From assembly GCF_000143965.1 (NCBI RefSeq), contig NC_014365.1:186001-250000 (forward strand): a stretch of 64,000 nt of DNA, written 5' to 3'. Below the pieces are notes generated by a model that did not search any database, had not been told where the DNA came from, and saw only the letters and a list, made by a program, of their open reading frames with translations. The translations under genes and the position numbers were made by a program. Shown here piece after piece: positions 1-64,000 of the stretch (position 1 is the stretch's first letter; each line of letters starts with the position of its first letter). Source of the stretch: Desulfarculus baarsii DSM 2075. Lineage in GTDB: Bacteria; Desulfobacterota; Desulfarculia; Desulfarculales; Desulfarculaceae.

Positions 1-1398
<1,398 letters not shown>

Positions 1399-1608
1399 CA
1401 GATTATTCCTCCCGAAGTTTATTTGCTCCGCCGGCAAAGGCGGCGGGCTGGTATCGATCGCACGCGAGCGGGGCCGCGAGGGCCCCTTCTGATCATGGAA
1501 GTTAAGACCGGGCGCGGCCAAGTCAAGGGCAGCCCAGGGCAAATCAGGCCCGGCGGGTAATTTTTTCGCGGCAAACGACCACCCGCCGCACCCCGGCTGG
1601 CAAATTTG

Positions 1609-1622
1609 GTTTGACGCAAAAC
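1609..1622. promoter_or_regulatory. Candidate MarR operator, upstream copy
   Basis: GTTTG-ACGC-AAAAC, an imperfect inverted repeat. It is nearly the same as the perfect repeat GTTTG-TCGC-CAAAC at 2113-2126 on the other side of the MarR gene. It lies about 45 bases before the preferred MarR start (TTG 1665) and covers the alternative TTG 1611, which argues against that earlier start. Autoregulation is inferred from the pairing and from MarR family habit. Confidence 0.45.
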
Positions 1623-1664
1623 TTTATTCGCTGCTATGCTGAAAGCCTGAAAGCGAGAAGCCAA

Positions 1665-2096
1665 TTGGAGCGCAAACCAGAAAACATCCTCGCGCTGGCG
1701 GCCAGACTGCGCGAAAAATCCAACCGCTTCCTGGTCGACCAACTGGCCCGGCGCGGCGTGCAAGGCTTCATCCCGGCCCACGGAGACCTGATGGTCGCCC
1801 TTTTTCGCCACGGCCCCCTGCCCATGAAAGACCTGGCCAAGCTCATAGACCGCGACAAATCCACGCTCACGGCCCTGGTCGACAGGCTGGTCGAGCGCGG
1901 CCTGGCCCAAAAGCAAAAAGACCACGCCGACAGCCGCGTCACCCTGGTTTCGGCCACGCCAAGCGGCCTGGCCCTGAAGCCGCTGTTCATCGAAGTCGGG
2001 CAAGCCTTTTGGAAAAAATTGTTCAACGGCTTTTCCGAAGGCGAAAAAATCATCGCGGCCGAGCTGCTGGGCCGCATGAACGACAATATGAGCTGA
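1665..2096 (+). CDS. MarR-family winged-helix transcriptional regulator
   Basis: About 143 aa from TTG 1665 (preceded by AGCGAGAAG), or 161 aa if the in-frame TTG 1611 is used. The family is recognised from the winged-helix core: a helix containing LARRGVQGFIPAHGDLM, then the recognition segment MKDLAKLIDRDKSTLTALVD and the wing RGLAQKQKDHADSRVTLV. MarR proteins are dimeric repressors or activators that usually sense small phenolic or oxidative signals and often control their own gene and a neighbour. Here near-identical 14-bp inverted repeats lie on both sides of the gene, the second just before the next gene, so it probably controls both. The ligand is unknown. Confidence 0.88.
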   Translation: MERKPENILALAARLREKSNRFLVDQLARRGVQGFIPAHGDLMVALFRHGPLPMKDLAKLIDRDKSTLTALVDRLVERGLAQKQKDHADSRVTLVSATPSGLALKPLFIEVGQAFWKKLFNGFSEGEKIIAAELLGRMNDNMS

Positions 2097-2112
2097 TTTT
2101 TTTGCCAACATA

Positions 2113-2126
2113 GTTTGTCGCCAAAC
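2113..2126. promoter_or_regulatory. Candidate MarR operator, downstream copy
   Basis: GTTTG-TCGC-CAAAC is a perfect 5-bp inverted repeat with a 4-base spacer. It sits between the MarR stop (2096) and the next start (2172) and matches the repeat at 1609-1622 in 12 of 14 positions. It is well placed to control the DUF6125-like gene. Confidence 0.45.
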
Positions 2127-2171
2127 CTTTTCGCCCGTCGGCGCGAGGCGGGCGGGCAAGGAGCGAGGGCC

Positions 2172-2765
2172 ATGAAATTCGACGGCAAGCAAGCGCCGGA
2201 ATGGATGGACAAAAATCAGCTCAAACAACTATTGACCAGAGGCTGGATGACCCACGACGCCATGTGGTTTCAACAATGCCTGGCCGAGGTGGGCGTCGAG
2301 CGCGCCAACAAACTCAACAGGGGGGCCATCAGGGCCATGGCCGGCCGGGAAGTGACGCGGCTCAAGGCGGCCCTGGGCGTCGAGCGGGTGACCGACATGG
2401 CCGGCCTGCGGCGGTTCATGGTCGCCGGGCTGGAGCTGTCGGTGGGCGATTTCATGAGCTTTGGCTGGGAATGGGGCCCTTCGTCGATGCGCATGGTCAT
2501 GGAGCGCTGTTTCGCCCAGCGGGGCATGACGGCCCTGGGCGTGGCCGACCGCTACGAATGCGGCATCTACGAACGCATTTACGCCTGGCTGGACGCCCTG
2601 GGCGTGGAGCACCACGACGACTGCCCCACGAACTTGTGCCAGATGATTCATTACGGCCACTGCCGGCGCGAGATGTTTTTTCGCTTTCCCGACGCGAGCC
2701 CAACGCCGCCTCAAAAACCCCTGAACGGAAACAGCAGCGGCGCGGTGGCCAGTTCGAAGGGATAG
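2172..2765 (+). CDS. Uncharacterised protein, DUF6125-like
   Basis: 197 aa from ATG 2172, 8 bases after AAGGAG. No signal peptide or membrane segment. The body is mostly helical. Its opening (WMTHDAMWFQQCLAEVGVER) and the cysteine/histidine-containing later part (YGHCRREMFFRF) resemble, from memory, the DUF6125 / L-2-amino-thiazoline hydrolase-like group; this assignment is tentative. Conserved-looking Cys and His residues sit in YECGIYERIY, HHDDCPTNLCQMIHYGHC. The gene follows the MarR gene on the same strand with a candidate operator between, suggesting co-regulation. Its 3' end runs 55 bases into the convergent gene below, so the last ~18 residues, which are low-complexity (Ser, Gly, Asn), are coded on both strands. 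Confidence 0.75.
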   Translation: MKFDGKQAPEWMDKNQLKQLLTRGWMTHDAMWFQQCLAEVGVERANKLNRGAIRAMAGREVTRLKAALGVERVTDMAGLRRFMVAGLELSVGDFMSFGWEWGPSSMRMVMERCFAQRGMTALGVADRYECGIYERIYAWLDALGVEHHDDCPTNLCQMIHYGHCRREMFFRFPDASPTPPQKPLNGNSSGAVASSKG

Positions 2766-3991
2766 ACGATCTCCAGCGCCAGCCGGCCGTCTTTCATTTG
2801 ATATTGACCGATCAGCCCGCGGCCCAGGGCGTTTTGCCCAGGATTGTCCAAGTCTTGGCCAAAACGAACGCCCTCCCAGGGCACGATGAGCTGGTCCTTG
2901 GCGAGATGTAAATGTTGCGCCGCCGCGCGGATGTCCTCGGCCTCGGCCGAGCCGGCCAAGTCCAAAAGCTCGGCCCAAACCTGCACGGCCGTGAAGGCCC
3001 TGGCCGTCGAGCCGTCAAGGTCTTGGCCCGTCTTCAGGCGATAAAGCTCGTTGACCGCCTTGGCCAGCGGATTTTGCCGCGCCAACGCCGGCGAAAACAC
3101 CGTGCGCGAACACACGCCCTCCACCAACCGGCCCTGGGCCCGAAACCCCTCGGACTCGAAACCGGCATCCTGGCCCCAGATCACCAGGGGCCGCGCCTTG
3201 GTCGCCCGCAACGCCTCCATCAGCTTGACCGCGTCCCGCTCGTAGGACGCCGCCAAAATCACCGCCGGCTGGGCCATGGCCAGCTTGCGCGCGGTGGTCA
3301 GCAGATCGGGCGTCTCCGGCGAGTACATCAGGCTGGCCCCCACCGAAAAACCCTGCCCCCCGGCCCGCAAACGAATGATCCGGCTGTTGGCCTCGCCCCA
3401 GGCGTCGTCGCGGCAGGCGCTGGCCAGCATCTGCATGTTCAACCTGGCCTGGGCCGGCACGCCAGGGGCCTTGCCGTCGATGATGGCGTTGAGAAAATCG
3501 AAAAGCTCGCCGATGAACTGGCCGTCGTGGGGGCTCACCCGCCAAAACCACTGCCGCCCCTGGTTGGTCAAGGCCGGATCGGTCGCGCAGGCGCTCAACA
3601 TCGGCACGCCCGCCACCTCGCACGCATCAGCCACCGCATCCGTCGCGCCAGAGGAGTAACATCCCAATATTCCCGCCACTTTTTCTTCGTGTATCAGCCG
3701 GCGCGCCGCCTCGGCCGCCCGCACGCCATCGCCGCCACTGTCGGCCGACACCAGCTCCAACCGCGCCCAGCCCTGGCGCTGAGCCATGACCATCGGCAGG
3801 CCGGGATAGGCCCCGTTGGCCACCTCCACCGCCAAGCGCGCCGCCGCCAACAGCGAACGGCCCACCGAGGCCTCGGCCCCGCTCAACGGATAAATCACCC
3901 CGATGCGCACGGCCTGCGCGGCCGCCGCCGGCGCGGCCCAACATAACAAAATCGCCGCCAAAGCGGCCCACAACGGCAGGCGCTTACACAT
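2711..3991 (-). CDS. ABC-type periplasmic binding protein, LivK/peripla_BP_6 family
   Basis: 426 aa from ATG 3991, which follows GGAGGG by 7 bases; longer versions would add a non-signal extension. A clear signal peptide (MCKRLPLWAALAAILLCWAA, cleaved near AAA-AQ) precedes the first strand VRIGVIYPLSGAEASVG, typical of branched-chain amino-acid or amide-binding proteins. The two-lobe fold continues through GILGCYSSGATDAVADACE and VILAASYERDAVKLMEAL. It should bind a small polar ligand in the periplasm. No Liv permease or ATPase lies nearby, so it may be an orphan or feed a sensor. It converges with, and overlaps by 55 bases, the DUF6125-like gene. Confidence 0.88.
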   Translation of the reverse strand: MCKRLPLWAALAAILLCWAAPAAAAQAVRIGVIYPLSGAEASVGRSLLAAARLAVEVANGAYPGLPMVMAQRQGWARLELVSADSGGDGVRAAEAARRLIHEEKVAGILGCYSSGATDAVADACEVAGVPMLSACATDPALTNQGRQWFWRVSPHDGQFIGELFDFLNAIIDGKAPGVPAQARLNMQMLASACRDDAWGEANSRIIRLRAGGQGFSVGASLMYSPETPDLLTTARKLAMAQPAVILAASYERDAVKLMEALRATKARPLVIWGQDAGFESEGFRAQGRLVEGVCSRTVFSPALARQNPLAKAVNELYRLKTGQDLDGSTARAFTAVQVWAELLDLAGSAEAEDIRAAAQHLHLAKDQLIVPWEGVRFGQDLDNPGQNALGRGLIGQYQMKDGRLALEIVYPFELATAPLLFPFRGF

Positions 3992-4104
3992 CCAATGGCC
4001 CTCCAGGGAAATCACGCCAATGACCATGGCCCATCAACCAAATCTTGTCAAGGCCCACCACGCCAAGCCTCTTGGCCCCACCACCCCAAAAGCGCTACAC
4101 TTAA

Positions 4105-4432
4105 GGCCAGAGCCTGGCCCCCCCACGGCGGGTCGAGAAGGGGAGCATAACACCTGCCGCCCGTGGCTCCCGGTGATGGCCCGTGCAGTCATCGCAACCA
4201 CGGCCAGAGCCTGGCCCCCCACGGCGGGTCGAGGGCGGAAGCATAACGTCAACCGCCCGTGGCTCCCGGTGCGAGGCTTGCTTCCCATCGCAACCACGGC
4301 CAGAGCCTGGCCCCCCACGGCGGGTCGAGAAGGGGAGCATAACGTCAACCGCTCGTGGCTCCCGGTGCGAGGCTTGCTTCCCATCGCAACCATGGCCAGA
4401 GCCTGGCCCCCCACGGCGGGTCGAGACAGAAA
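4105..4432. repeat. 96-97 bp tandem repeats, about 3.3 copies
   Basis: Units start near 4109, 4206, 4302 and 4398, with the last one truncated. Each unit starts inside a perfect hairpin, GGCCAG-AGC-CTGGCC (4105-4119 for the first). Each also holds a second potential hairpin with arms GGGAGC and GCTCCC around 25 bases; one copy has a mismatch in its arm. Copies 2 and 3 are almost identical. The block fills most of the gap between the binding-protein gene (start 3991) and pxpA (4472). The 96-base unit is a multiple of three, so it stays open in several frames on both strands, but there is no supported start or family. A structured leader or a REP-like array are both possible. Confidence 0.85.
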
Positions 4433-4471
4433 AACGATGCCAGCCCAGACGAAACAAACGGCGCGAACGTC

Positions 4472-5248
4472 ATGTTCATCGACCTGAACTGCGACATGGG
4501 CGAGGGCTTCGGCCCCTATCGGCTGGGCGACGACCAGGCCATGCTCGCCAGCGTCACCAGCGCCAATCTGGCCTGCGGCTTCCACGCCGGCGACCCCCTG
4601 GTCATGGACCAGACCATCGCCCTGTGCGCGGCGGCCGGCGTGGCCGTGGGCGCCCACCCCGGCTACGCCGATCGGCGCGGCTTTGGCCGCAGGCCCGTGT
4701 CCGCCCCGCCCGCCGAGGTCCGCGCCGACCTGATCTACCAGATAGGCGCCCTGGCCGCCCTGGCCAAGGCCCGGGGTCTCGGCCTGACCCACGTCAAACC
4801 CCACGGCGCGCTCTACAACCGCGCCGCCGTCGATGAAGCCCTGGCCGGCGCGCTGATCGAGGCCGTGGCCGCCTGCGGGCCGGGCTTGGTTCTCGTCTGC
4901 CTGGCCGGGCCGGCCGGCCAGATGATCCGCCGCCTGGCCCGCCAAGCCGGACTGAAGGTGGCGGCCGAGTTTTTCGCCGACCGGGGCTATCTGTCCGATG
5001 GCCGCCTGGCCCCCAGGGACGCGCCCGGCGCGCTGGTCGACCGGCCCGAGCTGGCCGAGGAGCGCTGCCTGGAGCTGCTGACCAACGGCCGAGTGCGTTG
5101 CCTGGATGGCGCGTGGCTGGCCTTGGAGGCCCAGACCATCTGCCTGCATGGCGATGGCCCCGCCGCCCTGGCCACGGCCAAGCTCCTGGGCCCGGCCCTG
5201 CGCCAGGCCGGCGTGGCCCTGCGGCCCCTGGCCGAGCTGGCCCGATGA
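4472..5248 (+). CDS. pxpA: 5-oxoprolinase subunit A (LamB/YcsF family)
   Basis: 258 aa cytosolic protein. PxpA works with PxpB and PxpC in ATP-dependent opening of 5-oxoproline (pyroglutamate) to glutamate. The start ATG 4472 is fixed by the family's hallmark opening, FIDLNCDMGEGFG. Other family segments follow: SANLACGFHAGDP, GAHPGYADRRGFGRR, THVKPHGALYN and EFFADRGYLSDGRL. Length is normal for the family. Its stop overlaps the next start (ATGA at 5245-5248), so the two are translationally coupled. The ribosome site is poor and the tandem-repeat block lies directly upstream. Confidence 0.95.
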   Translation: MFIDLNCDMGEGFGPYRLGDDQAMLASVTSANLACGFHAGDPLVMDQTIALCAAAGVAVGAHPGYADRRGFGRRPVSAPPAEVRADLIYQIGALAALAKARGLGLTHVKPHGALYNRAAVDEALAGALIEAVAACGPGLVLVCLAGPAGQMIRRLARQAGLKVAAEFFADRGYLSDGRLAPRDAPGALVDRPELAEERCLELLTNGRVRCLDGAWLALEAQTICLHGDGPAALATAKLLGPALRQAGVALRPLAELAR

Positions 5249-6886
5249 ACGGCCACGTCGCTTGCAAGCCCCAGGGCGAGGCCGCCGTCATGGCCTATCC
5301 ACCCCGGACGCCCGATCTGCCAGCGCGCTTGCACGCCCTGGCCACGGGCCTGGCCGAACTGGCCCCGCCGGGCCTGATCGAGACCAGCCTGGGCCTGGCC
5401 AGCCTCCAGCTTTGCTTCGACCCCCAAACCACCGACCACCAAGCCATGGCTCGGGCCATCGAACAAGCCTGGGCCACCGCCAGCGTCGCGCCCCCGCCGC
5501 CCGGCCGTCTGCTGGACGTTCCGGTGGTCTACGGCGGCGAGCACGGCCCGGACCTGGCCTTCGTGGCCCAGCGCGCCGGCCTTTCGCCAACCCAGTTCAT
5601 CGCCCGCCACTGCGCCCGGCCCCTGCCCTGTCGCTGCCTGGGCTTCACGCCCGGCTTTCCCTATTTGGAAGGCCTGGACCCGGACCTGGCCTGCCCCCGC
5701 CTGGACAGCCCCCGACCCGATCTGCCGCCGGGCGCGGTGGGCCTGGGCGGCGATCAGACCGGGCTCTACCCCCTGGGCGGGCCGGGCGGCTGGCGGATCA
5801 TCGGCCGCACGCCGCTTTTGTTCTATCACCCCCGCCGCGATCCGCCCTGCCTGGTCGCCCCCGGCGACATGATCCGCTTCCGCCCCGTGGCCGATAGCCA
5901 CTTCCCCGCCCCGCCAGCAGCCAGAAATCGCTGGAGCCAAGACGGCTTGGCGGCCCTGAGCGTCTTGCGCTCGGGCGGGCTCTGCCTGGTTCAGGACGCC
6001 GGGCGTTTCGGCCGAAGCCGCCTGGGCCTGCCCCAGAGCGGCGCGCTGGATCAACAAGCCCTGGCCGTGGCCAACGCCCTGGTCGGCAACGCCACCACCG
6101 ACGCGGCCCTGGAGCTGACCCTGCTGGGCCCCAGATTCAAAGTCGTGCGGCCGCTGCTGGCGGCGGTCTGTGGGGCCGGCCCGAGCCCGCGCCTGGACGG
6201 CCAACCCCTGGCGATGTGGCGGGCTCATCTGCTTTTACCCGATCAAGAGCTGAGCTTTGGCCCGCCCAAGGGCGGCGCGCGGGCCGTGCTGGCCCTATCC
6301 GGCGGCGTGGCCGTCGAGCCCGAACTGGGCAGCCGCGCGGCCTATCCGCTGGGCCGCATCGGCGCGCCGTTGGCCGTTGGCGAGGTCGTGCGCGTGGGGC
6401 CGGGCGGCTGGCAGGGCCAAGGCGGGGCCTTGCCGCCGGAGCTTGTCCCCGCCGCCGCCGATGGGGCCATCACCCTGCGGGCGGTGGCCGGGCCCAACGA
6501 AGAGATGTTTCCCGCCACGGCCCTGGCCGTCTTGGCCCAAAGCGAGTTCACCCTGGACGAGCGGGCCGACCGCCGCGGCGCGCGTCTGCGCGGGCCGGCC
6601 ATCAACGCCCGGCCCGAGTCGGCCGGCGCGGCCAAAAGCGAGCGCCGTCCGCCCCGGCGTGGTGCAGATCACCCCCGACGGCCAGGCGCTGGTGCTGCTG
6701 CGCGAACAAACCATGGGCGGGTATCCGAAAATCGCCACGATCATCGGCCCAGACCTGGATCTGCTGGGCCAGGCCCTGCCCGGCGCGCGCCTGCGCTTCC
6801 GGCTGATCGAACCCGCCGCGGCCGTGGCCGCCACCCGTCAACGTTTGCGTCAAACCCAAGAAATGATCGAGGCCCTGCATCCATGA
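5245..6886 (+). pseudogene. pxpBC: Fused 5-oxoprolinase subunits B+C, with an apparent +1 frameshift in the C part
   Basis: The PxpB part runs to about 5930 (GFTPGFPYLEGLDPDLACPR; YPLGGPGGWRIIGRTPL). The PxpC part follows (VQDAGRFGRSRLGLPQSGALD; ALSGGVAVEPELGSRAAYPLG). After codon GAG at 6640-6642 the frame must shift by one base (an extra C at about 6643) to recover the family's expected end: AVRPGVVQITPDGQ, TMGGYPKIATIIGPDLD, PGARLRFRLIEP, stop at 6884-6886. Without the shift, the frame stays open and runs in frame into the next gene, giving an artificial 891-codon reading frame from 5098. B+C fusions occur in this family. The break may be a real mutation, a sequencing error or, less likely, programmed frameshifting. 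The start ATG 5245 overlaps the pxpA stop; ATG 5290 is an alternative. Confidence 0.85.
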
Positions 6887-7773
6887 AACCAGGCGAGACA
6901 ATCCCCCTCGGCGGGCCGGTCAGTTTTCTGGTCGGCGAAAACAGCGGCCGTTTCCCGCGCGGTCACGGCTTGATCATCCAGTCGCGCGGGAGCGTGGCCA
7001 TCATCGACACCGGCGCGGGCCAAGACGTGCTGGCCCCCTGGGCGGCCCAGGTCGATCTGGTGCTCAACAGCCACTCCCACGCCGATCACGCCGCGGGCAA
7101 CTGGCTCTTTGCCGACCGCCAGATCCTCGTGCCGCGAAACTCCTTCGCCGACTCGGGCGACATGCGGCGGCTGAGCCTGCGTTACATGAAAACCGACCGC
7201 CAAGCCGCCGGCTGGCGCAAGCTGGCCCGCGAGGAAGTGGGCATGCGGCCCCAACGGCCCAGCGGCTTTTTTCGCCCGAACGAGGAAATCGCCATCGGCG
7301 GGGTGAGAGTCATCGCCCTGGACGCCCCCGGCCACACCGCCGATCACACCTGTTTTTATCTGCCCGAGCAGGGCCTGGTCTGGTCTGGCGACATCGACCT
7401 CAGCGGCTTTGGGCCCTGGTACGCCAACCCCGAAAGCGACATCGATCAGTTTCGCCGCGCGGTGCGCATGCTCATCGAGCTCGATCCCAAGATCATCGCC
7501 CCGGCCCACAATCCGCCGCTTGGCCAAAACGTCCGCCAGCGCCTGAGCGCCTATCTGGCAGTCATCGACCGCCGCCAGGAGGCGCTGGTCGAGCTGCTGC
7601 GCCAGCCCAAAACCTGGCCAATGATCGTCGACGCGGCGCTCATCTATGGCCAGGCGGCCATTGCCCAGCCGCTGTTTCGCTATTTTGAAAGCCAGATGAT
7701 CGGCAAACACCTGGACGAGTTGCTGGCCCAGGGCGCGGTGGTCTGCCAGGAAGGCCTGTTCAGCGCCGTTTGA
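6883..7773 (+). CDS. Metallo-beta-lactamase-fold hydrolase
   Basis: 296 aa, no signal peptide. The zinc-binding motif HSHADH (residues 64-69) is intact, as are the later ligands in APGHTADH, SGDIDLSGFGPWY and APAHNPP, so two metals should bind. A helical C-terminal part (QRLSAYLAVIDRRQEALVEL onward) resembles the winged-helix tail seen in some RNase Z/LACTB2-like hydrolases. It starts at ATG 6883 inside the stop of the pxpC frame (ATGA), which supports that frame as the true end of pxpC. Being the last gene of the 5-oxoproline operon, it may hydrolyse a related thioester, lactam or amide; this is inference. It overlaps the convergent next gene by 14 bases. Confidence 0.9.
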   Translation: MKPGETIPLGGPVSFLVGENSGRFPRGHGLIIQSRGSVAIIDTGAGQDVLAPWAAQVDLVLNSHSHADHAAGNWLFADRQILVPRNSFADSGDMRRLSLRYMKTDRQAAGWRKLAREEVGMRPQRPSGFFRPNEEIAIGGVRVIALDAPGHTADHTCFYLPEQGLVWSGDIDLSGFGPWYANPESDIDQFRRAVRMLIELDPKIIAPAHNPPLGQNVRQRLSAYLAVIDRRQEALVELLRQPKTWPMIVDAALIYGQAAIAQPLFRYFESQMIGKHLDELLAQGAVVCQEGLFSAV

Positions 7774-8227
7774 GCGGCCGACCGGCGGCGCGCACATCGT
7801 GGACGCCCAGACCGCCGCCGCTGAACTGGCCGACGATGATGTCGTGAAACTGGCGGCGCTGGGCCGGGTCCAAGAGCTCGCGCTCCTCGATGATGTGCTC
7901 GATGACCTGGCGCTCCAGCGCGGCTTGATCGGCCAAAATCTCGGCCACGGCCTGGTCGATGGCCGGCCGGTCGATGGGCTCGGCGAAAAGCAGCTCGGCC
8001 AGCAGCGCCCTCCGGCCGCGCAGCCCGGCCCTGATGGCCTCCACCCGGGGCAAAAACTCGCGGCGGATCGCCTCGACCTGGGCCCGTTGGGCCGGGCTGA
8101 GATCGTCGATCAAATCCAGATAGCCCCGAATCGGCCGGCCCGCGCGGCCCCGCCGCCACAGGGCCAATAGCCCCGCCGCCAGGGCCAAGACGCCCAGCGC
8201 CCCGGCCGCCCACCATATCGCCGTCAT
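7760..8227 (-). CDS. Membrane-anchored Spy/CpxP/ZraP-like periplasmic protein (ECF module 1)
   Basis: 155 aa. One N-terminal membrane helix (residues 3-24), then a highly charged helical domain (DDLSPAQRAQVEAIRREFLP, later LLDPAQRRQFHDIIVGQF) with the LTxxQ-like spacing seen in periplasmic stress chaperones and heavy-metal sensors. It is the third gene of a sigma/anti-sigma/Spy-like set and lies 23 bases after the anti-sigma stop. The usual role is to bind misfolded protein or metal in the periplasm. The C-terminal tail (GRPLKRR) is basic. Family similarity is structural rather than by a strict motif. Confidence 0.72.
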   Translation of the reverse strand: MTAIWWAAGALGVLALAAGLLALWRRGRAGRPIRGYLDLIDDLSPAQRAQVEAIRREFLPRVEAIRAGLRGRRALLAELLFAEPIDRPAIDQAVAEILADQAALERQVIEHIIEERELLDPAQRRQFHDIIVGQFSGGGLGVHDVRAAGRPLKRR

Positions 8228-8250
8228 GCGTTAATCCTCCCCGCGCGCCT

Positions 8251-8616
8251 TCAGCCCTGGCCGAGCAGGCGCAAGTAGGCCCCGGCCATGAGTTGGGGCG
8301 GCAGGTCGGCCAGTTCGTCCAAAATGGCCGTCTTGGGCCGCGGGGCCAGCGGCCTCAGCAGCGCGGCCAAGGCCCGCCACGGCCCGCTGGGCCATGGCCG
8401 GGCCGCGCGGCGGGCCAGGATGTCCGCCGCCGTCCACGGCGCGCCGGCCGGCGCTTGGGCCTGGCGCAGGAGCCGATCCCCGGCGCGCAAGGCCGCCAAG
8501 CGAGCCCGACAGGCCGGGCACTGGGCCAGATGGCTCTCCAGGGCCGTGGCCCGCTGGTCGGACAGCTCGTGGTCGATAAAGGGCGAAAGCAGCTTGGCCG
8601 CGCGGCGGCAGTTCAT
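8251..8616 (-). CDS. Putative zinc-finger anti-sigma factor without membrane helix (module 1)
   Basis: 121 aa from ATG 8616, which overlaps the sigma-factor stop (TGATG); a GTG directly before it is the alternative. The N-terminal zf-HC2 domain is clear: MNCRRAAKLLSPFIDHELS, then the His/Cys ligands in SHLAQCPACRARL. Such domains hold an ECF sigma factor inactive. Unlike most, no hydrophobic segment long enough to cross the membrane is seen in the ~75 residues after the zinc finger, so this one is probably cytosolic. Signal input would then have to come by redox, metal or the neighbouring Spy-like protein. Confidence 0.82.
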   Translation of the reverse strand: MNCRRAAKLLSPFIDHELSDQRATALESHLAQCPACRARLAALRAGDRLLRQAQAPAGAPWTAADILARRAARPWPSGPWRALAALLRPLAPRPKTAILDELADLPPQLMAGAYLRLLGQG

Positions 8617-9179
8617 CACGCTTGCTCCTGGCCCAGGCGTCGCCTGAGCCTTTGGCGGGCCCGGTGGATCAACGACTCCACCGCCGCCGTGGTCAGCTCC
8701 ATGACTTGGGCGATCTGGGCGTAGCTCAGGCCCTGATCGACGCGCAGCAGCAGGGCCGCCCGCTGGCGCTGGGGCAGGCGGGCCAACTCGGCGTTGAGAC
8801 GCTCCAGCCGTTGGCCGGCCTGCAAGCGCTCCAGGGGCGATTCATCCCGCTGGCCGGCGAGCAGCTCGGCCAGGCGGCCTTGCAGACGGGCCAGGCGGCC
8901 CCGCCGGCGAAATTCGTTTAGCGCCAGGCGATAGGCCACGCCAAAGACCCACGTCGAGACCTTGGCCCTGGGCTCGAAACGGGGCGCGGCCTGCCAGACG
9001 CGCAGCAGCGTCTCCTGGGCCAGATCCTCGGCGGCGGCCCAGTCGTTCAGATAGCGCTGGGCAAAGCCGGTCAGCCGGGCCTGATAGCGCCCGACAAACT
9101 CGTCCAGGGCCTGGGTCTGGCCGCTGGCCATGGCCCGGATCAATTCTTCGTCGCTGGCCCGGGCCAGGGGCGCGTTCAC
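8616..9179 (-). CDS. ECF RNA polymerase sigma factor (module 1)
   Basis: 187 aa from GTG 9179. Region 2 is seen as FVGRYQARLTGFAQRYLND with DLAQETLLRVW and the -10-recognition helix STWVFGVAYRLALNEFRRR. Region 4 is seen as LARLPQRQRAALLLRVDQGL and the helix-turn-helix SYAQIAQVMELTTAAVESL. It lacks regions 1 and 3, as ECF factors do. It is the first gene of a three-gene unit with an anti-sigma factor and a Spy-like periplasmic protein. A second unit of the same build lies at 55.2-57.1 kb. Target promoters are unknown. Confidence 0.93.
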   Translation of the reverse strand: MNAPLARASDEELIRAMASGQTQALDEFVGRYQARLTGFAQRYLNDWAAAEDLAQETLLRVWQAAPRFEPRAKVSTWVFGVAYRLALNEFRRRGRLARLQGRLAELLAGQRDESPLERLQAGQRLERLNAELARLPQRQRAALLLRVDQGLSYAQIAQVMELTTAAVESLIHRARQRLRRRLGQEQA

Positions 9180-9215
9180 GGGCCGGCCGGCCGACGGCGC
9201 GGCCCAGGCGCGGCC

Positions 9216-10121
9216 TCACAGAAAATAGCCCACGATGTAGCGCGTGGCGACATAGAGCAACAAACCCGTCAGCATCAGCTTGATCCACACCGCCGGCACG
9301 AAGCGCTGGGCCCTGGCCCCCAGGTACATGCCGCAAAAACCGCCCAGGCCAAACAGCGCGCCCAGCAGCCAATCCGGGGCCACGGCCATCTGGCCGTAGA
9401 GCGGGGCCACCAGTTGATAAAACGCCACCCCGGCCACCGAGGTGATGAAGGTGCCCATCAGCGCCGCGCCGGCCACCGTGTGCACCGGCAGGCCGTAGAT
9501 GGCCACGAAAAACGGCGCGACAATGGCCCCGCCGCCAATGCCGTAGACCCCGCCCACCAGGCCCACGGCCAACGATAGCGCGAAAATGCCCGGCACGCCG
9601 CACGTATAATCCTGGCCCGCGAACTCGTAGGTCAGCCGCCGCCAGGAAAAATGCTTGACGCGCACCTTGAAGTCGCTGGTCGTGGCGGCGTTGGCCGCGC
9701 CGCCCGCCGCCTTGGCCGTTCGGCGCGAGGCGAAAACGTCCTTGGCCAGGCGCAGGCCGATGTAGAGCAGCACGCAGCCCACGAACACCTTGAACGGCTT
9801 GGCGTCGGGCAGCCAGTGCAGGCGGATGAAACCGCCGGCCACCACGCCAGGCAGCGTCCCGCTGACCACGATCCAGGTCAGCGGCCAGACCATGCGGCCC
9901 TCGCGCAGGTAGCGATAGACCCCGCTGGGGATGGCCACCACGTTGTAGACCAGGTTGGTGGGGCTGACCGCCGGCGAGGTGAAGCCCAAAAAGCTCATCT
10001 GGAACGGCAGAATCAGAAACGCGCCCGAGACGCCGCCCATGGAGGTGAAAAACGAAAGCACGAAGGCCACCAACGGCGGCAGCCACAGCGGACACTCCAC
10101 GCCGGAAACCGGAAACAACAT
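9216..10121 (-). CDS. TauE/SafE-family sulfite/sulfonate exporter-like membrane protein
   Basis: 301 aa with about eight membrane helices. The family is recognised from the two duplicated glycine-rich motifs: SMGGVSGAFLILPFQMSFLG near the N-terminus and GGVYGIGGGAIVAPFFVAIYG in the second half. A cytoplasmic loop (residues ~135-165, FASRRTAKAAGGAANAATTS) separates the halves. Members export sulfite, sulfoacetate or other organosulfur anions using the proton gradient. No sulfonate-catabolic genes lie near, so the substrate cannot be named. It ends 36 bases before the sigma gene and could share its transcript. Confidence 0.9.
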   Translation of the reverse strand: MLFPVSGVECPLWLPPLVAFVLSFFTSMGGVSGAFLILPFQMSFLGFTSPAVSPTNLVYNVVAIPSGVYRYLREGRMVWPLTWIVVSGTLPGVVAGGFIRLHWLPDAKPFKVFVGCVLLYIGLRLAKDVFASRRTAKAAGGAANAATTSDFKVRVKHFSWRRLTYEFAGQDYTCGVPGIFALSLAVGLVGGVYGIGGGAIVAPFFVAIYGLPVHTVAGAALMGTFITSVAGVAFYQLVAPLYGQMAVAPDWLLGALFGLGGFCGMYLGARAQRFVPAVWIKLMLTGLLLYVATRYIVGYFL

Positions 10122-10289
10122 CGCGCGCCTCCCAAGTCATCGCCCAACATCGGCGTTTATTGGCTTAAACACCGCCACGCGGCGAAACTTGCGCGGGGGG
10201 GCCGAAAAAACTTGGGGCCGGGCAATGGCGATGATAACAAAGCATGAGTCGTGGGGAATTAGCCCCGCCCATCCGCCAGGAGGCCAAGC

Positions 10290-10784
10290 ATGAACCTCGA
10301 ACCGGTAAGCTACGCGCCCATTGGCGTGGCCCGCTCGCCCCACGCCGACGCCGCCGGCGCGCCCATCCAACCCAGCGGCGCGCGGGGCCAGGCCGGCCAT
10401 ATCATTCTGCGGCCCGAGTTGGCCGAGGGCCTGCGCGATCTGGAGGGCTTTTCGCACCTGATCGTCATCTATCACTGCCACCAAAGCGGCCCGGCCCGGC
10501 TGTTGGTCACCCCCTTTCTGGATGAGGCGGCCCACGGCGTCTTCGCCACCCGGGCCCCGGCCCGGCCCAACGCCATCGGGCTTTCGGTGGTGCGCCTGGC
10601 CGGCGTTCGCGATAACGTGATCGACATCCTCGACGTGGATCTCTTGGACGGCACGCCCATCCTGGACGTCAAGCCCCTGGTGCCGGCCTTTGACCTGCCC
10701 CAAGGCCCCGTGCGCGTGGGCTGGTTGGCCACGCGGGCCAGCCAGGCCGACCAGGCCCGGGCCGACGAGCGCTTTAGCGGCTAG
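10290..10784 (+). CDS. trmO: tRNA (N6-threonylcarbamoyladenosine-37-N6)-methyltransferase TrmO
   Basis: 164 aa, preceded by AGGAGG. TrmO (TsaA/YaeB) methylates t6A37 in tRNA-Thr, using S-adenosylmethionine. Family marks: PIGVARSPHADAAGAPIQPS at the N-terminus, the strand DLEGFSHLIVIYHCHQ, and the signature FATRAPARPNAIGLSVVRL. DVDLLDGTPILDVKPLVPA closes the small beta-barrel. It lacks the C-terminal extension of the E. coli enzyme, which is normal for many bacteria. It stands alone; its 3' end overlaps the convergent kinase gene by 11 bases. Confidence 0.92.
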   Translation: MNLEPVSYAPIGVARSPHADAAGAPIQPSGARGQAGHIILRPELAEGLRDLEGFSHLIVIYHCHQSGPARLLVTPFLDEAAHGVFATRAPARPNAIGLSVVRLAGVRDNVIDILDVDLLDGTPILDVKPLVPAFDLPQGPVRVGWLATRASQADQARADERFSG

Positions 10785-12831
10785 GCTCGGCCGCCGGCAA
10801 ATAGAGCGTAAAGACCGTGCCCCGGCCGGGCTCGCTCTGGCAGGTGATGGCCCCGGCATGGGCCTTGATCACGCCAAAGGCCGTGGCCAGGCCCAGGCCG
10901 GTGCCCTTGCCCACTTCCTTGGTGGTGAAAAACGGGTCGAAGATCTGCTCCATGGTCTGCTTGTCCATGCCGTGGCCGGTGTCGGACACGGCGATGACCA
11001 CGTGGAGCCCCGGCCGCAAGGCCAGCTCGGCCGCCTCCTGGGGGCTCAGTTGGCGGGCGGCGGCCTTGATGGTCAACACGCCGCCGTCGGGCATGGCGTC
11101 GCTGGCGTTGGAGGCCAGGTTGATCAGCACCTGTTCGAGCTGGGTGACGTCGCCGGCGATCAGGGGCAGGTCGTCGGCCAGGCGACAGCGAATCTCGACC
11201 ATGCGCGGGATCGCCGGGCGCAACAGCTCCAGGGCGTGGAGGATGACCTCGCGGGGGCGCAGGGGCCGCATGTCCGGTGTGAGCTTGCGGCTGAAGGTGA
11301 GGATCTGGCGCACCAGGTCGCGGGCCCGCTTGGACGATGTGAGGATGTTGCGCAGCTTTTCGGGGCTGGTCTTGCCCTCCTGGGCGTCGAGCAGCGAAAG
11401 CTCGGCGTAGCCCATGATCGCCCCAAGGATGTTGTTGAAATCGTGGGCGATGCCGCCGGCCAGGGTGCCGATGGCCTCCATCTTCTGGGCGTGGCGCAGT
11501 TGGTCTTCCAGGCGGGCCTTTTCCTGCTCGGCCTGGCGGCGCTGGCTGATGTCGCGGATGATGGCCACGTGGCCGGTGGTGCGGCCGTCGGGGTCGCGGA
11601 TGGCCGAAAGGGCCAGCTCCACGGGCAACTCGCGGCCGTCCTTGGTTTGCAAGACGACCTCGCCCAGCCAGTGTCCGCTGGCCCCGATCACCGCGTAGGC
11701 CTCGCGGCCCAGGCGCTCGAAGTTTTCGTGGCTGAGGTGCAGGATGCGAGTGCTTTTGCCCAGGGCCTCGGCTTCGGCATAGCCGAACATGCGCAGAAAC
11801 GCCGGATTGCAGCGCAGGATATGACGGGCCGGATCCAGGCTGAGGATGGCGTCGCTGGAGCTGTCGACCAGGGCCCGCAGGCTCTCCTGGCTCTGTTGCA
11901 GATCGGCCTCGGCCCTGCGGCGGGCGACCAGTTCACCACGCAGTTCGCCAGTGCGCTGGGCCACCTTGCGCCTCAGCGACCAAGCCCAGGCCATGGCCAG
12001 CAAAAAGATCAGCGCCGCCGGACCGAGAATCCAGTGAAGGTGCCCCAGCATGTGCTCCCAGACGCTTTCTTCCTCCAGCGCGCCAAACCACTTGTCGTAG
12101 ATCTGATCGTATTGGCCGCTGGCGCGGATCACGCCCAGGCCTTCGTTGAGCGCGGCCAAGAGCCGCTCGTCGCCTTTTTTCACGGCGAAGCAGTATTGGC
12201 GGGGCAGCACCGGCGGGCCCACGGGCGCGATGTTGCCCAGCCCCAGCCGCCGGGCCAGATAAAGCCCCTGCAGGCGCGCCACGAGCGCGCAGTCGCCCTG
12301 GCCGGCGACCAGGGCGCGCAGGGCCTTGGCCGGGCTGTCCACGCGGATGACGCGCCCGCCGAGCTTGGCCGCGCTGACGTAGTCGTCGGCGTAGTCGCCC
12401 TGCTGGACGATGATCGTCCGGCCGCGGGCGTCGTCGAGGGAAGAGATGTCGGAGCCGTGGCGCGTGAACACGGCGAAAGAGACCACCAGGTGCGGCCTGG
12501 AGAACAAGACCTTTTCGGCCCGGGCCGGCGAATAATACATGCCGCACAGGGCGTCGATCTGGCCCCGCTCCAGTTGGGCGCGCACCGGGCCCCACGGGCC
12601 CAGGCGGATGGAGGCGCGCAGGCCCATCACCCGGGCAGCCGCGCTCATGACCTCGACGTTGAAGCCGCTGGGCAGGCCTTGCTCGTCGTTGAATTCGTAG
12701 GGCGGGTAGGCTTCGTCGCCGCTGACCATGATCGACGTCTGATCGGCCAGGGCCGCGGCCGGCCGCCACGCGGCGATCAAAAGCGCCGCCGCCAGCAGGC
12801 TGGTCAGAGTCAGCATCCTTCGCCCGATCAC
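10774..12831 (-). CDS. Sensor histidine kinase with periplasmic SBP_bac_3 domain and PAS domain
   Basis: 685 aa from GTG 12831 (ATG 12816 is an in-frame alternative). Order of parts: signal segment (1-29), solute-binding domain of the amino-acid type (~33-252, EAYPPYEFNDEQGLPSGFNV), membrane helix (~268-287), coiled coil, PAS (~316-430), HisKA with phospho-acceptor His463 in GGIAHDFNN, and HATPase (NLASNASDAMP, DTGHGMD, FFTTKEVGKGTGLGLA). No receiver domain is attached and no response regulator lies beside it. It should sense an amino acid or similar ligand in the periplasm and phosphorylate a distant partner. A ~100-bp repeat element lies 60 bases upstream. Confidence 0.95.
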   Translation of the reverse strand: MIGRRMLTLTSLLAAALLIAAWRPAAALADQTSIMVSGDEAYPPYEFNDEQGLPSGFNVEVMSAAARVMGLRASIRLGPWGPVRAQLERGQIDALCGMYYSPARAEKVLFSRPHLVVSFAVFTRHGSDISSLDDARGRTIIVQQGDYADDYVSAAKLGGRVIRVDSPAKALRALVAGQGDCALVARLQGLYLARRLGLGNIAPVGPPVLPRQYCFAVKKGDERLLAALNEGLGVIRASGQYDQIYDKWFGALEEESVWEHMLGHLHWILGPAALIFLLAMAWAWSLRRKVAQRTGELRGELVARRRAEADLQQSQESLRALVDSSSDAILSLDPARHILRCNPAFLRMFGYAEAEALGKSTRILHLSHENFERLGREAYAVIGASGHWLGEVVLQTKDGRELPVELALSAIRDPDGRTTGHVAIIRDISQRRQAEQEKARLEDQLRHAQKMEAIGTLAGGIAHDFNNILGAIMGYAELSLLDAQEGKTSPEKLRNILTSSKRARDLVRQILTFSRKLTPDMRPLRPREVILHALELLRPAIPRMVEIRCRLADDLPLIAGDVTQLEQVLINLASNASDAMPDGGVLTIKAAARQLSPQEAAELALRPGLHVVIAVSDTGHGMDKQTMEQIFDPFFTTKEVGKGTGLGLATAFGVIKAHAGAITCQSEPGRGTVFTLYLPAAEPSR

Positions 12832-12892
12832 GTTGAGCCCTTTCCGCCGGCCGCGCCACGGTCCATGGTTAGCATTGCAACGTCAATAGACT

Positions 12893-12994
12893 GAGGCCGC
12901 TGAACGGTGAAACATAACAAATGTTGTAAAAACAGATAATAACCTGTGAAACATGAATTCCACCGTGCGGCGGCTGAAGCGCGCCATGGACGGC
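12893..12994 (-). repeat. ~102-bp dispersed palindromic element, copy A
   Basis: Matches the segment at 24528-24628 in inverted orientation with about 11 differences by eye. Its ends are imperfect inverted repeats (GGCCGCTGAACGG and CCGTGCGGCGGCT), and two direct copies of GTGAAACAT lie inside, around the palindrome ACAAATGTTGT. Size, terminal repeats and two copies fit a small MITE-like element. It lies upstream of the histidine kinase. Confidence 0.7.
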
Positions 12995-12999
12995 GCGCC

Positions 13000-13097
13000 A
13001 AATCGCGAACCTGATTAGGCGAGCGATTTGCGAGGCTTGGCAAAACCGCGCTTTTGCCAAGCCGATGCTGCACGGGGCAGGACGCCCCCGTGCAGCA
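13000..13097. repeat. Three consecutive hairpins in an intergenic gap
   Basis: Three inverted repeats follow one another: AAATCGC / GCGATTT (13000-13029); a perfect 11-bp stem GCTTGGCAAAA / TTTTGCCAAGC with a 6-base loop (13035-13062); and a perfect 12-bp stem TGCTGCACGGGG / CCCCGTGCAGCA with an 8-base loop (13066-13097). The last arms share TGCTGCACGG with the ends of the dispersed element. No coding sequence is seen in 12832-13234. A small structured RNA or remnants of palindromic elements are both possible. Confidence 0.75.
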
Positions 13098-13162
13098 CTC
13101 TCAGACTAGAGTATAAACCAATAACCGGCCGCCGTTGCAGCCCACTTGCCGCCAGCCGCGCC

Positions 13163-13200
13163 AAAAAAACGGGCCGGCCCCCGCCGGGGGGACGGCCCGC
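13163..13200 (-). terminator. Rho-independent terminator of the DUF4412 gene
   Basis: Read on the minus strand, CGGGCCG and CGGCCCG arms enclose a C/G-rich loop and are followed by seven T. It lies 35 bases after the stop of the DUF4412 gene. Confidence 0.75.
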
Positions 13201-13234
13201 GCCTGAGCGTTCAGGCCGAGGGCGCTCCCCGGGC

Positions 13235-14014
13235 CTACTGGCCGTCGCCGGCCACGCCGGCCAAGTCGCTGCGCTTGTAGCCGGCCGGCGCCTGGAAGAG
13301 CGCGGCGGGCAGATTCTTTTCTTCCACGGCCGCCTTCTGCTCGATGACGTTCTCCTGGCCCTGGTCCAGCTCCACCACCTTGAGCGGATAGCCCTTTTCG
13401 AACACCGCGATCAGGGCCGGGTCGGTGGAATAATCGGGCTCGGGGTTGAAGCCGTCCATCATCTCGAGCATGTTGGCCATGTCGAACTCGTCGCTGAGGT
13501 CCAGATTGGGGGCCACCCAATACCAGGCCACCACCTGGCCATCCTGCGAGATGGCGTACTTGACCGTGTCGTAGCCGGCCACCTTGCCGCCGTCGCCCTC
13601 CTTGGCCACGCCGACCTTGGGCCGGGGGGCCTGGCCGGCCGGCTTGTTGGTCATCTGCTCTTTCATGGCCTGCATCATGGCCTTGTACTGGGCCGCCTGC
13701 TCGGGCGGCATGTCCTTGGTCTGCTGGGCGATGGCCGCGTCCATGGCCGAGGACATGCCGCTTTTCATCTCTTGGGGCGTGCCCTGCCAATAGGTCTTGC
13801 TCTGGTGATTGATCAGCAGAAGCTGGCCGCTTTTGGTGTCGAAAACGGTCTGGATGGCGTTTTCGGACTGGCCCACGGCCAGCTTGCCGGCCTGGATGAA
13901 GATTTTTTCCTGCTCGCCGTCGTCGTCGGCCTGCTCGGTGAAGACCCAGCCGGCCAGGGCGCTGGTGGGCAACATGAGCAGGGCCAGAGCGATAATCAGC
14001 CTTTTTATTTTCAT
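13235..14014 (-). CDS. Secreted DUF4412-type protein
   Basis: 259 aa from ATG 14014, 10 bases after AAGGAG. A signal peptide (MKIKRLIIALALLMLPTSAL, cut near ALA-GW) directs it to the periplasm. The body reads like DUF4412 proteins: short beta-strands with INHQSKTYWQG (residues ~69-79) and the later strand block VGVAKEGDGGKVAGYDTVKY, a lipoprotein-carrier-like half barrel. A Met/Gln-rich helical insert (MSSAMDAAIAQQ...MMQAMKEQMTN) separates the two halves. Function is not established. It is a single-gene unit with its own terminator and is divergent from the OmpA-like gene. Confidence 0.75.
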   Translation of the reverse strand: MKIKRLIIALALLMLPTSALAGWVFTEQADDDGEQEKIFIQAGKLAVGQSENAIQTVFDTKSGQLLLINHQSKTYWQGTPQEMKSGMSSAMDAAIAQQTKDMPPEQAAQYKAMMQAMKEQMTNKPAGQAPRPKVGVAKEGDGGKVAGYDTVKYAISQDGQVVAWYWVAPNLDLSDEFDMANMLEMMDGFNPEPDYSTDPALIAVFEKGYPLKVVELDQGQENVIEQKAAVEEKNLPAALFQAPAGYKRSDLAGVAGDGQ

Positions 14015-14163
14015 GGGGACTTTTCTCCTTTGTTCGCCATGGGCCGCCGGCGGCCCAGGCCATGATTGGGCGCTCATGGGCAGGCCTGGGCATTATGCCG
14101 CCATTGCCGCCTTTTGTCCATCCCGCGTGAGGCCAGATCGCCCGCCGCGCTGGTCCGGCGCTC

Positions 14164-14192
14164 TGGACTTGTCAATCCCGCCGTTTTATAAT
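14164..14192 (+). promoter_or_regulatory. Sigma-70-type promoter for the OmpA-like gene
   Basis: TGGACT, 17 bases, then a perfect TATAAT (14187-14192), about 125 bases before the gene start. The rest of the 14015-14317 gap shows no gene. Confidence 0.5.
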
Positions 14193-14317
14193 GGCTTTCA
14201 GTTCGGGCCCGCGGCGACGGCGGGCCACGGCGGCATCAGCCCAGACCTCTCTCGCGCGGGCCGGCCAAGACGCCGAAAGAGGCGGCCACGCTTGGCCAAG
14301 CAAGAGAAGGCTCCGTG

Positions 14318-15403
14318 ATGTTTCCGATACGCCGTTCGTGCCTGGCCCTGATCATCGCCCTCGGCATGGGGGCCGCTCTGGCCCAGGCCGCCACCGCCCC
14401 GCCCAGCGCCGACTTGGCGGGCGCTTCCGACAGCCCCCTGCTCAAACGCTACGAAGGCTCCATCATCATCTCCAGCGACAAACGGGCCTTCGATGAGCTG
14501 GCCCTGCCGCTGGGCCCGCTGGAATGCCCCGACCCCAAGGCCCGCGACGCCAAGAACAACCGCGTCTTCCAGCCAAAAATCGTCAGCGACCTGGAGGGCG
14601 CCTACACCCGCCTGGTCTACCTCAACCCGCCGGGGCGCTCCAGCCTGGAGGTGTTGCGTAATTATCAAGACGAAGTGGCGGCCAAGGGCGGCGAGATCCT
14701 CTACCAATGCAAGGGCGAGGCCTGCGGCGGCGACCCGGCGCGCGGCGCCGCCGGCGGCGGCGGCGAGCAAAGCCTGATGATGAAGCTGGTGGCCCCCGAA
14801 CGGGTCACCGACGACTATTTTTCGCCCGGCGGCTGCGCCCTGCAATCGCGCATCCGCGATCAACGCTATTTCGCCGCGCGCATCCCCGCCGACGGCGGCG
14901 ACGCCTATCTGGCGCTCATGACCTGGGTCTCGACCAGCAGCGGCTCGTGCCGGGCCTTCAACGACCGCGCCTTCACCCTGGCCGTGCTGATCGAACCCAA
15001 GGCCCGCGAACAAAAGATGGTCACGGTCAAGGCCGCGGAAATGGCCTCCAACCTGGACAGCCAGGGCCGCATCGCCCTCTACGGCGTCCATTTCGATTTC
15101 GACAAGGCCGTGGTCAAGCCAGAGTCCCGGCCCACGCTGCAAGAAATAGCCGCCCTGCTCGCCGCCGACCCCGCCCTCGAAATCCTGGTGGTGGGCCACA
15201 CCGACAACCAGGGCGGATTCGCCTACAACGTGGAGCTGAGCCAGCGGCGGGCCCAGGCGGTGGTCAAGGCCCTGACGGGCGATTTCGGCGTGGCCCCGGG
15301 CCGCCTGACGCCCTTCGGGGCCGGCATGGCCGCGCCCACGGCCAGCAACGACAGCGAGGAGGGCAGGGCCAAAAACCGTCGCGTCGAGCTGGTCAAGCGC
15401 TGA
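14318..15403 (+). CDS. OmpA-family protein with N-terminal DUF4892-like domain
   Basis: 361 aa from ATG 14318 (a GTG directly before it is in frame), after AGAAGG. Signal peptide in residues 1-25 (ALIIALGMGAALAQAAT). The middle part (YEGSIIISSDKRAFDELALP, LEVLRNYQDEVAAKGG) matches the DUF4892 type known beside OmpA domains. The C-terminal OmpA domain is complete: GVHFDFDKAVVKPESRPTLQ, VVGHTDNQGGFAYNVELSQ RRA, and the peptidoglycan-binding Arg in NDSEEGRAKNRRVEL. It should tether to peptidoglycan in the periplasm; whether it has an outer-membrane part is not seen. Confidence 0.9.
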   Translation: MFPIRRSCLALIIALGMGAALAQAATAPPSADLAGASDSPLLKRYEGSIIISSDKRAFDELALPLGPLECPDPKARDAKNNRVFQPKIVSDLEGAYTRLVYLNPPGRSSLEVLRNYQDEVAAKGGEILYQCKGEACGGDPARGAAGGGGEQSLMMKLVAPERVTDDYFSPGGCALQSRIRDQRYFAARIPADGGDAYLALMTWVSTSSGSCRAFNDRAFTLAVLIEPKAREQKMVTVKAAEMASNLDSQGRIALYGVHFDFDKAVVKPESRPTLQEIAALLAADPALEILVVGHTDNQGGFAYNVELSQRRAQAVVKALTGDFGVAPGRLTPFGAGMAAPTASNDSEEGRAKNRRVELVKR

Positions 15404-15419
15404 GCCGCCGCCTCCGGCT

Positions 15420-16163
15420 TCAGTGGCCCAGCGGGCAGAAGCGCTCCAGGCCAAGTAGCTCCGCCGCCCCGGCGATGGTCACGCCAAAGAAAATCACCGG
15501 CCGGGGGCCGGCGGCGGCGCGGACGGCCTCGATGCTGTTGTTGGCCAGGGTCGAGCCGGTGGCGGCCAGCACGTCGGCCCAGGCCGCCAGGCGCTCCAGG
15601 TCGCGGCCGCCGTGGCCGACCGTCGCGCCGGCCACCGTGCGGCCGATGTTGTCGGGGTCCATGTCCAATATGGCCAGCTCGTAGTGGGGGGCCAGGGCCG
15701 CGGCCATGGCCGGTTGCAGGCCGACCAGGGTCACGCGGCGGGCGCCGGGGTGACGCCGGCGCAGATACTCCACCAGCTTGGGCGCGCAGAGGGTGGGCTC
15801 CTTGTCGCGGCAGTGGATGGTTTGGCGGGCCAGGCCCAGATGGGCGGCGATGGCGTTGGCGGCGGCCACGAAGGCGGCGGCGTTGAAGGGGTCGGTCAGG
15901 TCCAGGGCCAGCAGGCCGGCCACGTCGCTTTCGAAATCCCTGAAGGCGTCGGTGAAGGCCTGGCCCACGCCGCCCTTGAAGCTGGCCTCGATGATGCGCT
16001 CCTTGCCTTTTTGCAGGGGGAAGTCATCGCGCTCGGGCGTGCCGATGGCCTGTTTGACGCTCAGGGGCTTGATGCGCACGGCCACCTGCTCGGCCAGCAG
16101 GCCGCGCCGTTGGGCCAGGCTGGTCAGTTCGCCCCGCAGGGCCTGGATGGTGCTGTCGTTCAT
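15420..16163 (-). CDS. DUF364 / DUF4213 putative heavy-metal chelation protein
   Basis: 247 aa from ATG 16163, which overlaps the stop of the ATPase gene before it. An N-terminal enolase-like DUF4213 part (MNDSTIQALRGELTSLAQRR to ~85, GKERIIEASFKGGVGQAFTD) is followed by the DUF364 Rossmann-type part (VTLVGLQPAMAAALAPHYEL, DVLAATGSTLANNSIEAV, PVIFFGVTIAGAAELLG). The family is described as a putative heavy-metal chelation protein, from a structure and from gene context. It ends the seven-gene TonB/ABC operon, so it probably handles the imported metal or its complex in the cytosol. Exact chemistry is unknown. Confidence 0.88.
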   Translation of the reverse strand: MNDSTIQALRGELTSLAQRRGLLAEQVAVRIKPLSVKQAIGTPERDDFPLQKGKERIIEASFKGGVGQAFTDAFRDFESDVAGLLALDLTDPFNAAAFVAAANAIAAHLGLARQTIHCRDKEPTLCAPKLVEYLRRRHPGARRVTLVGLQPAMAAALAPHYELAILDMDPDNIGRTVAGATVGHGGRDLERLAAWADVLAATGSTLANNSIEAVRAAAGPRPVIFFGVTIAGAAELLGLERFCPLGH

Positions 16164-17005
16164 TGGCGCTTGTCCCTTCCGGCGCTTATCGCGCTGATGG
16201 GGGCCGAATCTTCCGCCGGGGCGGGCCGGCCCAGGTTGCGCGGCGCGCAAATCCTGCCGCCGCCGGGCAGGCTTTCCACGCCGATGGGGCAATCATAGAG
16301 CCTTTGCAGGTTTTTTTCATTGATGACCTGGTCCGCCGGCCCTTCGGCGATGATCCGCCCGCGCCGCAACAAGGCCGCCCGGCCGCCGATCCACAGGGCG
16401 TGATCGGGAAAGTGGGTCGACTGCACGATGGCCCGGCCCTCGTCGGCCAGGGCGCGCAGGCGCTCCAGCAGACGCAGTTGCGCGCCGTAGTCCAGGCCGC
16501 TGGCTGGTTCGTCGAGGATCAGCACGGCCGCGTCCTGGGCCAGGGCCCGGGCGATGAGCGTCAGTTGGCGCTCGCCGCCGCTGAGGTCGGTGTAGGGCCG
16601 CCGGGCCAGATGGCCGATGCCCAGACGCTCCAGGGCGGCCAGGGCCAGGGCCTCGTCGGCCTTGCCGAAGCGGAACCAAAAGGGCTTGTGGGGCAGGCGG
16701 CCCATCAAGACCACCTCCAGCACGGCATAGGCAAAGGCCGGGCGGTGGTTTTGCGGCACGTAGGCCAGGCGGCGGGCGACGTTCTTGGCCGACAGCCCGG
16801 CCATGTCCTGGCCATCCAGCAGCACCCGGCCGCTTTGGGGCCGCGCCAGGCCCAGCAGCAGCTTCAAAAGCGTCGTCTTGCCGCCGCCGTTGGGCCCCAA
16901 AATCGACAGCACCTGGCCCGGCGCGACGCCCAGGCTCACATCGCCCAGCGCCACCCGCCGGCCATAAGCGTGGCCCAGGTTTTCGGCCGCCAGTAGCGCC
17001 GTCAT
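16160..17005 (-). CDS. FecE/BtuD-type ABC importer ATPase
   Basis: 281 aa from ATG 17005. All ATPase motifs are present: Walker A LGPNGGGKTTLLKLL, Q-loop YVPQNH, signature LSGGERQLTLIARALAQD, Walker B AVLILDEPASGLD, and the switch His in QSTHFPDHALW. This sequence type pairs with FecCD permeases for iron-siderophore, cobalamin, haem or molybdate import. A ~35-residue tail after the usual end (GRPAPAEDSAPISAISAGRD) is specific. It overlaps both the permease stop and the DUF364 start by 4 bases, so the three are coupled. Confidence 0.95.
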   Translation of the reverse strand: MTALLAAENLGHAYGRRVALGDVSLGVAPGQVLSILGPNGGGKTTLLKLLLGLARPQSGRVLLDGQDMAGLSAKNVARRLAYVPQNHRPAFAYAVLEVVLMGRLPHKPFWFRFGKADEALALAALERLGIGHLARRPYTDLSGGERQLTLIARALAQDAAVLILDEPASGLDYGAQLRLLERLRALADEGRAIVQSTHFPDHALWIGGRAALLRRGRIIAEGPADQVINEKNLQRLYDCPIGVESLPGGGRICAPRNLGRPAPAEDSAPISAISAGRDKRQ

Positions 17006-18015
17006 TGCCAGCCCCGCCTGGCCTGGCCCAGGGCCGCCGCGAAAAACGGAATGCCCACCAGCGCCGTGAGAATGCCCAGGGGCGTCTCGGTGGCCAAAAG
17101 CAGCCGGGCCAGGTCGTCGACCAAAAGCAGATAGGCCCCGCCCATGAGGATCGCCGCCGGCATCAACCGTCGGTTGTCGGGCCCCACCACCATGCGGGCG
17201 ATGTGGGGGATCACCAGCCCCACCCAGCCGATGACCCCGGCCAGGGCCACGGTCAGCGCTCCGGCCACCGTGGCCGCCACGATTAGCAGCAGCCGCAAGC
17301 GGCCCACGTTGACGCCCAGGGCCCGGGCCTCCTCGTCGCCCATGCTCAGCACGTTCAGCCGGCCGGCCAGCAGCGCCAGCAGCAGCACCGCCGCCGCCAG
17401 CGGCCCGGCCATGGCCCAGACCGTGGGGCCGTCGGCCAACGTCAGCCCGCCCATCAGCCAGTGGACAATGGCCGGCAGTTGATCGTAGGGGTCGGCCACG
17501 TACTTGACCAGCGTCAACAGCGCCGTGAACATGGCGCTGCTGACCACCCCGCCCAGAATCAGCATCAGCAGCCGCTCGCCCCGGTATAGCGCGGCCAGGC
17601 CCACCGCCGCCGCCACCGCCAGCAGCCCGCAGCCCACCGCGCAAAGCTGCACCACCGGCCAGCTCTGGCCCAGCGTCATGCCCAGCGCCGCGCCAAACGA
17701 GGCCCCGGCCAACACGCCCAGTAGGTCCGGCGAAACCAGGGGGTTGACGAACATCGCCTGAAAGGCCGCGCCCGAGGCCGCCAGCGCCGCGCCGATCAAC
17801 ACCGCCGCCAGCACCCGGGGCAGGCGGATGTTGATGACGACGTTGTAAACCGTGGTCAGGCCAGGATCGGCGGCCCCGCCGTCGCCGCCCAACAGGCTGG
17901 CCGCCAGCCGGGCCAGGTCGGCCGGCGCCACGGGATAGCGGCCCAGGGCCAGCGACAGGGCCATCAGCGCGGCCAGGCCCAGGGCCAACAGCGTCGGCGT
18001 CAGGGCGTTCTTCAT
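17002..18015 (-). CDS. FecCD-family ABC importer permease
   Basis: 337 aa inner-membrane protein with about ten helices. Family marks: ALGRYPV at the first periplasmic loop, INIRLPRVLAAVLIGAALAA, AAFQAMFVNPLVSPDLLGVL and GVNVGRLRLLL near the middle, and the conserved end GLVIPHIARMVVGPDNRRLM with ETPLGILTALVGIPFF. As the only permease gene in the operon it should form a homodimer. It overlaps the binding-protein gene by 4 bases and the ATPase by 4 bases. Confidence 0.95.
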   Translation of the reverse strand: MKNALTPTLLALGLAALMALSLALGRYPVAPADLARLAASLLGGDGGAADPGLTTVYNVVINIRLPRVLAAVLIGAALAASGAAFQAMFVNPLVSPDLLGVLAGASFGAALGMTLGQSWPVVQLCAVGCGLLAVAAAVGLAALYRGERLLMLILGGVVSSAMFTALLTLVKYVADPYDQLPAIVHWLMGGLTLADGPTVWAMAGPLAAAVLLLALLAGRLNVLSMGDEEARALGVNVGRLRLLLIVAATVAGALTVALAGVIGWVGLVIPHIARMVVGPDNRRLMPAAILMGGAYLLLVDDLARLLLATETPLGILTALVGIPFFAAALGQARRGWQ

Positions 18016-19052
18016 GGGCCCAGCAGCTCCTCGGCGGCCTGGCGGCTCAGCTCCACGCCCAAAAACAGCCGGAAAAACTCCATCGTCTTGGCCGCCATGT
18101 CCACCGGGTATAGCTGGGGGTGCAGCTTGTGGGCCAGCCAGTGGGCCCCCAGCAGGCGCATGAAGCTGGGCGGCCGGTCAAACCAGTTCAGCGGCCGGGT
18201 GGGGATGGCGTACGCCCGGCCTTCCCGCACGGCCGGCAGCCCGCGCCAGAGCCCCTGCTTGAGCTCCTGGCCCAAAAACAGCGGCTCGTGGCTGAGGATC
18301 ACCTGCGGATCATAAGCCAGCACCTGCTCCATGGACACGCTCTCCATGCCATAGATGCCGCCGGCCCGACATTTGCGCACGTTCTGCCCGCCGCAAAGCT
18401 CGATCAGCTCGGCGTGAAAGGATTGATCGCACTCGGTGTGCAGGCCGCGCGGTCCCTCGGCGTAATAGACGCGGGGGCGCTTTGGCGGCGGCACGGCGGC
18501 GCGCAGGCGGGCCATGTCGTCAAGGACGCCCTGGGCGTGGGCGGCCAGGGCCCGGCCGCGCTCCGGTTGATTGCACAGTTCGCCCAAAAACAAAAAAAAG
18601 CGTGGAAAATCGGCCAGACCGCCCAACTCCACCCGCAGCACCGGCAGGCCCAGCGGGGCCAGAGTCTGTTCGATCTTCCACTGGGCGGGCTGATTGCGCC
18701 AGCCAAAGGCCAGCACCACGTCGGGCCGCGCCGCCAGCAGGCTTTCCAGATTGGCCCCCCGGCCCTGGCCAAACCAGCCGCCCAGCACGGGCAGATCCCA
18801 CAGGCGCGGGCTCAGATAGCCCCGGGCGCTCTCGGGCGGCGGCGCGTTGAGGCCCACCAGCAGCTTTGGCGACAGGGCCAGGACCATGTAGGCCGCCGGC
18901 GGCGCGGTTGCGTAGACCTTGCTCACCACCGCCGGCACATCCACCTGGCGGCCGGCCATGTCGGTGATCAGCCGGGCCTGGGCCGGGCCGGCCGCCGGCC
19001 AGAGCAGGGCCGCCAGGGCCAGGATGACGATCAAACGTGTTGCGCGGGCCAT
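18012..19052 (-). CDS. Periplasmic metal/chelate-binding protein (FecB/BtuF type)
   Basis: 346 aa with a signal peptide (residues 1-26, LIVILALAALLWPAAGPAQA). The clamp fold of peripla_BP_2 proteins is seen: ITDMAGRQVDVPAVVSKV, then the long backbone helix around ALAAHAQGVLDDMARLRAA and the second lobe PRVYYAEGPRGLHTECDQSF. Several Cys (LCNQPE, HTECDQ, LCGGQNVRKCRAG) could bind metal or form disulfides. Its second lobe resembles the domain fused to the radical-SAM protein of the same operon, which suggests both see the same ligand. Delivers substrate to the FecCD permease. Confidence 0.92.
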   Translation of the reverse strand: MARATRLIVILALAALLWPAAGPAQARLITDMAGRQVDVPAVVSKVYATAPPAAYMVLALSPKLLVGLNAPPPESARGYLSPRLWDLPVLGGWFGQGRGANLESLLAARPDVVLAFGWRNQPAQWKIEQTLAPLGLPVLRVELGGLADFPRFFLFLGELCNQPERGRALAAHAQGVLDDMARLRAAVPPPKRPRVYYAEGPRGLHTECDQSFHAELIELCGGQNVRKCRAGGIYGMESVSMEQVLAYDPQVILSHEPLFLGQELKQGLWRGLPAVREGRAYAIPTRPLNWFDRPPSFMRLLGAHWLAHKLHPQLYPVDMAAKTMEFFRLFLGVELSRQAAEELLGP

Positions 19053-19105
19053 CTTTTCGCCCCATGCCGCGCCGCCGGATCGACCAGCGGCGCGGCGCGA
19101 GAATG

Positions 19106-21088
19106 CTAGAACTTGGCCGCCAGCTCCAGGCCGTAGGTCAGGCCCACGTCCTCCCAGCCCAGGCGGGTTTGGTATCTTTCGTCGGTGAGGTTCTGGGCGA
19201 AAACGGTGGCCCGCATCTGGGCCTTGTCCAGGCTGAAGTCGTAGGACACGTTGGCGTCGATGCGCGAATATTGGTCCATCTCGTGGTAGCGGTTGTCGAT
19301 GGCGAACTGGTTGGATTCGAAATCGCTGACGTAGCGCATGAGCAGGTTGCCCTGGAAGGGCGCGAAGCGATAGCCCAGGCGCAGGGTGGCCAGATGATGG
19401 GGGATGGACTTGTCGTCGATGTCGTTGTTGGAGCGCTGATAGCCGTAGGTCAGGCCGTAGGTCAAGTCGGGGGTGAACAGCCAGCCGCCCAGGTCCAGCT
19501 CGCAGCCGCTACGCACGGCGTCGGCGTTGTCGTAGATGTTGATCACGTCGTCGCCCTTGGTGACGCTGCCCACGGCCTGCTTCATGTCGGTCAGGTCGTA
19601 GGCGAAGGCCGTGGCCGTGACCCGCAGGGCCGGCAGCGGTTGGGCCACCAGGCCCAGTTCGTAGCGCAGTTGCTTTTCGGGCTTGAGGGTCTGGCCGCTC
19701 TTGGTCAGCAGAAACTCGTCGGCGCCTTGCTCGGTGTAGCTCAGGCGCAGGGTGGCCTCCAGCATCTTGTTGATCTGATAGGCCGCGCCACCGGCCACGC
19801 CGTAGCTGGGCTCGGCCCAGACGTCGTCGATGAGGTCGCTGGGCTTGGCGTCGGTGGCCGAATACATGTTGAGGCCCTTGGTGATGTGCTTGTGATCGAC
19901 GCGCGCGCCGGCGTCGAGGCTGAGGGCCTGGCCGAGGGCGTATTCATCGTGCAGATAGAGCGAATACAACTCTTCATCGCGCGAGACGCCCTCGTAAAAG
20001 AGCTGGCCGTTGGGACAATGCCAGAAGATGGCCTGGCCGCCGACGCGAAGGTTGTTGGCCCCGCTGGCGATGATGTGGCTCAGGTCGGCCTGGACGACGT
20101 TGTCTTGCCAATCGTGCTCGGAGTAGGCCTTGGGCTTGGACCAGGAGCGATATTCGGTCTGGCCGTCGACCAGGCCGGTGTAGAGGCCCAGGTTGGTGGT
20201 CTGGCTGGCGGTCCACTGCTTGGCCGCGCTGGCGGTGGCCATCAGCGTGTCCAGGGGCTGATAGCGCCACTTGGCGTCGCTGGTCTTGCTGACGGCGGTG
20301 GAGCGCTGGATCTGCCGCGAGGCCGCGTCATAATAAAAAGAGGCGTCGGCCTTGAAGCTGTTTTGGTTGTCGTAGCCGCCCTTTAGCAGCAAGGTGTCGG
20401 AGTCGCTGCCGTTGTTCCAGTTTTCGCGGCCCTGGTCGTGCTGCTTGTTGTAGTTCAGCGAATAATAGCCGTCGCCCACGCGGTCGCCGTGGCTGAGAAA
20501 GGCCTTGTAGCGGCCCAGGTTGCCGACGCCGGCCTTGACCTGGCTCTGTTGCTTGGCGGGCTTGATGGTCTTGATGAGGATCACGCCCTGGATGGCCGTG
20601 CCGATCGATCCCAGGCCCGACAGGGGGGCCAGGGTCAGGGTGGTGGCGTCGCGGACGACGCGGATCGACTCGATCGTCTCCACCGGGAAGCTGGCCATCA
20701 CGCGGCTGGACTGGGTCCAGGGCACGTAGACGCCGTCGACGAGGATGGCGTAACCGCCGCCGCCGATGAAGTTGCCGCCGCCGCGGCCGCTGATGAAGTT
20801 CATGCCCTTGCGGCCCTGGAATGACGTTTGCAGGCCGGGAGCATAGCTGAGCACGTCAAAGACGTCGCGGGGCTCCAGCGCTTCGATGCCCGCCTGGTCG
20901 ATGCTCCAGGTGGCGGCGCGGGCGCTCTCGGGCAGGCGATAGGGGCTGTTGGGCCGCTCTTGCTCGGCGCTGGCCGAAACGTCGACGGGCTCGATCCGGT
21001 GGGTTTCCTCGGCCCGCGCCGGGGCCGGGGCCGCCAGGGCCAGGGCCAGGCCCAGCAGCATGATGATCGTGGCAAGCTCCCTCTTCAT
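19106..21088 (-). CDS. TonB-dependent outer-membrane receptor
   Basis: 660 aa. Signal peptide (1-26), a TonB-box-like stretch after it (HRIEPVDVSA), then the plug: DVFDVLSYAPGLQTSFQGRK, SGRGGGNFIGGGGYAILVDG and VETIESIRVVRD. The 22-strand barrel follows (many alternating aromatic strands, e.g. DQYSRIDANVSYDF) and ends with FAQNLTDERYQTRLG and a terminal Phe, the signal for outer-membrane insertion. It should import a scarce metal chelate using TonB energy. No cobalamin riboswitch is seen upstream. Position between the radical-SAM and binding-protein genes ties it to the ABC importer. Confidence 0.95.
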   Translation of the reverse strand: MKRELATIIMLLGLALALAAPAPARAEETHRIEPVDVSASAEQERPNSPYRLPESARAATWSIDQAGIEALEPRDVFDVLSYAPGLQTSFQGRKGMNFISGRGGGNFIGGGGYAILVDGVYVPWTQSSRVMASFPVETIESIRVVRDATTLTLAPLSGLGSIGTAIQGVILIKTIKPAKQQSQVKAGVGNLGRYKAFLSHGDRVGDGYYSLNYNKQHDQGRENWNNGSDSDTLLLKGGYDNQNSFKADASFYYDAASRQIQRSTAVSKTSDAKWRYQPLDTLMATASAAKQWTASQTTNLGLYTGLVDGQTEYRSWSKPKAYSEHDWQDNVVQADLSHIIASGANNLRVGGQAIFWHCPNGQLFYEGVSRDEELYSLYLHDEYALGQALSLDAGARVDHKHITKGLNMYSATDAKPSDLIDDVWAEPSYGVAGGAAYQINKMLEATLRLSYTEQGADEFLLTKSGQTLKPEKQLRYELGLVAQPLPALRVTATAFAYDLTDMKQAVGSVTKGDDVINIYDNADAVRSGCELDLGGWLFTPDLTYGLTYGYQRSNNDIDDKSIPHHLATLRLGYRFAPFQGNLLMRYVSDFESNQFAIDNRYHEMDQYSRIDANVSYDFSLDKAQMRATVFAQNLTDERYQTRLGWEDVGLTYGLELAAKF

Positions 21089-21121
21089 GGTTCCTCTCCG
21101 TTGGCCTTGGTGATCGTGATT

Positions 21122-22984
21122 CTAGCGTTGCGGGGCCTCCGTCGCCGCTGGCGCGATCCGCTCTCCATCGGCCGGCCAGCGCCAGTTGCCGGCGGGTTTG
21201 GCGAACGATCGATTTACCTGGCCCGGCGAAAAATCCAGGCCGTAAAAGCGCCGATAAAAGGCCTGGGCCTGGGCCATGACATCGAGGGAAACAAGCTCGG
21301 GGTGTAGTGTCCGGGCGATGTGCATCAGGCCCAGCACCCAGCGCGGGCTGCCAAAATCCCAGCCCGGCGCGGGGTGGGCGTAGACCCGCCCCTGGCGCAC
21401 GGCCCGCGCCTCCACGCCAAGTTCGCGGCACTCGGCCAAGAAATCCTCGACGGTGTTGGACAAAAACGCCGAGATGAATATCACCTCCGGGCCCAGCTCG
21501 TTGAGCCGATCCACGCTCAGGCTCCGGCCGGGCCGGCCGCCCGGCGGCAAGAGCTTGTTGAGGCTCACCCCGCCGGCCAGCTCCACCAGCCGGTTTTCCA
21601 GCCGCCCGCCCGAGAGATAAAACAGCGGCTTGGCCATGGCGTAATAGACCGTGGGCCGCCGCTCCAGCCCGGCCAGGGCCTGGGCCATATCGTCCAGTTT
21701 GGCCTCCAGATAAGCGGCCAGGGCCTCGGCCCCCTCGCGCAAATCCACGGCCGCGCCAAACCAGCGCACGGCGTCGATGTATTGGCGTGGCTCTTGGGCG
21801 CACTGGTGCAGGCGCTTGAGGCCGCCCGGCGCCAGCAGGCGCTCCCAGGCCCGCACCACGTCGGATTGCTCGCGCGAGCCCATGGCGATGACCATGGCCT
21901 CGACCATCTCCAACGCCCGCGTGAAGGGATAGCCGCCCTGAAAGTCTTCCTCTTGGTGCGCGCCGGCGGCCCGCTGGCCCACGATGTCGAGCCCCGCGCC
22001 GCAGGCCGGGCAACGTGGCTCCAGCGGCCGCGCCGGCGGCTCGCCCAGCAGCTTGGCCCCCATGGGGCCGTAGAACTCGCGGCGCAGGGCCACGTGGCCG
22101 CAGGCCGGGCAGACGGTGTCGAGAAAGCGCGTGCCCGGCGTGTTGAACAAATAGACGTGGGCCAATTCATCGCGTAGGCGCGCGCAAAAGGCCTCGGCCT
22201 GGCGCACGGCCGGCTCCTGGTTGGCCGCGGCCCCCTCGAAGGGAATAAAACGCATCAACTGCAAGGGGATACGCGGCGAGATAGCGGCCACGGCCCGGGC
22301 CAGGGCCACAAGCTCGGGCTCCTTGTCGCGGGCGTAGATCACCGAAAGCTCCACGTGGACCCCGGCCGCCACCAGCGCCCGCAGATTGCGCCACACCGGC
22401 CCCAGGCCCGCCGAACCGCCGCAGGCGTGGTAGGCCGCCTCGGAAAAGCCCTTCAGGCCGATGTTGATGAAATCCAATAGCGGCAGCAGCCGCTCCAGGG
22501 ATTGGGCCGTGAAATAGCAGTTGGTCGAACAGCCCACCTCCAGCCCCCGCGCCTTGGCCAGGGCCGCCACGCGCAGGAAGGTGGGCAACGAGGCCAGCGG
22601 GTCGTTCATCAAAAAAGCCACGCCCAGGCAATTGGCGGCGATGGCCTTTTCGACGACCAGCTCGGGCGTCAGGCGGGTCAGGGCCTTGCCGTGACGGGGC
22701 GTCTGGCGGGCGATCACCGTGGAAATGCAGCCTGGGCAATCGAAATTGCATCCCGTGGTGCTGATCTGTAGATATTTGGCCCCGGGGTTATGGTGCAACA
22801 GCGGCATCGTCTCGATGGACAGCGGGCCCACGGCCAGATAGCGGTCGGCGACGATCTCGACCACTTGGCCGTCCCGCGCCTCGTAAAGCCCGCAGGCCCC
22901 GCTCCGGCCCGGGCCCAGCAGGCAGCCGCGCTCGCAGATGTCGCAGCGGATCGCCCTCAGGCCGGCTTGCGCAACACCACCCAC
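21122..22984 (-). CDS. Radical-SAM enzyme fused to the C-terminal lobe of a FecB-type binding protein
   Basis: 620 aa from GTG 22984, overlapping the methyltransferase end by 28 bases; no signal peptide, so cytosolic. An N-terminal Cys cluster (C14, C17, C21, C31) precedes the radical-SAM motif C79-x3-C83-x2-C86 in TTGCNFDCPGC, as in PflA/AmmeMemo-like activases. A middle part has two CPACG knuckles (~294 and ~325), probably a zinc ribbon. From about residue 410 to the end the sequence follows the backbone helix and second lobe of FecB-type proteins (RPTVYYAMAKPLFYLSGGRL; SLSVDRLNELGPEVIFISAF; GRVYAHPAPGWDFGSPRWVL), without the first lobe. This fusion is unusual and suggests radical chemistry on the cargo or on a ligand bound to the lobe. 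Confidence 0.88.
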   Translation of the reverse strand: MGGVAQAGLRAIRCDICERGCLLGPGRSGACGLYEARDGQVVEIVADRYLAVGPLSIETMPLLHHNPGAKYLQISTTGCNFDCPGCISTVIARQTPRHGKALTRLTPELVVEKAIAANCLGVAFLMNDPLASLPTFLRVAALAKARGLEVGCSTNCYFTAQSLERLLPLLDFINIGLKGFSEAAYHACGGSAGLGPVWRNLRALVAAGVHVELSVIYARDKEPELVALARAVAAISPRIPLQLMRFIPFEGAAANQEPAVRQAEAFCARLRDELAHVYLFNTPGTRFLDTVCPACGHVALRREFYGPMGAKLLGEPPARPLEPRCPACGAGLDIVGQRAAGAHQEEDFQGGYPFTRALEMVEAMVIAMGSREQSDVVRAWERLLAPGGLKRLHQCAQEPRQYIDAVRWFGAAVDLREGAEALAAYLEAKLDDMAQALAGLERRPTVYYAMAKPLFYLSGGRLENRLVELAGGVSLNKLLPPGGRPGRSLSVDRLNELGPEVIFISAFLSNTVEDFLAECRELGVEARAVRQGRVYAHPAPGWDFGSPRWVLGLMHIARTLHPELVSLDVMAQAQAFYRRFYGLDFSPGQVNRSFAKPAGNWRWPADGERIAPAATEAPQR

Positions 22985-23589
22985 AGGCCTTCCTCCTCGC
23001 TGTCGATGATCTCCGCCCCGGCCACGCCCGCCTCGTCAAGGGCCTCCGTGAACTTTTGCCGCGTCTCGGGGCCCAGATTGCGCCGCACCATGGCCCGCCA
23101 CTTGTCGTCGCCACCATTGCGCGCGCGCATCTTGTCGCCGATGGCCTCGCGGATGGCCGCCGAGCCGAACCCGCCGCCGACCTGGGCCAGGCCGCCGGGG
23201 GCCAGCACCCGCCAGATCTCCTTGAACGCCGTCGCCAGGTCCGGCCAGAAAAAGATCGACCCCCGGCTGATGGCCAGGTCGATGGACGCCTCCGGCAAGG
23301 GCATGGCCTCCACGCCGGCCAGAATCACCTCACCCCGGCCGCTCAGGCCGCTGGCCGTCAGGTTGGCCTGGGCGATTTCGAGCATCTGGCTGGATTGATC
23401 GAGCATGCGCAGGTGAAACAGGCTCCGGCGGGCCAGCTCCAGCCCCAAATACCCGCCGCCACAGCCGATATCCAGGCAGGCCCCGGCGCTGCGCCCGCAG
23501 CGCGCCAGCATCTGCCCGGCCACCACCGGATAGAGCGGCCAAAAGATTGTGCGGGCTATCTCGTCGAACTCCTTGGCGTTGGTCTTCAT
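22957..23589 (-). CDS. Class I SAM-dependent methyltransferase, first gene of the metal-uptake operon
   Basis: 210 aa from ATG 23589 after GGAG (7-base gap); longer reading frames add a basic unlikely extension. The SAM-binding motif I LDIGCGGGYLGLEL (~40-53), the acidic loop LDQSSQMLEIAQ and motif post-I (GVEAMPLPEASIDLAISRGS) are clear, followed by IWRVLAPGGLAQVGGG. The rest is the UbiE/Methyltransf_11 fold. Substrate unknown. It is first in a seven-gene run (methyltransferase, radical SAM, TonB receptor, FecBCD, DUF364), so it may methylate a metallophore or a metal-binding cofactor. Transcription starts at the promoter at 23698-23726. Confidence 0.9.
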   Translation of the reverse strand: MKTNAKEFDEIARTIFWPLYPVVAGQMLARCGRSAGACLDIGCGGGYLGLELARRSLFHLRMLDQSSQMLEIAQANLTASGLSGRGEVILAGVEAMPLPEASIDLAISRGSIFFWPDLATAFKEIWRVLAPGGLAQVGGGFGSAAIREAIGDKMRARNGGDDKWRAMVRRNLGPETRQKFTEALDEAGVAGAEIIDSEEEGLWVVLRKPA

Positions 23590-23640
23590 CTGCTTGCTCC
23601 GCTGACGTTTGACGGCGCGGCTTGACATCTGCCAGCGCAT

Positions 23641-23653
23641 CGATATCTTTTAC
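23641..23653 (+). promoter_or_regulatory. Second copy of the CGATAT-TTTTAC motif in the operon leader
   Basis: CGATATCTTTTAC on the plus strand matches 12 of 13 bases of CGATATATTTTAC on the minus strand at 23720-23708, which is half of the ModE-like operator plus its spacer. The two copies face each other across ~55 bases, so a second protein dimer or a loop could form in the 5' leader. Confidence 0.4.
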
Positions 23654-23696
23654 TAAAGACAGCGCGGCCCAAAAAAATATTGCCGCCTGCTTTTCA

Positions 23697-23726
23697 CGTT
23701 ATACTCCGTAAAATATATCGCGTCAA
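23697..23726 (-). promoter_or_regulatory. Strong promoter overlapped by a ModE-like operator, driving the metal-uptake operon
   Basis: On the minus strand TTGACG (23726-23721), a 17-base spacer, then TATAAC (23703-23698). The expected start site is near 23690, about 100 bases before the methyltransferase ATG. The inverted repeat CGTTATA-N10-TATATCG (23697-23720) covers the whole spacer and the -10. The E. coli modA operator has the same layout, CGTTATA-N10-CATAACG, so a ModE-type repressor is the best guess. This comparison is from memory. Confidence 0.65.
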
Positions 23727-23798
23727 GCGGTCGCCTGAACAAATCGGGCGCGACGAGCCGCCCGGCCGCCGCGCCCGCCGCGTTTCCGCCGGAGCGTC

Positions 23799-24311
23799 CT
23801 AGGTTTCCAGGGTGATGAGGCCGCCGACGCCTTGGAGCGCCCCTGGCCAAAGTTCGCGGGCCATGACGTAGGCCTCGGGGATGCCGTTGGTGTTGCCAAC
23901 GCCGAAATCGGCCGTGGGCCTGAAGCCGAAGCGGGCGTAATAAGCCGGATCGCCAGCCAAAACCACCGCGCCATGACCCAGGGCCCGGGCCTTGGCGCAG
24001 GCCTCCTCGACCAGGCGCGCGCCCACGCCGCGGCCGCGCCGCTCCAGCATCACCGCCAGCGGCCCCAGCAGCAACACGGCGCGCGGCCCGCCGGCGGTGG
24101 CGATGGCGGTGGCCGTGAGCATGATGTGGCCGATGATCCGGCCCTCTTCCTCGGCCACCAGGGCCAGTTCGGGGATATAATTGCCGCCGGCGCGCAGGCG
24201 CTCGACAAAGTTCTGCTCGTCGCCGTTGGAGACCTTGGCCGTCTGAAAGGCTATTTTGACCAGATCGTGAATCGTGGGGAAGTCTTCTGGCTTTTCTTGT
24301 CGTATCAGCAA
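23799..24311 (-). CDS. GNAT-family N-acetyltransferase (YhbS-like)
   Basis: 170 aa from TTG 24311, 6 bases after AAGGAAGG. The acetyl-CoA fold is seen from MLIRQEKPEDFPTIHDLVKI through the pyrophosphate-binding motif A, LLLGPLAVMLERRGRGVGARL, to DPAYYARFGFRPTADFG. The last phrase is typical of the COG3153/YhbS subgroup. Target unknown. It is outside the metal operon (the promoter at 23.7 kb lies after its stop) and borders the accessory segment starting at 24.36 kb. Confidence 0.88.
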   Translation of the reverse strand: MLIRQEKPEDFPTIHDLVKIAFQTAKVSNGDEQNFVERLRAGGNYIPELALVAEEEGRIIGHIMLTATAIATAGGPRAVLLLGPLAVMLERRGRGVGARLVEEACAKARALGHGAVVLAGDPAYYARFGFRPTADFGVGNTNGIPEAYVMARELWPGALQGVGGLITLET

Positions 24312-24363
24312 TGTTGGCCTTCCTTGGTCTTGCGCCTCATCGTCCGCCCTTCCGCGCCCAAGT

Positions 24364-24466
24364 TAAAATAAGCCTCGGGCTCAAGTCAAAATTAAAGCCT
24401 CGTCGCGCGCGGCCCCACAAAAAAAAGGCGGCCGGATGAAAAAATCATCCAGCCACCCGAGACCAT
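24364..24466. repeat. Left direct repeat flanking the accessory segment (includes a terminator copy)
   Basis: Matches 31252-31370 in the same orientation, though that copy is about 17 bases longer in the middle. Shared parts: TAAAATAAGCCTCGGGCTCA, GTCAAAA, and the hairpin GGCCGGATGA / TCATCCAGCCAC preceded by an A-run. The right copy directly follows the tRNA-Arg gene's 3' end and includes its terminator. The pair is what a duplication of a tRNA-downstream attachment region would leave. Confidence 0.65.
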
Positions 24467-24527
24467 TGCGCGACATTTTCTCTGATAACGATCTTTAATT
24501 TGTTGTAATAATTGGCTAAACGAGAGT

Positions 24528-24628
24528 GCCGTCCCTAGCGCGCTTCGGCTGCTGCACGGAAAAATTCATGTTTCACAGGTTATTATCGGTTTTGACAACA
24601 TTTGTTATGTTTCACCGTGCAGCGGCCT
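24528..24628 (+). repeat. ~101-bp dispersed palindromic element, copy B
   Basis: Inverted copy of 12893-12994. The terminal repeats are better preserved here: GGCTGCTGCACGG at one end and CCGTGCAGCGGCC at the other, about 55 bases apart. It lies just inside the accessory segment and next to two truncated genes, consistent with a mobile element. Confidence 0.7.
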
Positions 24629-24724
24629 CGCTGAAGATGACCTTCAAGCGATGGTGCGCGAGCGGATCGGCAAATGAGAAGCTGAGTTTGTATTGGAGTC
24701 CGTCCTTTGGGCAGAGGAGATGCC

Positions 24725-24937
24725 GTGAGCTTCGGTTTCACGCTCCGGAAATTGACACTGACTGGCCAGGGGGTTACGGACGCGGAACTGGGCTTTGCGC
24801 CCGGTCTAAACGTGATCACGGGCCCATCCGACACAGGGAAAACCTTCATCGCTCAGTGCCTCGACATCGCGGCCGATTCCAGCCCGTTGCTCAGGGGACG
24901 CTGTCGTTGGGCGCGTTGCCATTCAACTACGACCTGA
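24725..24937 (+). pseudogene. 5' remnant of an SMC/DUF3732-like ATPase gene
   Basis: GTG 24725 follows AGGAG. About 55 codons read as the N-terminus of an AAA/SMC-type ATPase: LRKLTLTGQGVTDAELGF then Walker A GPSDTGKTFIAQCLDIAAD. The similarity ends near 24893 where a porin-like sequence begins in another frame; the frame then stops at 24937. No Walker B, coiled coil or downstream part exists. Families with this opening are often found in defence or repair loci, but the fragment is too short to name. Confidence 0.6.
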
Positions 24938-25409
24938 GCGTGGATGACGTCAATTACGAATTCGACGCGAAGCTCCACACCGCCGGCCTACTTTTGAATG
25001 CGCATCCGTTCGCCAACGGCTTCCGCCTCAGCGGCGGCGTGATCATCAACAGCCATGATTTTTCGGGCAGCGCCAGCCCCAGCGCCAGCAAGATCTACAA
25101 CATCGGCGGCACGAGCTACACCGGGGCCCAGTTGGGCCGCGTGGAAACCGACGCCTCGTTCAACACCCTGGCCCCCTACGGCGGCTTGGGCTTCAGCAAC
25201 GTGTTCAGCGATGGCGGTCATTGTGTTTTCGCCTTTGATCTTGGCGTGATATAGTGAGCCCGCTCGATATCTCGCTGCATTCGTCCAACCAGAATTTGGC
25301 GCCAAGCCTGGCCGATTCGCTCAAGCGGGTAGAAAGCAAAGTCCAGGACGATTTGACCGACTTCAAGTTCTATCCGGTCGTTACCGTGAGCGTGAGTTAT
25401 CGCTTTTAA
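24895..25409 (+). pseudogene. Broken outer-membrane beta-barrel protein (3' part, frameshifted)
   Basis: Barrel strands read from about 24904: LSLGALPFNYDLSVDDVNYE, HPFANGFRLSGGVIINSHDF, ASFNTLAPYGGLGFSNVFSD, VFAFDLGVI. A stop follows at about 25252. In another frame the expected end resumes: SPLDISLHSSNQ, SLADSLKRVESKVQDDLTDF, KFYPVVTVSVSYRF and stop at 25409, with the terminal Phe typical of outer-membrane proteins. So the gene lost its 5' end (replaced by the ATPase fragment) and has a frameshift near 25250. The family looks like small 8-strand OmpW-like barrels. Confidence 0.72.
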
Positions 25410-25504
25410 GCGCCAAGACACATAATTGTCGCCGGTTGGACGGGCGCCGGGTCGTTTGACGATTCGGCGCCGCCGCGCCAAGGCCGAGCCGGGGGGGTAG
25501 CACG

Positions 25505-28500
25505 ATGAGATCGAAGCTGATTGCGTTCATGCTGGCCGGAATTCTGTTCATCGTCTGCCACGGCTTCGCTATGGCCGCGGTGGGAACCAACCCCGGCGCC
25601 GGCAATCCCCACGACTATTCCGGCGTGGGCGACTGGCTGGGCACCACCGAGAGCGACCAATACACCAACAGCGTCGGGGCCACGGTCGGCGGCGACGTGG
25701 ACATGCGCCAGGGCGGCAGCGACACGGTCACCAACTCCGGGGGCGTCATCGGCGGGATTTGGATGAGCGGCTCGGGCCACAACACCGTCACCAACAGCGG
25801 CGCGGTCAGCGACACCATCTGGGGTGGTTACAATTCCGGCGCAGGCTCCAGCGGCGGTTACAACACCATCACCAACTCCGGCATGATCGACGACAGCCTG
25901 CGCGGCAGCTACAACAGCGGCGAAGGCAGCAGCGGCGGCTATAACGCCATCACCAACTCAGGCTCAGCTGCCTGGAATATGACCGGCAGCGAAAACGTCG
26001 GCGCTTACAGCTTTGGCGGCTCCAACACCATCTCCAACAGCGGAGACGCCCAAGGCAATATTTTCGGCAGCTGGAATTACGGCTCTTACAGCTTCGGCGG
26101 TTCCAACGTCATAAACAACGACAGCGACGTGGGCGGCAACATAATCGGCAGCTACAACATGAACACGGGCTCCAGCGGCGGCGGCAACGTCATAAGCAGC
26201 GAGGGCGACGTGGTCGGCTTCATTATGGGCAGCTTCAACTTTGGCGCTGGCTCCAGCGGCGGCGACAACAACATCACGGTGAGCGCCGGCGGCACGGTGG
26301 ACAGCGGCGTCTACGGCAGCTACAACATGAGCGCTGGCGCCAGCGGCGGCGACAACGTCATCGTGATTGATGGCCTGACCACCGGCGACGTCACCGGCAG
26401 CAACAACGACGGCGTGGGCGCCAGCGGCGGCGACAACAACATCTCGGTGAGCGCCAGCGGCACGGTGGAAGGCGACATCTACGGCAGCCTGAACACTGGC
26501 GCTGGCTCCAACGGCGGCGACAACACCATCACGGTGGGCGCCGGCGGCACGGTGGAAGGCTCGGTCTACGGCAGCAGCAACGAGGGCGCGAGCTCCAGCG
26601 GCGGCGGCAACACCGTCAGCAACAGCGGCACGGTGGAAGGCTCGATCTACGGCAGTTATAACGCTGGAGAGGGCAGCTCCGGCGGCGACAACACCATCAC
26701 CAACGGCGGCGCGGCCGAGGACTTCATCTACGGCAGCTACAACGTCAGCGATGGCTCCGCGGGCGGCTACAACACCATCACCAACGCCAGCGGCGGCGAG
26801 GTGAACAACGCCATCATCGGCAGCGGCAACGAAGGCGCTGGCTCCAGCGGCGGCTACAACTACATCTTCAACCACGGCCAGGCGCACAGCATCATTCAGG
26901 GCAGCTATAACGTCGGCGAAGGCAGCGGCGGAGGCTTCAACCACCTCGTCAACACCGGCACGGCCGGTGGGTTGGTGGGCAGCCACAACGAGGGCGATCA
27001 CACCAGCGGCGGCTCCAACAGCATTGTCAACGAGGGAAGCACCAACTCCACCTACGGCTCCTTCAACATCGGCGATGGCTCCAGTGGCGGCGGCAACACC
27101 ATCACCAACAGCGGCACATCGATGGCCATATTCGGCAGCAACAACGATGGCGATGGCAGCTATGGCGGCGACAACACCATCAGCAATTCCGGCACCTCGT
27201 TCACGGTTTCCGGCAGCAACAACGATGGCGATGGCAGCTATGGCGGCTACAACACCCTCGGCAACTCCGGCACGGCGTACATGTTGTTTGGCAGCCATAA
27301 CACGGGCGTTGGCAGCTATGGCGGCTTCAATATAATCACCAACTCGGGTGATGGCTCCTACATCGTCGGCAGCTTCAACAATGGCGTTGGCAGCTATGGC
27401 GGCTTCAATACAATCACCAACTCGGGTGAAATGTTGTTTCTCTATGGCTCCGTCAACATCCTCGACGGGGCCTATGGCGGCGACAATACAATCAACAACT
27501 CTGGTCGAGTGACGCAGATTGCTGGCTCTCTCAACGGCGGCGACGGAGCCTATGGCGGCTACAACACCATCTACAACTATGGCACGGTGCTTGGCGACGT
27601 CTACGGTAGCGACAACCACGGCGACCACAGCTACGGCGGCGGCAACATCATCTACAACTATGGCGCGGTGAGTGGCAGCATTTACGGCAGCAGCGGCTCT
27701 TCGGGCGGCGTGGGCAACGTCATCTACAACTATGGCGCGGTGGGCGGCGACATCCTGGCCGGCGACGGCGACGACTTTGTCTATCTGCTGGGCAACTCCT
27801 CGGTGGGAGGGGTGGTCGACGGCCAGGCCGGCATCGACAGCCTGTTCCTGGGCGATGGCTCGTACAACTCGGCCGATTTGCTCAACTTCGAAAACATGGG
27901 CTACCAGGGTTACGGCGTGGCGACCCTGCAGGGTGACTGGAACTTCAACCTGGGCGTCTCGGTGTTGGACGGCAGCCTGACCCTGCCCAGCGGCAGCACG
28001 TTGCAAACGCCGTTCTTCAGCATCGGCGACGGCGCGACGGCCCAGATCAACGGCCAGGCCACGGTGGATTCGTTCACCACCGTCAACGGCGGGCTGAACG
28101 TGTATGGCAGCCTGAACAGTCCCTTGGTGACGGTGGGTTCGGGCGGCGAGTTGAACGTGCAGGGCGCGCTGGGCGTCTCGACGCTGACCATCGCCGGCGG
28201 TGGCACGGCCCAGATCAACGGCTACCTGGGCGCTTCGACTTTCAACGTGGCCAATGGCGGCTTTGCCGACATCGGCGGTCTGGCCGTCATCGGTTCGTCC
28301 ACGACGATTTTCGGCGGGCTGCATCTCAACGGCAGTCTTTACAGCCCCGCAGTGATCTTGGGCGCCGGTTCCAATTCCTGGGGCACGGGAACCATCATCG
28401 GCAACGTGATCAACCAGGGCTGGATCATCCCCGGCAACAGCATCGGAACCATGCGCATTCTGGGCGACTACACCCAAACCGCCGGCAGCGTGCTGTGGGT

Positions 28501-29914
28501 CGAGGTGGAGCCCGGCGGCGCATCCGACCTGCTTTGGGTCAGCGGCACGGCCTACCTGAATGGCGGCTACCTGGCCGTCAGCCTGCCGCACGACCTCTAC
28601 GTCAACGGCCAGAGCTGGAACGTGCTCAGCGCCGGCGCGGTCTCGGGCGCCTTCGCCGGAATCTACAACCAGCCTGATTCGCTGACCGTGGCCCTGCGGG
28701 CGGTGGGCCGAGCCGACGGCGTCTCGCTGGAGGTGGTGCGCACGCCCTTCGCCTCGCTGGGCGCGACTCCCGGCCAAAAGGGCGTGGGCGCGGCCCTGGA
28801 CGCCATCTTGCCGCTGGCGCTCCAAAACCAGGACCAGATGTACGGCCTGCTGCTGAACATGGACTGGAACTATGACCTGGAGCAAATCAGGCAGGTTCTG
28901 GAGGCGGCCAGCCCCGAGATGTACGACGCCTTCAGCGCGGCCAGCCTGGAGGCGGCCAGGACCTTCGATCGCCTGCTGGCCTGGCGGGTGCTGCAGGCTG
29001 GCGGTGGCGCGGCCCAGCCGGCCGGCCCGAGCCAGGCGGCCGCCAAGCAGGCCAAGCCCGGCGAGCAGCCGCTGGCCGGCGGCAGGTGGTCGCTGTGGGG
29101 CCGCGCCCTGGGCGATTGGGCCAACCAAAGCGGCGACAGCGGGCATATGGGCTATCGCATCGGCGCGGGCGGCGCGGTGGTGGGGGCCGACGGCCTGCTG
29201 CTGCCCTGGCTGCGCACCGGCGTGGCCATCTCCAACTCGGTGGCCGATATCGAATGGAGCATGGCCGGCAACGAGGGCGAGCAGCGCCAGATCAATCTTG
29301 GCCTCTACGCCACGGCCGTCCTGGATGATTTCCACCTGGACGCGGCGGTCAGCTACGGCTCATACGACAACAGCGCCAAGCGCAACGTGAGCTTTGCCGA
29401 CAACAGCGGCCGGACCAACGCCGACTTTGACGGCAACACCATGCTGGCCCGCCTGGGTGGCGGTTACGACTGCAAGGCCGACGCGTTCCGGTTCGGCCCC
29501 GTCGTCTCGCTGGAATATGTCCGGCTGAGCGAGGACGGCTTCAGCGAGGGCGGCGCGGGCTACTTGGGCCTGCGGGTGGACGACCGCGACCATGACTACA
29601 CCTCGTCGCGCCTGGGCCTGCGGGCCGCGGCCGACTGGAGCCTGGCCGATCTGCGCCTGACGCCCAGCGCCTTCGCCAACTGGCTGCATGCCTTCAACAC
29701 CGAGGCCCGGACCATCCAGGCCACTTTTGGCCAATACGGCTCCGTGCCCATTGTCGTGGATGGGGCCGACCAGGCGGCCGACATGCTGGAGACCGGCCTG
29801 GGCCTGTCGGCCTCGTTCGGCGAGACGTTCTCGGTGTTCCTGGAAGGCTCGTTGCTCCAGGCCAACACCTGGAACTCCCAGGCTGTTTCGGCCGGTCTGA
29901 ACATCGCCTTCTGA
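25505..29914 (+). CDS. Giant Gly/Ser/Asn-repeat autotransporter adhesin (type Va)
   Basis: 1469 aa with ribosome site GGGGGG before ATG 25505. Signal peptide 1-24 (cut AMA-AV). Residues ~55-750 are about 20 degenerate ~30-40-residue repeats built on GSYNxGxGSSGGxNTITNSG, predicted to form a long right-handed beta-helix. Next is a pertactin-like junction (GWIIPGNSIGTMRILGDYTQ), a helical linker (~1100-1180, LEQIRQVLEAASPEMYDAFS), and the autotransporter barrel (~1195-1469) ending with Phe (SAGLNIAF). The passenger should be exported through the barrel and displayed as an adhesin or biofilm factor. It lies in the accessory segment; codon use in the repeats is skewed to Gly, Asn and Ser. Confidence 0.93.
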   Translation: MRSKLIAFMLAGILFIVCHGFAMAAVGTNPGAGNPHDYSGVGDWLGTTESDQYTNSVGATVGGDVDMRQGGSDTVTNSGGVIGGIWMSGSGHNTVTNSGAVSDTIWGGYNSGAGSSGGYNTITNSGMIDDSLRGSYNSGEGSSGGYNAITNSGSAAWNMTGSENVGAYSFGGSNTISNSGDAQGNIFGSWNYGSYSFGGSNVINNDSDVGGNIIGSYNMNTGSSGGGNVISSEGDVVGFIMGSFNFGAGSSGGDNNITVSAGGTVDSGVYGSYNMSAGASGGDNVIVIDGLTTGDVTGSNNDGVGASGGDNNISVSASGTVEGDIYGSLNTGAGSNGGDNTITVGAGGTVEGSVYGSSNEGASSSGGGNTVSNSGTVEGSIYGSYNAGEGSSGGDNTITNGGAAEDFIYGSYNVSDGSAGGYNTITNASGGEVNNAIIGSGNEGAGSSGGYNYIFNHGQAHSIIQGSYNVGEGSGGGFNHLVNTGTAGGLVGSHNEGDHTSGGSNSIVNEGSTNSTYGSFNIGDGSSGGGNTITNSGTSMAIFGSNNDGDGSYGGDNTISNSGTSFTVSGSNNDGDGSYGGYNTLGNSGTAYMLFGSHNTGVGSYGGFNIITNSGDGSYIVGSFNNGVGSYGGFNTITNSGEMLFLYGSVNILDGAYGGDNTINNSGRVTQIAGSLNGGDGAYGGYNTIYNYGTVLGDVYGSDNHGDHSYGGGNIIYNYGAVSGSIYGSSGSSGGVGNVIYNYGAVGGDILAGDGDDFVYLLGNSSVGGVVDGQAGIDSLFLGDGSYNSADLLNFENMGYQGYGVATLQGDWNFNLGVSVLDGSLTLPSGSTLQTPFFSIGDGATAQINGQATVDSFTTVNGGLNVYGSLNSPLVTVGSGGELNVQGALGVSTLTIAGGGTAQINGYLGASTFNVANGGFADIGGLAVIGSSTTIFGGLHLNGSLYSPAVILGAGSNSWGTGTIIGNVINQGWIIPGNSIGTMRILGDYTQTAGSVLWVEVEPGGASDLLWVSGTAYLNGGYLAVSLPHDLYVNGQSWNVLSAGAVSGAFAGIYNQPDSLTVALRAVGRADGVSLEVVRTPFASLGATPGQKGVGAALDAILPLALQNQDQMYGLLLNMDWNYDLEQIRQVLEAASPEMYDAFSAASLEAARTFDRLLAWRVLQAGGGAAQPAGPSQAAAKQAKPGEQPLAGGRWSLWGRALGDWANQSGDSGHMGYRIGAGGAVVGADGLLLPWLRTGVAISNSVADIEWSMAGNEGEQRQINLGLYATAVLDDFHLDAAVSYGSYDNSAKRNVSFADNSGRTNADFDGNTMLARLGGGYDCKADAFRFGPVVSLEYVRLSEDGFSEGGAGYLGLRVDDRDHDYTSSRLGLRAAADWSLADLRLTPSAFANWLHAFNTEARTIQATFGQYGSVPIVVDGADQAADMLETGLGLSASFGETFSVFLEGSLLQANTWNSQAVSAGLNIAF
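25740..27760 (+). repeat. In-frame degenerate repeats inside the autotransporter gene
   Basis: About 20 copies of 84-120-base units with the shared core coding for GGxNTIxNSG and GSxNxG. Neighbouring copies between 27120 and 27440 are most alike (repeated NNDGDGSYGG and GVGSYGGFN), showing recent local duplication. Length variation by recombination is likely. Confidence 0.85.
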
Positions 29915-30000
29915 GGCGTCGTCGTCGGCCGATCGCCAACGCGGCCCACGCCGCCGGCTGGGCCTACTGGGAAGACTTACCAGCGAGATTGAAAAGACGA

Positions 30001-30026
30001 GCGGGGGCGGCGGAAGCTGCCCCCGC
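30001..30026. terminator. Hairpin between convergent autotransporter and fic genes
   Basis: GCGGGGGC / GCCCCCGC arms around 10 bases, centred between the two stops (29914 and 30029). No T-run on either strand, so termination is only suggested. Confidence 0.4.
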
Positions 30027-30028
30027 CC

Positions 30029-31195
30029 TCATTGCGGCAATTCAGTGCCTTGGTTCATTACATCTAAGTAGCGCTGATAACAAAATATTCTATTTCGGCG
30101 TTGCTCAGTGATTTCCCGGACGACCCCCAGGCGCATCAACTGGGTCAAGCATTTATTGACCGTGGCCGGCGTTAGCCCCGTCCTTTGCGCCAGAACGACC
30201 GAGGTCGCCAGGGGCTTTGACAACAGCGCTTGGTGTGTTTTCTCGACGGATAGGGCCGTGCGACCCAGGCTCTTGATCTTGTCCCGATCCTCTTTGGCCA
30301 GGGCCATGAGTTGCCGGGCGGCCTCGACCGCTTGGCTAGCGGTGGTTTGCACGGCGTCGGCAAAGAAATCCAACCATGCTTCCCAGTCGCCAGTTTGGCG
30401 CACTCTGTTTAGCAGCTCATAGTAAAAGCCGCGATGACTTTTAAAATACAGACTCAGATAAAGAATAGGCGTGCTGAGCACCTTTTGTTCGCACAGAATC
30501 AAGGTGATAAGCAGGCGGCCCAGGCGGCCGTTGTCGTCAAGAAAGGGGTGGATGGTTTCAAACTGCACGTGGGACAGGGCCGCTTTCAACAAAACCGGCG
30601 TGGGCTCCGGTTGATCATGCAAAAACAGCTCCAGCGCGCCCATGCACTCCATGACATACTCGGCCGGCGGAGGAACAAAGGCCGCGTTCCCCGGCCTTGT
30701 CCCGCCAATCCAATTTTGCGTGCGGCGAAATTCACCTGGCGTTTTATGGCCGTCGCGTCCCTTGGCCAACAATATCTCGTGGATTTCCTTGATCAGCCTC
30801 AGCGAAAGAGGAAACCCTTCCCGAAGGCGCTTCAGGCCATGCTCCAATGCCGCCACATAGCTGCTGACTTCTTGCACATCGCCCAGCGGCGCGCCCGGTT
30901 GCTGATCCAATTCAAATAACAGCAGATCGGACAAGGAAGACTGCGTGCCCTCGATCATGGAAGACAGAACGGCCTCTTTGCGCACGTACATGTATAAAAA
31001 AAGAGATGACTCCGGGAGCAAAACCGATAGGCTATCCAGCCGCCCAAGGGCGACCAGCGCCTGGTCGAACTTGGAGCGCAGCTCCGGCGTCCATTCTATG
31101 GGAGGACGTGGGGGAAGGGCATTGGGGATGAATGCTTTTGCCGGCTCGCTCACCGTGGAAATTGGCGTGTAGCGCCCCTGAAGTTTTCGTTTCAT
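30029..31195 (-). CDS. Fic-domain AMP transferase with built-in inhibitory helix and C-terminal winged helix
   Basis: 388 aa from ATG 31195, matching the usual opening (MKRKLQGRYTPIS) of DUF4172-Fic proteins; an in-frame TTG 31225 is upstream. The inhibitory motif S-x3-EG (S78, E82, G83 in SSMIEGTQ) and the catalytic motif H216-PFLDDNGRLGR-R227 are intact, with D in place of the more common G. This is a class II, self-inhibited enzyme that should transfer AMP to hydroxyl groups of target proteins. The C-terminal ~60 residues form a winged helix (SVVLAQRTGLTPATVNKCLT). A perfect 12-bp inverted repeat lies 33 bases upstream, so autoregulation is likely. Lower GC than neighbours suggests transfer. 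Confidence 0.93.
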   Translation of the reverse strand: MKRKLQGRYTPISTVSEPAKAFIPNALPPRPPIEWTPELRSKFDQALVALGRLDSLSVLLPESSLFLYMYVRKEAVLSSMIEGTQSSLSDLLLFELDQQPGAPLGDVQEVSSYVAALEHGLKRLREGFPLSLRLIKEIHEILLAKGRDGHKTPGEFRRTQNWIGGTRPGNAAFVPPPAEYVMECMGALELFLHDQPEPTPVLLKAALSHVQFETIHPFLDDNGRLGRLLITLILCEQKVLSTPILYLSLYFKSHRGFYYELLNRVRQTGDWEAWLDFFADAVQTTASQAVEAARQLMALAKEDRDKIKSLGRTALSVEKTHQALLSKPLATSVVLAQRTGLTPATVNKCLTQLMRLGVVREITEQRRNRIFCYQRYLDVMNQGTELPQ

Positions 31196-31227
31196 TTTAC
31201 GCGCCGAATTTAAATTATGCCGCAAGT

Positions 31228-31259
31228 TTATTTTACGATATGGCGTAATCGTAAAATAA
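31228..31259. promoter_or_regulatory. Perfect 12-bp inverted repeat upstream of fic
   Basis: TTATTTTACGAT and ATCGTAAAATAA around 8 bases, just before the fic start. Size and position fit an operator, most simply for the winged-helix tail of the Fic protein. Its right arm overlaps the start of the right direct repeat. Confidence 0.55.
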
Positions 31260-31370
31260 GCCTCGGGCTCACGTCAAAACAAAAACCGCGCCGCCGACGC
31301 GGGCCGCGCGCCGTCAAGGCCCGCATCCCCACAAAAAAAGGTGGCCGGATGAAAAATCATCCAGCCACCT
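31252..31370. repeat. Right direct repeat flanking the accessory segment
   Basis: Partner of 24364-24466 (shared TAAAATAAGCCTCGGGCTCA, GTCAAAA, A-run and terminator hairpin). It lies directly downstream of the tRNA-Arg 3' end. Confidence 0.65.
31337..31369 (-). terminator. Rho-independent terminator of tRNA-Arg
   Basis: On the minus strand GTGGCTGGATGA / TCATCCGGCCAC (one mismatch) with a T-rich loop, followed by C and seven T, starting 7 bases after the encoded CCA. A copy is found at 24413-24463. Confidence 0.85.
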
Positions 31371-31375
31371 GAAAA

Positions 31376-31451
31376 TGGTGCGCCCGGCAAGATTCGAACT
31401 TGCGGCCTACGGATTCGTAGTCCGGCGCTCTATCCACTGAGCTACGAGCGC
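31376..31451 (-). tRNA. tRNA-Arg (anticodon ACG)
   Basis: 76 nt including an encoded CCA (31378-31376). The acceptor stem pairs GCGCTCG with CGGGCGC (one G-T pair). The D stem is GCTC/GAGC, and the T arm GCAAG-TTCGAAT-CTTGC is perfect. The anticodon loop CT-ACG-AA reads CGU/CGC once A34 is changed to inosine. The outermost anticodon-stem pair is a C-T mismatch. Own promoter and terminator. It marks the right border of the accessory segment. Confidence 0.95.
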
Positions 31452-31469
31452 TTGCATACGCGAGTGAGG

Positions 31470-31497
31470 ATTATAACAAAAGCGCGGCGCTTGACAA
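31470..31497 (-). promoter_or_regulatory. Sigma-70 promoter of tRNA-Arg
   Basis: On the minus strand TTGTCA (31497-31492), 16 bases, TATAAT (31475-31470), about 20 bases before the tRNA. It sits against the stop codon of the helicase gene. Confidence 0.8.
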
Positions 31498-31500
31498 GGT

Positions 31501-32973
31501 CTATTCGCCATCGCCGGCCGAGTTTGTCGTTTTCGGTTGGCCGGCCGGTTTGCGGCGGCGGCGGCGGCGTTTTTGCCCTTGCCCATCGGCGACTTTTTCG
31601 CCATCGCCGCTGGCGACCGTCGTGGTTGGCGCGGCTGGGGCGGAGCTGGTGCGCCGTCCGCCCCGTCCGCCGCGAGCGCCGTCGCCATCGCGGTCACGGC
31701 CACGCCCGCCCTCGCGGGGGCCAAAGGCCGGCCGTGGCATGCGCGGGGCCGGTCCGGCCTGGTCGGGCACGAAAAGCGAGTCATCGGCCCAGCAGACGGG
31801 AATTTTCTCGCCCAGGTATTCCTCGACGTAGGGCAGGTGGGTGGCGTAGCGGTCGCAGCACAGGGTGATGGCCTTGCCCACGGCGCCGGCCCGGGCCGTG
31901 CGGCCGATGCGGTGGACGTAGTCTTCGGGATCGGCGGGCACGTCGTAGTTGATGACATGGCTGATGTTTTCGACGTGCAGGCCACGGGCGGCCACGTTGG
32001 TGGCCACCAGGATCTTCAGTTCGCCGCTTTTGAATTGCTCCAAAAGCTGCATGCGCCGCCGCTGGGTCAGATCGCCGCTGATGCCTTCGGCGGGCAGGCC
32101 GTTGCCGCGCAGCTTGTAGGCGATGGCGTCGACGGCGCGCTTGGTGTTGGCGAAAATCATCACTCGGTCGACGCCCTCGCGGCGCAGGAGGCCCAGCAGC
32201 AAGCTCATTTTCTCGGGGGCCGAGCAGTGGTAGAGCTCCTGGTCGACCTGCTCGACCGTGCGCTGGCGCGGGGCCACCGAGACCTTGGCCGGCATGTTCA
32301 TGAACTCGTAGGTCAGCTCCAGCACGCGGTAGCCCAGCGTGGCCGAAAAGAGCATGGATTGCCGCCGGTCGTAGGGCGGCAGGCGGCGCATGATCCAGCG
32401 CAGGTCGGCGATGAAGCCCATGTCGAACAGGCGGTCGGCCTCGTCGATGACCAGGTGCTTGACGGCGCGCAGATCCAGGGCGCGCTGCTTGATATAGTCG
32501 ATGGCCCGCCCCGGCGTGGCCACGACGATATCCACGCCTTCGCGCAAGGCCCTGGCCTGCTTGAGATAGTCGACCCCGCCGAAGACGGCGACCATGCGCA
32601 GATCGGTGTGTCGGCCGATCTGCTGGGCGTCGTCGTAGATCTGCACGGCCAGCTCGCGGGTGGGGGCGATGATCAGCGCGGCGGGGAATTGGCGATCTGT
32701 CCGCTGGTCGCGCAGCATGTGATAAAAAATGGGCACCAGAAAAGCGGCGGTCTTGCCTGTCCCGGTCTGGGCCTCGCCGGCCACGTCCTTGCCGGCCAGA
32801 CCCAGGGGGATGGTCCGCTCCTGGATCGGCGTGCAATGGGTGTAGCCAGAGTCGGCCAGGCCCCGCAGCAGGGGCTCGGGCAGGTTGAAATCGGCAAAGG
32901 GCGCGCCCTGAGCCAGGGGCGCCCCGCTTTTTTGCGTGGTGTCGTCTTGCGGTGTTATGTGTGTATCATCCAT
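31501..32973 (-). CDS. DEAD-box ATP-dependent RNA helicase (RhlB-like)
   Basis: 490 aa. All core motifs are present: Q motif [16 protein letters not shown], Walker [58 protein letters not shown] and [11 protein letters not shown] long C-terminal tail (~395-490) is rich in Arg, Gly and Pro and ends in a run of Arg, as in RhlB/RhlE-type helicases that bind RNA or RNase E. It should unwind structured RNA in ribosome assembly or mRNA decay. The start ATG 32973 has a weak ribosome site. Stands alone, next to tRNA-Arg. Confidence 0.95.
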
Positions 32974-33020
32974 AACATTTTATGATACCTTGCCCGGCCG
33001 TCGGCGGCAAGTCGCGCCGG

Positions 33021-33449
33021 CTATTTATCCACCTTGACCTGGCTGACTTCCACCGGCCAGACGCGGCAGTCGTATTGCGCGCAGTCCACCGCCCGCGAGG
33101 CGAAGGCCAGCTTGCCATCCTCGAAATAGACCCAGTGGGGCTCGGCCTCGGCGTGGGAGATGGCCACCTCGGAGAAGCCCACCGTGCAGACGGCGGCCAG
33201 GCTGCGGCCCAGCATCTTGCTGGGGCAGTTTGGCGTCTCGGGCACCATGTTGTATTCCCAGACCACAAACTTGCCCTTTTGCTGGGGGAACTGCACCAGC
33301 TTGACCGACTCGGGCGGGCCCAGTTCCTCGGCCACCTGGTCCTCGGACATGCCGTTTTGAATCTTGGACAGATTGGCCTTGGCCCCAGGGGCGCAGCCCC
33401 CGGCCGCCAGCGCCAGCAACAGAACCAACGCAACGCCCAATTTACCCAT
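33021..33449 (-). CDS. Small SmpA/OmlA-like lipoprotein
   Basis: 142 aa from ATG 33449, chosen because GAGGT lies 7 bases before it and the signal peptide starts there (MGKLGVALVLLLALAAGGC). The lipobox Cys is residue ~19. The next segment (LSKIQNGMSEDQVAEELGPP) is the helix-turn of SmpA/BamE-like domains, where GMS-x-xQV...LGxP is a common pattern. Four later Cys (PNCPSKM, AAVCTVG, VDCAQYDC) could form disulfides. It should sit in a membrane facing the periplasm. Function is unknown. Confidence 0.75.
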   Translation of the reverse strand: MGKLGVALVLLLALAAGGCAPGAKANLSKIQNGMSEDQVAEELGPPESVKLVQFPQQKGKFVVWEYNMVPETPNCPSKMLGRSLAAVCTVGFSEVAISHAEAEPHWVYFEDGKLAFASRAVDCAQYDCRVWPVEVSQVKVDK

Positions 33450-33635
33450 GGTCATACCTCGCATTTGCGCCACACCACCTCGTGGCGGCGGCGTCATTTC
33501 GTTGCGGCCCGGCGGATGCGTGGCCGCGGCCGTTCAAAAACCGTTTTCCGCGCCGCGCGGGCGCTTGGCAGAAATATACACCAGCCACTCCGCCCCGACA
33601 GGAGCGGGGCCGATATTTCTCGCCACGGGCCGCGG

Positions 33636-34091
33636 TTAGTCGGCCTCCTCCGGGCGCACCACCAGCACCGAGCACGGCGCGCGGCGCACCATCTTGCGGG
33701 CCACCGAGCCAAAAACGGCCTCGACAATATTGCCCGCGCCCGCGGCGCCCACCACCAAAAGCGCCGCGTTCTGGCTTTGGCACAGGGCGGCCAGCTCGCG
33801 GGTGGGCTCGCCCTCGGCGATGACGGTCTCCACCTCGGTCAGGGCGCTTTCGATCTGGCGCAGGCGCTGCATCTCACGCTCGGCGGCCTGGCGCATCTCG
33901 CGGCGCAGATCGGCCGTCACCTGGCTGACCTGGATCTCGTCCAGCAGCGGCGTGGGGGTGATCAGCGGCGGGATGACATGGGCCAAAACCAGCTTGACTC
34001 CGCGCTGGGCGGCCAAACGCGCCGCCTGGGCCACGGCCTGCTCGGCGGCCTTGGAGAAATCGGTGGCGGCGATGATGGGCCCCTCGATCAT
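33636..34091 (-). CDS. Universal stress protein (UspA family)
   Basis: 151 aa, GGAGG before ATG 34091. The Usp fold starts with IIAATDFSKAAEQAVAQAAR and ends with the ATP-binding motif G-x2-G-x9-G(S/T) seen as GAAGAGNIVEAVFGSVARKM and SVLVVRP. A charged helix (DLRREMRQAAEREMQRLRQI) is inserted in the middle. ATP-binding type, probably dimeric and cytosolic. It follows the glycosyltransferase/MscS/CorA run on the same side and may belong to osmotic or general stress response, but it reads from its own start. Confidence 0.92.
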   Translation of the reverse strand: MIEGPIIAATDFSKAAEQAVAQAARLAAQRGVKLVLAHVIPPLITPTPLLDEIQVSQVTADLRREMRQAAEREMQRLRQIESALTEVETVIAEGEPTRELAALCQSQNAALLVVGAAGAGNIVEAVFGSVARKMVRRAPCSVLVVRPEEAD

Positions 34092-34152
34092 GGATGCCTC
34101 CTCCCGGCATGGCGCGTCGCGACTTTTGGGCTGGCGCGCAAGATCAGCATAG

Positions 34153-34195
34153 CAAAAAAAAGCTCGCCCGGGCCAACCAAGCTTTGCCCGGGCTC
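34153..34195 (-). terminator. Rho-independent terminator after the glycosyltransferase
   Basis: On the minus strand GCCCGGGC, a loop, GCCCGGGC, then GAGC and eight T. It begins at the stop codon of the gene ending at 34194. Confidence 0.75.
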
Positions 34196-35447
34196 ACTGC
34201 TCCGGGCTTTGCTCGGCCCGCGCCCAGGCCTCGACCAGATAGTCCTTGGCCTCCTCGAACTGGCGGGCCTGCTCCTCGACCAGGGCTTCGGCCTCCTGGG
34301 AGGTCATGTCCCAGCTTTCACGCACGAACGAGGCCACGCGGGCGAAGTAGAGCGGCGTGCACAGCTCGACCAGGCGCATGCGGAATTTCTCCCAGGCGTG
34401 GAACTTGGCCGCCAGTTCGTACATGATCTCGATCCACACGCTGGTGGGCAGGTGAAACTGGCTGGCCTCCTGGCCGGCGGCCTCCTCCACGGCCTGGAAG
34501 GTGGCCGGCGGCAGGACGTCTTTCCACAACGCGCCGAACTGCTTGAAGCCGGCGCGGAAATGTTCCAGCATGGCCTCGATGTTGACCTTGACCGGCTCGG
34601 GGTCGCCGGCCACGCCGAAGTCGAAGGTCTCCACCGGCTGGCTGCCCCGCTGCGTGCGCCAATGATCCTCGTAGCGCTCCATCAGCGAAAACAGCGTCCA
34701 GACCACCTGGCGGAACATCGGGGCCAGGTGCTGGGCCGGATCCTTGGCGTCGTGGATCTTGACGCCCAGGTTGGACTGGCAGACGCGGAAGCCCTGGGTG
34801 ATGGCGCTGGTGGTCATCCAGATGTCGATGCCGTAGCGCGCCACGTCGCTGCCCCAGACGTCCTGATCGACGTAATAGTTGGCCACGTCGCGGCTGATGG
34901 CGAAGTCGCCGCCGATGGGCTGGCGCACGCGCTTGCCGTAGAGGGCCCGGGTCATGTTGTAGACGATGTTGTTGGTGATGGTGCCGTCGTACTTGTGGCG
35001 CTGATAGACCGGGGCCACGAACTGATAGTCTTTCTCCAGCACCGGGTCCAGCAGGTACTTGACCCAATCGCTGGTGATCGAGCGCAGGTCGCTGTCGACC
35101 ATGCCGCAGGCCTTGACCTTCAGGCGCGCGGCCGCCTCGAAGATCGAGCGCAGGGCGCTGCCCTTGCCGCCGGGGCCGCGATAGATCGATACGATTTTCT
35201 CTTGCCAGGGCTTGATCTCGAAATCGCGGGCCATCTCGCGGGTGTCGTCGGTGGAGCCGCCGTCGGCGATAAGGATGACGCTGCGTTTGTCGCCAAAGTG
35301 CTTGGCCAGGCCGTGGGTCAGCATCTGGATGACGTGGACGATGGTTTGTTCGTTGTTGAAGCAGGGTATGCCCATGAGGATGTCGGCCGAGCCGATCTCC
35401 TCGATGCGCTTGGCCGTGTAGCCGCGCAGGGCGGTGTTGTAGGGCAT
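34194..35447 (-). CDS. GT2/GT81-like glycosyltransferase (possible glucosyl/mannosyl-3-phosphoglycerate synthase)
   Basis: 417 aa from ATG 35447 after AAGGAGGTC. A soluble GT-A enzyme: nucleotide-binding opening ADILMGIPCFNNEQTIVHVI, ADGGSTDDT, then GPGGKGSALRSIF and the metal-binding DSDLRS (DxD). GGDFAISRDVANYY and the helical C-terminal part follow. The insertion GKGSALRS and overall length resemble glucosyl- or mannosyl-3-phosphoglycerate synthases that make compatible solutes. A matching HAD phosphatase lies at 43.2 kb. The gene follows mscS by 25 bases, so an osmotic-stress role fits. Donor and acceptor are not proven. Confidence 0.85.
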   Translation of the reverse strand: MPYNTALRGYTAKRIEEIGSADILMGIPCFNNEQTIVHVIQMLTHGLAKHFGDKRSVILIADGGSTDDTREMARDFEIKPWQEKIVSIYRGPGGKGSALRSIFEAAARLKVKACGMVDSDLRSITSDWVKYLLDPVLEKDYQFVAPVYQRHKYDGTITNNIVYNMTRALYGKRVRQPIGGDFAISRDVANYYVDQDVWGSDVARYGIDIWMTTSAITQGFRVCQSNLGVKIHDAKDPAQHLAPMFRQVVWTLFSLMERYEDHWRTQRGSQPVETFDFGVAGDPEPVKVNIEAMLEHFRAGFKQFGALWKDVLPPATFQAVEEAAGQEASQFHLPTSVWIEIMYELAAKFHAWEKFRMRLVELCTPLYFARVASFVRESWDMTSQEAEALVEEQARQFEEAKDYLVEAWARAEQSPEQ

Positions 35448-35472
35448 GGGTTGACCTCCTTTCGGGGGTGAA

Positions 35473-36363
35473 TCAAGTCTCCGATGACGGCGGCGCGGGC
35501 GCTCCGACCTTGGCCGGGGGCAGGTCTTTTTTGTAGACGACCGTGCGATAGGGAAAAGGAATCTCCACGCCGGCCGCGTCAAAGCGCTTCTTGACATGCT
35601 CCAGCAGCCAGAACCTGGCCAGCCAGGCCTCGTCGATATTTTCCGTCCACAGATAAATCCGCACGACCACGGCGTATTCGCCCAACTCCACCACGCGGAC
35701 CCACGGCTCGGGGCCGTCGGCTTGGCGGTGGGGGCAGCGGCCGGCCTCATCCAGCATCAGCTGGCGGGCCAGGTCGATGTCGGTGTCGTAGCTGACGCCC
35801 ACCTCCACGGTGCAGAGCATGCGCTCCTCGACGATGGTGTAGTTGGAGATGACCATGCCGTCGATCTTTTCGTTGGGGATGATCAGGCGGCGGTTCTGCC
35901 AGGTCTTGACGATGGTGTGGCGCAGGGTGATGTCCTCGACCGTGCACGATTCGCCCTCGATCAACAGCTTGTCGCCGATGCGGAAAGGCCGATACGCCGC
36001 GATGGCCACGCCCGAGACCAGGTTGGAGAGCGTGGGCTTGGCCGCCAGGCCCACCACCAGCGCCGTGATGCCCGCGCCGGCCAGCATCGTGCTCATCAGC
36101 GCGCGCAACTGGGGCACCAGGCTGACGAAGAGCATCACCCCGGCCAGGGCCACCAGCAGCGTCTTCAACCGCACCATGTAGCGCACGATCGTCTCGTCGA
36201 CCTTGCGCCGCAGGTGGCCGATGACCCATTTGGCCTGGTTTTCCATGATCTTGGTCAGCACCCGCGAGGAAACCGTGGCCACGGCGGCGATGACCACGGC
36301 CAGGCTCAGCGCCCCGGGAATGGTGCTGAAATCCAAAAGCATCGACCAGGTGAAATCAGGCAT
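35473..36363 (-). CDS. MscS-family mechanosensitive channel
   Basis: 296 aa. Three hydrophobic segments (~13-35, ~68-88 and the pore helix ~92-115), then the family's pore/beta domain: MLAGAGITALVVGLAAKPTL, NLVSGVAIAAYRPFRIGDKL and VEDITLRHTIVKTWQNRRLI, with IPNEKI. The Gly/Ala-rich pore helix is typical. It should open on membrane tension and release solutes after osmotic down-shock. It lies between corA and the glycosyltransferase with gaps of 7 and 25 bases, so they form one transcript. Confidence 0.95.
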   Translation of the reverse strand: MPDFTWSMLLDFSTIPGALSLAVVIAAVATVSSRVLTKIMENQAKWVIGHLRRKVDETIVRYMVRLKTLLVALAGVMLFVSLVPQLRALMSTMLAGAGITALVVGLAAKPTLSNLVSGVAIAAYRPFRIGDKLLIEGESCTVEDITLRHTIVKTWQNRRLIIPNEKIDGMVISNYTIVEERMLCTVEVGVSYDTDIDLARQLMLDEAGRCPHRQADGPEPWVRVVELGEYAVVVRIYLWTENIDEAWLARFWLLEHVKKRFDAAGVEIPFPYRTVVYKKDLPPAKVGAPAPPSSET

Positions 36364-36370
36364 GGCCCGC

Positions 36371-37429
36371 TCAGAGCCACTTTTTGTGGCGGAAATAGAT
36401 GATCAGCCCCGCGGCCACCGCGGCCATCGCGGCCAAGACCGCCGGATAGCCATAGTGCAGGCGCAGCTCGGGCATGTATTCGAAATTCATGCCATAAACC
36501 CCGGCGATGAACGTCAGCGGGATAAAGATCGAGGCCATGATCGTCAGCACCTTCATCACCTCGTTGGTGCGGTTGCCCAAGGCCCCCAGGTGCAGCTCCA
36601 TCAGGCCGGTGGCCTGCTCGCGGATGGCGTCGGCGGCGTCGAGCACGTGCAGGGCGTGGTCGGCCACATCGCGCAAAAATGGCCACACCGGCTGGCTGAA
36701 AAAGCCCGAATCGCCCCTGGCGATGAAATTGACCACCTCGCGCAGGGGCCACAGCACCCGCCGCAGGTGGATTATCTGGCCCTTGAAGTGATAGAGCGCC
36801 TTGGCCGAGGCCTCGGAGGGGTTGGCCAAGACCTGGTCCTCGATGGCGTCGAGGCTCTCGCCGAAGGCTTCCAACACGCCGAAATTGCTGTCGATCATCA
36901 CATCGATGATGGCGTAGGCCAGGTAGTCGGCCCCCATTTCGGCGATGCGGCCGCGCCGCTGGGCGATGCGCTGGGCCACCAAATCCAGGGGCGTGTCGTC
37001 GCTCTCCTCGAAGGTGGCCACCCAACCCCGGCCCAAGACCAGGCTGAGCTGCTCCTCGCTGATGACGGCGGTTTGTTGATCGAAGCGCAGGAGCCTCAGC
37101 ACCACGAAGAGATAGTCGGCGAACTCCTCGACCTTGGGCCGCTGGGTGGCCTCGACCACATCCTCCAGCAGCATCGGGTGCAGGTTCAGGCGTTGGCCCA
37201 GGCCGCGGATCAGCTCCAGGTCGTGCAGGCCGCGCACGCGCAGCCAGCAGACCTCGTCGGCGACCGGGGCCACGTCGCCCGGCCCGGCGTTTTCGACCAC
37301 GCGCCGGCCCTGGCCGTTGTAGTAGGTCACCGTGGCCGAAGGCGTCTGGACGCGCCGCCGGCCCACGTGGACCAGCGACCCGGGCGGCAGGGCGGCCCGC
37401 CGAGACCAGCCTTTGATAAAATCGAGCAT
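36371..37429 (-). CDS. corA: CorA-type magnesium/cobalt channel
   Basis: 352 aa. The N-terminal cytosolic funnel (VCWLRVRGLHDLELIRGLGQ, PMLLEDVVEATQRPKVEEF) leads to the two C-terminal membrane helices with the signature YGMNFEYMPEL between them and a basic end (RHKKWL). Forms homopentamers that pass Mg2+ or Co2+. It is first in corA-mscS-glycosyltransferase and follows mlaD by 68 bases. Confidence 0.96.
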   Translation of the reverse strand: MLDFIKGWSRRAALPPGSLVHVGRRRVQTPSATVTYYNGQGRRVVENAGPGDVAPVADEVCWLRVRGLHDLELIRGLGQRLNLHPMLLEDVVEATQRPKVEEFADYLFVVLRLLRFDQQTAVISEEQLSLVLGRGWVATFEESDDTPLDLVAQRIAQRRGRIAEMGADYLAYAIIDVMIDSNFGVLEAFGESLDAIEDQVLANPSEASAKALYHFKGQIIHLRRVLWPLREVVNFIARGDSGFFSQPVWPFLRDVADHALHVLDAADAIREQATGLMELHLGALGNRTNEVMKVLTIMASIFIPLTFIAGVYGMNFEYMPELRLHYGYPAVLAAMAAVAAGLIIYFRHKKWL

Positions 37430-37497
37430 GGCGGTGGGCTTCGATGCCTTCCGCGCCCGCCCCGACGGCGGGCCGTTGGCGGCTTTGGCCCGGCCCG

Positions 37498-39000
37498 CTA
37501 GGGCGTGGGCGCCTTGGTCAACAAGAACTTCAGGTCGTTGTCGTCGAAGTAAAACCCGCCGCCCATGAAGAACGTGCTGTTGCCCTGGTCGCTGAGCACG
37601 TCGTCAACGCCGGCGGTGACATAAAAGTATTTCATGAACCGATAGTCGGAACGCAGCTTGAGGTGGGGCTTTTCGTCGGTGCTGAAGTCGAAGAGCTCCA
37701 TGGTCAGGCGCAGGTCGTCGTCCATGAGCATGTAGTCCAGGGCGAAGCCGCCGGTGGACTGGAACAGGCCGGCGCGAATCACGGCGTCGTAGAAGCGCTT
37801 GCCGATCTGGGCGTTGAAGGTCAGGTCGTCCTTGTCGGTGGTGAACTGCTTGACCCGGACGTGGGAAATCTCGCCGTCGGTGTTGGTGGTGGTGTCGGTG
37901 AGCGTCTCGCGGCGGCGGCCCACCGGGTCGGAGACCACGCCCAGCAGGTAGAACTTGTCCATGCGCGGCTGCAAGAGCACGTTGACCTCGCTGCGCAGGG
38001 CCTCGTGCTGGAACAGGTACTCGCCGCGGTAATCCACCTTCAGGCGCCAGGCGTCGCCCTGGCCGATGTAGTCGTTGATGCCGGTGAGGGCCTGGTCGAT
38101 CTTGTCGATGGTGGCGTCGTCGTTGACCAGGCGGCCCAGGGTGCCCTTGCCCTGGTTGATCTTGTCGCTGACCTGGCGCAGGGAGGCCAGGGTGGAGTTG
38201 AGGTCGCGCACGGTCTGGTCGTTGTTGACCAGTTGGCCGATGGTGCCCTTGCCGTCGTCGATCTTGGCCAGCACGGAGTTGAGGCTGTGCATGGTCTGTT
38301 CCATGTTGGCGCTGGCCTTGGCGAAGTTCTGGATGGTGCTGGTCAGGGCCGAGCGGTTTTCGTCGCTGAGCTGGCTGATGTTTTCGGAAAAATTGTCCAG
38401 GTTGGCGATGATGTTGTCCAGCCGGGCCTGGTTGTCGCCGATGACCACCTTGAGCGTGTCGGTCAGCTCCTTGATGTTGGAAAGCGACTGGGCGATGTTG
38501 CGTTGGCTCTCGGGCGAGGCGATGCTCATCTTCAGCGACGAGGTGATGGCCCCGATGTCCTCGGCCACCTGGCCGATGCGGCTCATGACCTGATCCAGGT
38601 CGGTGGGCACGCTGGCCCGGGCCAGGCGCTGGCCGTTTTCCAGCGGCGGCGCGGCGGGGCTGCCGCCCTCGATGGAGACGAACTTGTCGCCCAGAACGCC
38701 ACGGGTGCGGATCAGGGCCTGCACGTCGGCCGGCAGATGCACGTCCTCGTTGATGCGTAGCGTAATCCGCGCCCGGCCCTGGTCCAGGCTCACCCCGGCC
38801 ACCTTGCCGATGGTGATGCCGGCCATTTCCACCGGGGCGTTGAGCTTCAGGCCGCTGGCCGAATCGAACAGCGCCCAGACCTCGTAGCCAGCCGGCTCGC
38901 CGATCTGGAAATCGCCCAGCCGCAGCGTCATGTAACCCAACAGGGCGATGGCCACCATCACGAAGACGCCGACTTTTGCTTCCGTGGATACCCCGGCCAT
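37498..39000 (-). CDS. mlaD: MCE/MlaD-family lipid-transport protein with long helical stalk and barrel-like C-terminus
   Basis: 500 aa, far longer than E. coli MlaD (~180). N-terminal membrane anchor (residues ~10-27), one MCE domain (~36-115: GYEVWALFDSASGLKLNAPV, MAGITIGKVAGVSLD, RGVLGDKFVSIEGG), then ~200 residues of heptad-rich helix (repeated IxNLDNFSENISQL-like units). The last ~190 residues (from about DAWRLKVDYRGEYLFQHEAL) are alternating amphipathic strands that look like an outer-membrane barrel (KFYLLGVVSDPVG, LRSDYRFMKYFYVTAGVDDV). If so, one chain could span from inner to outer membrane. Encoded 59 bases after mlaF. Confidence 0.9.
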   Translation of the reverse strand: MAGVSTEAKVGVFVMVAIALLGYMTLRLGDFQIGEPAGYEVWALFDSASGLKLNAPVEMAGITIGKVAGVSLDQGRARITLRINEDVHLPADVQALIRTRGVLGDKFVSIEGGSPAAPPLENGQRLARASVPTDLDQVMSRIGQVAEDIGAITSSLKMSIASPESQRNIAQSLSNIKELTDTLKVVIGDNQARLDNIIANLDNFSENISQLSDENRSALTSTIQNFAKASANMEQTMHSLNSVLAKIDDGKGTIGQLVNNDQTVRDLNSTLASLRQVSDKINQGKGTLGRLVNDDATIDKIDQALTGINDYIGQGDAWRLKVDYRGEYLFQHEALRSEVNVLLQPRMDKFYLLGVVSDPVGRRRETLTDTTTNTDGEISHVRVKQFTTDKDDLTFNAQIGKRFYDAVIRAGLFQSTGGFALDYMLMDDDLRLTMELFDFSTDEKPHLKLRSDYRFMKYFYVTAGVDDVLSDQGNSTFFMGGGFYFDDNDLKFLLTKAPTP

Positions 39001-39059
39001 GAACCCTCCGCCCTTTCGCCTCTCAAGCCATTAAAACATATTATCGGCGCGGCCGCGAA

Positions 39060-39824
39060 TTACAATACCTCGATGGGCCCCTCGACGCTGCCGCTGATGA
39101 ACTGTCGCACCACCGGGTCGTCGCTGTCGCCGATCTGTTCGGGCGAGCCGCTGGCGATGATCCGGCCCTGATAGAGCATGGCGATCTGGTGGGCGATCTT
39201 GAGCGCCCCGGCGATGTCGTGGCTGATGACCACGCTGGTGATGCCCAGGCGCTCCTGGGTGTCGGCGATGAGCCGGTTGATGGCCTCGGTCATCAACGGG
39301 TCCAGGCCGGTGGTGGGCTCGTCGTAGAGCACGATCTCGGGCTCCAGGGCGATGGCCCGGGCCAGGCCCACGCGCTTGCGCATGCCGCCGCTTAGCTGGC
39401 TGGGCATCTTGGCCTCGACGCCGGGCAGGCCCACCATGCGCAGCTTGTCGGCGACGATGCGGGCGATCTCGGCGGCCGAGTGGCTGGTGTGCTCGCGCAG
39501 GGGAAAGGCCACGTTGTCGAAAACGCTCATCGAATCGAAAAGCGCCGCATCCTGGAAAAGCATGCCGAAACGCCGGCGGATTTGATTGAGCTGGCGGTCA
39601 TCGAGGTGGCCGATGTCCTGGCCGCCCACCAGCACCTGGCCGGCGTCGGGCTTGATCAGGCCGATCATGTGCTTGAGCAGCACGCTCTTGCCGCCGCCCG
39701 AACGGCCGATGATCACGGTGATCCGGCCGCGGGGGATGGTCAGGTTCAGCCCGTCGAGCACCCGCTGGCGGCCGAAGTTCTTGACCAGATCGCGCAGTTC
39801 GATGATGTTTTCCGCAGCCGCCAC
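39060..39824 (-). CDS. mlaF: MlaF ATPase of the Mla/Mce lipid transporter
   Basis: 254 aa from GTG 39824, with GAGGGCGG before it, right after the mlaE stop. Motifs: Walker A IGRSGGGKSVLLKHM, Q-loop MLFQDAALFDSMSVFDNVAF, signature LSGGMRKRVGLARAIAL, Walker B IVLYDEPTTGLDP, switch His in VVISHDIAGALKIA. Powers MlaE in phospholipid transport between membranes. No MlaB (STAS) gene is seen here. Confidence 0.95.
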   Translation of the reverse strand: MAAAENIIELRDLVKNFGRQRVLDGLNLTIPRGRITVIIGRSGGGKSVLLKHMIGLIKPDAGQVLVGGQDIGHLDDRQLNQIRRRFGMLFQDAALFDSMSVFDNVAFPLREHTSHSAAEIARIVADKLRMVGLPGVEAKMPSQLSGGMRKRVGLARAIALEPEIVLYDEPTTGLDPLMTEAINRLIADTQERLGITSVVISHDIAGALKIAHQIAMLYQGRIIASGSPEQIGDSDDPVVRQFISGSVEGPIEVL

Positions 39825-39832
39825 ATCCGCCC

Positions 39833-40606
39833 TCAAAACATTATCGCCGTCAGGGCGTAGTCGGCGGCCAGGATCAGCACGCTGGCCAGCACGACGGCCT
39901 CGGTGGTGGCCCGGCCCACGCCCTCGGCCCCGCCAGAGGTGTAAAAGCCCTTGTAGCAGCCGATCAGCGAGAGGATCAGCCCGAAGATGGCCGACTTGAC
40001 CAGGCCCATGCCGATGTCGTCGAACTCGACGTATTCGATGATCTTGGCCACGAAAACGCCCTCGTTGATGCCCAGCATCCCCACGCCCACCGCGTAGCCG
40101 CCCAGGATGCCGATGAAGTTGGCCACGATCGTCAGCGCCGGCAGCATGATCACCGCCGCCAGCACCCGGGGCAGCACCAGATATTGCACGGGATTGACGG
40201 CCATGACGTAGAGGGCGTCGATCTGCTCGGTGACGCGCATGGTGCCGATCTCGGCGGCCATGGCGCTGCCGGCCCGGCCGGTGACCATCAGCGAAGTCAG
40301 CACCGGGCCCAGCTCGCGGGTCAGGGCCAGGGCCACCGTCGAGCCGACCAGGCTCTCGGCCCCGAACAGCGAAAAGCCGTAATAGCTTTGCAGGGCGAAG
40401 ACGCCGCCGGTGAAGGCGCCGGTGAGCATGACCACGTTGATGCTCTTGTTGCCCACGAACTCCATCTGCTTGAGCACCAACCGCATGCGCCACGGCGGCC
40501 GCAGCAGCCACAGCGCCGCCTGGGCCAGCAGCAGGACGATCTCGCCGGCCTCGCTCAGGCCGCCCATGGTCTTGCGGCCGATGAATTCGAAAAATCTGCT
40601 AAACAA
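39833..40606 (-). CDS. mlaE: MlaE permease of the Mla/Mce lipid transporter
   Basis: 257 aa from TTG 40606 (ATG 40567 is the next in-frame choice). The MlaE family is clear from GGVFALQSYYGFSLFGAESL, ALTRELGPVLTSLMVTGRAG, AAEIGTMRVTEQIDALYVMA, NPVQYLVLPRVLAAVIMLP and the C-terminal helices. Dimer in the inner membrane, coupled to MlaF and MlaD. First gene of mlaE-mlaF-mlaD, read from a near-consensus promoter at 40686-40714. Confidence 0.94.
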   Translation of the reverse strand: MFSRFFEFIGRKTMGGLSEAGEIVLLLAQAALWLLRPPWRMRLVLKQMEFVGNKSINVVMLTGAFTGGVFALQSYYGFSLFGAESLVGSTVALALTRELGPVLTSLMVTGRAGSAMAAEIGTMRVTEQIDALYVMAVNPVQYLVLPRVLAAVIMLPALTIVANFIGILGGYAVGVGMLGINEGVFVAKIIEYVEFDDIGMGLVKSAIFGLILSLIGCYKGFYTSGGAEGVGRATTEAVVLASVLILAADYALTAIMF

Positions 40607-40685
40607 TCGCGCGCGCTTTCATCGGAATGGGCCGTTGGCGAGCCTCGCTCGGCCACGTGACGTCGCGGCCGGGCGGCATTCTTAC

Positions 40686-40714
40686 ACTATAGTTTTGCCG
40701 CGCCGCTTGGTCAA
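40686..40714 (-). promoter_or_regulatory. Sigma-70 promoter for mlaEFD
   Basis: On the minus strand TTGACC (40714-40709), 17 bases, TATAGT (40691-40686), about 80 bases before the mlaE start. Confidence 0.7.
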
Positions 40715-40743
40715 GGAAGCTCCGGGCCGATTTCATTACATTA

Positions 40744-40770
40744 TTGACGTTTGCCCCGCTGGTTGATAAT
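40744..40770 (+). promoter_or_regulatory. Promoter of the thiamine operon
   Basis: TTGACG (40744-40749), 15 bases, GATAAT (40765-40770), directly before the TPP riboswitch. Confidence 0.5.
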
Positions 40771-40780
40771 TTTTGTCATG

Positions 40781-40872
40781 CTGGGGGGTGTCCACGAGGA
40801 CTGAGAGCGCCGCCGCCAAAGGCGCGACCCCTTGAACCTGATCCGGATCATGCCGGCGGAGGGAACGGCCCG
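40781..40872 (+). ncRNA. TPP (thi-box) riboswitch
   Basis: Conserved thi-box blocks are in order: GGGG near 40783, GGACTGAGAG (40798-40807), ACCCCTTGAACCTGATCCGG (40828-40847) and ATGCCGGCGGAGGGAAC. These form the two arms that bind the pyrimidine and pyrophosphate of thiamine diphosphate. It lies between a promoter and thiD/thiC. A terminator hairpin follows, so control is probably by early termination when TPP is plentiful. Confidence 0.96.
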
Positions 40873-40905
40873 TCCTGTCGCAAACCGTTAGCGCGTTTGT
40901 CCTTG

Positions 40906-40935
40906 GGCCGCGGGTCAGCGGCCTTTCGCTTTTTT
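40906..40935 (+). terminator. Riboswitch expression-platform terminator
   Basis: GGCCGC, 6-base loop, GCGGCC, then TTTCGCTTTTTT. It lies between the aptamer and the thiD start (40973). Confidence 0.75.
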
Positions 40936-40972
40936 CCCGCCGGTTTTTCTTTTGTGGCAGCGGAGGCCAGCC

Positions 40973-41887
40973 ATGCCCACGGCCAGGGTGTTGATCATCG
41001 CCGGCAGCGACTCGGGCGGCGGCGCGGGGATCCAGGCCGACGTCAAGGCCGCCACGGTCCTGGGCGGCCACGCCATGACCGTGGTCACCGCCCTCACCGC
41101 CCAGAACAGCCTGGGCGTCAGCGCCGTCCACGCCGCGCCGCTGGATTTCGTGCGCGCCCAGTTCCACGCCGTGGTGGGCGACATCGGCGCCGACGCGCTC
41201 AAGACGGGCATGCTGCATTCGGCCGAGCTGGTCGAGCTGGTGGCCGAGTTGGCGGCCCCGCTGGCCGCGCCGCTGGTGGTCGACCCGGTGATGGTGGCCA
41301 AGGGCGGCGACCGCCTGCTGGCCATCGAGGCCATCGAGGCCCTGCGCCGCCGGTTGTTGCCCCTGGCCGCCCTGGTCACGCCCAATCTCGACGAGGCCGA
41401 GGCCATCCTGGGCCGGACCGTGCGCGATCGGCCGGCCATGGAGTGGGCCGCCCGCCAGTTGGTGGAATTGGGGGCCCAGGCGGCCCTGGTCAAGGGCGGC
41501 CACCTGGCCGGCGACCCTGGCGACGCCCTTTTTGACGGCCGGCAAGCCTATTTTTTCAGCGCCCCGCGCCTGCACACACCCCACACCCACGGCACCGGCT
41601 GCACCCTGGCCACGGCCATCGCCACCCTTTTGGCCCAGGGCCAAGCCCTGGTCCCGGCCGTGGAGCGGGCCCGGCTGTTGGTGCGCCGGGGCATCGCCGC
41701 GTCCCAACCCCTGGGCGCCGGCCACGGCCCGGTGGTGGCCCGGGCCGACCTGGACCCGCTGCTGAGCTTGGGCCAGACCCTTGATTCCGCCCTGCAACTG
41801 TTGCCCGCCGACCAGGCCGCGCGCCTGCGCGCCGCCAGCCCCCAAGAGCTGGCCGAGCGCCTGGCCCGCGCTGGAAAGGAAGCCTGA
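40973..41887 (+). CDS. thiD: Hydroxymethylpyrimidine/phosphomethylpyrimidine kinase
   Basis: 304 aa from ATG 40973 after GGAGG. Two-step kinase making HMP-PP for thiamine synthesis. Ribokinase-fold marks: VLIIAGSDSGGGAGIQADVK at the start, VTALTAQNSLGV, GDIGADALKTGMLHSAELVE, VDPVMVAKGGDRLL, and the anion-hole motif HTHGTGCTLATAIATLLAQG. About 45 residues after the usual end (LDPLLSLGQTLDSALQLL onward) form a short helical tail. Three bases before thiC, so the two are co-translated; controlled by the TPP riboswitch. Confidence 0.96.
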   Translation: MPTARVLIIAGSDSGGGAGIQADVKAATVLGGHAMTVVTALTAQNSLGVSAVHAAPLDFVRAQFHAVVGDIGADALKTGMLHSAELVELVAELAAPLAAPLVVDPVMVAKGGDRLLAIEAIEALRRRLLPLAALVTPNLDEAEAILGRTVRDRPAMEWAARQLVELGAQAALVKGGHLAGDPGDALFDGRQAYFFSAPRLHTPHTHGTGCTLATAIATLLAQGQALVPAVERARLLVRRGIAASQPLGAGHGPVVARADLDPLLSLGQTLDSALQLLPADQAARLRAASPQELAERLARAGKEA

Positions 41888-41889
41888 AG

Positions 41890-43194
41890 ATGATCGACAC
41901 CCAACTGACCGCCGCCCGCAAGGGCCAGATCACCCCGGCCATGGCCGCCGTGGCCCAGAGCGAGGGCCTCGACGCCGAAATCATCCGCCAGGGCCTGGCC
42001 CGTGGCGTCATCGCCATCCCCTGCAACCCGGCCCACGCCTGCCTGCAACCGCGCGGCGTGGGCCAGGGGCTTGCGGTCAAGGTCAACGCCAACATCGGCA
42101 CCAGCCCCGACCGCTGCGATCCGGCCGAGGAGCGCCAGAAGCTGCAAGCGGCCCTGGAGGCCGGGGCCGACGCGGTGATGGACCTGAGCACCGGCGGCGA
42201 CCTTGTCGCCATGCGCCGCCAGATCATCGCCGCCTGCCCCGTGCCCGTGGGCACGGTGCCGATCTATCAAGCGGCGGTGGAGATCACGGGCCAGGGCAAG
42301 GGCGTGGTCGATCTGAGCGCCGACGACCTGTTCCGCGTCATCGAGCAGCAGGCCGTCGAGGGCGTGGACTTCATGACCGTCCACTGCGGGGTGAACATGG
42401 CCGCCCTGGAGCGCCTGCGCCTGGAGGGCCGCGTCACCGACGTGGTCAGCCGGGGCGGGGCCTTCATGGCCTGCTGGATCATCAAAAACCAGGCCGAAAA
42501 CCCGCTTTTCGCCCAATACGACCGCCTGCTCGACATCTGCCGCCGCCACGACGTGACCCTCTCGCTGGGCGACGGCCTGCGGCCCGGCTGCCTGGCCGAC
42601 GCCACCGACCGCGCCCAGATCACCGAGCTGATCACCCTGGGCGAGCTGACCCAGCGGGCCTGGGACGCCGGCGTCCAGGTGATGATCGAGGGGCCAGGCC
42701 ACGTGCCGCTCAACCAGATAGTCACCAACATCCAGCTACAAAAACGCCTCTGCCACGACGCGCCCTTTTACGTGCTGGGCCCCCTGGTCACCGACGTGGC
42801 CGCCGGCTGGGATCACGTGGCCTGCGCCATCGGCGGGGCCATCGCCGCCACGGCCGGGGCCGATTTCCTCTGCTACGTCACGCCCACCGAGCACCTGGCC
42901 CTGCCCGGACCAAAGGACGTCTACGAGGGCGTGATCACCACGCGCATCGCCGCCCACGCCGCCGACGTGGCCCGGGGCCGCGCCCAGAGCGTGGCGCGCG
43001 ATCGTCAAATGGCCCAGGCCCGCGCGGCCATGGACTGGGAGACCATGATGAGCCTGTGCCTGGACCCCAAAACCGCCCGGGCCATGCGCGAGGGCAGCCG
43101 GCCCCAAGAGGACGAGGTCTGCACCATGTGCGGCAAGTTCTGCGCCGTGCGCCTGATGCGCGACTATCTGCACCCCGAGCGCAAAAAGGTCTGA
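41890..43194 (+). CDS. thiC: Phosphomethylpyrimidine synthase ThiC
   Basis: 434 aa. Radical-SAM enzyme converting aminoimidazole ribotide to HMP-P. Short anaerobe-type ThiC (no N-terminal extension). Marks: KVNANIGTSPDRCD, DAVMDLSTGGDL, GVDFMTVHCGVNM, SRGGAFMACWI, DGLRPGCLADATDRAQ, MIEGPGHVPLNQIVTNIQLQ, GWDHVACAIGGAIAA, and the C-terminal cluster motif CTMCGKFC (C-x2-C-x4-C). Part of the riboswitch-controlled thiD-thiC unit. Confidence 0.97.
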   Translation: MIDTQLTAARKGQITPAMAAVAQSEGLDAEIIRQGLARGVIAIPCNPAHACLQPRGVGQGLAVKVNANIGTSPDRCDPAEERQKLQAALEAGADAVMDLSTGGDLVAMRRQIIAACPVPVGTVPIYQAAVEITGQGKGVVDLSADDLFRVIEQQAVEGVDFMTVHCGVNMAALERLRLEGRVTDVVSRGGAFMACWIIKNQAENPLFAQYDRLLDICRRHDVTLSLGDGLRPGCLADATDRAQITELITLGELTQRAWDAGVQVMIEGPGHVPLNQIVTNIQLQKRLCHDAPFYVLGPLVTDVAAGWDHVACAIGGAIAATAGADFLCYVTPTEHLALPGPKDVYEGVITTRIAAHAADVARGRAQSVARDRQMAQARAAMDWETMMSLCLDPKTARAMREGSRPQEDEVCTMCGKFCAVRLMRDYLHPERKKV

Positions 43195-43198
43195 GGCC

Positions 43199-44008
43199 GT
43201 GCGCCTGGTGGTCTTCAGCGACCTCGACGGCACGCTCCTCGATCATCACGATTATGCCTGGAGCGCGGCCCGGCCGGCCCTGAGCGCGCTGCGGGCCGCC
43301 GGCGGGGCGCTGGTGCTGTGCAGCAGCAAGACCAGCGCCGAGATGATCGCCCTGCACGGCGAGATGGGCCTGAGCGAGCCGTTGGTGGCCGAAAACGGCG
43401 GCGGGATCTTCGCGCCCGAAGCTCACCCCCTGGCCGCCGGGCCGGGCTGGCGGCCGGCCGAAGCGGGCTGGCGCGTGCTTGCCCTGGGCCTGGGCATAGA
43501 CGAGGTGCGCGCCCGCCTGGCCCGCTTCAACGGGCCATTCGGGGCCAGGGGCTTTGGCCAGATGAGCGACGCCGAGGTGGCCGGCCTCACCGGCCTGAGC
43601 CCGGCGCGGGCGGCCCTGGCCCGGCGGCGGCGCTTCAACGAGCCGCTGATCCTGCCCCGGCCCGAGGAGCAGGCCGAAAGCTTCATCGCCGCGGCCCGGG
43701 CCCACGGCCTGGCCGTGACGCGGGGCGGGCGGTTTTTTCATCTGCTGGGCGGCGGCGACAAGGGCGCGGCCGTGGCCAGGCTCATCGATTATTATAAGGG
43801 CGGCGCCGAGGAAATCCGCACCATGGCCCTGGGCGACGCGCCCAACGACGCCTCCATGCTGCGGGCGGTGGACTGGCCCGTGTTGCTGGCCCGGCCCGAC
43901 GGCTCCCACGCCGCCGTGGACGCGCCGGGCCTCGCGTTGCAACCCCTGCCCGGCCCCCGTGGCTGGAACCGCGCCGTGTTGGCGGCGCTGGAGGAACTGG
44001 CCCCATGA
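43199..44008 (+). CDS. HAD hydrolase of the mannosyl-3-phosphoglycerate phosphatase type
   Basis: 269 aa from GTG 43199. HAD motif I is FSDLDGTLLD, motif II is LCSSKT, and the acidic end motif is GDAPNDASML. The cap (~95-190) has GFGQMSDAEVAGLTGLS and RRRFNEPLI, followed by GRFFHLLGGGDKGAAV, which are the marks of MpgP/YedP rather than of Cof-type or trehalose phosphatases. It should remove phosphate from mannosyl- or glucosyl-3-phosphoglycerate. The likely synthase is the glycosyltransferase at 34.2 kb. It lies between thiC and birA, overlapping birA by 4 bases. Confidence 0.87.
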   Translation: MRLVVFSDLDGTLLDHHDYAWSAARPALSALRAAGGALVLCSSKTSAEMIALHGEMGLSEPLVAENGGGIFAPEAHPLAAGPGWRPAEAGWRVLALGLGIDEVRARLARFNGPFGARGFGQMSDAEVAGLTGLSPARAALARRRRFNEPLILPRPEEQAESFIAAARAHGLAVTRGGRFFHLLGGGDKGAAVARLIDYYKGGAEEIRTMALGDAPNDASMLRAVDWPVLLARPDGSHAAVDAPGLALQPLPGPRGWNRAVLAALEELAP

Positions 44009-45006
44009 GCACGCCCACCAGCCGGGTGCTGAAACTTTTGCTGGAGGCCCAAGGCCCCCGTTCGGGTCAGGAGATGGGCCGGCTGCTGGGTTGCAGCCGG
44101 GCGGCGGTGGGCAAGGCGGTGGCGAATTTGCGCCAGCGGGGGTTTGCCATCGAGGCCAGGCCCCGGGCGGGCTATCTGCTGGTGGCCGAGCCCGAGGCCG
44201 TCTTGGCCGAACGCGTGGAGGCCCGCCTGCCCGAGGGCTGCCTGGGCCGGCCGCTTTTGCACTACCAGACCATCGACTCGACCAACCTGGAGGCCCGCCG
44301 CCTGGCCGAGGCCGGCGCGGCCCACGGGGCTTGCCTCTGCGCCGAGCACCAGAGCGCCGGCCGGGGTCGGCTGGGCCGGGCCTGGCAGGCGCCGGTGGGG
44401 GCCAGTCTGCTGTTTTCGCTGTTGCTGCGGCCGGTCGATCTGCCGGTCGATCTGGTTTTTCTGCTGAACAACGTGGTCAGCCTGGCCGTGTGCCGGGCGG
44501 TGGAAGGGCTTTGCGGATTGCGGGCCATGGTCAAGTGGCCCAATGATGTTTTTCTCGACGGGCGCAAGCTGGTGGGCGTGCTGACCGAGTTCACCTGCCG
44601 GGCCGACCGGATCGACCACGTGGTGGTCGGCGCGGGGCTGAATGTCAACTGGAGCCCCGAAGATCTGGCCATGCTACCCGCGCCGGCCGCCTCGCTGCTG
44701 GCCGCCAGCGGCCGCCGCTGGGACCGCGCCGTGCTCCTGGCGGCCATTCTGCGCCAGGCCGACGCCCTCTACGCCTCGCTGCTGGCCGGCCAACTGGAGG
44801 CGCTGCGCGATGAATATCAACGCCAGAGCCTCTTGCTGGGCCGCCAGGTGACGATCGACGACGGTGGCGCGCTGGTGGGCGGCCAGGTGGCCGGCTTCGA
44901 GCCAGACGGCGCGTTGCGCCTGAGCACCGGCCCCGGCCGCGTCAGGATTGTCCGCCACGGCGACGTGAGCCTCAAGTCCATCGCCGGCCTGGAGGGCAGG
45001 GAATAG
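44005..45006 (+). CDS. birA: BirA: biotin-protein ligase with repressor domain
   Basis: 333 aa. An N-terminal winged helix (RVLKLLLEAQGPRSGQEMGR, RAAVGKAVANLRQRGF) is joined to the ligase. The ligase has QTIDSTNLEARRLAEAG, the biotin/AMP loop AEHQSAGRGRLGRAWQAP, VKWPNDVFLDGRKLVGVLTE and GAGLNVN. The C-terminal SH3-like domain follows. Joins biotin to carboxyl-carrier proteins and can repress biotin genes. No bio genes in the window. Confidence 0.95.
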   Translation: MSTPTSRVLKLLLEAQGPRSGQEMGRLLGCSRAAVGKAVANLRQRGFAIEARPRAGYLLVAEPEAVLAERVEARLPEGCLGRPLLHYQTIDSTNLEARRLAEAGAAHGACLCAEHQSAGRGRLGRAWQAPVGASLLFSLLLRPVDLPVDLVFLLNNVVSLAVCRAVEGLCGLRAMVKWPNDVFLDGRKLVGVLTEFTCRADRIDHVVVGAGLNVNWSPEDLAMLPAPAASLLAASGRRWDRAVLLAAILRQADALYASLLAGQLEALRDEYQRQSLLLGRQVTIDDGGALVGGQVAGFEPDGALRLSTGPGRVRIVRHGDVSLKSIAGLEGRE

Positions 45007-45008
45007 GC

Positions 45009-45503
45009 TCAGGCCCGCGCGATGTCGCGGCAATAGACCATCTTGGCGTCGCCGGGTGCGTAAAAGTCGTCCATGCGCGCGGCGAGGCGGTAGCCCAGGC
45101 CGGCGTAGAAACGCCGCGTGGCCGCGTAAGGCTGGCGCGAGGACGTCTCGACATAGACGCGCCGCCCGCCCAACTCGGCCACGCGACGCTCCACCTGGGC
45201 CATCAGCGCCCGACCCAGGCCCCGGCCCTGGCGCGCCGGATCGACGACGATCCAATATAAATCCCAACAGGCGTCGGTGCAGGCAATGGGCCCGAAGCAG
45301 GCGTAGCCGGGGCATTGGTCGTTTTCGGCAGCAAAAACAAAATGATAGCCGCTGGCCAGGCCCTTGGCCCGGCGCTCTTGCACCAGCTCCACGGCCACCA
45401 GCACCTCCTCGGCCGAAAAATTGCCGGCGGCCAGGCACAGGCCGCGCACCAACTCTTCGTCGCCGCGGGCCAGCTCCTCGCGCCAAGGCGCGGCGAACGC
45501 CAT
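45009..45503 (-). CDS. GNAT N-acetyltransferase, last gene of the KamA/ATP-grasp cluster
   Basis: 164 aa from ATG 45503, which overlaps the stop of the ATP-grasp gene before it. GNAT fold: YWIVVDPARQGRGLGRALMA (motif A with Q-x2-GRG), VYVETSSRQPYAATRRFYAG, LGYRLAARMDDFYAPGDAKM. That end resembles GNAT enzymes acting on amino-acid-like substrates. Because KamA is in the same operon it could acetylate beta-lysine or its conjugate; it is shorter than the known beta-lysine acetyltransferase AblB (~270 aa). Convergent with birA, 2 bases apart. Confidence 0.88.
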   Translation of the reverse strand: MAFAAPWREELARGDEELVRGLCLAAGNFSAEEVLVAVELVQERRAKGLASGYHFVFAAENDQCPGYACFGPIACTDACWDLYWIVVDPARQGRGLGRALMAQVERRVAELGGRRVYVETSSRQPYAATRRFYAGLGYRLAARMDDFYAPGDAKMVYCRDIARA

Positions 45504-46525
45504 CAGGCCAGCCCCGTCTTTTCGACCGCGCAACCCCGCCGCCGGCCCCGGCTGGCCGAACCCAGAATGCGCCAGACCACGATGGTCTGATCCAGCCCGG
45601 CCCGGCGGGCGGCGGCCATGAAGCCGGCGTCGTCGGCCAGGCAGGGGTTGGCGTTGACCTCGAGGATGAACGGCCGGCCCTTGCGATCGACGCGAAAATC
45701 GACCCTGGCCCAGCCCCGCAGGCCAAACAGCCGCCAACAGCGCAGGCTCATGGCCTTGAGACGGGCCAGCAGTTCGGCGTCGCGGGGCTCGAAGTCAAAG
45801 CGTCGCGGGGTGTGGTTGTATTCGTGGGAATCCTCCACCCACTTGGCCCGATAGCCCACGATGTGGGGTTTGCCGGGCTGGAAGCCCTCGAAGGTGATCT
45901 CGGCCGGCGGCAACACCTCGGGCCCCCGCGAGCCGGCCAGGATGGCGATGTTGAACTCGCGGCCATCGATGTAAGCCTCGGCGAAACAGTCGCCGCCCAG
46001 GGCCTTGCCCCGCTGGGCGATGGCCGCGCGCATGGCCGCCCGGCCCAGGGGCTTGATGATCGAGTGGTCGTCCAGGCCCACCGAGCCGTGCTCCCAGACG
46101 GATTTGACGATATAGCGCCTCAGTGGCGAAAATGGCAGGCCGTCATCGCGGGGGCCGCACCAGTCGGGCGTGGGCAGGTTGCTCTCGCGCATGGCCTTTT
46201 TGGCCAGGAGCTTCTGCGATGTCAGCAGCATGCCCCTGGCCCCGGCCCCGGTGTAGCGCAGGCGCAGGCGCTCCAGCAGCAGCGGGGCCAGGTGGATCAT
46301 GCGGGCCATGCCCAGGGGCGTCTCGACCAGGTTGAAGACCACATCCGGCCGCAGCTCCTCCAGGGCCTGACGGGTCTGATCGACCTCGGGGCCAAAGGCC
46401 AGGCCCTGGGCGCGATGACCCAGGCGGCCCAGCGCCGCCAGCACCTGGCTGGCCTGGACGACGTTGTCGGCCAGATCGGGCGCGGCGTCGGGAGACGCCA
46501 TGTCGTGCAAAACCACCACTTTCAT
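45503..46525 (-). CDS. ATP-grasp ligase A (D-Ala-D-Ala ligase-like)
   Basis: 340 aa, cytosolic. N-terminal Rossmann-like part (MKVVVLHDMAS to RPDVVFNLVETPLGMARMIH), then the ATP-grasp core: AKKAMRESNLPTPDWC, RRYIVKSVWEHGSVGLDDHS, CFAEAYIDGREFNIAILAGS and the metal-binding VDFRVDRKGRPFILEVNANP. These residues are those of carboxylate-amine ligases. The region is followed by a basic tail (ASRGRRRGC). It lies between a second ATP-grasp gene and the GNAT gene. A ligase joining an amino acid to an amine or peptide is expected; the substrate is not known. Confidence 0.9.
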   Translation of the reverse strand: MKVVVLHDMASPDAAPDLADNVVQASQVLAALGRLGHRAQGLAFGPEVDQTRQALEELRPDVVFNLVETPLGMARMIHLAPLLLERLRLRYTGAGARGMLLTSQKLLAKKAMRESNLPTPDWCGPRDDGLPFSPLRRYIVKSVWEHGSVGLDDHSIIKPLGRAAMRAAIAQRGKALGGDCFAEAYIDGREFNIAILAGSRGPEVLPPAEITFEGFQPGKPHIVGYRAKWVEDSHEYNHTPRRFDFEPRDAELLARLKAMSLRCWRLFGLRGWARVDFRVDRKGRPFILEVNANPCLADDAGFMAAARRAGLDQTIVVWRILGSASRGRRRGCAVEKTGLA

Positions 46526-46542
46526 GGCGCGCTCCCGGTTGT

Positions 46543-47529
46543 TCAGGCCGCGACCGTGGCCCGGCGGGCCAGGGCCGAGGCGACGATGGCCTCGATCAGT
46601 TCATCATAGCCCATGCCGGCCAGGCCGCAGAGGATGGGCAGGTCCGAGTGGCCGGGGCACAGGCCGGCCAGGGGGTTGATCTCCATGAAATGGGGCCGGC
46701 CCGTTTCGTCGCAGCGCAGATCCACCCGGCTGGCGTCGCGGCAGCCCAGGCCGCGATGGGCGGCCACGGCCAAGGCGGCGCAGGCCTGGGCCAGGGGGCC
46801 GTCGGCCAGCTCGTAGCGCACCAGGCCCTCGCAGTTTTCCTTGTTGTGATAAGAATATACCTCGGCCTCGGCCCTGGCCAGCAAGATCACCTCCATCACC
46901 GCCACGGCCCTGGCCGCCGACCCCGTGCCCAGCACGCCCACGGTGAACTCGCGGCCGGGCAAAAAGTGCTCGACCAGCACCGGCTGGCCGTAGCGCGCCA
47001 GCAGCCGCTGGCAGACCGCCGCCAGCGCCGCCGCGTCACCCACCTTGCCGGCCGCCTCCACGCCCCGGCCGGTGCCCTCGGCCACCGGCTTGGCGAACAA
47101 CGGATAGGCCAGCGACACCTCGGCCAGTTGAGCCACGTCGTCGATGACGGCGAAATCCGGCGTGGCCAGGCCCAAGTCGCGCACGACCCGCTTGGCCATG
47201 GCCTTGTGCAGGGTCAGGCTCAGGGTCAGCGGATCGGAAAACACATAGGCCTGGCCGTGGTAATCCAGCACCGCCGGAACCTGGGCCTCGCGGCCGAAGC
47301 CGCCCAGGCCCTCGGCGATGTTGAAGACCAAGTCCCAGCGCTGGCCGGCCAAGAGCGCCGCCATCAGCTCCGGCAAGCCGCCCACCCGGCGGGGCTGATG
47401 CCCCAGCCGGGTCAGGGCCGCCTCGATGGCCGCGATCGTCTCGGGGCTGTCGAACTCGGCCACGGCCTCGGGCTCGAAGCCCCGGGCCAGATAGTCTTGG
47501 CGCAGATCATAGGTCAGGCCGATAAGCAT
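46543..47529 (-). CDS. ATP-grasp ligase B (D-Ala-D-Ala ligase-like)
   Basis: 328 aa. Starts MLIGLTYDLRQDYLARGFEP (a loop unlike ordinary Ddl), then DLVFNIAEGLGGFGREAQVP, TLHKAMAKRVVRDLGLATPD, YPLFAKPVAEGTGRGVEAAG, VLVEHFLPGREFTVGVLGTG and the metal ligands in SRVDLRCDETGRPHFMEINP. Distinct from ligase A in its opening, so the two probably act in sequence. It lies 12 bases after the kamA stop and 17 before ligase A. Confidence 0.9.
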   Translation of the reverse strand: MLIGLTYDLRQDYLARGFEPEAVAEFDSPETIAAIEAALTRLGHQPRRVGGLPELMAALLAGQRWDLVFNIAEGLGGFGREAQVPAVLDYHGQAYVFSDPLTLSLTLHKAMAKRVVRDLGLATPDFAVIDDVAQLAEVSLAYPLFAKPVAEGTGRGVEAAGKVGDAAALAAVCQRLLARYGQPVLVEHFLPGREFTVGVLGTGSAARAVAVMEVILLARAEAEVYSYHNKENCEGLVRYELADGPLAQACAALAVAAHRGLGCRDASRVDLRCDETGRPHFMEINPLAGLCPGHSDLPILCGLAGMGYDELIEAIVASALARRATVAA

Positions 47530-47541
47530 CGCGTCGCCTTG

Positions 47542-48834
47542 TCAGCACAGGGCCCGGCCGGGGCCGTGGGCGTTGTCGGGGTAGGCGTATTGACCGCCCT
47601 CGTAATTGCGCAGCAACAGCGCTTCATCTTGGCGACCGATCACCGACTCGGGGTAGAGGGCCACCTTGCCGCCGCCGCCCGGGGCGTCGATGACGTAGGT
47701 GGGCACGGCGTAGCCGGTGGTGTGGCCGCGCAGGCCGGCGACGATCTCCAGGCCCTTGGCCACGGGCGTGCGAAAATGGGCCGAGCCGCAGATGGGGTCG
47801 CATTGATAGAGGTAATAGGGCCGCACGCGCAGGCGCAGCAAACCCTGCATCAGCGCGCGCATGGTGGCGACATCATCGTTGATGCCGGCCAGCAGCACCG
47901 TCTGGCTGCCCAGGGGGACGCCGGCGTCGGCCAGGCGGGCGCAGGCCTTGGCCGCCTCGACGGTCAGCTCGGCCGGGTGCATGAAGTGCAGGCTGATGAA
48001 CAGCGGGTGGTATTTTTTCAGCATGCGGGTCAAGGCCGGGGTCACCCGCTGGGGCAACACGGCCGGAACCTTGCTGCCGATGCGGATGATCTCCACGTGA
48101 CGCATGGCCCGCAGGCGCGAAAGCAGCCACTCCAGGCGGTCGTCGGCCATGGTCAGCGGGTCGCCGCCCGAGATCAGCACGTCGCGCACGGCGGGCGTGG
48201 CCTCAATGTAGGCCAGGGCCCGCTCCAGGGCGCGCTTGCCCGTGTGCATGCCGCCGCCGCCCACCAGGCGCGAGCGCGTGCAATAGCGGCAATAGGTCGA
48301 GCAAAAGCCGGTGGCCAACAGCAACACCCGGTCGGGGTAGCGGTGGACCAGGCCGGGCGCGGCCATGTCGGCGTCCTCGGCCAGGGGGTCGTGGCTTTCG
48401 CCGGGGCTGACCACGGCCTCCATCCAGGTGGGCACCACGGCCCGGCGCAGGGGGTCGGCCGGATTTTGGCGGTCGATCAAGCTGAGATAATAGGGCGTGA
48501 TGGCCATGGGCAGACGGCCGGCCACGGCCTCGAAGGCGCGGCGTTCTTCTTGCGCCAGGGGAAAAAAGCGCTCCAACGCCTGGGGGTTGGTCAGGCGGTT
48601 GCGCACCTGCCAGCGCCAGTCATTCCACTGGGCCGCGCAGACGCCGGGAAAAAAGCGGCGGCGAAAGGCGGCGCTGGCGCTGGATTGATGAGGATTGAAA
48701 CCATGGCCCGCCTCGGTCGACCAATCGACCGCGGGCGTGGCGGGTAGCGGGCAAGGGACGGATTTTCGGCCTGGAGGGTCCAGGTCTTCGGTGGAGGCTT
48801 CGCACTGGTTGCTGTTGGCGGCGATTTGGCTCAT
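47542..48834 (-). CDS. kamA: KamA-family lysine 2,3-aminomutase
   Basis: 430 aa. PLP- and radical-SAM-dependent enzyme. Cluster motif C178-x3-C182-x2-C185 in FCSTYCRYC; PLP lysine K390 in DAPGGGGK. The two acidic residues that hold the lysine side-chain amine in the known enzyme are kept (D346 in QCDP, D383 in DAPGG), which argues for lysine rather than glutamate as substrate. Hence beta-lysine is the expected product. A ~50-residue N-terminal tail is low in motifs. It leads two ATP-grasp ligases and a GNAT, a set suited to making a beta-lysine amide or peptide. Not next to an efp gene. Confidence 0.92.
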   Translation of the reverse strand: MSQIAANSNQCEASTEDLDPPGRKSVPCPLPATPAVDWSTEAGHGFNPHQSSASAAFRRRFFPGVCAAQWNDWRWQVRNRLTNPQALERFFPLAQEERRAFEAVAGRLPMAITPYYLSLIDRQNPADPLRRAVVPTWMEAVVSPGESHDPLAEDADMAAPGLVHRYPDRVLLLATGFCSTYCRYCTRSRLVGGGGMHTGKRALERALAYIEATPAVRDVLISGGDPLTMADDRLEWLLSRLRAMRHVEIIRIGSKVPAVLPQRVTPALTRMLKKYHPLFISLHFMHPAELTVEAAKACARLADAGVPLGSQTVLLAGINDDVATMRALMQGLLRLRVRPYYLYQCDPICGSAHFRTPVAKGLEIVAGLRGHTTGYAVPTYVIDAPGGGGKVALYPESVIGRQDEALLLRNYEGGQYAYPDNAHGPGRALC

Positions 48835-48924
48835 TCTGAAGCTCCTGCCCCAAATAATTCCGTTGCGTTTTTTTGGTGGATGATTCCGGGCGGCCGGCCC
48901 GATCGGTTGACGGCCCGACGACCG

Positions 48925-49218
48925 TTAGCGCGGGCCGCCGTCGACCGGGAAGATACGCCCTCGAGCCAGGTTGGTTTGGGCGAAACGCTTGACCTTCAGC
49001 GCCGGCTCGCCGCCGCTTTCGGTCAAGTCGCCCCAGACGGTGACCTCGCGGCGCAGAAGGGTCATCATTTCCTTGCGCAGTTCGCCGGGCAGCAGCCGGT
49101 GAACCGTCTCGTCGTAGCTGGCGATGGCAAAGACTTCGACGTTGCCGGCGCGGTCCCACTCCACGGGGATCAAAAGGCCGGTCAACTCGGTTTCTTTGGT
49201 GCGGCAGGCGCAGTTCAT
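48925..49218 (-). CDS. Small uncharacterised protein, possible OB-fold type
   Basis: 97 aa from ATG 49218 after AGGAG; longer frames have no ribosome site. Beta-rich, without signal peptide: ETELTGLLIPVEWDRAGNVE, FAIASYDETVHRLL, LRREVTVWGDLTESGGEPAL, KVKRFAQTNL. The alternation of strands with a VxGxV-like step resembles nucleic-acid or ligand-binding OB folds. An N-terminal Cys pair (MNCAC) is notable. It precedes kamA by 90 bases on the same strand, so it probably opens that operon. Function unknown. Confidence 0.6.
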   Translation of the reverse strand: MNCACRTKETELTGLLIPVEWDRAGNVEVFAIASYDETVHRLLPGELRKEMMTLLRREVTVWGDLTESGGEPALKVKRFAQTNLARGRIFPVDGGPR

Positions 49219-49328
49219 TGCTGGCGTCTCCTGGCGTACATCGCCGCCGGGCGCTCTTTCAAGCCATGTGCCAACGGATATCGCTTTGAAATTACGAATT
49301 GTTTTAATGTTACAAGCGATTGGGGTGA

Positions 49329-49342
49329 AGTGAAATTTCACT
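49329..49342. promoter_or_regulatory. Perfect 14-bp palindrome AGTGAAATTTCACT
   Basis: Lies 111 bases before the 97-aa gene start and 63 bases after the sulfotransferase stop. A similar site (11 of 14) is at 51903-51916, 50 bases before the sigma-54 promoter of the membrane glycosyltransferase, so both may bind the regulator encoded at 50308-51714. Confidence 0.5.
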
Positions 49343-49404
49343 CAAGCCCAGGTATGGGCGGCGCGGCCGACCGCAATCCTTGGCTCGCGCCACCCGCGCT
49401 GAAG

Positions 49405-50184
49405 TCATTTGAAAGGGTTCAGCGGCGCCGGCAAGTTCCGGGACCGGGCCAGGCGACCGTACAATTCCATGTCGCGCTGGTTCAACCGGGCCAACTGTTT
49501 GATCAGGTCATCGTCGCTCGCCAATCGGGCCAGGCGTTGGGCGTAGCCCGGCAGGCGGCCCTTGTTGTCGGCGCGGGCGGCGGGGCGCTCCGGCCAACCC
49601 AAGGCCGTGGCCAACCGCGCCAGGTCGGAAGGATAGCGCTCTTGCAGCCCCACGAAGTCAAAATCGTCAATCGTCATTGATTTAAGTATGTTGTTGCTGA
49701 CAAAATCGCGCATGACGGGCAGGCGGGCAAACCGTGGCAGATCCAATTCGTGCTCCAGCATGTGATCGTGGATCAAGTTGCCGTGGCGGTCGCTGGTCAG
49801 CCAGAAATAATAGTGGCTGACCAGCCGAGCCACCGGATGACGCAACCAGATGACGCGCTTGGCCTCCGGGCAGGCCAACAGATACTTGTCGGCCGGAAAG
49901 TGACCATGGATCACTGTGGTTCGCGGCGGCAGGCCGGCCACCAGGCCCACCGCCCGCCGCTGGGCCAGCTCCGGGTCCAGGTGGCAAAGCGAACGGGGGT
50001 CTTCCATGAACTCGGCGTAATCGCCAAAACCCGCCTCTGGGCCATAGTGCTCGGCCAAGGCCCGGCGGAAGCTGGCGCCCGCCGCCTTGGGCACGTGCAC
50101 GCTGATCAGCTCCACCCGCGGCGCGGGCTGCGGCGCGGCGGCCCGTGGCCCTCGAAGCTTTTTAAATGATCCGAATACTCCCAT
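49405..50184 (-). CDS. Sulfotransferase-family protein
   Basis: 259 aa from ATG 50184. The PAPS 5'-phosphosulfate loop is seen as ISVHVPKAAGASFRRALAEH, and the 3'-phosphate motif as RVIWLRHPVARLVSHYYFWL with the usual R..P..R..S pattern. HGHFPADKYLL and a helical C-terminal part complete the Sulfotransfer_2 type fold. It should move sulfate from PAPS to a sugar or lipid. The neighbouring membrane glycosyltransferase suggests a sulfated surface polysaccharide, which is inference. The ribosome site is weak. Confidence 0.85.
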   Translation of the reverse strand: MGVFGSFKKLRGPRAAAPQPAPRVELISVHVPKAAGASFRRALAEHYGPEAGFGDYAEFMEDPRSLCHLDPELAQRRAVGLVAGLPPRTTVIHGHFPADKYLLACPEAKRVIWLRHPVARLVSHYYFWLTSDRHGNLIHDHMLEHELDLPRFARLPVMRDFVSNNILKSMTIDDFDFVGLQERYPSDLARLATALGWPERPAARADNKGRLPGYAQRLARLASDDDLIKQLARLNQRDMELYGRLARSRNLPAPLNPFK

Positions 50185-50307
50185 TGCTCGGCCCGACCCG
50201 CGTTGCACGAATGGTTCACGGCAGGGCAAGCCGCGTGGAATTTCGCCGCTTGCCGGCTTGCCTCGCAGGGAATAATCGGAATCCGTCGTCCCGTGGTTAC
50301 GGCGCGC

Positions 50308-51714
50308 TCAGCGAAAATCCTTGGCGCGCAGGCCGTACTTGGCCATCAGGTAGCGATATTGGCGGGTGGTCACGCCGGCCTGGGCCGCGCAGCGGTCCAC
50401 GCGGCCTTTCTTTTGCGTGAGCTGCTTGATCAGGTAGCGCTGTTCGACCTCGTTGACCGCCCGCTGGCGGGCCTCGGCCAGGCGCAGCTCAAAGGCCTCC
50501 TCCTCGCCGGGCGCGGGGGAGCTGAGGGCCAGCAGGTCGGCGGGGAAGCTGGTGGCGCAGAGGGTGTCGGTCTTTTCGAGGATATAGGCGCGCTCCAGCA
50601 GGTTTTCCAGCTCGCGGATGTTGCCGGGCCAGGCGTAATTGCGCAGCGCCTCCATGACCGTGGCGTCGATGGCCCCGATGTTCTTGCCGTATTCGGCGTT
50701 GAGGCGCTCTAGAAAGGTGCGGGCCAGAATACCCACGTCCTCGCGGCGTTGGCGCAGAGGCGGCAGTTCGATCTGGAAGACGTTGAGCCGATAGAACAGG
50801 TCGCCACGAAAGGCCCCGGCCTCCATCAGCTCTTGCAGGTTGACGTTGCTGGCGGCCACCACGCGCACGTCCACGGCGATGGTGCGCTCGCCGCCGACCC
50901 GCGAGAATGTGCCGTCCTGCAACACCTGAAGCAGCTTGATCTGGGCGTTGGGCGAGACGGTGCCGATCTCGTCGAGGAAGATCGTGCCGCGATCGGCCAG
51001 CTCGAACTTGCCCAGCTTGCGGCGTTCGGCCCCGGTGAACGAGCCCTTTTCGTGGCCGAACAACTCGCTTTCCACCAGATTTTCGGGGATGGCCCCACAG
51101 TGAACGGAGATGAACGGGCCGGAGCCTCGCTTGCTGTGGCTGTGGATCAGCTTGGCGATGAGGCTCTTGCCGGTGCCGGTCTCGCCGGTGAGCAAGACCG
51201 TGGCCTTGGTCGAGGCCACCGACTCGATGCGCTCGTAGACGGCCTTCATCAGCGGCGAGCGGGTGCGCACCAGATCGCGGGACTCCACCCGCCAGAAACT
51301 GTCGCGCAAAAATTGCAGCTCGGCCTGAATCTTGTGGCTTTGCCGCAGGTTGTCCAGCACCAGCTCGACCTCGTGGACGTCCACCGGATAGATCAGATAG
51401 TCCTCGGCCCCGGCCTTGACCGCCTCCACCGCCTGGCGGATGGCTTCCGGCGGGGCCAGGATGACCACGGGGACATTGCGGTGGCCGTTGCGAAAATGGC
51501 GCAGCCCCGCGGCGAAATCGCGCTGATTCTCGGGCGGCAGGCACTGGCGGATAAAGTCTATGTCAATGAAATAAATATCGAAAGCGCGCTTGCCGATGGC
51601 TTCCAGACAGGCGGGGCCGGTGTCGGTCACGGCCACCGAATAGACCGCCGACAGGCAGGCGTGGATGCTGGCCTGGGCGTTTTTGTCGTTGGTGCCAACC
51701 AAAACGGTTTTCAA
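50308..51714 (-). CDS. NtrC-like sigma-54 activator with degenerate receiver domain
   Basis: 468 aa from TTG 51714, GGAGG 8 bases before. Receiver (1-120): the usual N-terminal acidic pair is replaced (VLVGTNDKN) while a candidate acceptor Asp is kept in FDIYFIDIDF, so phosphorylation may be altered. AAA+ domain: Walker A LLTGETGTGKS, the sigma-54-contact loop KGSFTGAE, Walker B GTIFLDEIGT, and NIRELENLLERA. C-terminal Fis-type helix-turn-helix (RCAAQAGVTTRQYRYLMAKY). No kinase lies beside it. It is divergent from a membrane glycosyltransferase that has a sigma-54 promoter, its likely target. Confidence 0.94.
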   Translation of the reverse strand: MKTVLVGTNDKNAQASIHACLSAVYSVAVTDTGPACLEAIGKRAFDIYFIDIDFIRQCLPPENQRDFAAGLRHFRNGHRNVPVVILAPPEAIRQAVEAVKAGAEDYLIYPVDVHEVELVLDNLRQSHKIQAELQFLRDSFWRVESRDLVRTRSPLMKAVYERIESVASTKATVLLTGETGTGKSLIAKLIHSHSKRGSGPFISVHCGAIPENLVESELFGHEKGSFTGAERRKLGKFELADRGTIFLDEIGTVSPNAQIKLLQVLQDGTFSRVGGERTIAVDVRVVAASNVNLQELMEAGAFRGDLFYRLNVFQIELPPLRQRREDVGILARTFLERLNAEYGKNIGAIDATVMEALRNYAWPGNIRELENLLERAYILEKTDTLCATSFPADLLALSSPAPGEEEAFELRLAEARQRAVNEVEQRYLIKQLTQKKGRVDRCAAQAGVTTRQYRYLMAKYGLRAKDFR

Positions 51715-51795
51715 AAGCCGCCTCCAGGGGCGCTTGACGCCAAATGCCAAAAAAATATAACAAAATCGCCATGGCCGCCAGAACAATCGTGGCGG

Positions 51796-51812
51796 GTGAA
51801 TTTTGACTTCAC
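51796..51812. promoter_or_regulatory. Inverted repeat GTGAA-N7-TTCAC in the activator/glycosyltransferase gap
   Basis: A 5-bp perfect inverted repeat sharing the GTGAA/TTCAC arms of the palindrome at 49329. It is ~155 bases before the sigma-54 promoter, a usual distance for an upstream activator site. Confidence 0.35.
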
Positions 51813-51964
51813 TTTTTTATTGGCTACTGATATCAATTGATTGCCCCGCTATTTGTCATCCGGTTACACCCCGGCGGGCGCTTTTCACGATTTTTTTGAG
51901 GAAGTTCGATTTCACTTTGCGAGGGTGCGGATTTTTTTGTCCGTATTTTCGCGTGGTTGCATAT

Positions 51965-51980
51965 AGGCATGGCTTTTGCC
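51965..51980 (+). promoter_or_regulatory. Sigma-54 (-24/-12) promoter of the membrane glycosyltransferase
   Basis: AGGCATGGCTTTTGCC: the invariant GG (51966-51967), 10 bases, GC (51978-51979), with GGCA and TTGC matching the consensus. Predicted start near 51991, leaving a ~100-base leader. The gap 51715-52093 holds no gene. The sigma-54 activator gene lies directly on the other side. Confidence 0.75.
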
Positions 51981-52093
51981 TGACTGGCCTGGCGTTGCGG
52001 ACGGCCGTCGGGTAATATTCGCGGCGCGTCGCCCCCCATGGACGCGAATCTACACAGTGAGCCATATACGCTGCGTTGAAGGGATTACGACCG

Positions 52094-53590
52094 ATGCAGG
52101 AAAAGCTGAACGTCAGCCTTCCGGATGCGGATGCGACTGATACTATGGATTTGATGGCCGACGAGGCCGCCAAAGAGGTGACCGATCGAAAATCGCGCGC
52201 CAAGGTCTTGCTGCTAAAGGGCGTCATCGTCACGGCCCTGATCGGCATGCTCACCGGCGGCGTGGTGTTGTGGGACGACATCATGCTGCACATGAAAGGC
52301 TTCGTCTCCACCGATCTGGGCGGCGTCTTTTTCATCCTGGCCAACGTTTCCGGCGCGGTGGGCCTGTTCTCGCTGATCTGGCGGGTGGTCCTGACGCTGA
52401 TGTACAAGTCCGAGGCCCCGTGTTCCGACGACGAGCTGCCCACCATCACCATCGTGGTGCCGGCCTACAACGAGGGCTCCCAGGTGCTCAAGACCCTGCG
52501 CAGCATCGCCGCCAGCGATTATCCGGCCGCCAAGATGCAGCTGATCGCCGTTGACGACGGCTCCAAGGACGACACCTGGCTGTGGATGAAACGGGCCTCC
52601 CGCGAGCTGGGCGAGCGCCTGGACCTGCGCCGCCTCGACCGCAACAGCGGCAAGCGCCGGGCCCTGTACGAAGGCTTCATGAACAGCACCGGCGAGATCC
52701 TCGTCACCATCGACAGCGACTCCGAGATCGCCCCCGACACCCTGCGCCACCTGATCACCCCCTTCGTGCGCGAGGCCCAGGTGGGCTCGGTGGCCGGCAA
52801 CGTGCGCGTGCTCAACGCCCATCGGGGCATGATCCCCAAGATGATGGACGTCAGCTTCACCTTCAGCTTCGATTTCATCCGCGCCAGCCAGAGCCAGGTC
52901 AATACCGTCCTGACCACCCCCGGCGCCCTGTCGGCCTACCGCGACAGCGTGGTGCGGCCCGATCTGGAGGGCTGGCTCAACCAGACCTTCTGCGGCCGGC
53001 CGGCCAACATCGGCGAGGACCGCGCCCTGACCAACCTGGTGCTCAAGGCCGGCTACTTCGTGCGTTTCGCGCGCAAGGCCGTGGTCTACACCGAGGTGCC
53101 CCTGGGCTACAAGGGTCTGTGCCGCATGCTGCTGCGCTGGGCGCGCAGCAACGTGCGCGAGTCGCTGGTCATGGGCCGCTTCGTGTTCACCAACTTCCGC
53201 AAGGGCGGCAAGCTGGGCGGCCGGATCAACTTCCTGCTGCAAGTCTTCGCCATGACCGTGGGCGAGGTGCTCAAGATCAGCGCCGTCTGCACCTTGGTGG
53301 CCTATCCGCTGATCATGGGCGGCAACTTCCTGGTGGGCGCGGCCATGGGCGGCACGGTGCCGGCGCTGTTCTACCTGCTGCGTCACCGCAACAGCAACTG
53401 CCTTTGGGGCTTCCCCTACTGCCTGTTCTGGGTGCTGACCCTGAGCTGGATCAGCCTCTACGCCCTGGTCACGCCCCATCGCTCCAGTTGGCTGACCAGG
53501 GGCCTGACCGAGGAGCACAAGGCCGTGGCCGAGCAGCCCGACCCCTGGACGGTCTCGGTGGCCGCCTCGGCCCGCACCGGCCTGCGCTGA
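52094..53590 (+). CDS. Membrane glycosyltransferase of the NodC/hyaluronan-synthase type (GT2)
   Basis: 498 aa from ATG 52094 (TTG 52076 is in frame). Two N-terminal membrane helices (~43-62, ~78-103), the GT-A domain (TITIVVPAYNEGSQVLKTLR; AVDDGSKDDT; TIDSDSEIAPDTL = DxD; NIGEDRALTN), and the product-binding RW motif MLLRWARSNVRES. Three to four C-terminal helices complete the channel. It should polymerise a beta-linked sugar chain and push it across the inner membrane. Sigma-54 control with the adjacent activator is likely. It is followed by a strong terminator, so it is a single-gene unit. Confidence 0.94.
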   Translation: MQEKLNVSLPDADATDTMDLMADEAAKEVTDRKSRAKVLLLKGVIVTALIGMLTGGVVLWDDIMLHMKGFVSTDLGGVFFILANVSGAVGLFSLIWRVVLTLMYKSEAPCSDDELPTITIVVPAYNEGSQVLKTLRSIAASDYPAAKMQLIAVDDGSKDDTWLWMKRASRELGERLDLRRLDRNSGKRRALYEGFMNSTGEILVTIDSDSEIAPDTLRHLITPFVREAQVGSVAGNVRVLNAHRGMIPKMMDVSFTFSFDFIRASQSQVNTVLTTPGALSAYRDSVVRPDLEGWLNQTFCGRPANIGEDRALTNLVLKAGYFVRFARKAVVYTEVPLGYKGLCRMLLRWARSNVRESLVMGRFVFTNFRKGGKLGGRINFLLQVFAMTVGEVLKISAVCTLVAYPLIMGGNFLVGAAMGGTVPALFYLLRHRNSNCLWGFPYCLFWVLTLSWISLYALVTPHRSSWLTRGLTEEHKAVAEQPDPWTVSVAASARTGLR

Positions 53591-53612
53591 TCGCCAGATA
53601 AGACCGACTTTC

Positions 53613-53660
53613 GGCCCGACGTCCGCGGCTTGCCCGCCGTGACGTCGGGCCGGTTTTTTT
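53613..53660 (+). terminator. Rho-independent terminator after the membrane glycosyltransferase
   Basis: GGCCCGACGTC and GACGTCGGGCC arms (11 bp, perfect) around a 17-base loop, followed by GG and seven T. Confidence 0.88.
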
Positions 53661-53678
53661 GCGCGCGCGCTTCCGCGC

Positions 53679-54683
53679 TCAGCGCTCGGCCAACTGGGCG
53701 AAGGCGACCATGCCGGCCAGGGGCTGGGCGCGCAGCACGGCCTGGACAATGGCCCGGGCCAGGCAATCGGCCATGGCCTGGCCCAGCTCGGTGATGGCCA
53801 GGGCCTGGGGCGAGGCGAAAAAGCCCTCCTGGCGGGGTAGCTCCTTTTGGCCGGTGCCCAGGCAAAAAATCGTGTCGCCGTCGTACATGGTGTGGGCCGG
53901 CCGGATGGCCCTGGCCAGGCCGTCCTGGGCCATCTGGGCCAGTTTTTTGGCCTGGGCCTTGTCGATGGCCGCGTCGGTGGCCACCACGCCGATGGTGGTG
54001 TTCTGGCCGGGTTGACCCGGCGGGGCCTGCGGCAATTGCACGGCGCGGCGGCCTTGGGGGCCGAACTCGCCGTCGAGCTCCCGGCCGATCTCCCAGGGCC
54101 GGCCGCTGGCCGGGTCGATCACCCCGCCCAGGGAGTTGACCGCCACCAGCGCGCCCACGGTCAGGCCCGAAGCCAACACGGCGCTGGCCGTGCCCAGCCC
54201 GCCCTTGATCCCGCCCGACATGGCCCCACAGCCCGCGCCCACCGCGCCCATGGCCACCGGGCCATCGCCGGCCGCCTGGCAGGCCGCCCGGCCCCAGTCC
54301 GCGCCGGTGGGCGGGACGAACGACGCCCCGCGACCCAGGTCGTAAAGCGCCGCCGCCGGCACGATGGGCGCGACCTGGCCGCCCTCCAACGGAAAGCCCC
54401 AGCCTTTTTCGGCCAGCCAGCGCACCACGCCGTCGGCGGCGGCCAGGCCATAGACCGAGCCGCCGCATAGGGCCACGGCGTTGACCACGCGCACCAGATT
54501 TTCCGGCTGGAGCAGGTCGGTCTCGCGGGTGCCGGGGGCCGAGCCCCGCACGTCCACGCCGCCCACCGCGCCTTGGGGGCAGATCACCACGCTGACGCCG
54601 CTGGCCGCGGACAGGTCGTGATGATGGCCCACCAACAGGCCCGCCACGTCGGTGATGGCGTTGTGCCTTCCTGGTTTGATCAT
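53679..54683 (-). CDS. P1-family (DmpA/S58-like) peptidase
   Basis: 334 aa. DmpA-type Ntn-hydrolase: opening ITDVAGLLVGHHHDLSAASG, VDVRGSAPGTRETDLLQPEN, AVALCGGSVYGLAAADGVVR, and the self-cleavage/nucleophile region QNTTIGVVATDAAIDKAQAK with the catalytic Thr. AHTMYDGDTIFCLGTGQKEL follows. The family cuts N-terminal residues from peptides, and several members prefer beta-amino acids. That is notable given the beta-lysine cluster 5 kb away, but there is no direct link. No signal peptide. Confidence 0.9.
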   Translation of the reverse strand: MIKPGRHNAITDVAGLLVGHHHDLSAASGVSVVICPQGAVGGVDVRGSAPGTRETDLLQPENLVRVVNAVALCGGSVYGLAAADGVVRWLAEKGWGFPLEGGQVAPIVPAAALYDLGRGASFVPPTGADWGRAACQAAGDGPVAMGAVGAGCGAMSGGIKGGLGTASAVLASGLTVGALVAVNSLGGVIDPASGRPWEIGRELDGEFGPQGRRAVQLPQAPPGQPGQNTTIGVVATDAAIDKAQAKKLAQMAQDGLARAIRPAHTMYDGDTIFCLGTGQKELPRQEGFFASPQALAITELGQAMADCLARAIVQAVLRAQPLAGMVAFAQLAER

Positions 54684-54790
54684 GCTTCAAGCCTTTTGTT
54701 GGGAATGAGCGTCAAGGCCGCGTCAATCAGCGGCTTTTTTTGGTATAGGCCACTGGCGGCCGGCCGTCAAGGGCCGGGCCCCAAACAACG

Positions 54791-54820
54791 GCGGCCTTCC
54801 CCCGCCAAGGGGAAGGCCGC
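54791..54820 (-). terminator. Terminator-like hairpin after the Pro/Tyr-rich protein gene
   Basis: GCGGCCTTCCCC / GGGGAAGGCCGC, 12 bp perfect with a 6-base loop. Only a weak T-run follows on the minus strand. Confidence 0.5.
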
Positions 54821-54841
54821 GCGTTGGCCGTTTGCCGCGCC

Positions 54842-55183
54842 TCAGTAGCGGGCGCGGCCATAGGGCCCCGGATGATGGTGGGGGCCGGGGCGGTGATAAT
54901 AGCCCGGCGGGCCCCACGGGCGATAATAATAGGGGCGCCGGGGCGGCGGGACCGGCACGTAGTAGGCCGGTGGCGGGTAGGGCGCGTAATAGCCCGGCGG
55001 CGGGCAAGGCGGCGGGGCCGGCACGTAGTAAACCGGCGGCGGCGGAACGTAGGGCCCGGGCAACACCACCGAAAAGCCCCAGCCTCCGCCGATGATCACG
55101 GGCGGGCGATGGGCCTGGGCCGGCGCGGCCGCGCACAGCGCCGTCACGACGGCCAAGGCGCAGCACCACAGGATCTTGGGCAT
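54842..55183 (-). CDS. Secreted Pro/Tyr/Gly-rich small protein
   Basis: 113 aa from ATG 55183. Signal peptide (MPKILWCCALAVVTALCAAA, cut near AQA-HR). The mature part is low-complexity: repeated PPP, YY and PGYY units, and a His-rich end (YYHRPGPHHHPGPYG) that could bind metal. Such proteins are common near ECF sigma/Spy-type stress genes. It follows the Spy-like gene by ~40 bases on the same strand and is likely the last gene of module 2. Function is unknown. Confidence 0.75.
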   Translation of the reverse strand: MPKILWCCALAVVTALCAAAPAQAHRPPVIIGGGWGFSVVLPGPYVPPPPVYYVPAPPPCPPPGYYAPYPPPAYYVPVPPPRRPYYYRPWGPPGYYHRPGPHHHPGPYGRARY

Positions 55184-55224
55184 GACACACGCTCCAGACG
55201 ATGGCCAAAAGCGCGCCGGGCGCG

Positions 55225-55761
55225 TCAATTGGCCGGTTGGTTGAAGTTGCCGGCCGGCTGGCCGTAGCCGTCGCCGGGTTGGTTGAAGCCGCTGGTCGGT
55301 GGACTTGGTTCGGGCTTGGCCGGCGGTCCGGGCTGGCCGGGCTGGGCGCCGCCATAGATGTTGCGCAGCTCGATGAAACGGTCGCGGCCCAGGATCTTGC
55401 GCGCCTCCAGCAAAAAGCGCGACTTGTCCAGCGTCACCTCCGACTGGGCCTGGGCCAGTTGGGTAAACTGCTGGCGGATGGCCTCCTCGTCCAGGGGGTC
55501 TTGGTCGAAGTAGCTGTCGAGGGTGACCCTGGCCTGCTGGATCTGGTTGCGCTGGCTGATGATCTTGCGCCGCAGCTCCAGGTTGAGGTTTTCCAACGAG
55601 TCGATCTCCTCGGGGCTGAGGCTGAGCTGGGCGATGATCTCGGGCGACTGCCACCATTTGTAGAGCTTGTACATGTCGACCCCGCCCTGGGCCGCGGCCG
55701 GGGCGGCGACGGCCAGCGTCAGCAAGGCCGCGGCCAGCGTGACAATGAATTTTTGCGGCAT
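55225..55761 (-). CDS. Spy/CpxP-like periplasmic stress protein (ECF module 2)
   Basis: 178 aa with a signal peptide (1-24, cut AAA-QGG). The helical body has WWQSPEIIAQLSLSPEEIDS and later DKSRFLLEARKILGRDRFIE, the LTPEQ-like repeats of heavy-metal-sensor/Spy proteins. The C-terminal ~40 residues are Pro/Gly/Asn-rich with two NQPG/NQPA-like repeats. Unlike its counterpart in module 1 it is secreted freely rather than membrane-anchored. It lies 24 bases after the anti-sigma gene. Confidence 0.85.
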   Translation of the reverse strand: MPQKFIVTLAAALLTLAVAAPAAAQGGVDMYKLYKWWQSPEIIAQLSLSPEEIDSLENLNLELRRKIISQRNQIQQARVTLDSYFDQDPLDEEAIRQQFTQLAQAQSEVTLDKSRFLLEARKILGRDRFIELRNIYGGAQPGQPGPPAKPEPSPPTSGFNQPGDGYGQPAGNFNQPAN

Positions 55762-55785
55762 GGCGCTTCCCTCCGCGATATGTTG

Positions 55786-56457
55786 CTAGCTCCGTGGCTC
55801 GTCGACATCCGAGACGGCGGCCTCGAAAAACTCCTGGTCGGCCTGACGCATGCCCCCGCTGATGACAAAGCGTTTGAAACGATCAAAGGGCTCCTCGGGC
55901 TGCCAATACATTTCGGTGGGGGCCGAGCGGGTCCACTGGCCGGCCAGGCCGACCAAGTCCAGCGGCTCGTCCAGATCGTCGGCCGGCGGCGCGGCCTGGG
56001 CCAGTGTGGCCGGGGCCGCTGGCGCGGGCCGGGCCGGGGCCTGGGTCGGCTCCATCGGCGGCGCGGCCTGGGCCAACGGGGCCGGGGCTTGCGCCGGCGG
56101 CGCGGCCACGGCCAGCGGGGCCACGGGCGCGGGCTGGCTGGGCGGCTGGAGCGGCGTGGCCAGGTTGAGGGCCACGGCGGCGGCCACGGCGGCGGCGGCC
56201 AGGCCGCGCAAGGGCCACAACCAGCGCTCGGCCTGACGTTTGCGCCGGGCCAGGGCCAGGCGGGGCGGCCGAGGCGGCGCCTTGACCACGCGCGCGGCCG
56301 CCGGGGCCAGCGCGGCCAAATCGGCCGCCAGGGCCTCCACCTGGGCCCGGCAGTAACCGCAGGCCGCCAGATGGGCCCGCACGATCTGCGACGAGCCGTC
56401 TTGGTCCACGGCCGCCCGAATGATCTCGGCCTCGCCGATGTGTTCGGTCGCTCTCAT
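55786..56457 (-). CDS. Membrane anti-sigma factor with zinc finger (module 2)
   Basis: 223 aa from ATG 56457, overlapping the sigma stop by 4 bases. zf-HC2-type opening with His and Cys ligands (VRAHLAACGYCRAQVEALAA), a membrane helix (~82-101, LRGLAAAAVAAAVALNL), then a long Pro/Ala-rich periplasmic stretch (~105-165) and a final acidic segment with EMYWQPEEPFDRFKRF. It should hold the ECF factor at the membrane until a periplasmic signal triggers cleavage. The Pro/Ala spacer may span the peptidoglycan. Confidence 0.85.
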   Translation of the reverse strand: MRATEHIGEAEIIRAAVDQDGSSQIVRAHLAACGYCRAQVEALAADLAALAPAAARVVKAPPRPPRLALARRKRQAERWLWPLRGLAAAAVAAAVALNLATPLQPPSQPAPVAPLAVAAPPAQAPAPLAQAAPPMEPTQAPARPAPAAPATLAQAAPPADDLDEPLDLVGLAGQWTRSAPTEMYWQPEEPFDRFKRFVISGGMRQADQEFFEAAVSDVDEPRS

Positions 56458-57062
56458 GCCTCGCCTCGCAACGCCTTCAGCAGCTCCGGCTTGCCGCGCA
56501 GCTTGGCTACCGCGCGATAAAGCTGTGTTTTAACGGCGCTTTCACTTTTGCCCAACGCCTGCGCCACTTCTTTTATGCCCAGGCCATCCAGAAAATGCAG
56601 CGTGAACGCCTCGCGCTCGCCGCCGGGCAGCCCCCGGCAGAAAGCGGCGATCATCCGCCACAGCTCCTTGCTGGCCACTTCGTCTTCCAACACCGGGCCG
56701 CCGGCGCGGCCGGCCGGGGCCGGCGTCTGCTCGTCATGTTCTTCCAACGGCCGCAGCAAGCGTCGCGCGCCCTGGCGGCGGTGATGGTCGCGCACCAGGT
56801 TGACGGCGATGCTGTAGAGCCAGGCCTTGAAGCAAGAGGCGTCGCGCAACTGGGCCAACCCGTCGAAAGCCTTGATAAAGGCCTCCTGGGCGATGTCCTC
56901 GGCGTCCATGTCCGACTGGGTGCGATAATAAACCATGCGGTAGATATCGCCCCAAAACATGTCCACCAGCTTGTCGAAGGCGAACTCGTCGCCGCCTTTG
57001 GCCTTTTGGGCCAGCGCGACGGCCAGGTCCAGCGACTGCGCGTTGTCGGATTGTGGATTCAC
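56454..57062 (-). CDS. ECF RNA polymerase sigma factor (module 2)
   Basis: 202 aa from GTG 57062. Region 2: FDKLVDMFWGDIYRMVYYRT, DAEDIAQEAFIKAFDGL, CFKAWLYSIAVNLVRDHHRR. Region 4: CRGLPGGEREAFTLHFLDGL and the helix-turn-helix GIKEVAQALGKSESAVKTQL. RpoE-like. First of four genes (sigma, anti-sigma, Spy-like, Pro/Tyr-rich). Autoregulation is expected from the family. Confidence 0.93.
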   Translation of the reverse strand: MNPQSDNAQSLDLAVALAQKAKGGDEFAFDKLVDMFWGDIYRMVYYRTQSDMDAEDIAQEAFIKAFDGLAQLRDASCFKAWLYSIAVNLVRDHHRRQGARRLLRPLEEHDEQTPAPAGRAGGPVLEDEVASKELWRMIAAFCRGLPGGEREAFTLHFLDGLGIKEVAQALGKSESAVKTQLYRAVAKLRGKPELLKALRGEA

Positions 57063-57192
57063 GTCCGAAGGTCGCCTCTTGGTTGTGGCCTCCTCGCCAG
57101 CCTCGCGCGGGCTATGGCCTTTATTCGCGCAGACGTGGGGCGAGCTGATTTTGTCTACAAGTAAATCAGTTTTTTGGCGGAACGCGACTGGT

Positions 57193-57915
57193 TTATTGCT
57201 TGGCGATGGCCTCGTCCAGGATCCACACCGGCTCCTTGACCGGCTGGACCAGGGCGGCGGGCAGGCTTTTGTCGCCGGCGCGGACCCGTTGCAGGGCCTG
57301 GCGCTTGCCCTGGCCCATGACGAAAAACAGCGCCTGACGGGCGGCGTTGAACACCGGCAGCGTCAAGCTCACCCGCGCCACCGGCGGGTCGGCCTGGGGC
57401 GGCGGGCAGACGCCCACGGCCCAACGCCTGGTTTCGTTCAGGGCCGCGTCGCCGGGATAGAGGCTGGCCGTGTGGCCGTCGGCGCCCATGCCCAGGATCA
57501 CCAGGTCGAACACCGGCGGCTCGTCGCCGCTGGCCTGAAAAAATTCGCGCAACAGCGCGTCGTATTGCCGGGCGGCCTCGTCGGGGCCCAATTCACCCTG
57601 GATGCGGTGGACGTTGGCCGCCGGCGGCGTGAAGCCGCCCTCGCACAGGCGCTTGGCCTGGCCGGCGTTGCTGCGGGGGTCATCCAGGGGCACGCAGCGC
57701 TCGTCGCCCCAGAAAAGGTGCACCTGCTCCCAGGGTATCTCGCCCACCTGGGGCGGTTGAACCAGCCTGGCGAACAGTGAAAGCGGCGAGCCGCCGCCGG
57801 GCAGGGCCACCGTGCAGACGCCCCGCGCCTGCGTCGCCTGGCGCACCACCTGAACAACCCGAGAGGCCGACACCCTGATCACCGCCTCGGGAGTGTCGAA
57901 GATCCATTCACCCAA
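57193..57915 (-). CDS. pgl: 6-phosphogluconolactonase
   Basis: 240 aa from TTG 57915, two bases after the zwf stop; the family opening and GAGG site support it. Hydrolyses 6-phosphogluconolactone. Marks: ALPGGGSPLSLFARL, VHLFWGDERCVPLDDPRSNA, DLVILGMGADGHTASLYPGD, and SLTLPVFNAARQALFFVMGQ. Coupled to zwf, the preceding step of the pentose phosphate pathway. Confidence 0.95.
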   Translation of the reverse strand: MGEWIFDTPEAVIRVSASRVVQVVRQATQARGVCTVALPGGGSPLSLFARLVQPPQVGEIPWEQVHLFWGDERCVPLDDPRSNAGQAKRLCEGGFTPPAANVHRIQGELGPDEAARQYDALLREFFQASGDEPPVFDLVILGMGADGHTASLYPGDAALNETRRWAVGVCPPPQADPPVARVSLTLPVFNAARQALFFVMGQGKRQALQRVRAGDKSLPAALVQPVKEPVWILDEAIAKQ

Positions 57916-57917
57916 AA

Positions 57918-59462
57918 TCAGTCCTCGTTCCGGTCGGCCAGCAACGGGGCCACGTCCCGCGCCTGGGGCGGCCCCCAGCCGCCGGCCGGATAGAAATGCA
58001 GCCGCTTGCCGCGGTCGGCGCAGGCCTCGCAGGCCCGCAACAGCGGCTCCAGCCACTGCCAGCACAGCTCCACGCCGTCTTGCCGCCAAAACAATGTATG
58101 ATCGCCCAACATGGCGTCCAGCAGCACTTTTTCGTAGGCGTCGTGCATGGGCTCGCCACCGGCCCGGAAGTCGAAGCCCATGCCCACCGTGCGCAGGCAC
58201 AGCTTGGGGCCGGGCTTTTTGGTCTGGATGCTAAGGGTTATCGTTTCCTCGGGCTGGATGCCCAAGCTCAGGCGATTGCTGGTGATGTGCTCGCCCAGGG
58301 CCTGACGGAACAGCGAGTGGGGCACCTGCTTGAACTGGATGTCGATGCTGGTGCGCTTCTTGGCCAGGCGCTTGCCCGAGCACAGATAAAACGGCACGCC
58401 CTGCCAGCGCCAGTTGTCCACGAAAACGCGCAACGCCGCGAACGTGGGCGTGAGCGACCCAGGCGCCACGCCCGGCTCGTCGCGGTAGGCCACGACTTCC
58501 TGGCCCGCCACCCGGCCGGCGGCGTATTGGCCCAACACCAGCGTCCCGTCCAGATTATCGGCGGGTAGTGGCCGCAAACAGCGGAAAAGCCGGATTTTCT
58601 CGTCACGAACCCGCTCGGCGTCCATGTTGGGCGGGGCCTCGCCGGCCACCAGGGCCAAAAGCTGGAGCATGTGGTTCTGGAACATGTCGCGCAGCACGCC
58701 GGCTTGTTCATAATAGCCGGCCCGATGCTCCACGCCCAGGGTCTCGGCGGCGGTGATGGCCACGAAATCAACGTACTTGCGGTCCCACAGCGGCTCGAAC
58801 ACGGCGTTGGCGAAACGAAAGAGCATTAGGTTCTGCACCGTGTCCTTGGCCAGGTAATGGTCGATGCGAAAGATCTGCTCCTCGGCGAAGCCCTCGGCCA
58901 GGGCCGCGTTCAACTGGCGAGCGCTTTGCAGGTCGTCGCCAAAGGGCTTTTCGACCACCAGGCGCAGCCAGCCGGGGCCGTCGCTTTGGTTCATGCCGGC
59001 GGCGCTCAGGCTGCGGGCCACGTCGGCGTAGAGCTGGGGCGGGATGGCCAGGTTGTAGATGCGGTTGCCGCAGCCGCCGCAGTCGCGGTCGATGACCTCC
59101 AGCCGGTGGCGCAGGGGCGCGAAGCTGGCCGGGTCGTCGTAGGTCAGGGGCTGGTAGAACAACCGCCGGGCAAAGGCGTCCCACCGGGCCAGGTCCAGGC
59201 CGGCCTCGGCCACGGCCTGGGCCATCAGCTCGCGAAATTGGTCGTCGTCGTAGGCGGTGCGGGCGCAACCCACCACGGCCAGGCTCTCTTGCAGGCCGTG
59301 ATTGACGAACAGGTCGTAGAGCGCCGGCATCAGCTTGCGGTGGCACAGGTCGCCCGAGGCGCCGAAGATGACGACCACGCAAGGGTCCGGCGCGCCCTCC
59401 AGATGGCAGCCGACGCCATCTTGGATGATTTGGCCCGCCCATGGCGGCGCACTAGTGGTCAA
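57918..59462 (-). CDS. zwf: Glucose-6-phosphate 1-dehydrogenase
   Basis: 514 aa from TTG 59462, with GGGAGCGA before it. Oxidises glucose-6-phosphate to the lactone with NADP+ or NAD+. Marks: coenzyme loop IFGASGDLCHRKLMPALYDL, VVEKPFGDDLQSARQL, and the active-site RIDHYLAKDTVQNLMLFRFA. First of zwf-pgl; tkt follows the same strand upstream with a terminator between. Confidence 0.97.
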   Translation of the reverse strand: MTTSAPPWAGQIIQDGVGCHLEGAPDPCVVVIFGASGDLCHRKLMPALYDLFVNHGLQESLAVVGCARTAYDDDQFRELMAQAVAEAGLDLARWDAFARRLFYQPLTYDDPASFAPLRHRLEVIDRDCGGCGNRIYNLAIPPQLYADVARSLSAAGMNQSDGPGWLRLVVEKPFGDDLQSARQLNAALAEGFAEEQIFRIDHYLAKDTVQNLMLFRFANAVFEPLWDRKYVDFVAITAAETLGVEHRAGYYEQAGVLRDMFQNHMLQLLALVAGEAPPNMDAERVRDEKIRLFRCLRPLPADNLDGTLVLGQYAAGRVAGQEVVAYRDEPGVAPGSLTPTFAALRVFVDNWRWQGVPFYLCSGKRLAKKRTSIDIQFKQVPHSLFRQALGEHITSNRLSLGIQPEETITLSIQTKKPGPKLCLRTVGMGFDFRAGGEPMHDAYEKVLLDAMLGDHTLFWRQDGVELCWQWLEPLLRACEACADRGKRLHFYPAGGWGPPQARDVAPLLADRNED

Positions 59463-59567
59463 GGCTCGCTCCCGGCCCGCGCTCGCGGCCGTGCCAGCCG
59501 GCGGCGCGCTTGTTGAAAAACCAGCCGACGCATGGTCGGCGTTATGCCATTGTCCTCATTTCGCGGC

Positions 59568-59602
59568 CCAAAAACAAGAGGCGCGTCGGCCAGCGACGCG
59601 CC
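59568..59602 (-). terminator. Rho-independent terminator after tkt
   Basis: On the minus strand GGCGCGTCG / CGACGCGCC, perfect 9 bp with a short loop, followed by TCTTGTTTTTGG. It separates tkt from zwf. Confidence 0.7.
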
Positions 59603-59631
59603 CCATGCGGCAATTTCGCCTTTTCAGGCCG

Positions 59632-61632
59632 TCAGTTGAGCAGCTCCAGCGCCTTGGCCACGACGTTTTCCACCGTGAAGCCAAACTTGGCCTGCAACAC
59701 CCCGCCCGGGGCCGAAGCGCCGAAACGGTCCAGGCCGATCACCGCGCCGCCGTCGCCGACCCAGCGCTCCCAGCCCAGGGTCGCGCCCATCTCCACGGCC
59801 AGGCGGGCCCGCACCGTCGGCGGCAGCACGTGGTCGCGGTAGGCCTTTTCCTGGGCGGCGAAGATGTCCCAACTGGGCATGGAAACCACCCGCGCGGCCA
59901 CGCCCCGTTGGGCCAGCTCTTTTTGCGCGGCCAGGCACAGGTGCAGCTCGGAGCCGGTGCCGATGAGGATCAGCCGGGGCTCGTCGTCGCAATTGCCCAC
60001 CACGTAAGCGCCCCTGGCCACGCCCTCGGCCGCGCCCAGGGCCGGATCGAGGATGGGCAGACCCTGGCGGGTGAGCACGATGACCGTGGGGCCCTCGCCT
60101 TGCAGCGCGCAGGCCCAGGCCCCCACCGTCTCGCCGTAGTCGGCCGGGCGGATCAGGCGCAGGCCCGGCATGACCCGCAACGACATCAAGTGCTCCACCG
60201 GCTGGTGGGTCGGGCCGTCCTCGCCCACGCCGATGCTATCGTGGGTGAAGACAAAGATGCTCTTGCAGCCTTGCAGGGCGGCCAGGCGCAGGGCCGGCCG
60301 GCAAAAGTCGCTGAAAACGAAAAACGTCGCGCCGTAGGGGATCACCCCACCGTGCAGGGCCATGCCGTTGACGATGGCCGCCATGCCGTGCTCGCGCACG
60401 CCAAAGTGAATATTACGGCCGGCCGGCGGCTGGCCGGGGCGCATGTCGCCCGAGCCGGCGATGATCGTCTTGGTGCTGGGGGCCAGGTCGGCCGAACCAC
60501 CCACCAGGTTGGGCACGCGTTTGGCCAGGGCGTTTAGCACCTTGCCGCTGGCGGCGCGGGTGGCCATCTTGCCGTCGGCCGGGCCCAGGGTGGGCACCTC
60601 GCCGCCAAAGCCCAGGGGCAGGCGGCCGGCGATCTGGGCCTCGAACTGGGCGGCCAGATCGGGTTGGGCCTGGGCAAAGGCCCGGAAGGCCTCTTGCCAC
60701 TGGGCTTGCAGGGCCTGACCGGCGGCCTTGGACTGGCCCAGATAGGCCCGCGCCTGGTCGGAGACGGCGAAGGGTTCGGCCGACCAACCCAGCTTTTGCC
60801 GCGTGACGGCCATGGCCTCGGGGCCCAGGGGCTCGCCGTGGGCGCTGGCCTGGTCTTGCTTGGGGCTGCCCAGGCCGATGTGGGTGCGCACGGCGATGAT
60901 GCTGGGGCGGCCGGTCTCGTCCTTGGCCGCCTGGATGGCCTGGGCGATGGCCTCCAGGTCCGCGCCGTCGGCCACGCGCTGCACGTGCCAGCCATAGGCC
61001 GCGAACCGGGCCATGGCGTCTTCGGTGAAGGCCAGGTCCGTGCCGCCCTCGATGGAAATGTGGTTGTCGTCGTAGAGATAAACCAGCTTGCCCAGGCCCA
61101 GCGTTCCGGCCAGCGAGGCCGCCTCGGAGGCCACGCCTTCCATCAGATCGCCGTCGCTGACGATGGCGTAGACGTGGTGATCGACCACCGCGTGGCCGGG
61201 CCGGTTGAACTGGCCGGCCAAGAAGCGCTCGGCCAGGGCCATGCCCACGCCCATGGAAAGGCCCATGCCCAGGGGGCCTGTGGTGCATTCCACGCCGGGG
61301 GTCTGGCCGTATTCGGGGTGACCGGGGGTCTTGCTCTCCCACTGGCGGAAGTTTTTCAGCTCGTCCAGCGATAGATCATAGCCATGCAGGTGCAACAGGG
61401 CGTAGAGCAGCGCCGAGCCGTGACCGGCCGAAAGCACGAAGCGATCGCGGTTGGGCCAACTGGGATCGGCCGGATTGTGGCGCAAAAAGCGGCTCCAGAG
61501 CACGTGGGCCATGGCCGCGGCGCCCATGGGCATGCCGGGGTGGCCGGAGTTGGCCTTTTCGACCATGTCGGCGGCCAGCATGCTGATGGCGCTGACGGCC
61601 TGACGGTCCAGTTGGCTGTCTACCTTGAACAT
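59632..61632 (-). CDS. tkt: Transketolase
   Basis: 666 aa, full length. Thiamine-diphosphate enzyme of the pentose phosphate pathway. Marks: [40 protein letters not shown], ThDP/metal motif [20 protein letters not shown] with [65 protein letters not shown], and the C-terminal domain. Near zwf-pgl but with its own terminator. Needs the thiamine made by thiD/thiC. Confidence 0.98.
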
Positions 61633-61820
61633 GGCAATCTCTCTCGGGTTGTCGGATGGGCCTTGGGCCGGCTTTTGCCGGAACTGGCACTAAGCTACCC
61701 GCTTTTGGGCGATTCGCAAAGACCCCCGGCGCGCCGGGCGGCATTTTTTTGGCCGGCCGAGGCCCAAAACGGCCGAAGCCGCGCGGAAGGCGCGGCCTCG
61801 GAGCGCGGGTGGGCGCGACC

Positions 61821-62012
61821 TCAGACGTCGAGGACGCACTTGGTGAAGTCGATCTGCGTCCCACAGTTGGAGCACTTGCGCGGCTTGTCGAACTCATCCG
61901 AGAAAATCTCGTTGGCGTGGCCGCAGTTGGGGCACTTGCACGAAAAGACCTTCAGGCCCTTGTTGGCCTCGAAACCGGGGCAATGTTTGGGGGTGGTCAG
62001 CTCATCAGCCAC
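61821..62012 (-). CDS. Small zinc-ribbon protein
   Basis: 63 aa from GTG 62012 after AAAGGAG. Two CxxC knuckles, [16 protein letters not shown] and [15 protein letters not shown], plus [10 protein letters not shown] near the start. It likely binds one zinc; a rubredoxin-like iron site is less likely given the spacing. The first part ([20 protein letters not shown]) resembles small proteins seen beside metal- or carbon-metabolism genes in anaerobes. Function is unknown. It lies 188 bases upstream of tkt on the same strand. Confidence 0.8.
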
Positions 62013-62251
62013 TGCGCTACTCCTTTTCAGGCAGGTTGGGCCGCCCGGCCGACGCGCGGGCGGCGATGCTCTCGCTTTTTTCCTACATATTAAATTGTGC
62101 GCGCCTCGGCCCGGCCTCGTCAAGCCTTGGCCGGCGGCAAAATCCGCCCCGGCAAAGCCGGCTAACGCCTTGCAAGATTGCCTGGTTTGGTGTAGGAAAA
62201 ACTGCCCCGGATCGTCCACCGGGTCACTATCAGTTTTTTTGGAGGTGCCTC

Positions 62252-63604
62252 ATGGCCGTGGTCGCGCCCTTCCGGGCCCTGCGCTACAACCTTGACAAAA
62301 TCGCCGGCATGGAACAGGTCGTCACCCCGCCATACGACGTGATCAACGCCAGCCAGCAGGACGGCTTTTACAACGCCGACCCCCACAACATCATCCGCCT
62401 GGAGCTAAACCGCAAGCGCGACAGCGACAGCGCCGCCGACAATCGCTACACCCGCGCCGCCGAACACCTCCAGCGCTGGATGCAAAGCGGCGTGCTCAAG
62501 CGCGACGAAAAGCCGGCCTTTTATGTTTCGCGCACCACCTACCAAGACCCCGACGGCAATGAGCGCGTGCGCACCGGCTTTTTCACCCTGCTGCGCCTGG
62601 AAGACTTCGACGCCGGCGTGGTGCTGCCCCACGAGCGCACCTTCACCGAACACAAGGAAGACCGCCTGGCCCTGATCAAAAAAACCCGGGCCAACATCTC
62701 GCCGATCTTCGCCCTTTTTCCCGACGACCAAAACGCCGTCATGGGCGCCCTGCAAAGCGCCCAGGCCCAAGCGCCCGACTACGACTTCATCGACCCCATG
62801 GGTCTGCGTCAGCAGCTCCACGCCGTCAGCGACCCCGCAGCCTGCGCCAGCGTGCGAAAACTCATGGCCGACAAGGTCATTTTCATCGCCGACGGCCACC
62901 ACCGCTACGAGACGGCCCTCAATTATCGCAACCACATGCGCGGCCAATGCCCCGAGGCCGGGCTGCTGGCCTCGTTCAACTACGTCATGGTCTATCTCTG
63001 CTCGATGAGCGACCCCGGCCTGACCGTCTTTGCCTGTCACCGCGCCGTGCCCCGGCTCGACGGCTTTTCGGCCGTGGACTTCATGCGCCACGCCCGCCAA
63101 GACTTTGACGAGCTGATCATCGAGGCCCCCGGCGGCCTGGCCGCCAACGCGCCCGTGCTGGTCGAGGCCCTGGCCCAGGCCGGCCGGCAACGCCCCAGCA
63201 TCGGCATGGCCTGTCACGACAGCGACAAGCTGCACATCCTCTCGCTCAAGCCCGGCGCCATGGATCAAGAAGAAGGCCCCGACGTCTTCGGGCCCCTGCG
63301 CCAGCTCGACGTGGCCGTGCTCACGCGCATGATCCTGGAAAAGATCCTGGGCCTGGACAACAACGCCCGCGACATGGCCCACCTCATCAGCTACAACTCC
63401 GACACCAGGGACACCCTGGCCCAGGTGCAGAGCGGCCAGGCGCGGGTGGCCTTTTTGCTCAACCCCACCAAGGTAGAGCAGGTCAAGGCCGTGGCCGAGG
63501 CCGGCTTGATCATGCCGCGCAAGTCCACCTATTTCTATCCCAAGGCGCTCACCGGCCTGACCCTCAACCTCGTCCTGCCCGACGAGGATATCGCGGCCTG
63601 CTGA
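62252..63604 (+). CDS. DUF1015 family protein
   Basis: 450 aa from ATG 62252 after GGAGGTG. Family marks: [105 protein letters not shown]1015 proteins are cytosolic and widespread in anaerobes; some are near serine/phosphoglycerate genes, but the activity is not proven. The HHRYE and HERTF segments look like an active site. Seven bases before the methyltransferase gene. Confidence 0.93.
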
Positions 63605-63610
63605 AGGGCC

Positions 63611-64000
63611 ATGGGCGAAAACGGCGGCCGGCCCGGCGCGGGCGAGATCACCCGCGACGCGCTGGGCCGCCACGTCTTTTACCAGCCCAAGTCCGGCTAT
63701 CGCTTTTCCATCGACAGCGTCCTGCTGGCCGCCTTCGCCACGCCCACGGCCGGGCCGGTGGCCGACCTCTGCGCCGGCTGCGGGGTGGTGGGCCTACTGC
63801 TGGCCGCCCGTGGCCTGGCCGGGCCGTTTCTGGCCGTGGAGATCGACCCCCTGGCCGCCCACTGCTGCCAGCTCAACCAGGCCCACGCCGGCCTGGACGG
63901 ACAAACCATCCGGGCCGACCTGAGCCAAGACCATCCCGCCCTGCAACCCGGCGGCTACAAGCTGGTGGTCTGCAATCCGCCCTTCAGCCAGGCCGGACGG
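63611..64000 (+). CDS. TrmN6-like tRNA(1)(Val) adenine-37 N6-methyltransferase, C-terminus cut by window edge
   Basis: 130 codons visible from ATG 63611. SAM-binding motif I is VADLCAGCGVVGLLLAARG, and the N6-adenine motif NPPF is near the end (VVCNPPFSQAG). The opening QPKSGYRFSIDSVLLAAFA is typical of YfiC/TrmN6, which modifies A37 of tRNA-Val. The end of the gene lies beyond base 64000. Substrate assignment is by family only. Confidence 0.88.
   Translation, partial: MGENGGRPGAGEITRDALGRHVFYQPKSGYRFSIDSVLLAAFATPTAGPVADLCAGCGVVGLLLAARGLAGPFLAVEIDPLAAHCCQLNQAHAGLDGQTIRADLSQDHPALQPGGYKLVVCNPPFSQAGR

Follow-up and report, generated by a model that had tools for sequence, protein, structure and literature searches.

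In Desulfarculus baarsii, seven genes form a directon running from 23589 to 15420 on the reverse strand of the window, i.e., of the whole 64,000-nt stretch of DNA that was analyzed (Table 1). In the order of transcription, they code for a class I SAM-dependent methyltransferase, a fusion of a radical-SAM domain with part of a periplasmic substrate-binding protein, a TonB-dependent outer-membrane receptor, a class III binding protein, a FecCD-type permease, an ABC transporter ATPase, and a DUF364 protein. The fusion gene overlaps the methyltransferase gene by 28 bases, the receptor gene follows after a gap of 33 bases and the binding-protein gene after another of 53 bases, and each of the last three genes overlaps its predecessor by 4 bases. 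All seven open reading frames were recovered in the order, on the single strand, and with the spacing reported by the first-pass annotation, and fell into the Pfam families that it had named. The methyltransferase gene most probably starts at the ATG at 23589, which has GGAG ahead of it; a longer frame, opening at 23640, is less probable. An open reading frame for a GNAT acetyltransferase (24311-23799) lies immediately ahead of the operon promoter and is itself preceded by a strong terminator-like hairpin (24426-24458, reverse strand). Elsewhere, the window contains a repetitive, autotransporter-like frame of 1,469 amino acids (25505-29914, forward strand) that is rich in SYN-G-SSGG-NTITNSG repeats and ends in a barrel-like region, as well as a TPP riboswitch (RF00059; 40774-40882, forward strand; 66.1 bits).

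Table 1. Features of the operon and its promoter region, in the order of transcription
Feature	Position	Strand	Evidence
-35 hexamer TTGACG	23721..23726	-	Sequence, 5/6 to consensus
-10 hexamer TATAAC, 17 bases from -35	23698..23703	-	Sequence
Candidate ModE-type operator CGATATATTTTACGGAGTATAACG	23697..23720	-	Lies over spacer and -10 hexamer
Second, weak ModE-like sequence (+ strand reads CGATATCTTTTACTAAAGACAGCG)	23641..23664	-	3 mismatches to relaxed consensus
Class I SAM-dependent methyltransferase, 210 aa	22957..23589	-	Methyltransf_11, 70.6 bits (Pfam)
Radical-SAM/binding-protein fusion	21122..22984	-	Radical_SAM, 53.3 bits; Peripla_BP_2, 26.3 bits (Pfam)
TonB-dependent outer-membrane receptor, plug and barrel	19106..21088	-	TonB_dep_Rec, 82.6 bits; Plug, 42.6 bits
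Class III periplasmic binding protein	18012..19052	-	Peripla_BP_2, 45.8 bits; family of 4pag, nearest characterized family MolA (HI_1472)
FecCD-type permease	17002..18015	-	FecCD, 251 bits; nearest solved relative HI1471 (MolB)
ABC transporter ATPase, 281 aa	16160..17005	-	ABC_tran, 113.6 bits
DUF364 protein (PF04016, putative heavy-metal chelation)	15420..16163	-	39.2 bits versus gathering score of 23

Receptor, binding protein, permease, and ATPase thus lie together in one operon, as in chelate importers of the TonB-FecBCD type. The structure search returned no close solved relative of the TonB receptor. The methyltransferase was modeled with high confidence (pLDDT 95.5), and its closest solved structure is 3dlc (MMP1179; 41% identity). 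The operon's last protein exceeds the cutoff for DUF364; its Pfam matches did not include the DUF4213 half. Genes for DUF364 proteins have been noted earlier in the context of molybdate, tungstate, iron, and vanadium transport (PMC2954201).

Among characterized solved transporters, the type II permease and the binding protein are closest to MolB and MolA. A profile built from 23 permease homologues scored 344 bits against MolB, compared to 266 for FhuB, 253 for HmuU, and 199 for BtuC, and HI1471 (MolB) was also the best solved match. With the binding-protein profile, MolA was the best characterized match (140 bits, versus 56 for BtuF), ranking behind two uncharacterized structures, 4pag and 4ovk. 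The ATPase was slightly nearer to FhuC (136 bits in a phmmer search) than to MolC (129.5 bits) and does not discriminate. Assignment as a cobalamin importer (BtuFCD) was rejected, as scores reached only 60 of 234 bits for BtuF and 176 of 461 bits for BtuC relative to the equivalog cutoffs. MolA binds molybdate and tungstate, and MolBC-A imports bare molybdate with low affinity (PMC4031551); kinship to it is therefore no proof of a chelated cargo. The H. influenzae system (HI1470-1472) shares with the operon a type II (FecBCD-like) ABC importer, but, in contrast to the operon, no TonB receptor, methyltransferase, radical-SAM fusion, or DUF364 protein is known from it.

While the transport parts are ordinary, the fused enzyme is unusual, as is the cargo that we propose for it. 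The radical-SAM domain spans approximately residues 42 to 288 and is followed by the C-terminal part of a class III binding protein (residues 357 to 588), whose Peripla_BP_2 score lies just below the Pfam cutoff of 27.5. The CxxxCxxC motif (Cys79, Cys83, and Cys86) and further cysteines at positions 14, 17, 21, 31, 292, and 295 are invariant in 51 homologues. Structure prediction yielded a rigid two-domain model that was confident throughout (pLDDT 92.4, pTM 0.90). In this predicted model, residues 42 to 279 match pyruvate formate-lyase activating enzyme (Z 19.8), and residues 357 to 588 match class III binding proteins, including MolA (Z 18.6), which bears out the earlier description of this part as half of a binding protein. 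This half and the binding protein of the operon itself are homologues, sharing 31% identity over 236 amino acids (profile E value, 1.1e-24), which supports action of the fusion on the same ligand. No signal peptide was apparent on the fusion, which, together with the radical-SAM domain, would place it in the cytoplasm. The best match of the radical-SAM half was the AmmeMemoRadiSam-system enzyme TIGR04337; membership was rejected at 109 bits versus a cutoff of 220. Unlike that system's enzyme, the fusion carries a binding-protein lobe, and none of the operon's seven genes is an AMMECR1 or Memo gene. At two loci (L117 and L119), radical-SAM genes lacking a binding-protein lobe lie near FecCD permeases (390 and 378 bits) and may represent the system in unfused form.

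The fusion is sparsely distributed: the full protein was found in 7 of 395 sampled genomes of the phylum, that of D. baarsii included. Scanning of 84,980 species genomes revealed 70 further loci in bacteria and archaea, among them Desulfobacterota, Campylobacterota, Bacillota, Chlorobi, Synergistales, Deferribacteraceae, Thiobaca, and Methanomicrobiales. Desulfocarbo indianensis (L047) is the nearest named relative in which the order of the first six genes is conserved; its fusion is 62% identical. At the 65 loci with a full-length fusion, neighbors within 7 kb included a methyltransferase (50 loci), a class III binding protein (42), an ATPase (42), a FecCD permease (29), a TonB receptor (11), and DUF364 (10), all of these counts being lower bounds because genes were called in this analysis and many contigs are short. 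The methyltransferase gene directly adjoins the fusion gene in 45 of the 65. This co-location is not due to chance. The core consists of the methyltransferase, the fusion, and the FecBCD-type importer, and the TonB receptor and DUF364 are optional additions, which would be in keeping with use of the core by Gram-positive bacteria and archaea as well. Hence, the expectation of the first-pass annotation that the genes would occur together in other genomes held for the core and failed for the seven genes as a fixed unit. Genes for ExbB, ExbD, and TonB accompany the core in several Gram-negative bacteria. Other neighbors were a bacterial globin gene between modE and the binding-protein gene in Sulfurospirillum operons (L069, L076, and L082) and, beside the fusion gene at five loci (L053, L056, L060, L084, and L099), genes for a HypB/CobW-like GTPase and an ABC-type ATPase.

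The strong promoter that had been claimed ahead of the operon was confirmed as TTGACG-17-TATAAC (23726-23698). It was read directly from the sequence, as the automated scan requires T as the last base of the -10 hexamer and did not list TATAAC. What had gone unnoticed is a candidate ModE-type operator within this promoter. The search used the published ModE core consensus (PMC545781) in place of an earlier pattern built partly from the operon's own site. With up to three mismatches, this consensus occurred at two places only in the 3.66-Mb genome (one contig, 3,655,731 bases), namely at the operon promoter, where the fit requires all three mismatches, and just upstream of the single modA gene of the genome, which scores above the curated cutoff. 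The second ModE-like sequence, between the promoter and the first gene, may be a chance match. Since an operator over the spacer and the -10 hexamer has the layout of a repressor site, the operon would be expected to be transcribed under molybdenum or tungsten (Mo/W) shortage.

The genome encodes a putative regulator for such a site, a ModE DNA-binding domain protein of 129 amino acids (2706533-2706778 of the genome contig), which at 79 bits scores below the family cutoff of 98.5 and which may bind the operator. This homologue consists of the DNA-binding domain only, lacking the molybdate-sensing (Mop/TOBE) domain, and no Mop domain was found anywhere in the genome, so that molybdenum sensing here lacks an explanation. 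ModE proteins reduced to the DNA-binding domain have been described in other Deltaproteobacteria, where the sensing mechanism is likewise unclear (PMC545781). The operon resembles members of the ModE regulon, such as modABC, in having a ModE-type operator over its promoter, in common with modA of the same genome, and differs from them in encoding a TonB/FecBCD-type system with SAM enzymes and in the regulator without a molybdate-binding domain.

Signs of Mo/W control recurred at the loci of relatives. In 1.2 Mb of fusion loci, the ModE consensus with up to two mismatches was found at 9 sites, versus none for six scrambled palindromic controls; at three mismatches there were 21 sites versus 0 to 8, and at four mismatches there was no excess (51 versus 39 to 85). 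Four-mismatch sites at L053 and beside the fusion gene in L072 and L075 were consequently given no weight on their own. Counted by locus, a best site with at most two mismatches was present in 9 of 69 fusion loci and in none of 40 random windows or 16 windows around other radical-SAM genes. ModE sites lie ahead of operon genes in two relatives of the D. baarsii locus, L046 and Desulfocarbo (L047), and in Sulfurospirillum-type loci (L069, L076, L080, L082, and L112), 23 bases before the fusion gene in a Chlorobiaceae metagenome-assembled genome (MAG) (L078), and upstream of the gene run in Thiobaca (L077). In four Campylobacterota loci of the Sulfurospirillum type, the run itself starts with a full ModE gene. 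A ModE box with ModA, ModB, and ModE-like genes nearby was also observed at an AmmeMemo-type radical-SAM locus (L131, position 8073).

Other relatives carry RNA elements instead. In a Geobacter MAG (L115), the Mo/W cofactor riboswitch RF01055 precedes both the FecCD gene and a run of DUF364, TonB receptor, methyltransferase, and fusion genes, and a further copy precedes a gene adjoining modA. In a Syntrophomonadaceae MAG (L066), the run FecCD-ATPase-SBP-x-SBP-fusion-methyltransferase is preceded by RF01055 and then by a terminator-like hairpin and a Shine-Dalgarno sequence, and a Moco-II RNA heads the operon run in L074. That differing control devices for the same metals are attached to the same operon is the strongest argument for Mo/W. 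Genes for ModE, ModA, ModB, or HTH-PBP_like proteins were found at 19 of 69 fusion loci versus 2 of 40 random 20-kb windows (Fisher p 0.003, only a guide since the fusion loci include related genomes and are not independent) and at 2 of 16 other radical-SAM loci; the random windows had been added because a first control with other radical-SAM loci (2 of 19) was weak. Altogether, at least one Mo/W sign was present at 28 of the 70 loci. The remaining 42 had none of the signatures sought, with many of these loci being truncated and the Rfam search covering 31 of these loci.

From these observations, we consider it likely that the metal of the operon is molybdenum or tungsten. The first-pass annotation had proposed an undescribed metal-acquisition system whose two SAM enzymes would build, alter, or break down the metal complex that is imported. 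We found no paper describing the operon, or such a Mo/W route, in the open-access literature searched, and the proposal stands in this respect; the metal, which it had left open, is most likely Mo/W. For an enzyme equipped with the ligand-gripping half of its transporter's binding protein, the simplest role is to act on imported cargo, and import of chelated Mo/W followed by cytoplasmic processing by the fusion is accordingly our preferred reading, to which we give about an even chance. A ModE-type regulator would repress the operon when Mo/W is plentiful. When the metal is scarce, Mo/W in chelated form would cross the outer membrane through the TonB receptor and then be delivered into the cytoplasm by the class III binding protein together with the MolBC-like ABC transporter (FecCD and ATPase). 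There, the fusion would hold the ligand or its chelator by its own copy of the binding-protein lobe and, with the methyltransferase, modify or dismantle the chelate so that the metal becomes usable; DUF364 probably would help in release or chelation. The cargo would be a complex and not the bare oxyanion, its metal either molybdenum or tungsten, and the enzymes would act on imported material and not build a chelator for export. Cytoplasmic processing of cargo alongside TonB-FecBCD systems is known from anaerobic heme degradation by the radical-SAM enzymes ChuW/HutW. Siderophore and heme systems of this type share with the operon an outer-membrane receptor, a binding protein, a type II importer, and an anaerobic-type cargo enzyme, whereas the operon differs by its Mo/W control elements and by the fusion of the enzyme to a binding-protein lobe.

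The main rival is synthesis of a chelator, since the methyltransferase (nearest solved structure, 3dlc) and DUF364 would fit this as well. Here, methyltransferase and fusion would build a small SAM-derived chelator (a molybdophore) for export; once it has bound Mo/W outside the cell, the TonB receptor and the ABC transporter would reimport it, with the lobe recognizing the finished product. The frequent adjacency of methyltransferase and fusion genes, sometimes with an extra methyltransferase or O-methyltransferase, speaks for it, DUF364 has been proposed to build chelators (PMC2954201), and the Mo/W control elements also fit. However, no exporter family was prominent among the most frequent unlabeled operon-gene families, no NRPS-like or amino-acid-condensing enzyme was seen, and the homology between the lobe and the binding protein of the importer points to an enzyme that handles imported ligand; we judge this route unlikely, though a serious contender. 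Still less probable in our view is plain oxyanion import, in which a MolBC-A-like importer with a TonB receptor takes up bare molybdate or tungstate and the SAM enzymes act elsewhere in Mo/W cofactor metabolism (e.g., in cofactor modification or Mo sensing). Genes for formate dehydrogenase (FDH), MoeA-like, XdhC, and FmdE proteins near some fusion loci would suit it, as would the importer's closest relative being MolBC-A, but a small oxyanion passes porins and does not need a TonB receptor, and the C-terminal half of the fusion ties the enzyme to the cargo.

Acquisition of cobalamin or another corrinoid, or of an iron siderophore, appears highly improbable, and cobalamin and iron are disfavored as cargo. 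The binding protein does resemble BtuF in a single-sequence search, and a cobalamin riboswitch lies near the locus of one relative (L055). That riboswitch, however, precedes CbiB/CbiK-type genes and not the fusion gene, the Rfam search found none in the 64,000-nt window, the profiles favor MolA and MolB over BtuF and BtuC and over hemin and hydroxamate systems, and relatives carry ModE boxes and molybdenum riboswitches. A response to cobalamin or a siderophore only, which the first-pass annotation had named as grounds for giving up a new system, is thus at odds with the sequence evidence, which points to Mo/W.

Returning to chelate import with processing by the fusion, we tentatively propose, with somewhat less assurance than for the operon itself, an oxygen-independent pathway in sulfate reducers, other anaerobic bacteria, and methanogens in which an organic Mo/W chelate is imported and its metal freed by a lobe-bearing radical-SAM enzyme, as the Mo/W counterpart of siderophore uptake and release. 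Formate dehydrogenases, nitrogenase, and many anaerobic enzymes depend on molybdenum or tungsten, and, to our knowledge, the Mo/W uptake described so far is that of bare oxyanions at the inner membrane. The proposal offers a testable function for DUF364, for two uncharacterized proteins of solved structure (the binding protein 4pag and the methyltransferase 3dlc), and for a radical-SAM family without assignment. If it is true, cells would, much as they do with iron and heme, also scavenge molybdenum and tungsten in complexed form and process them internally.
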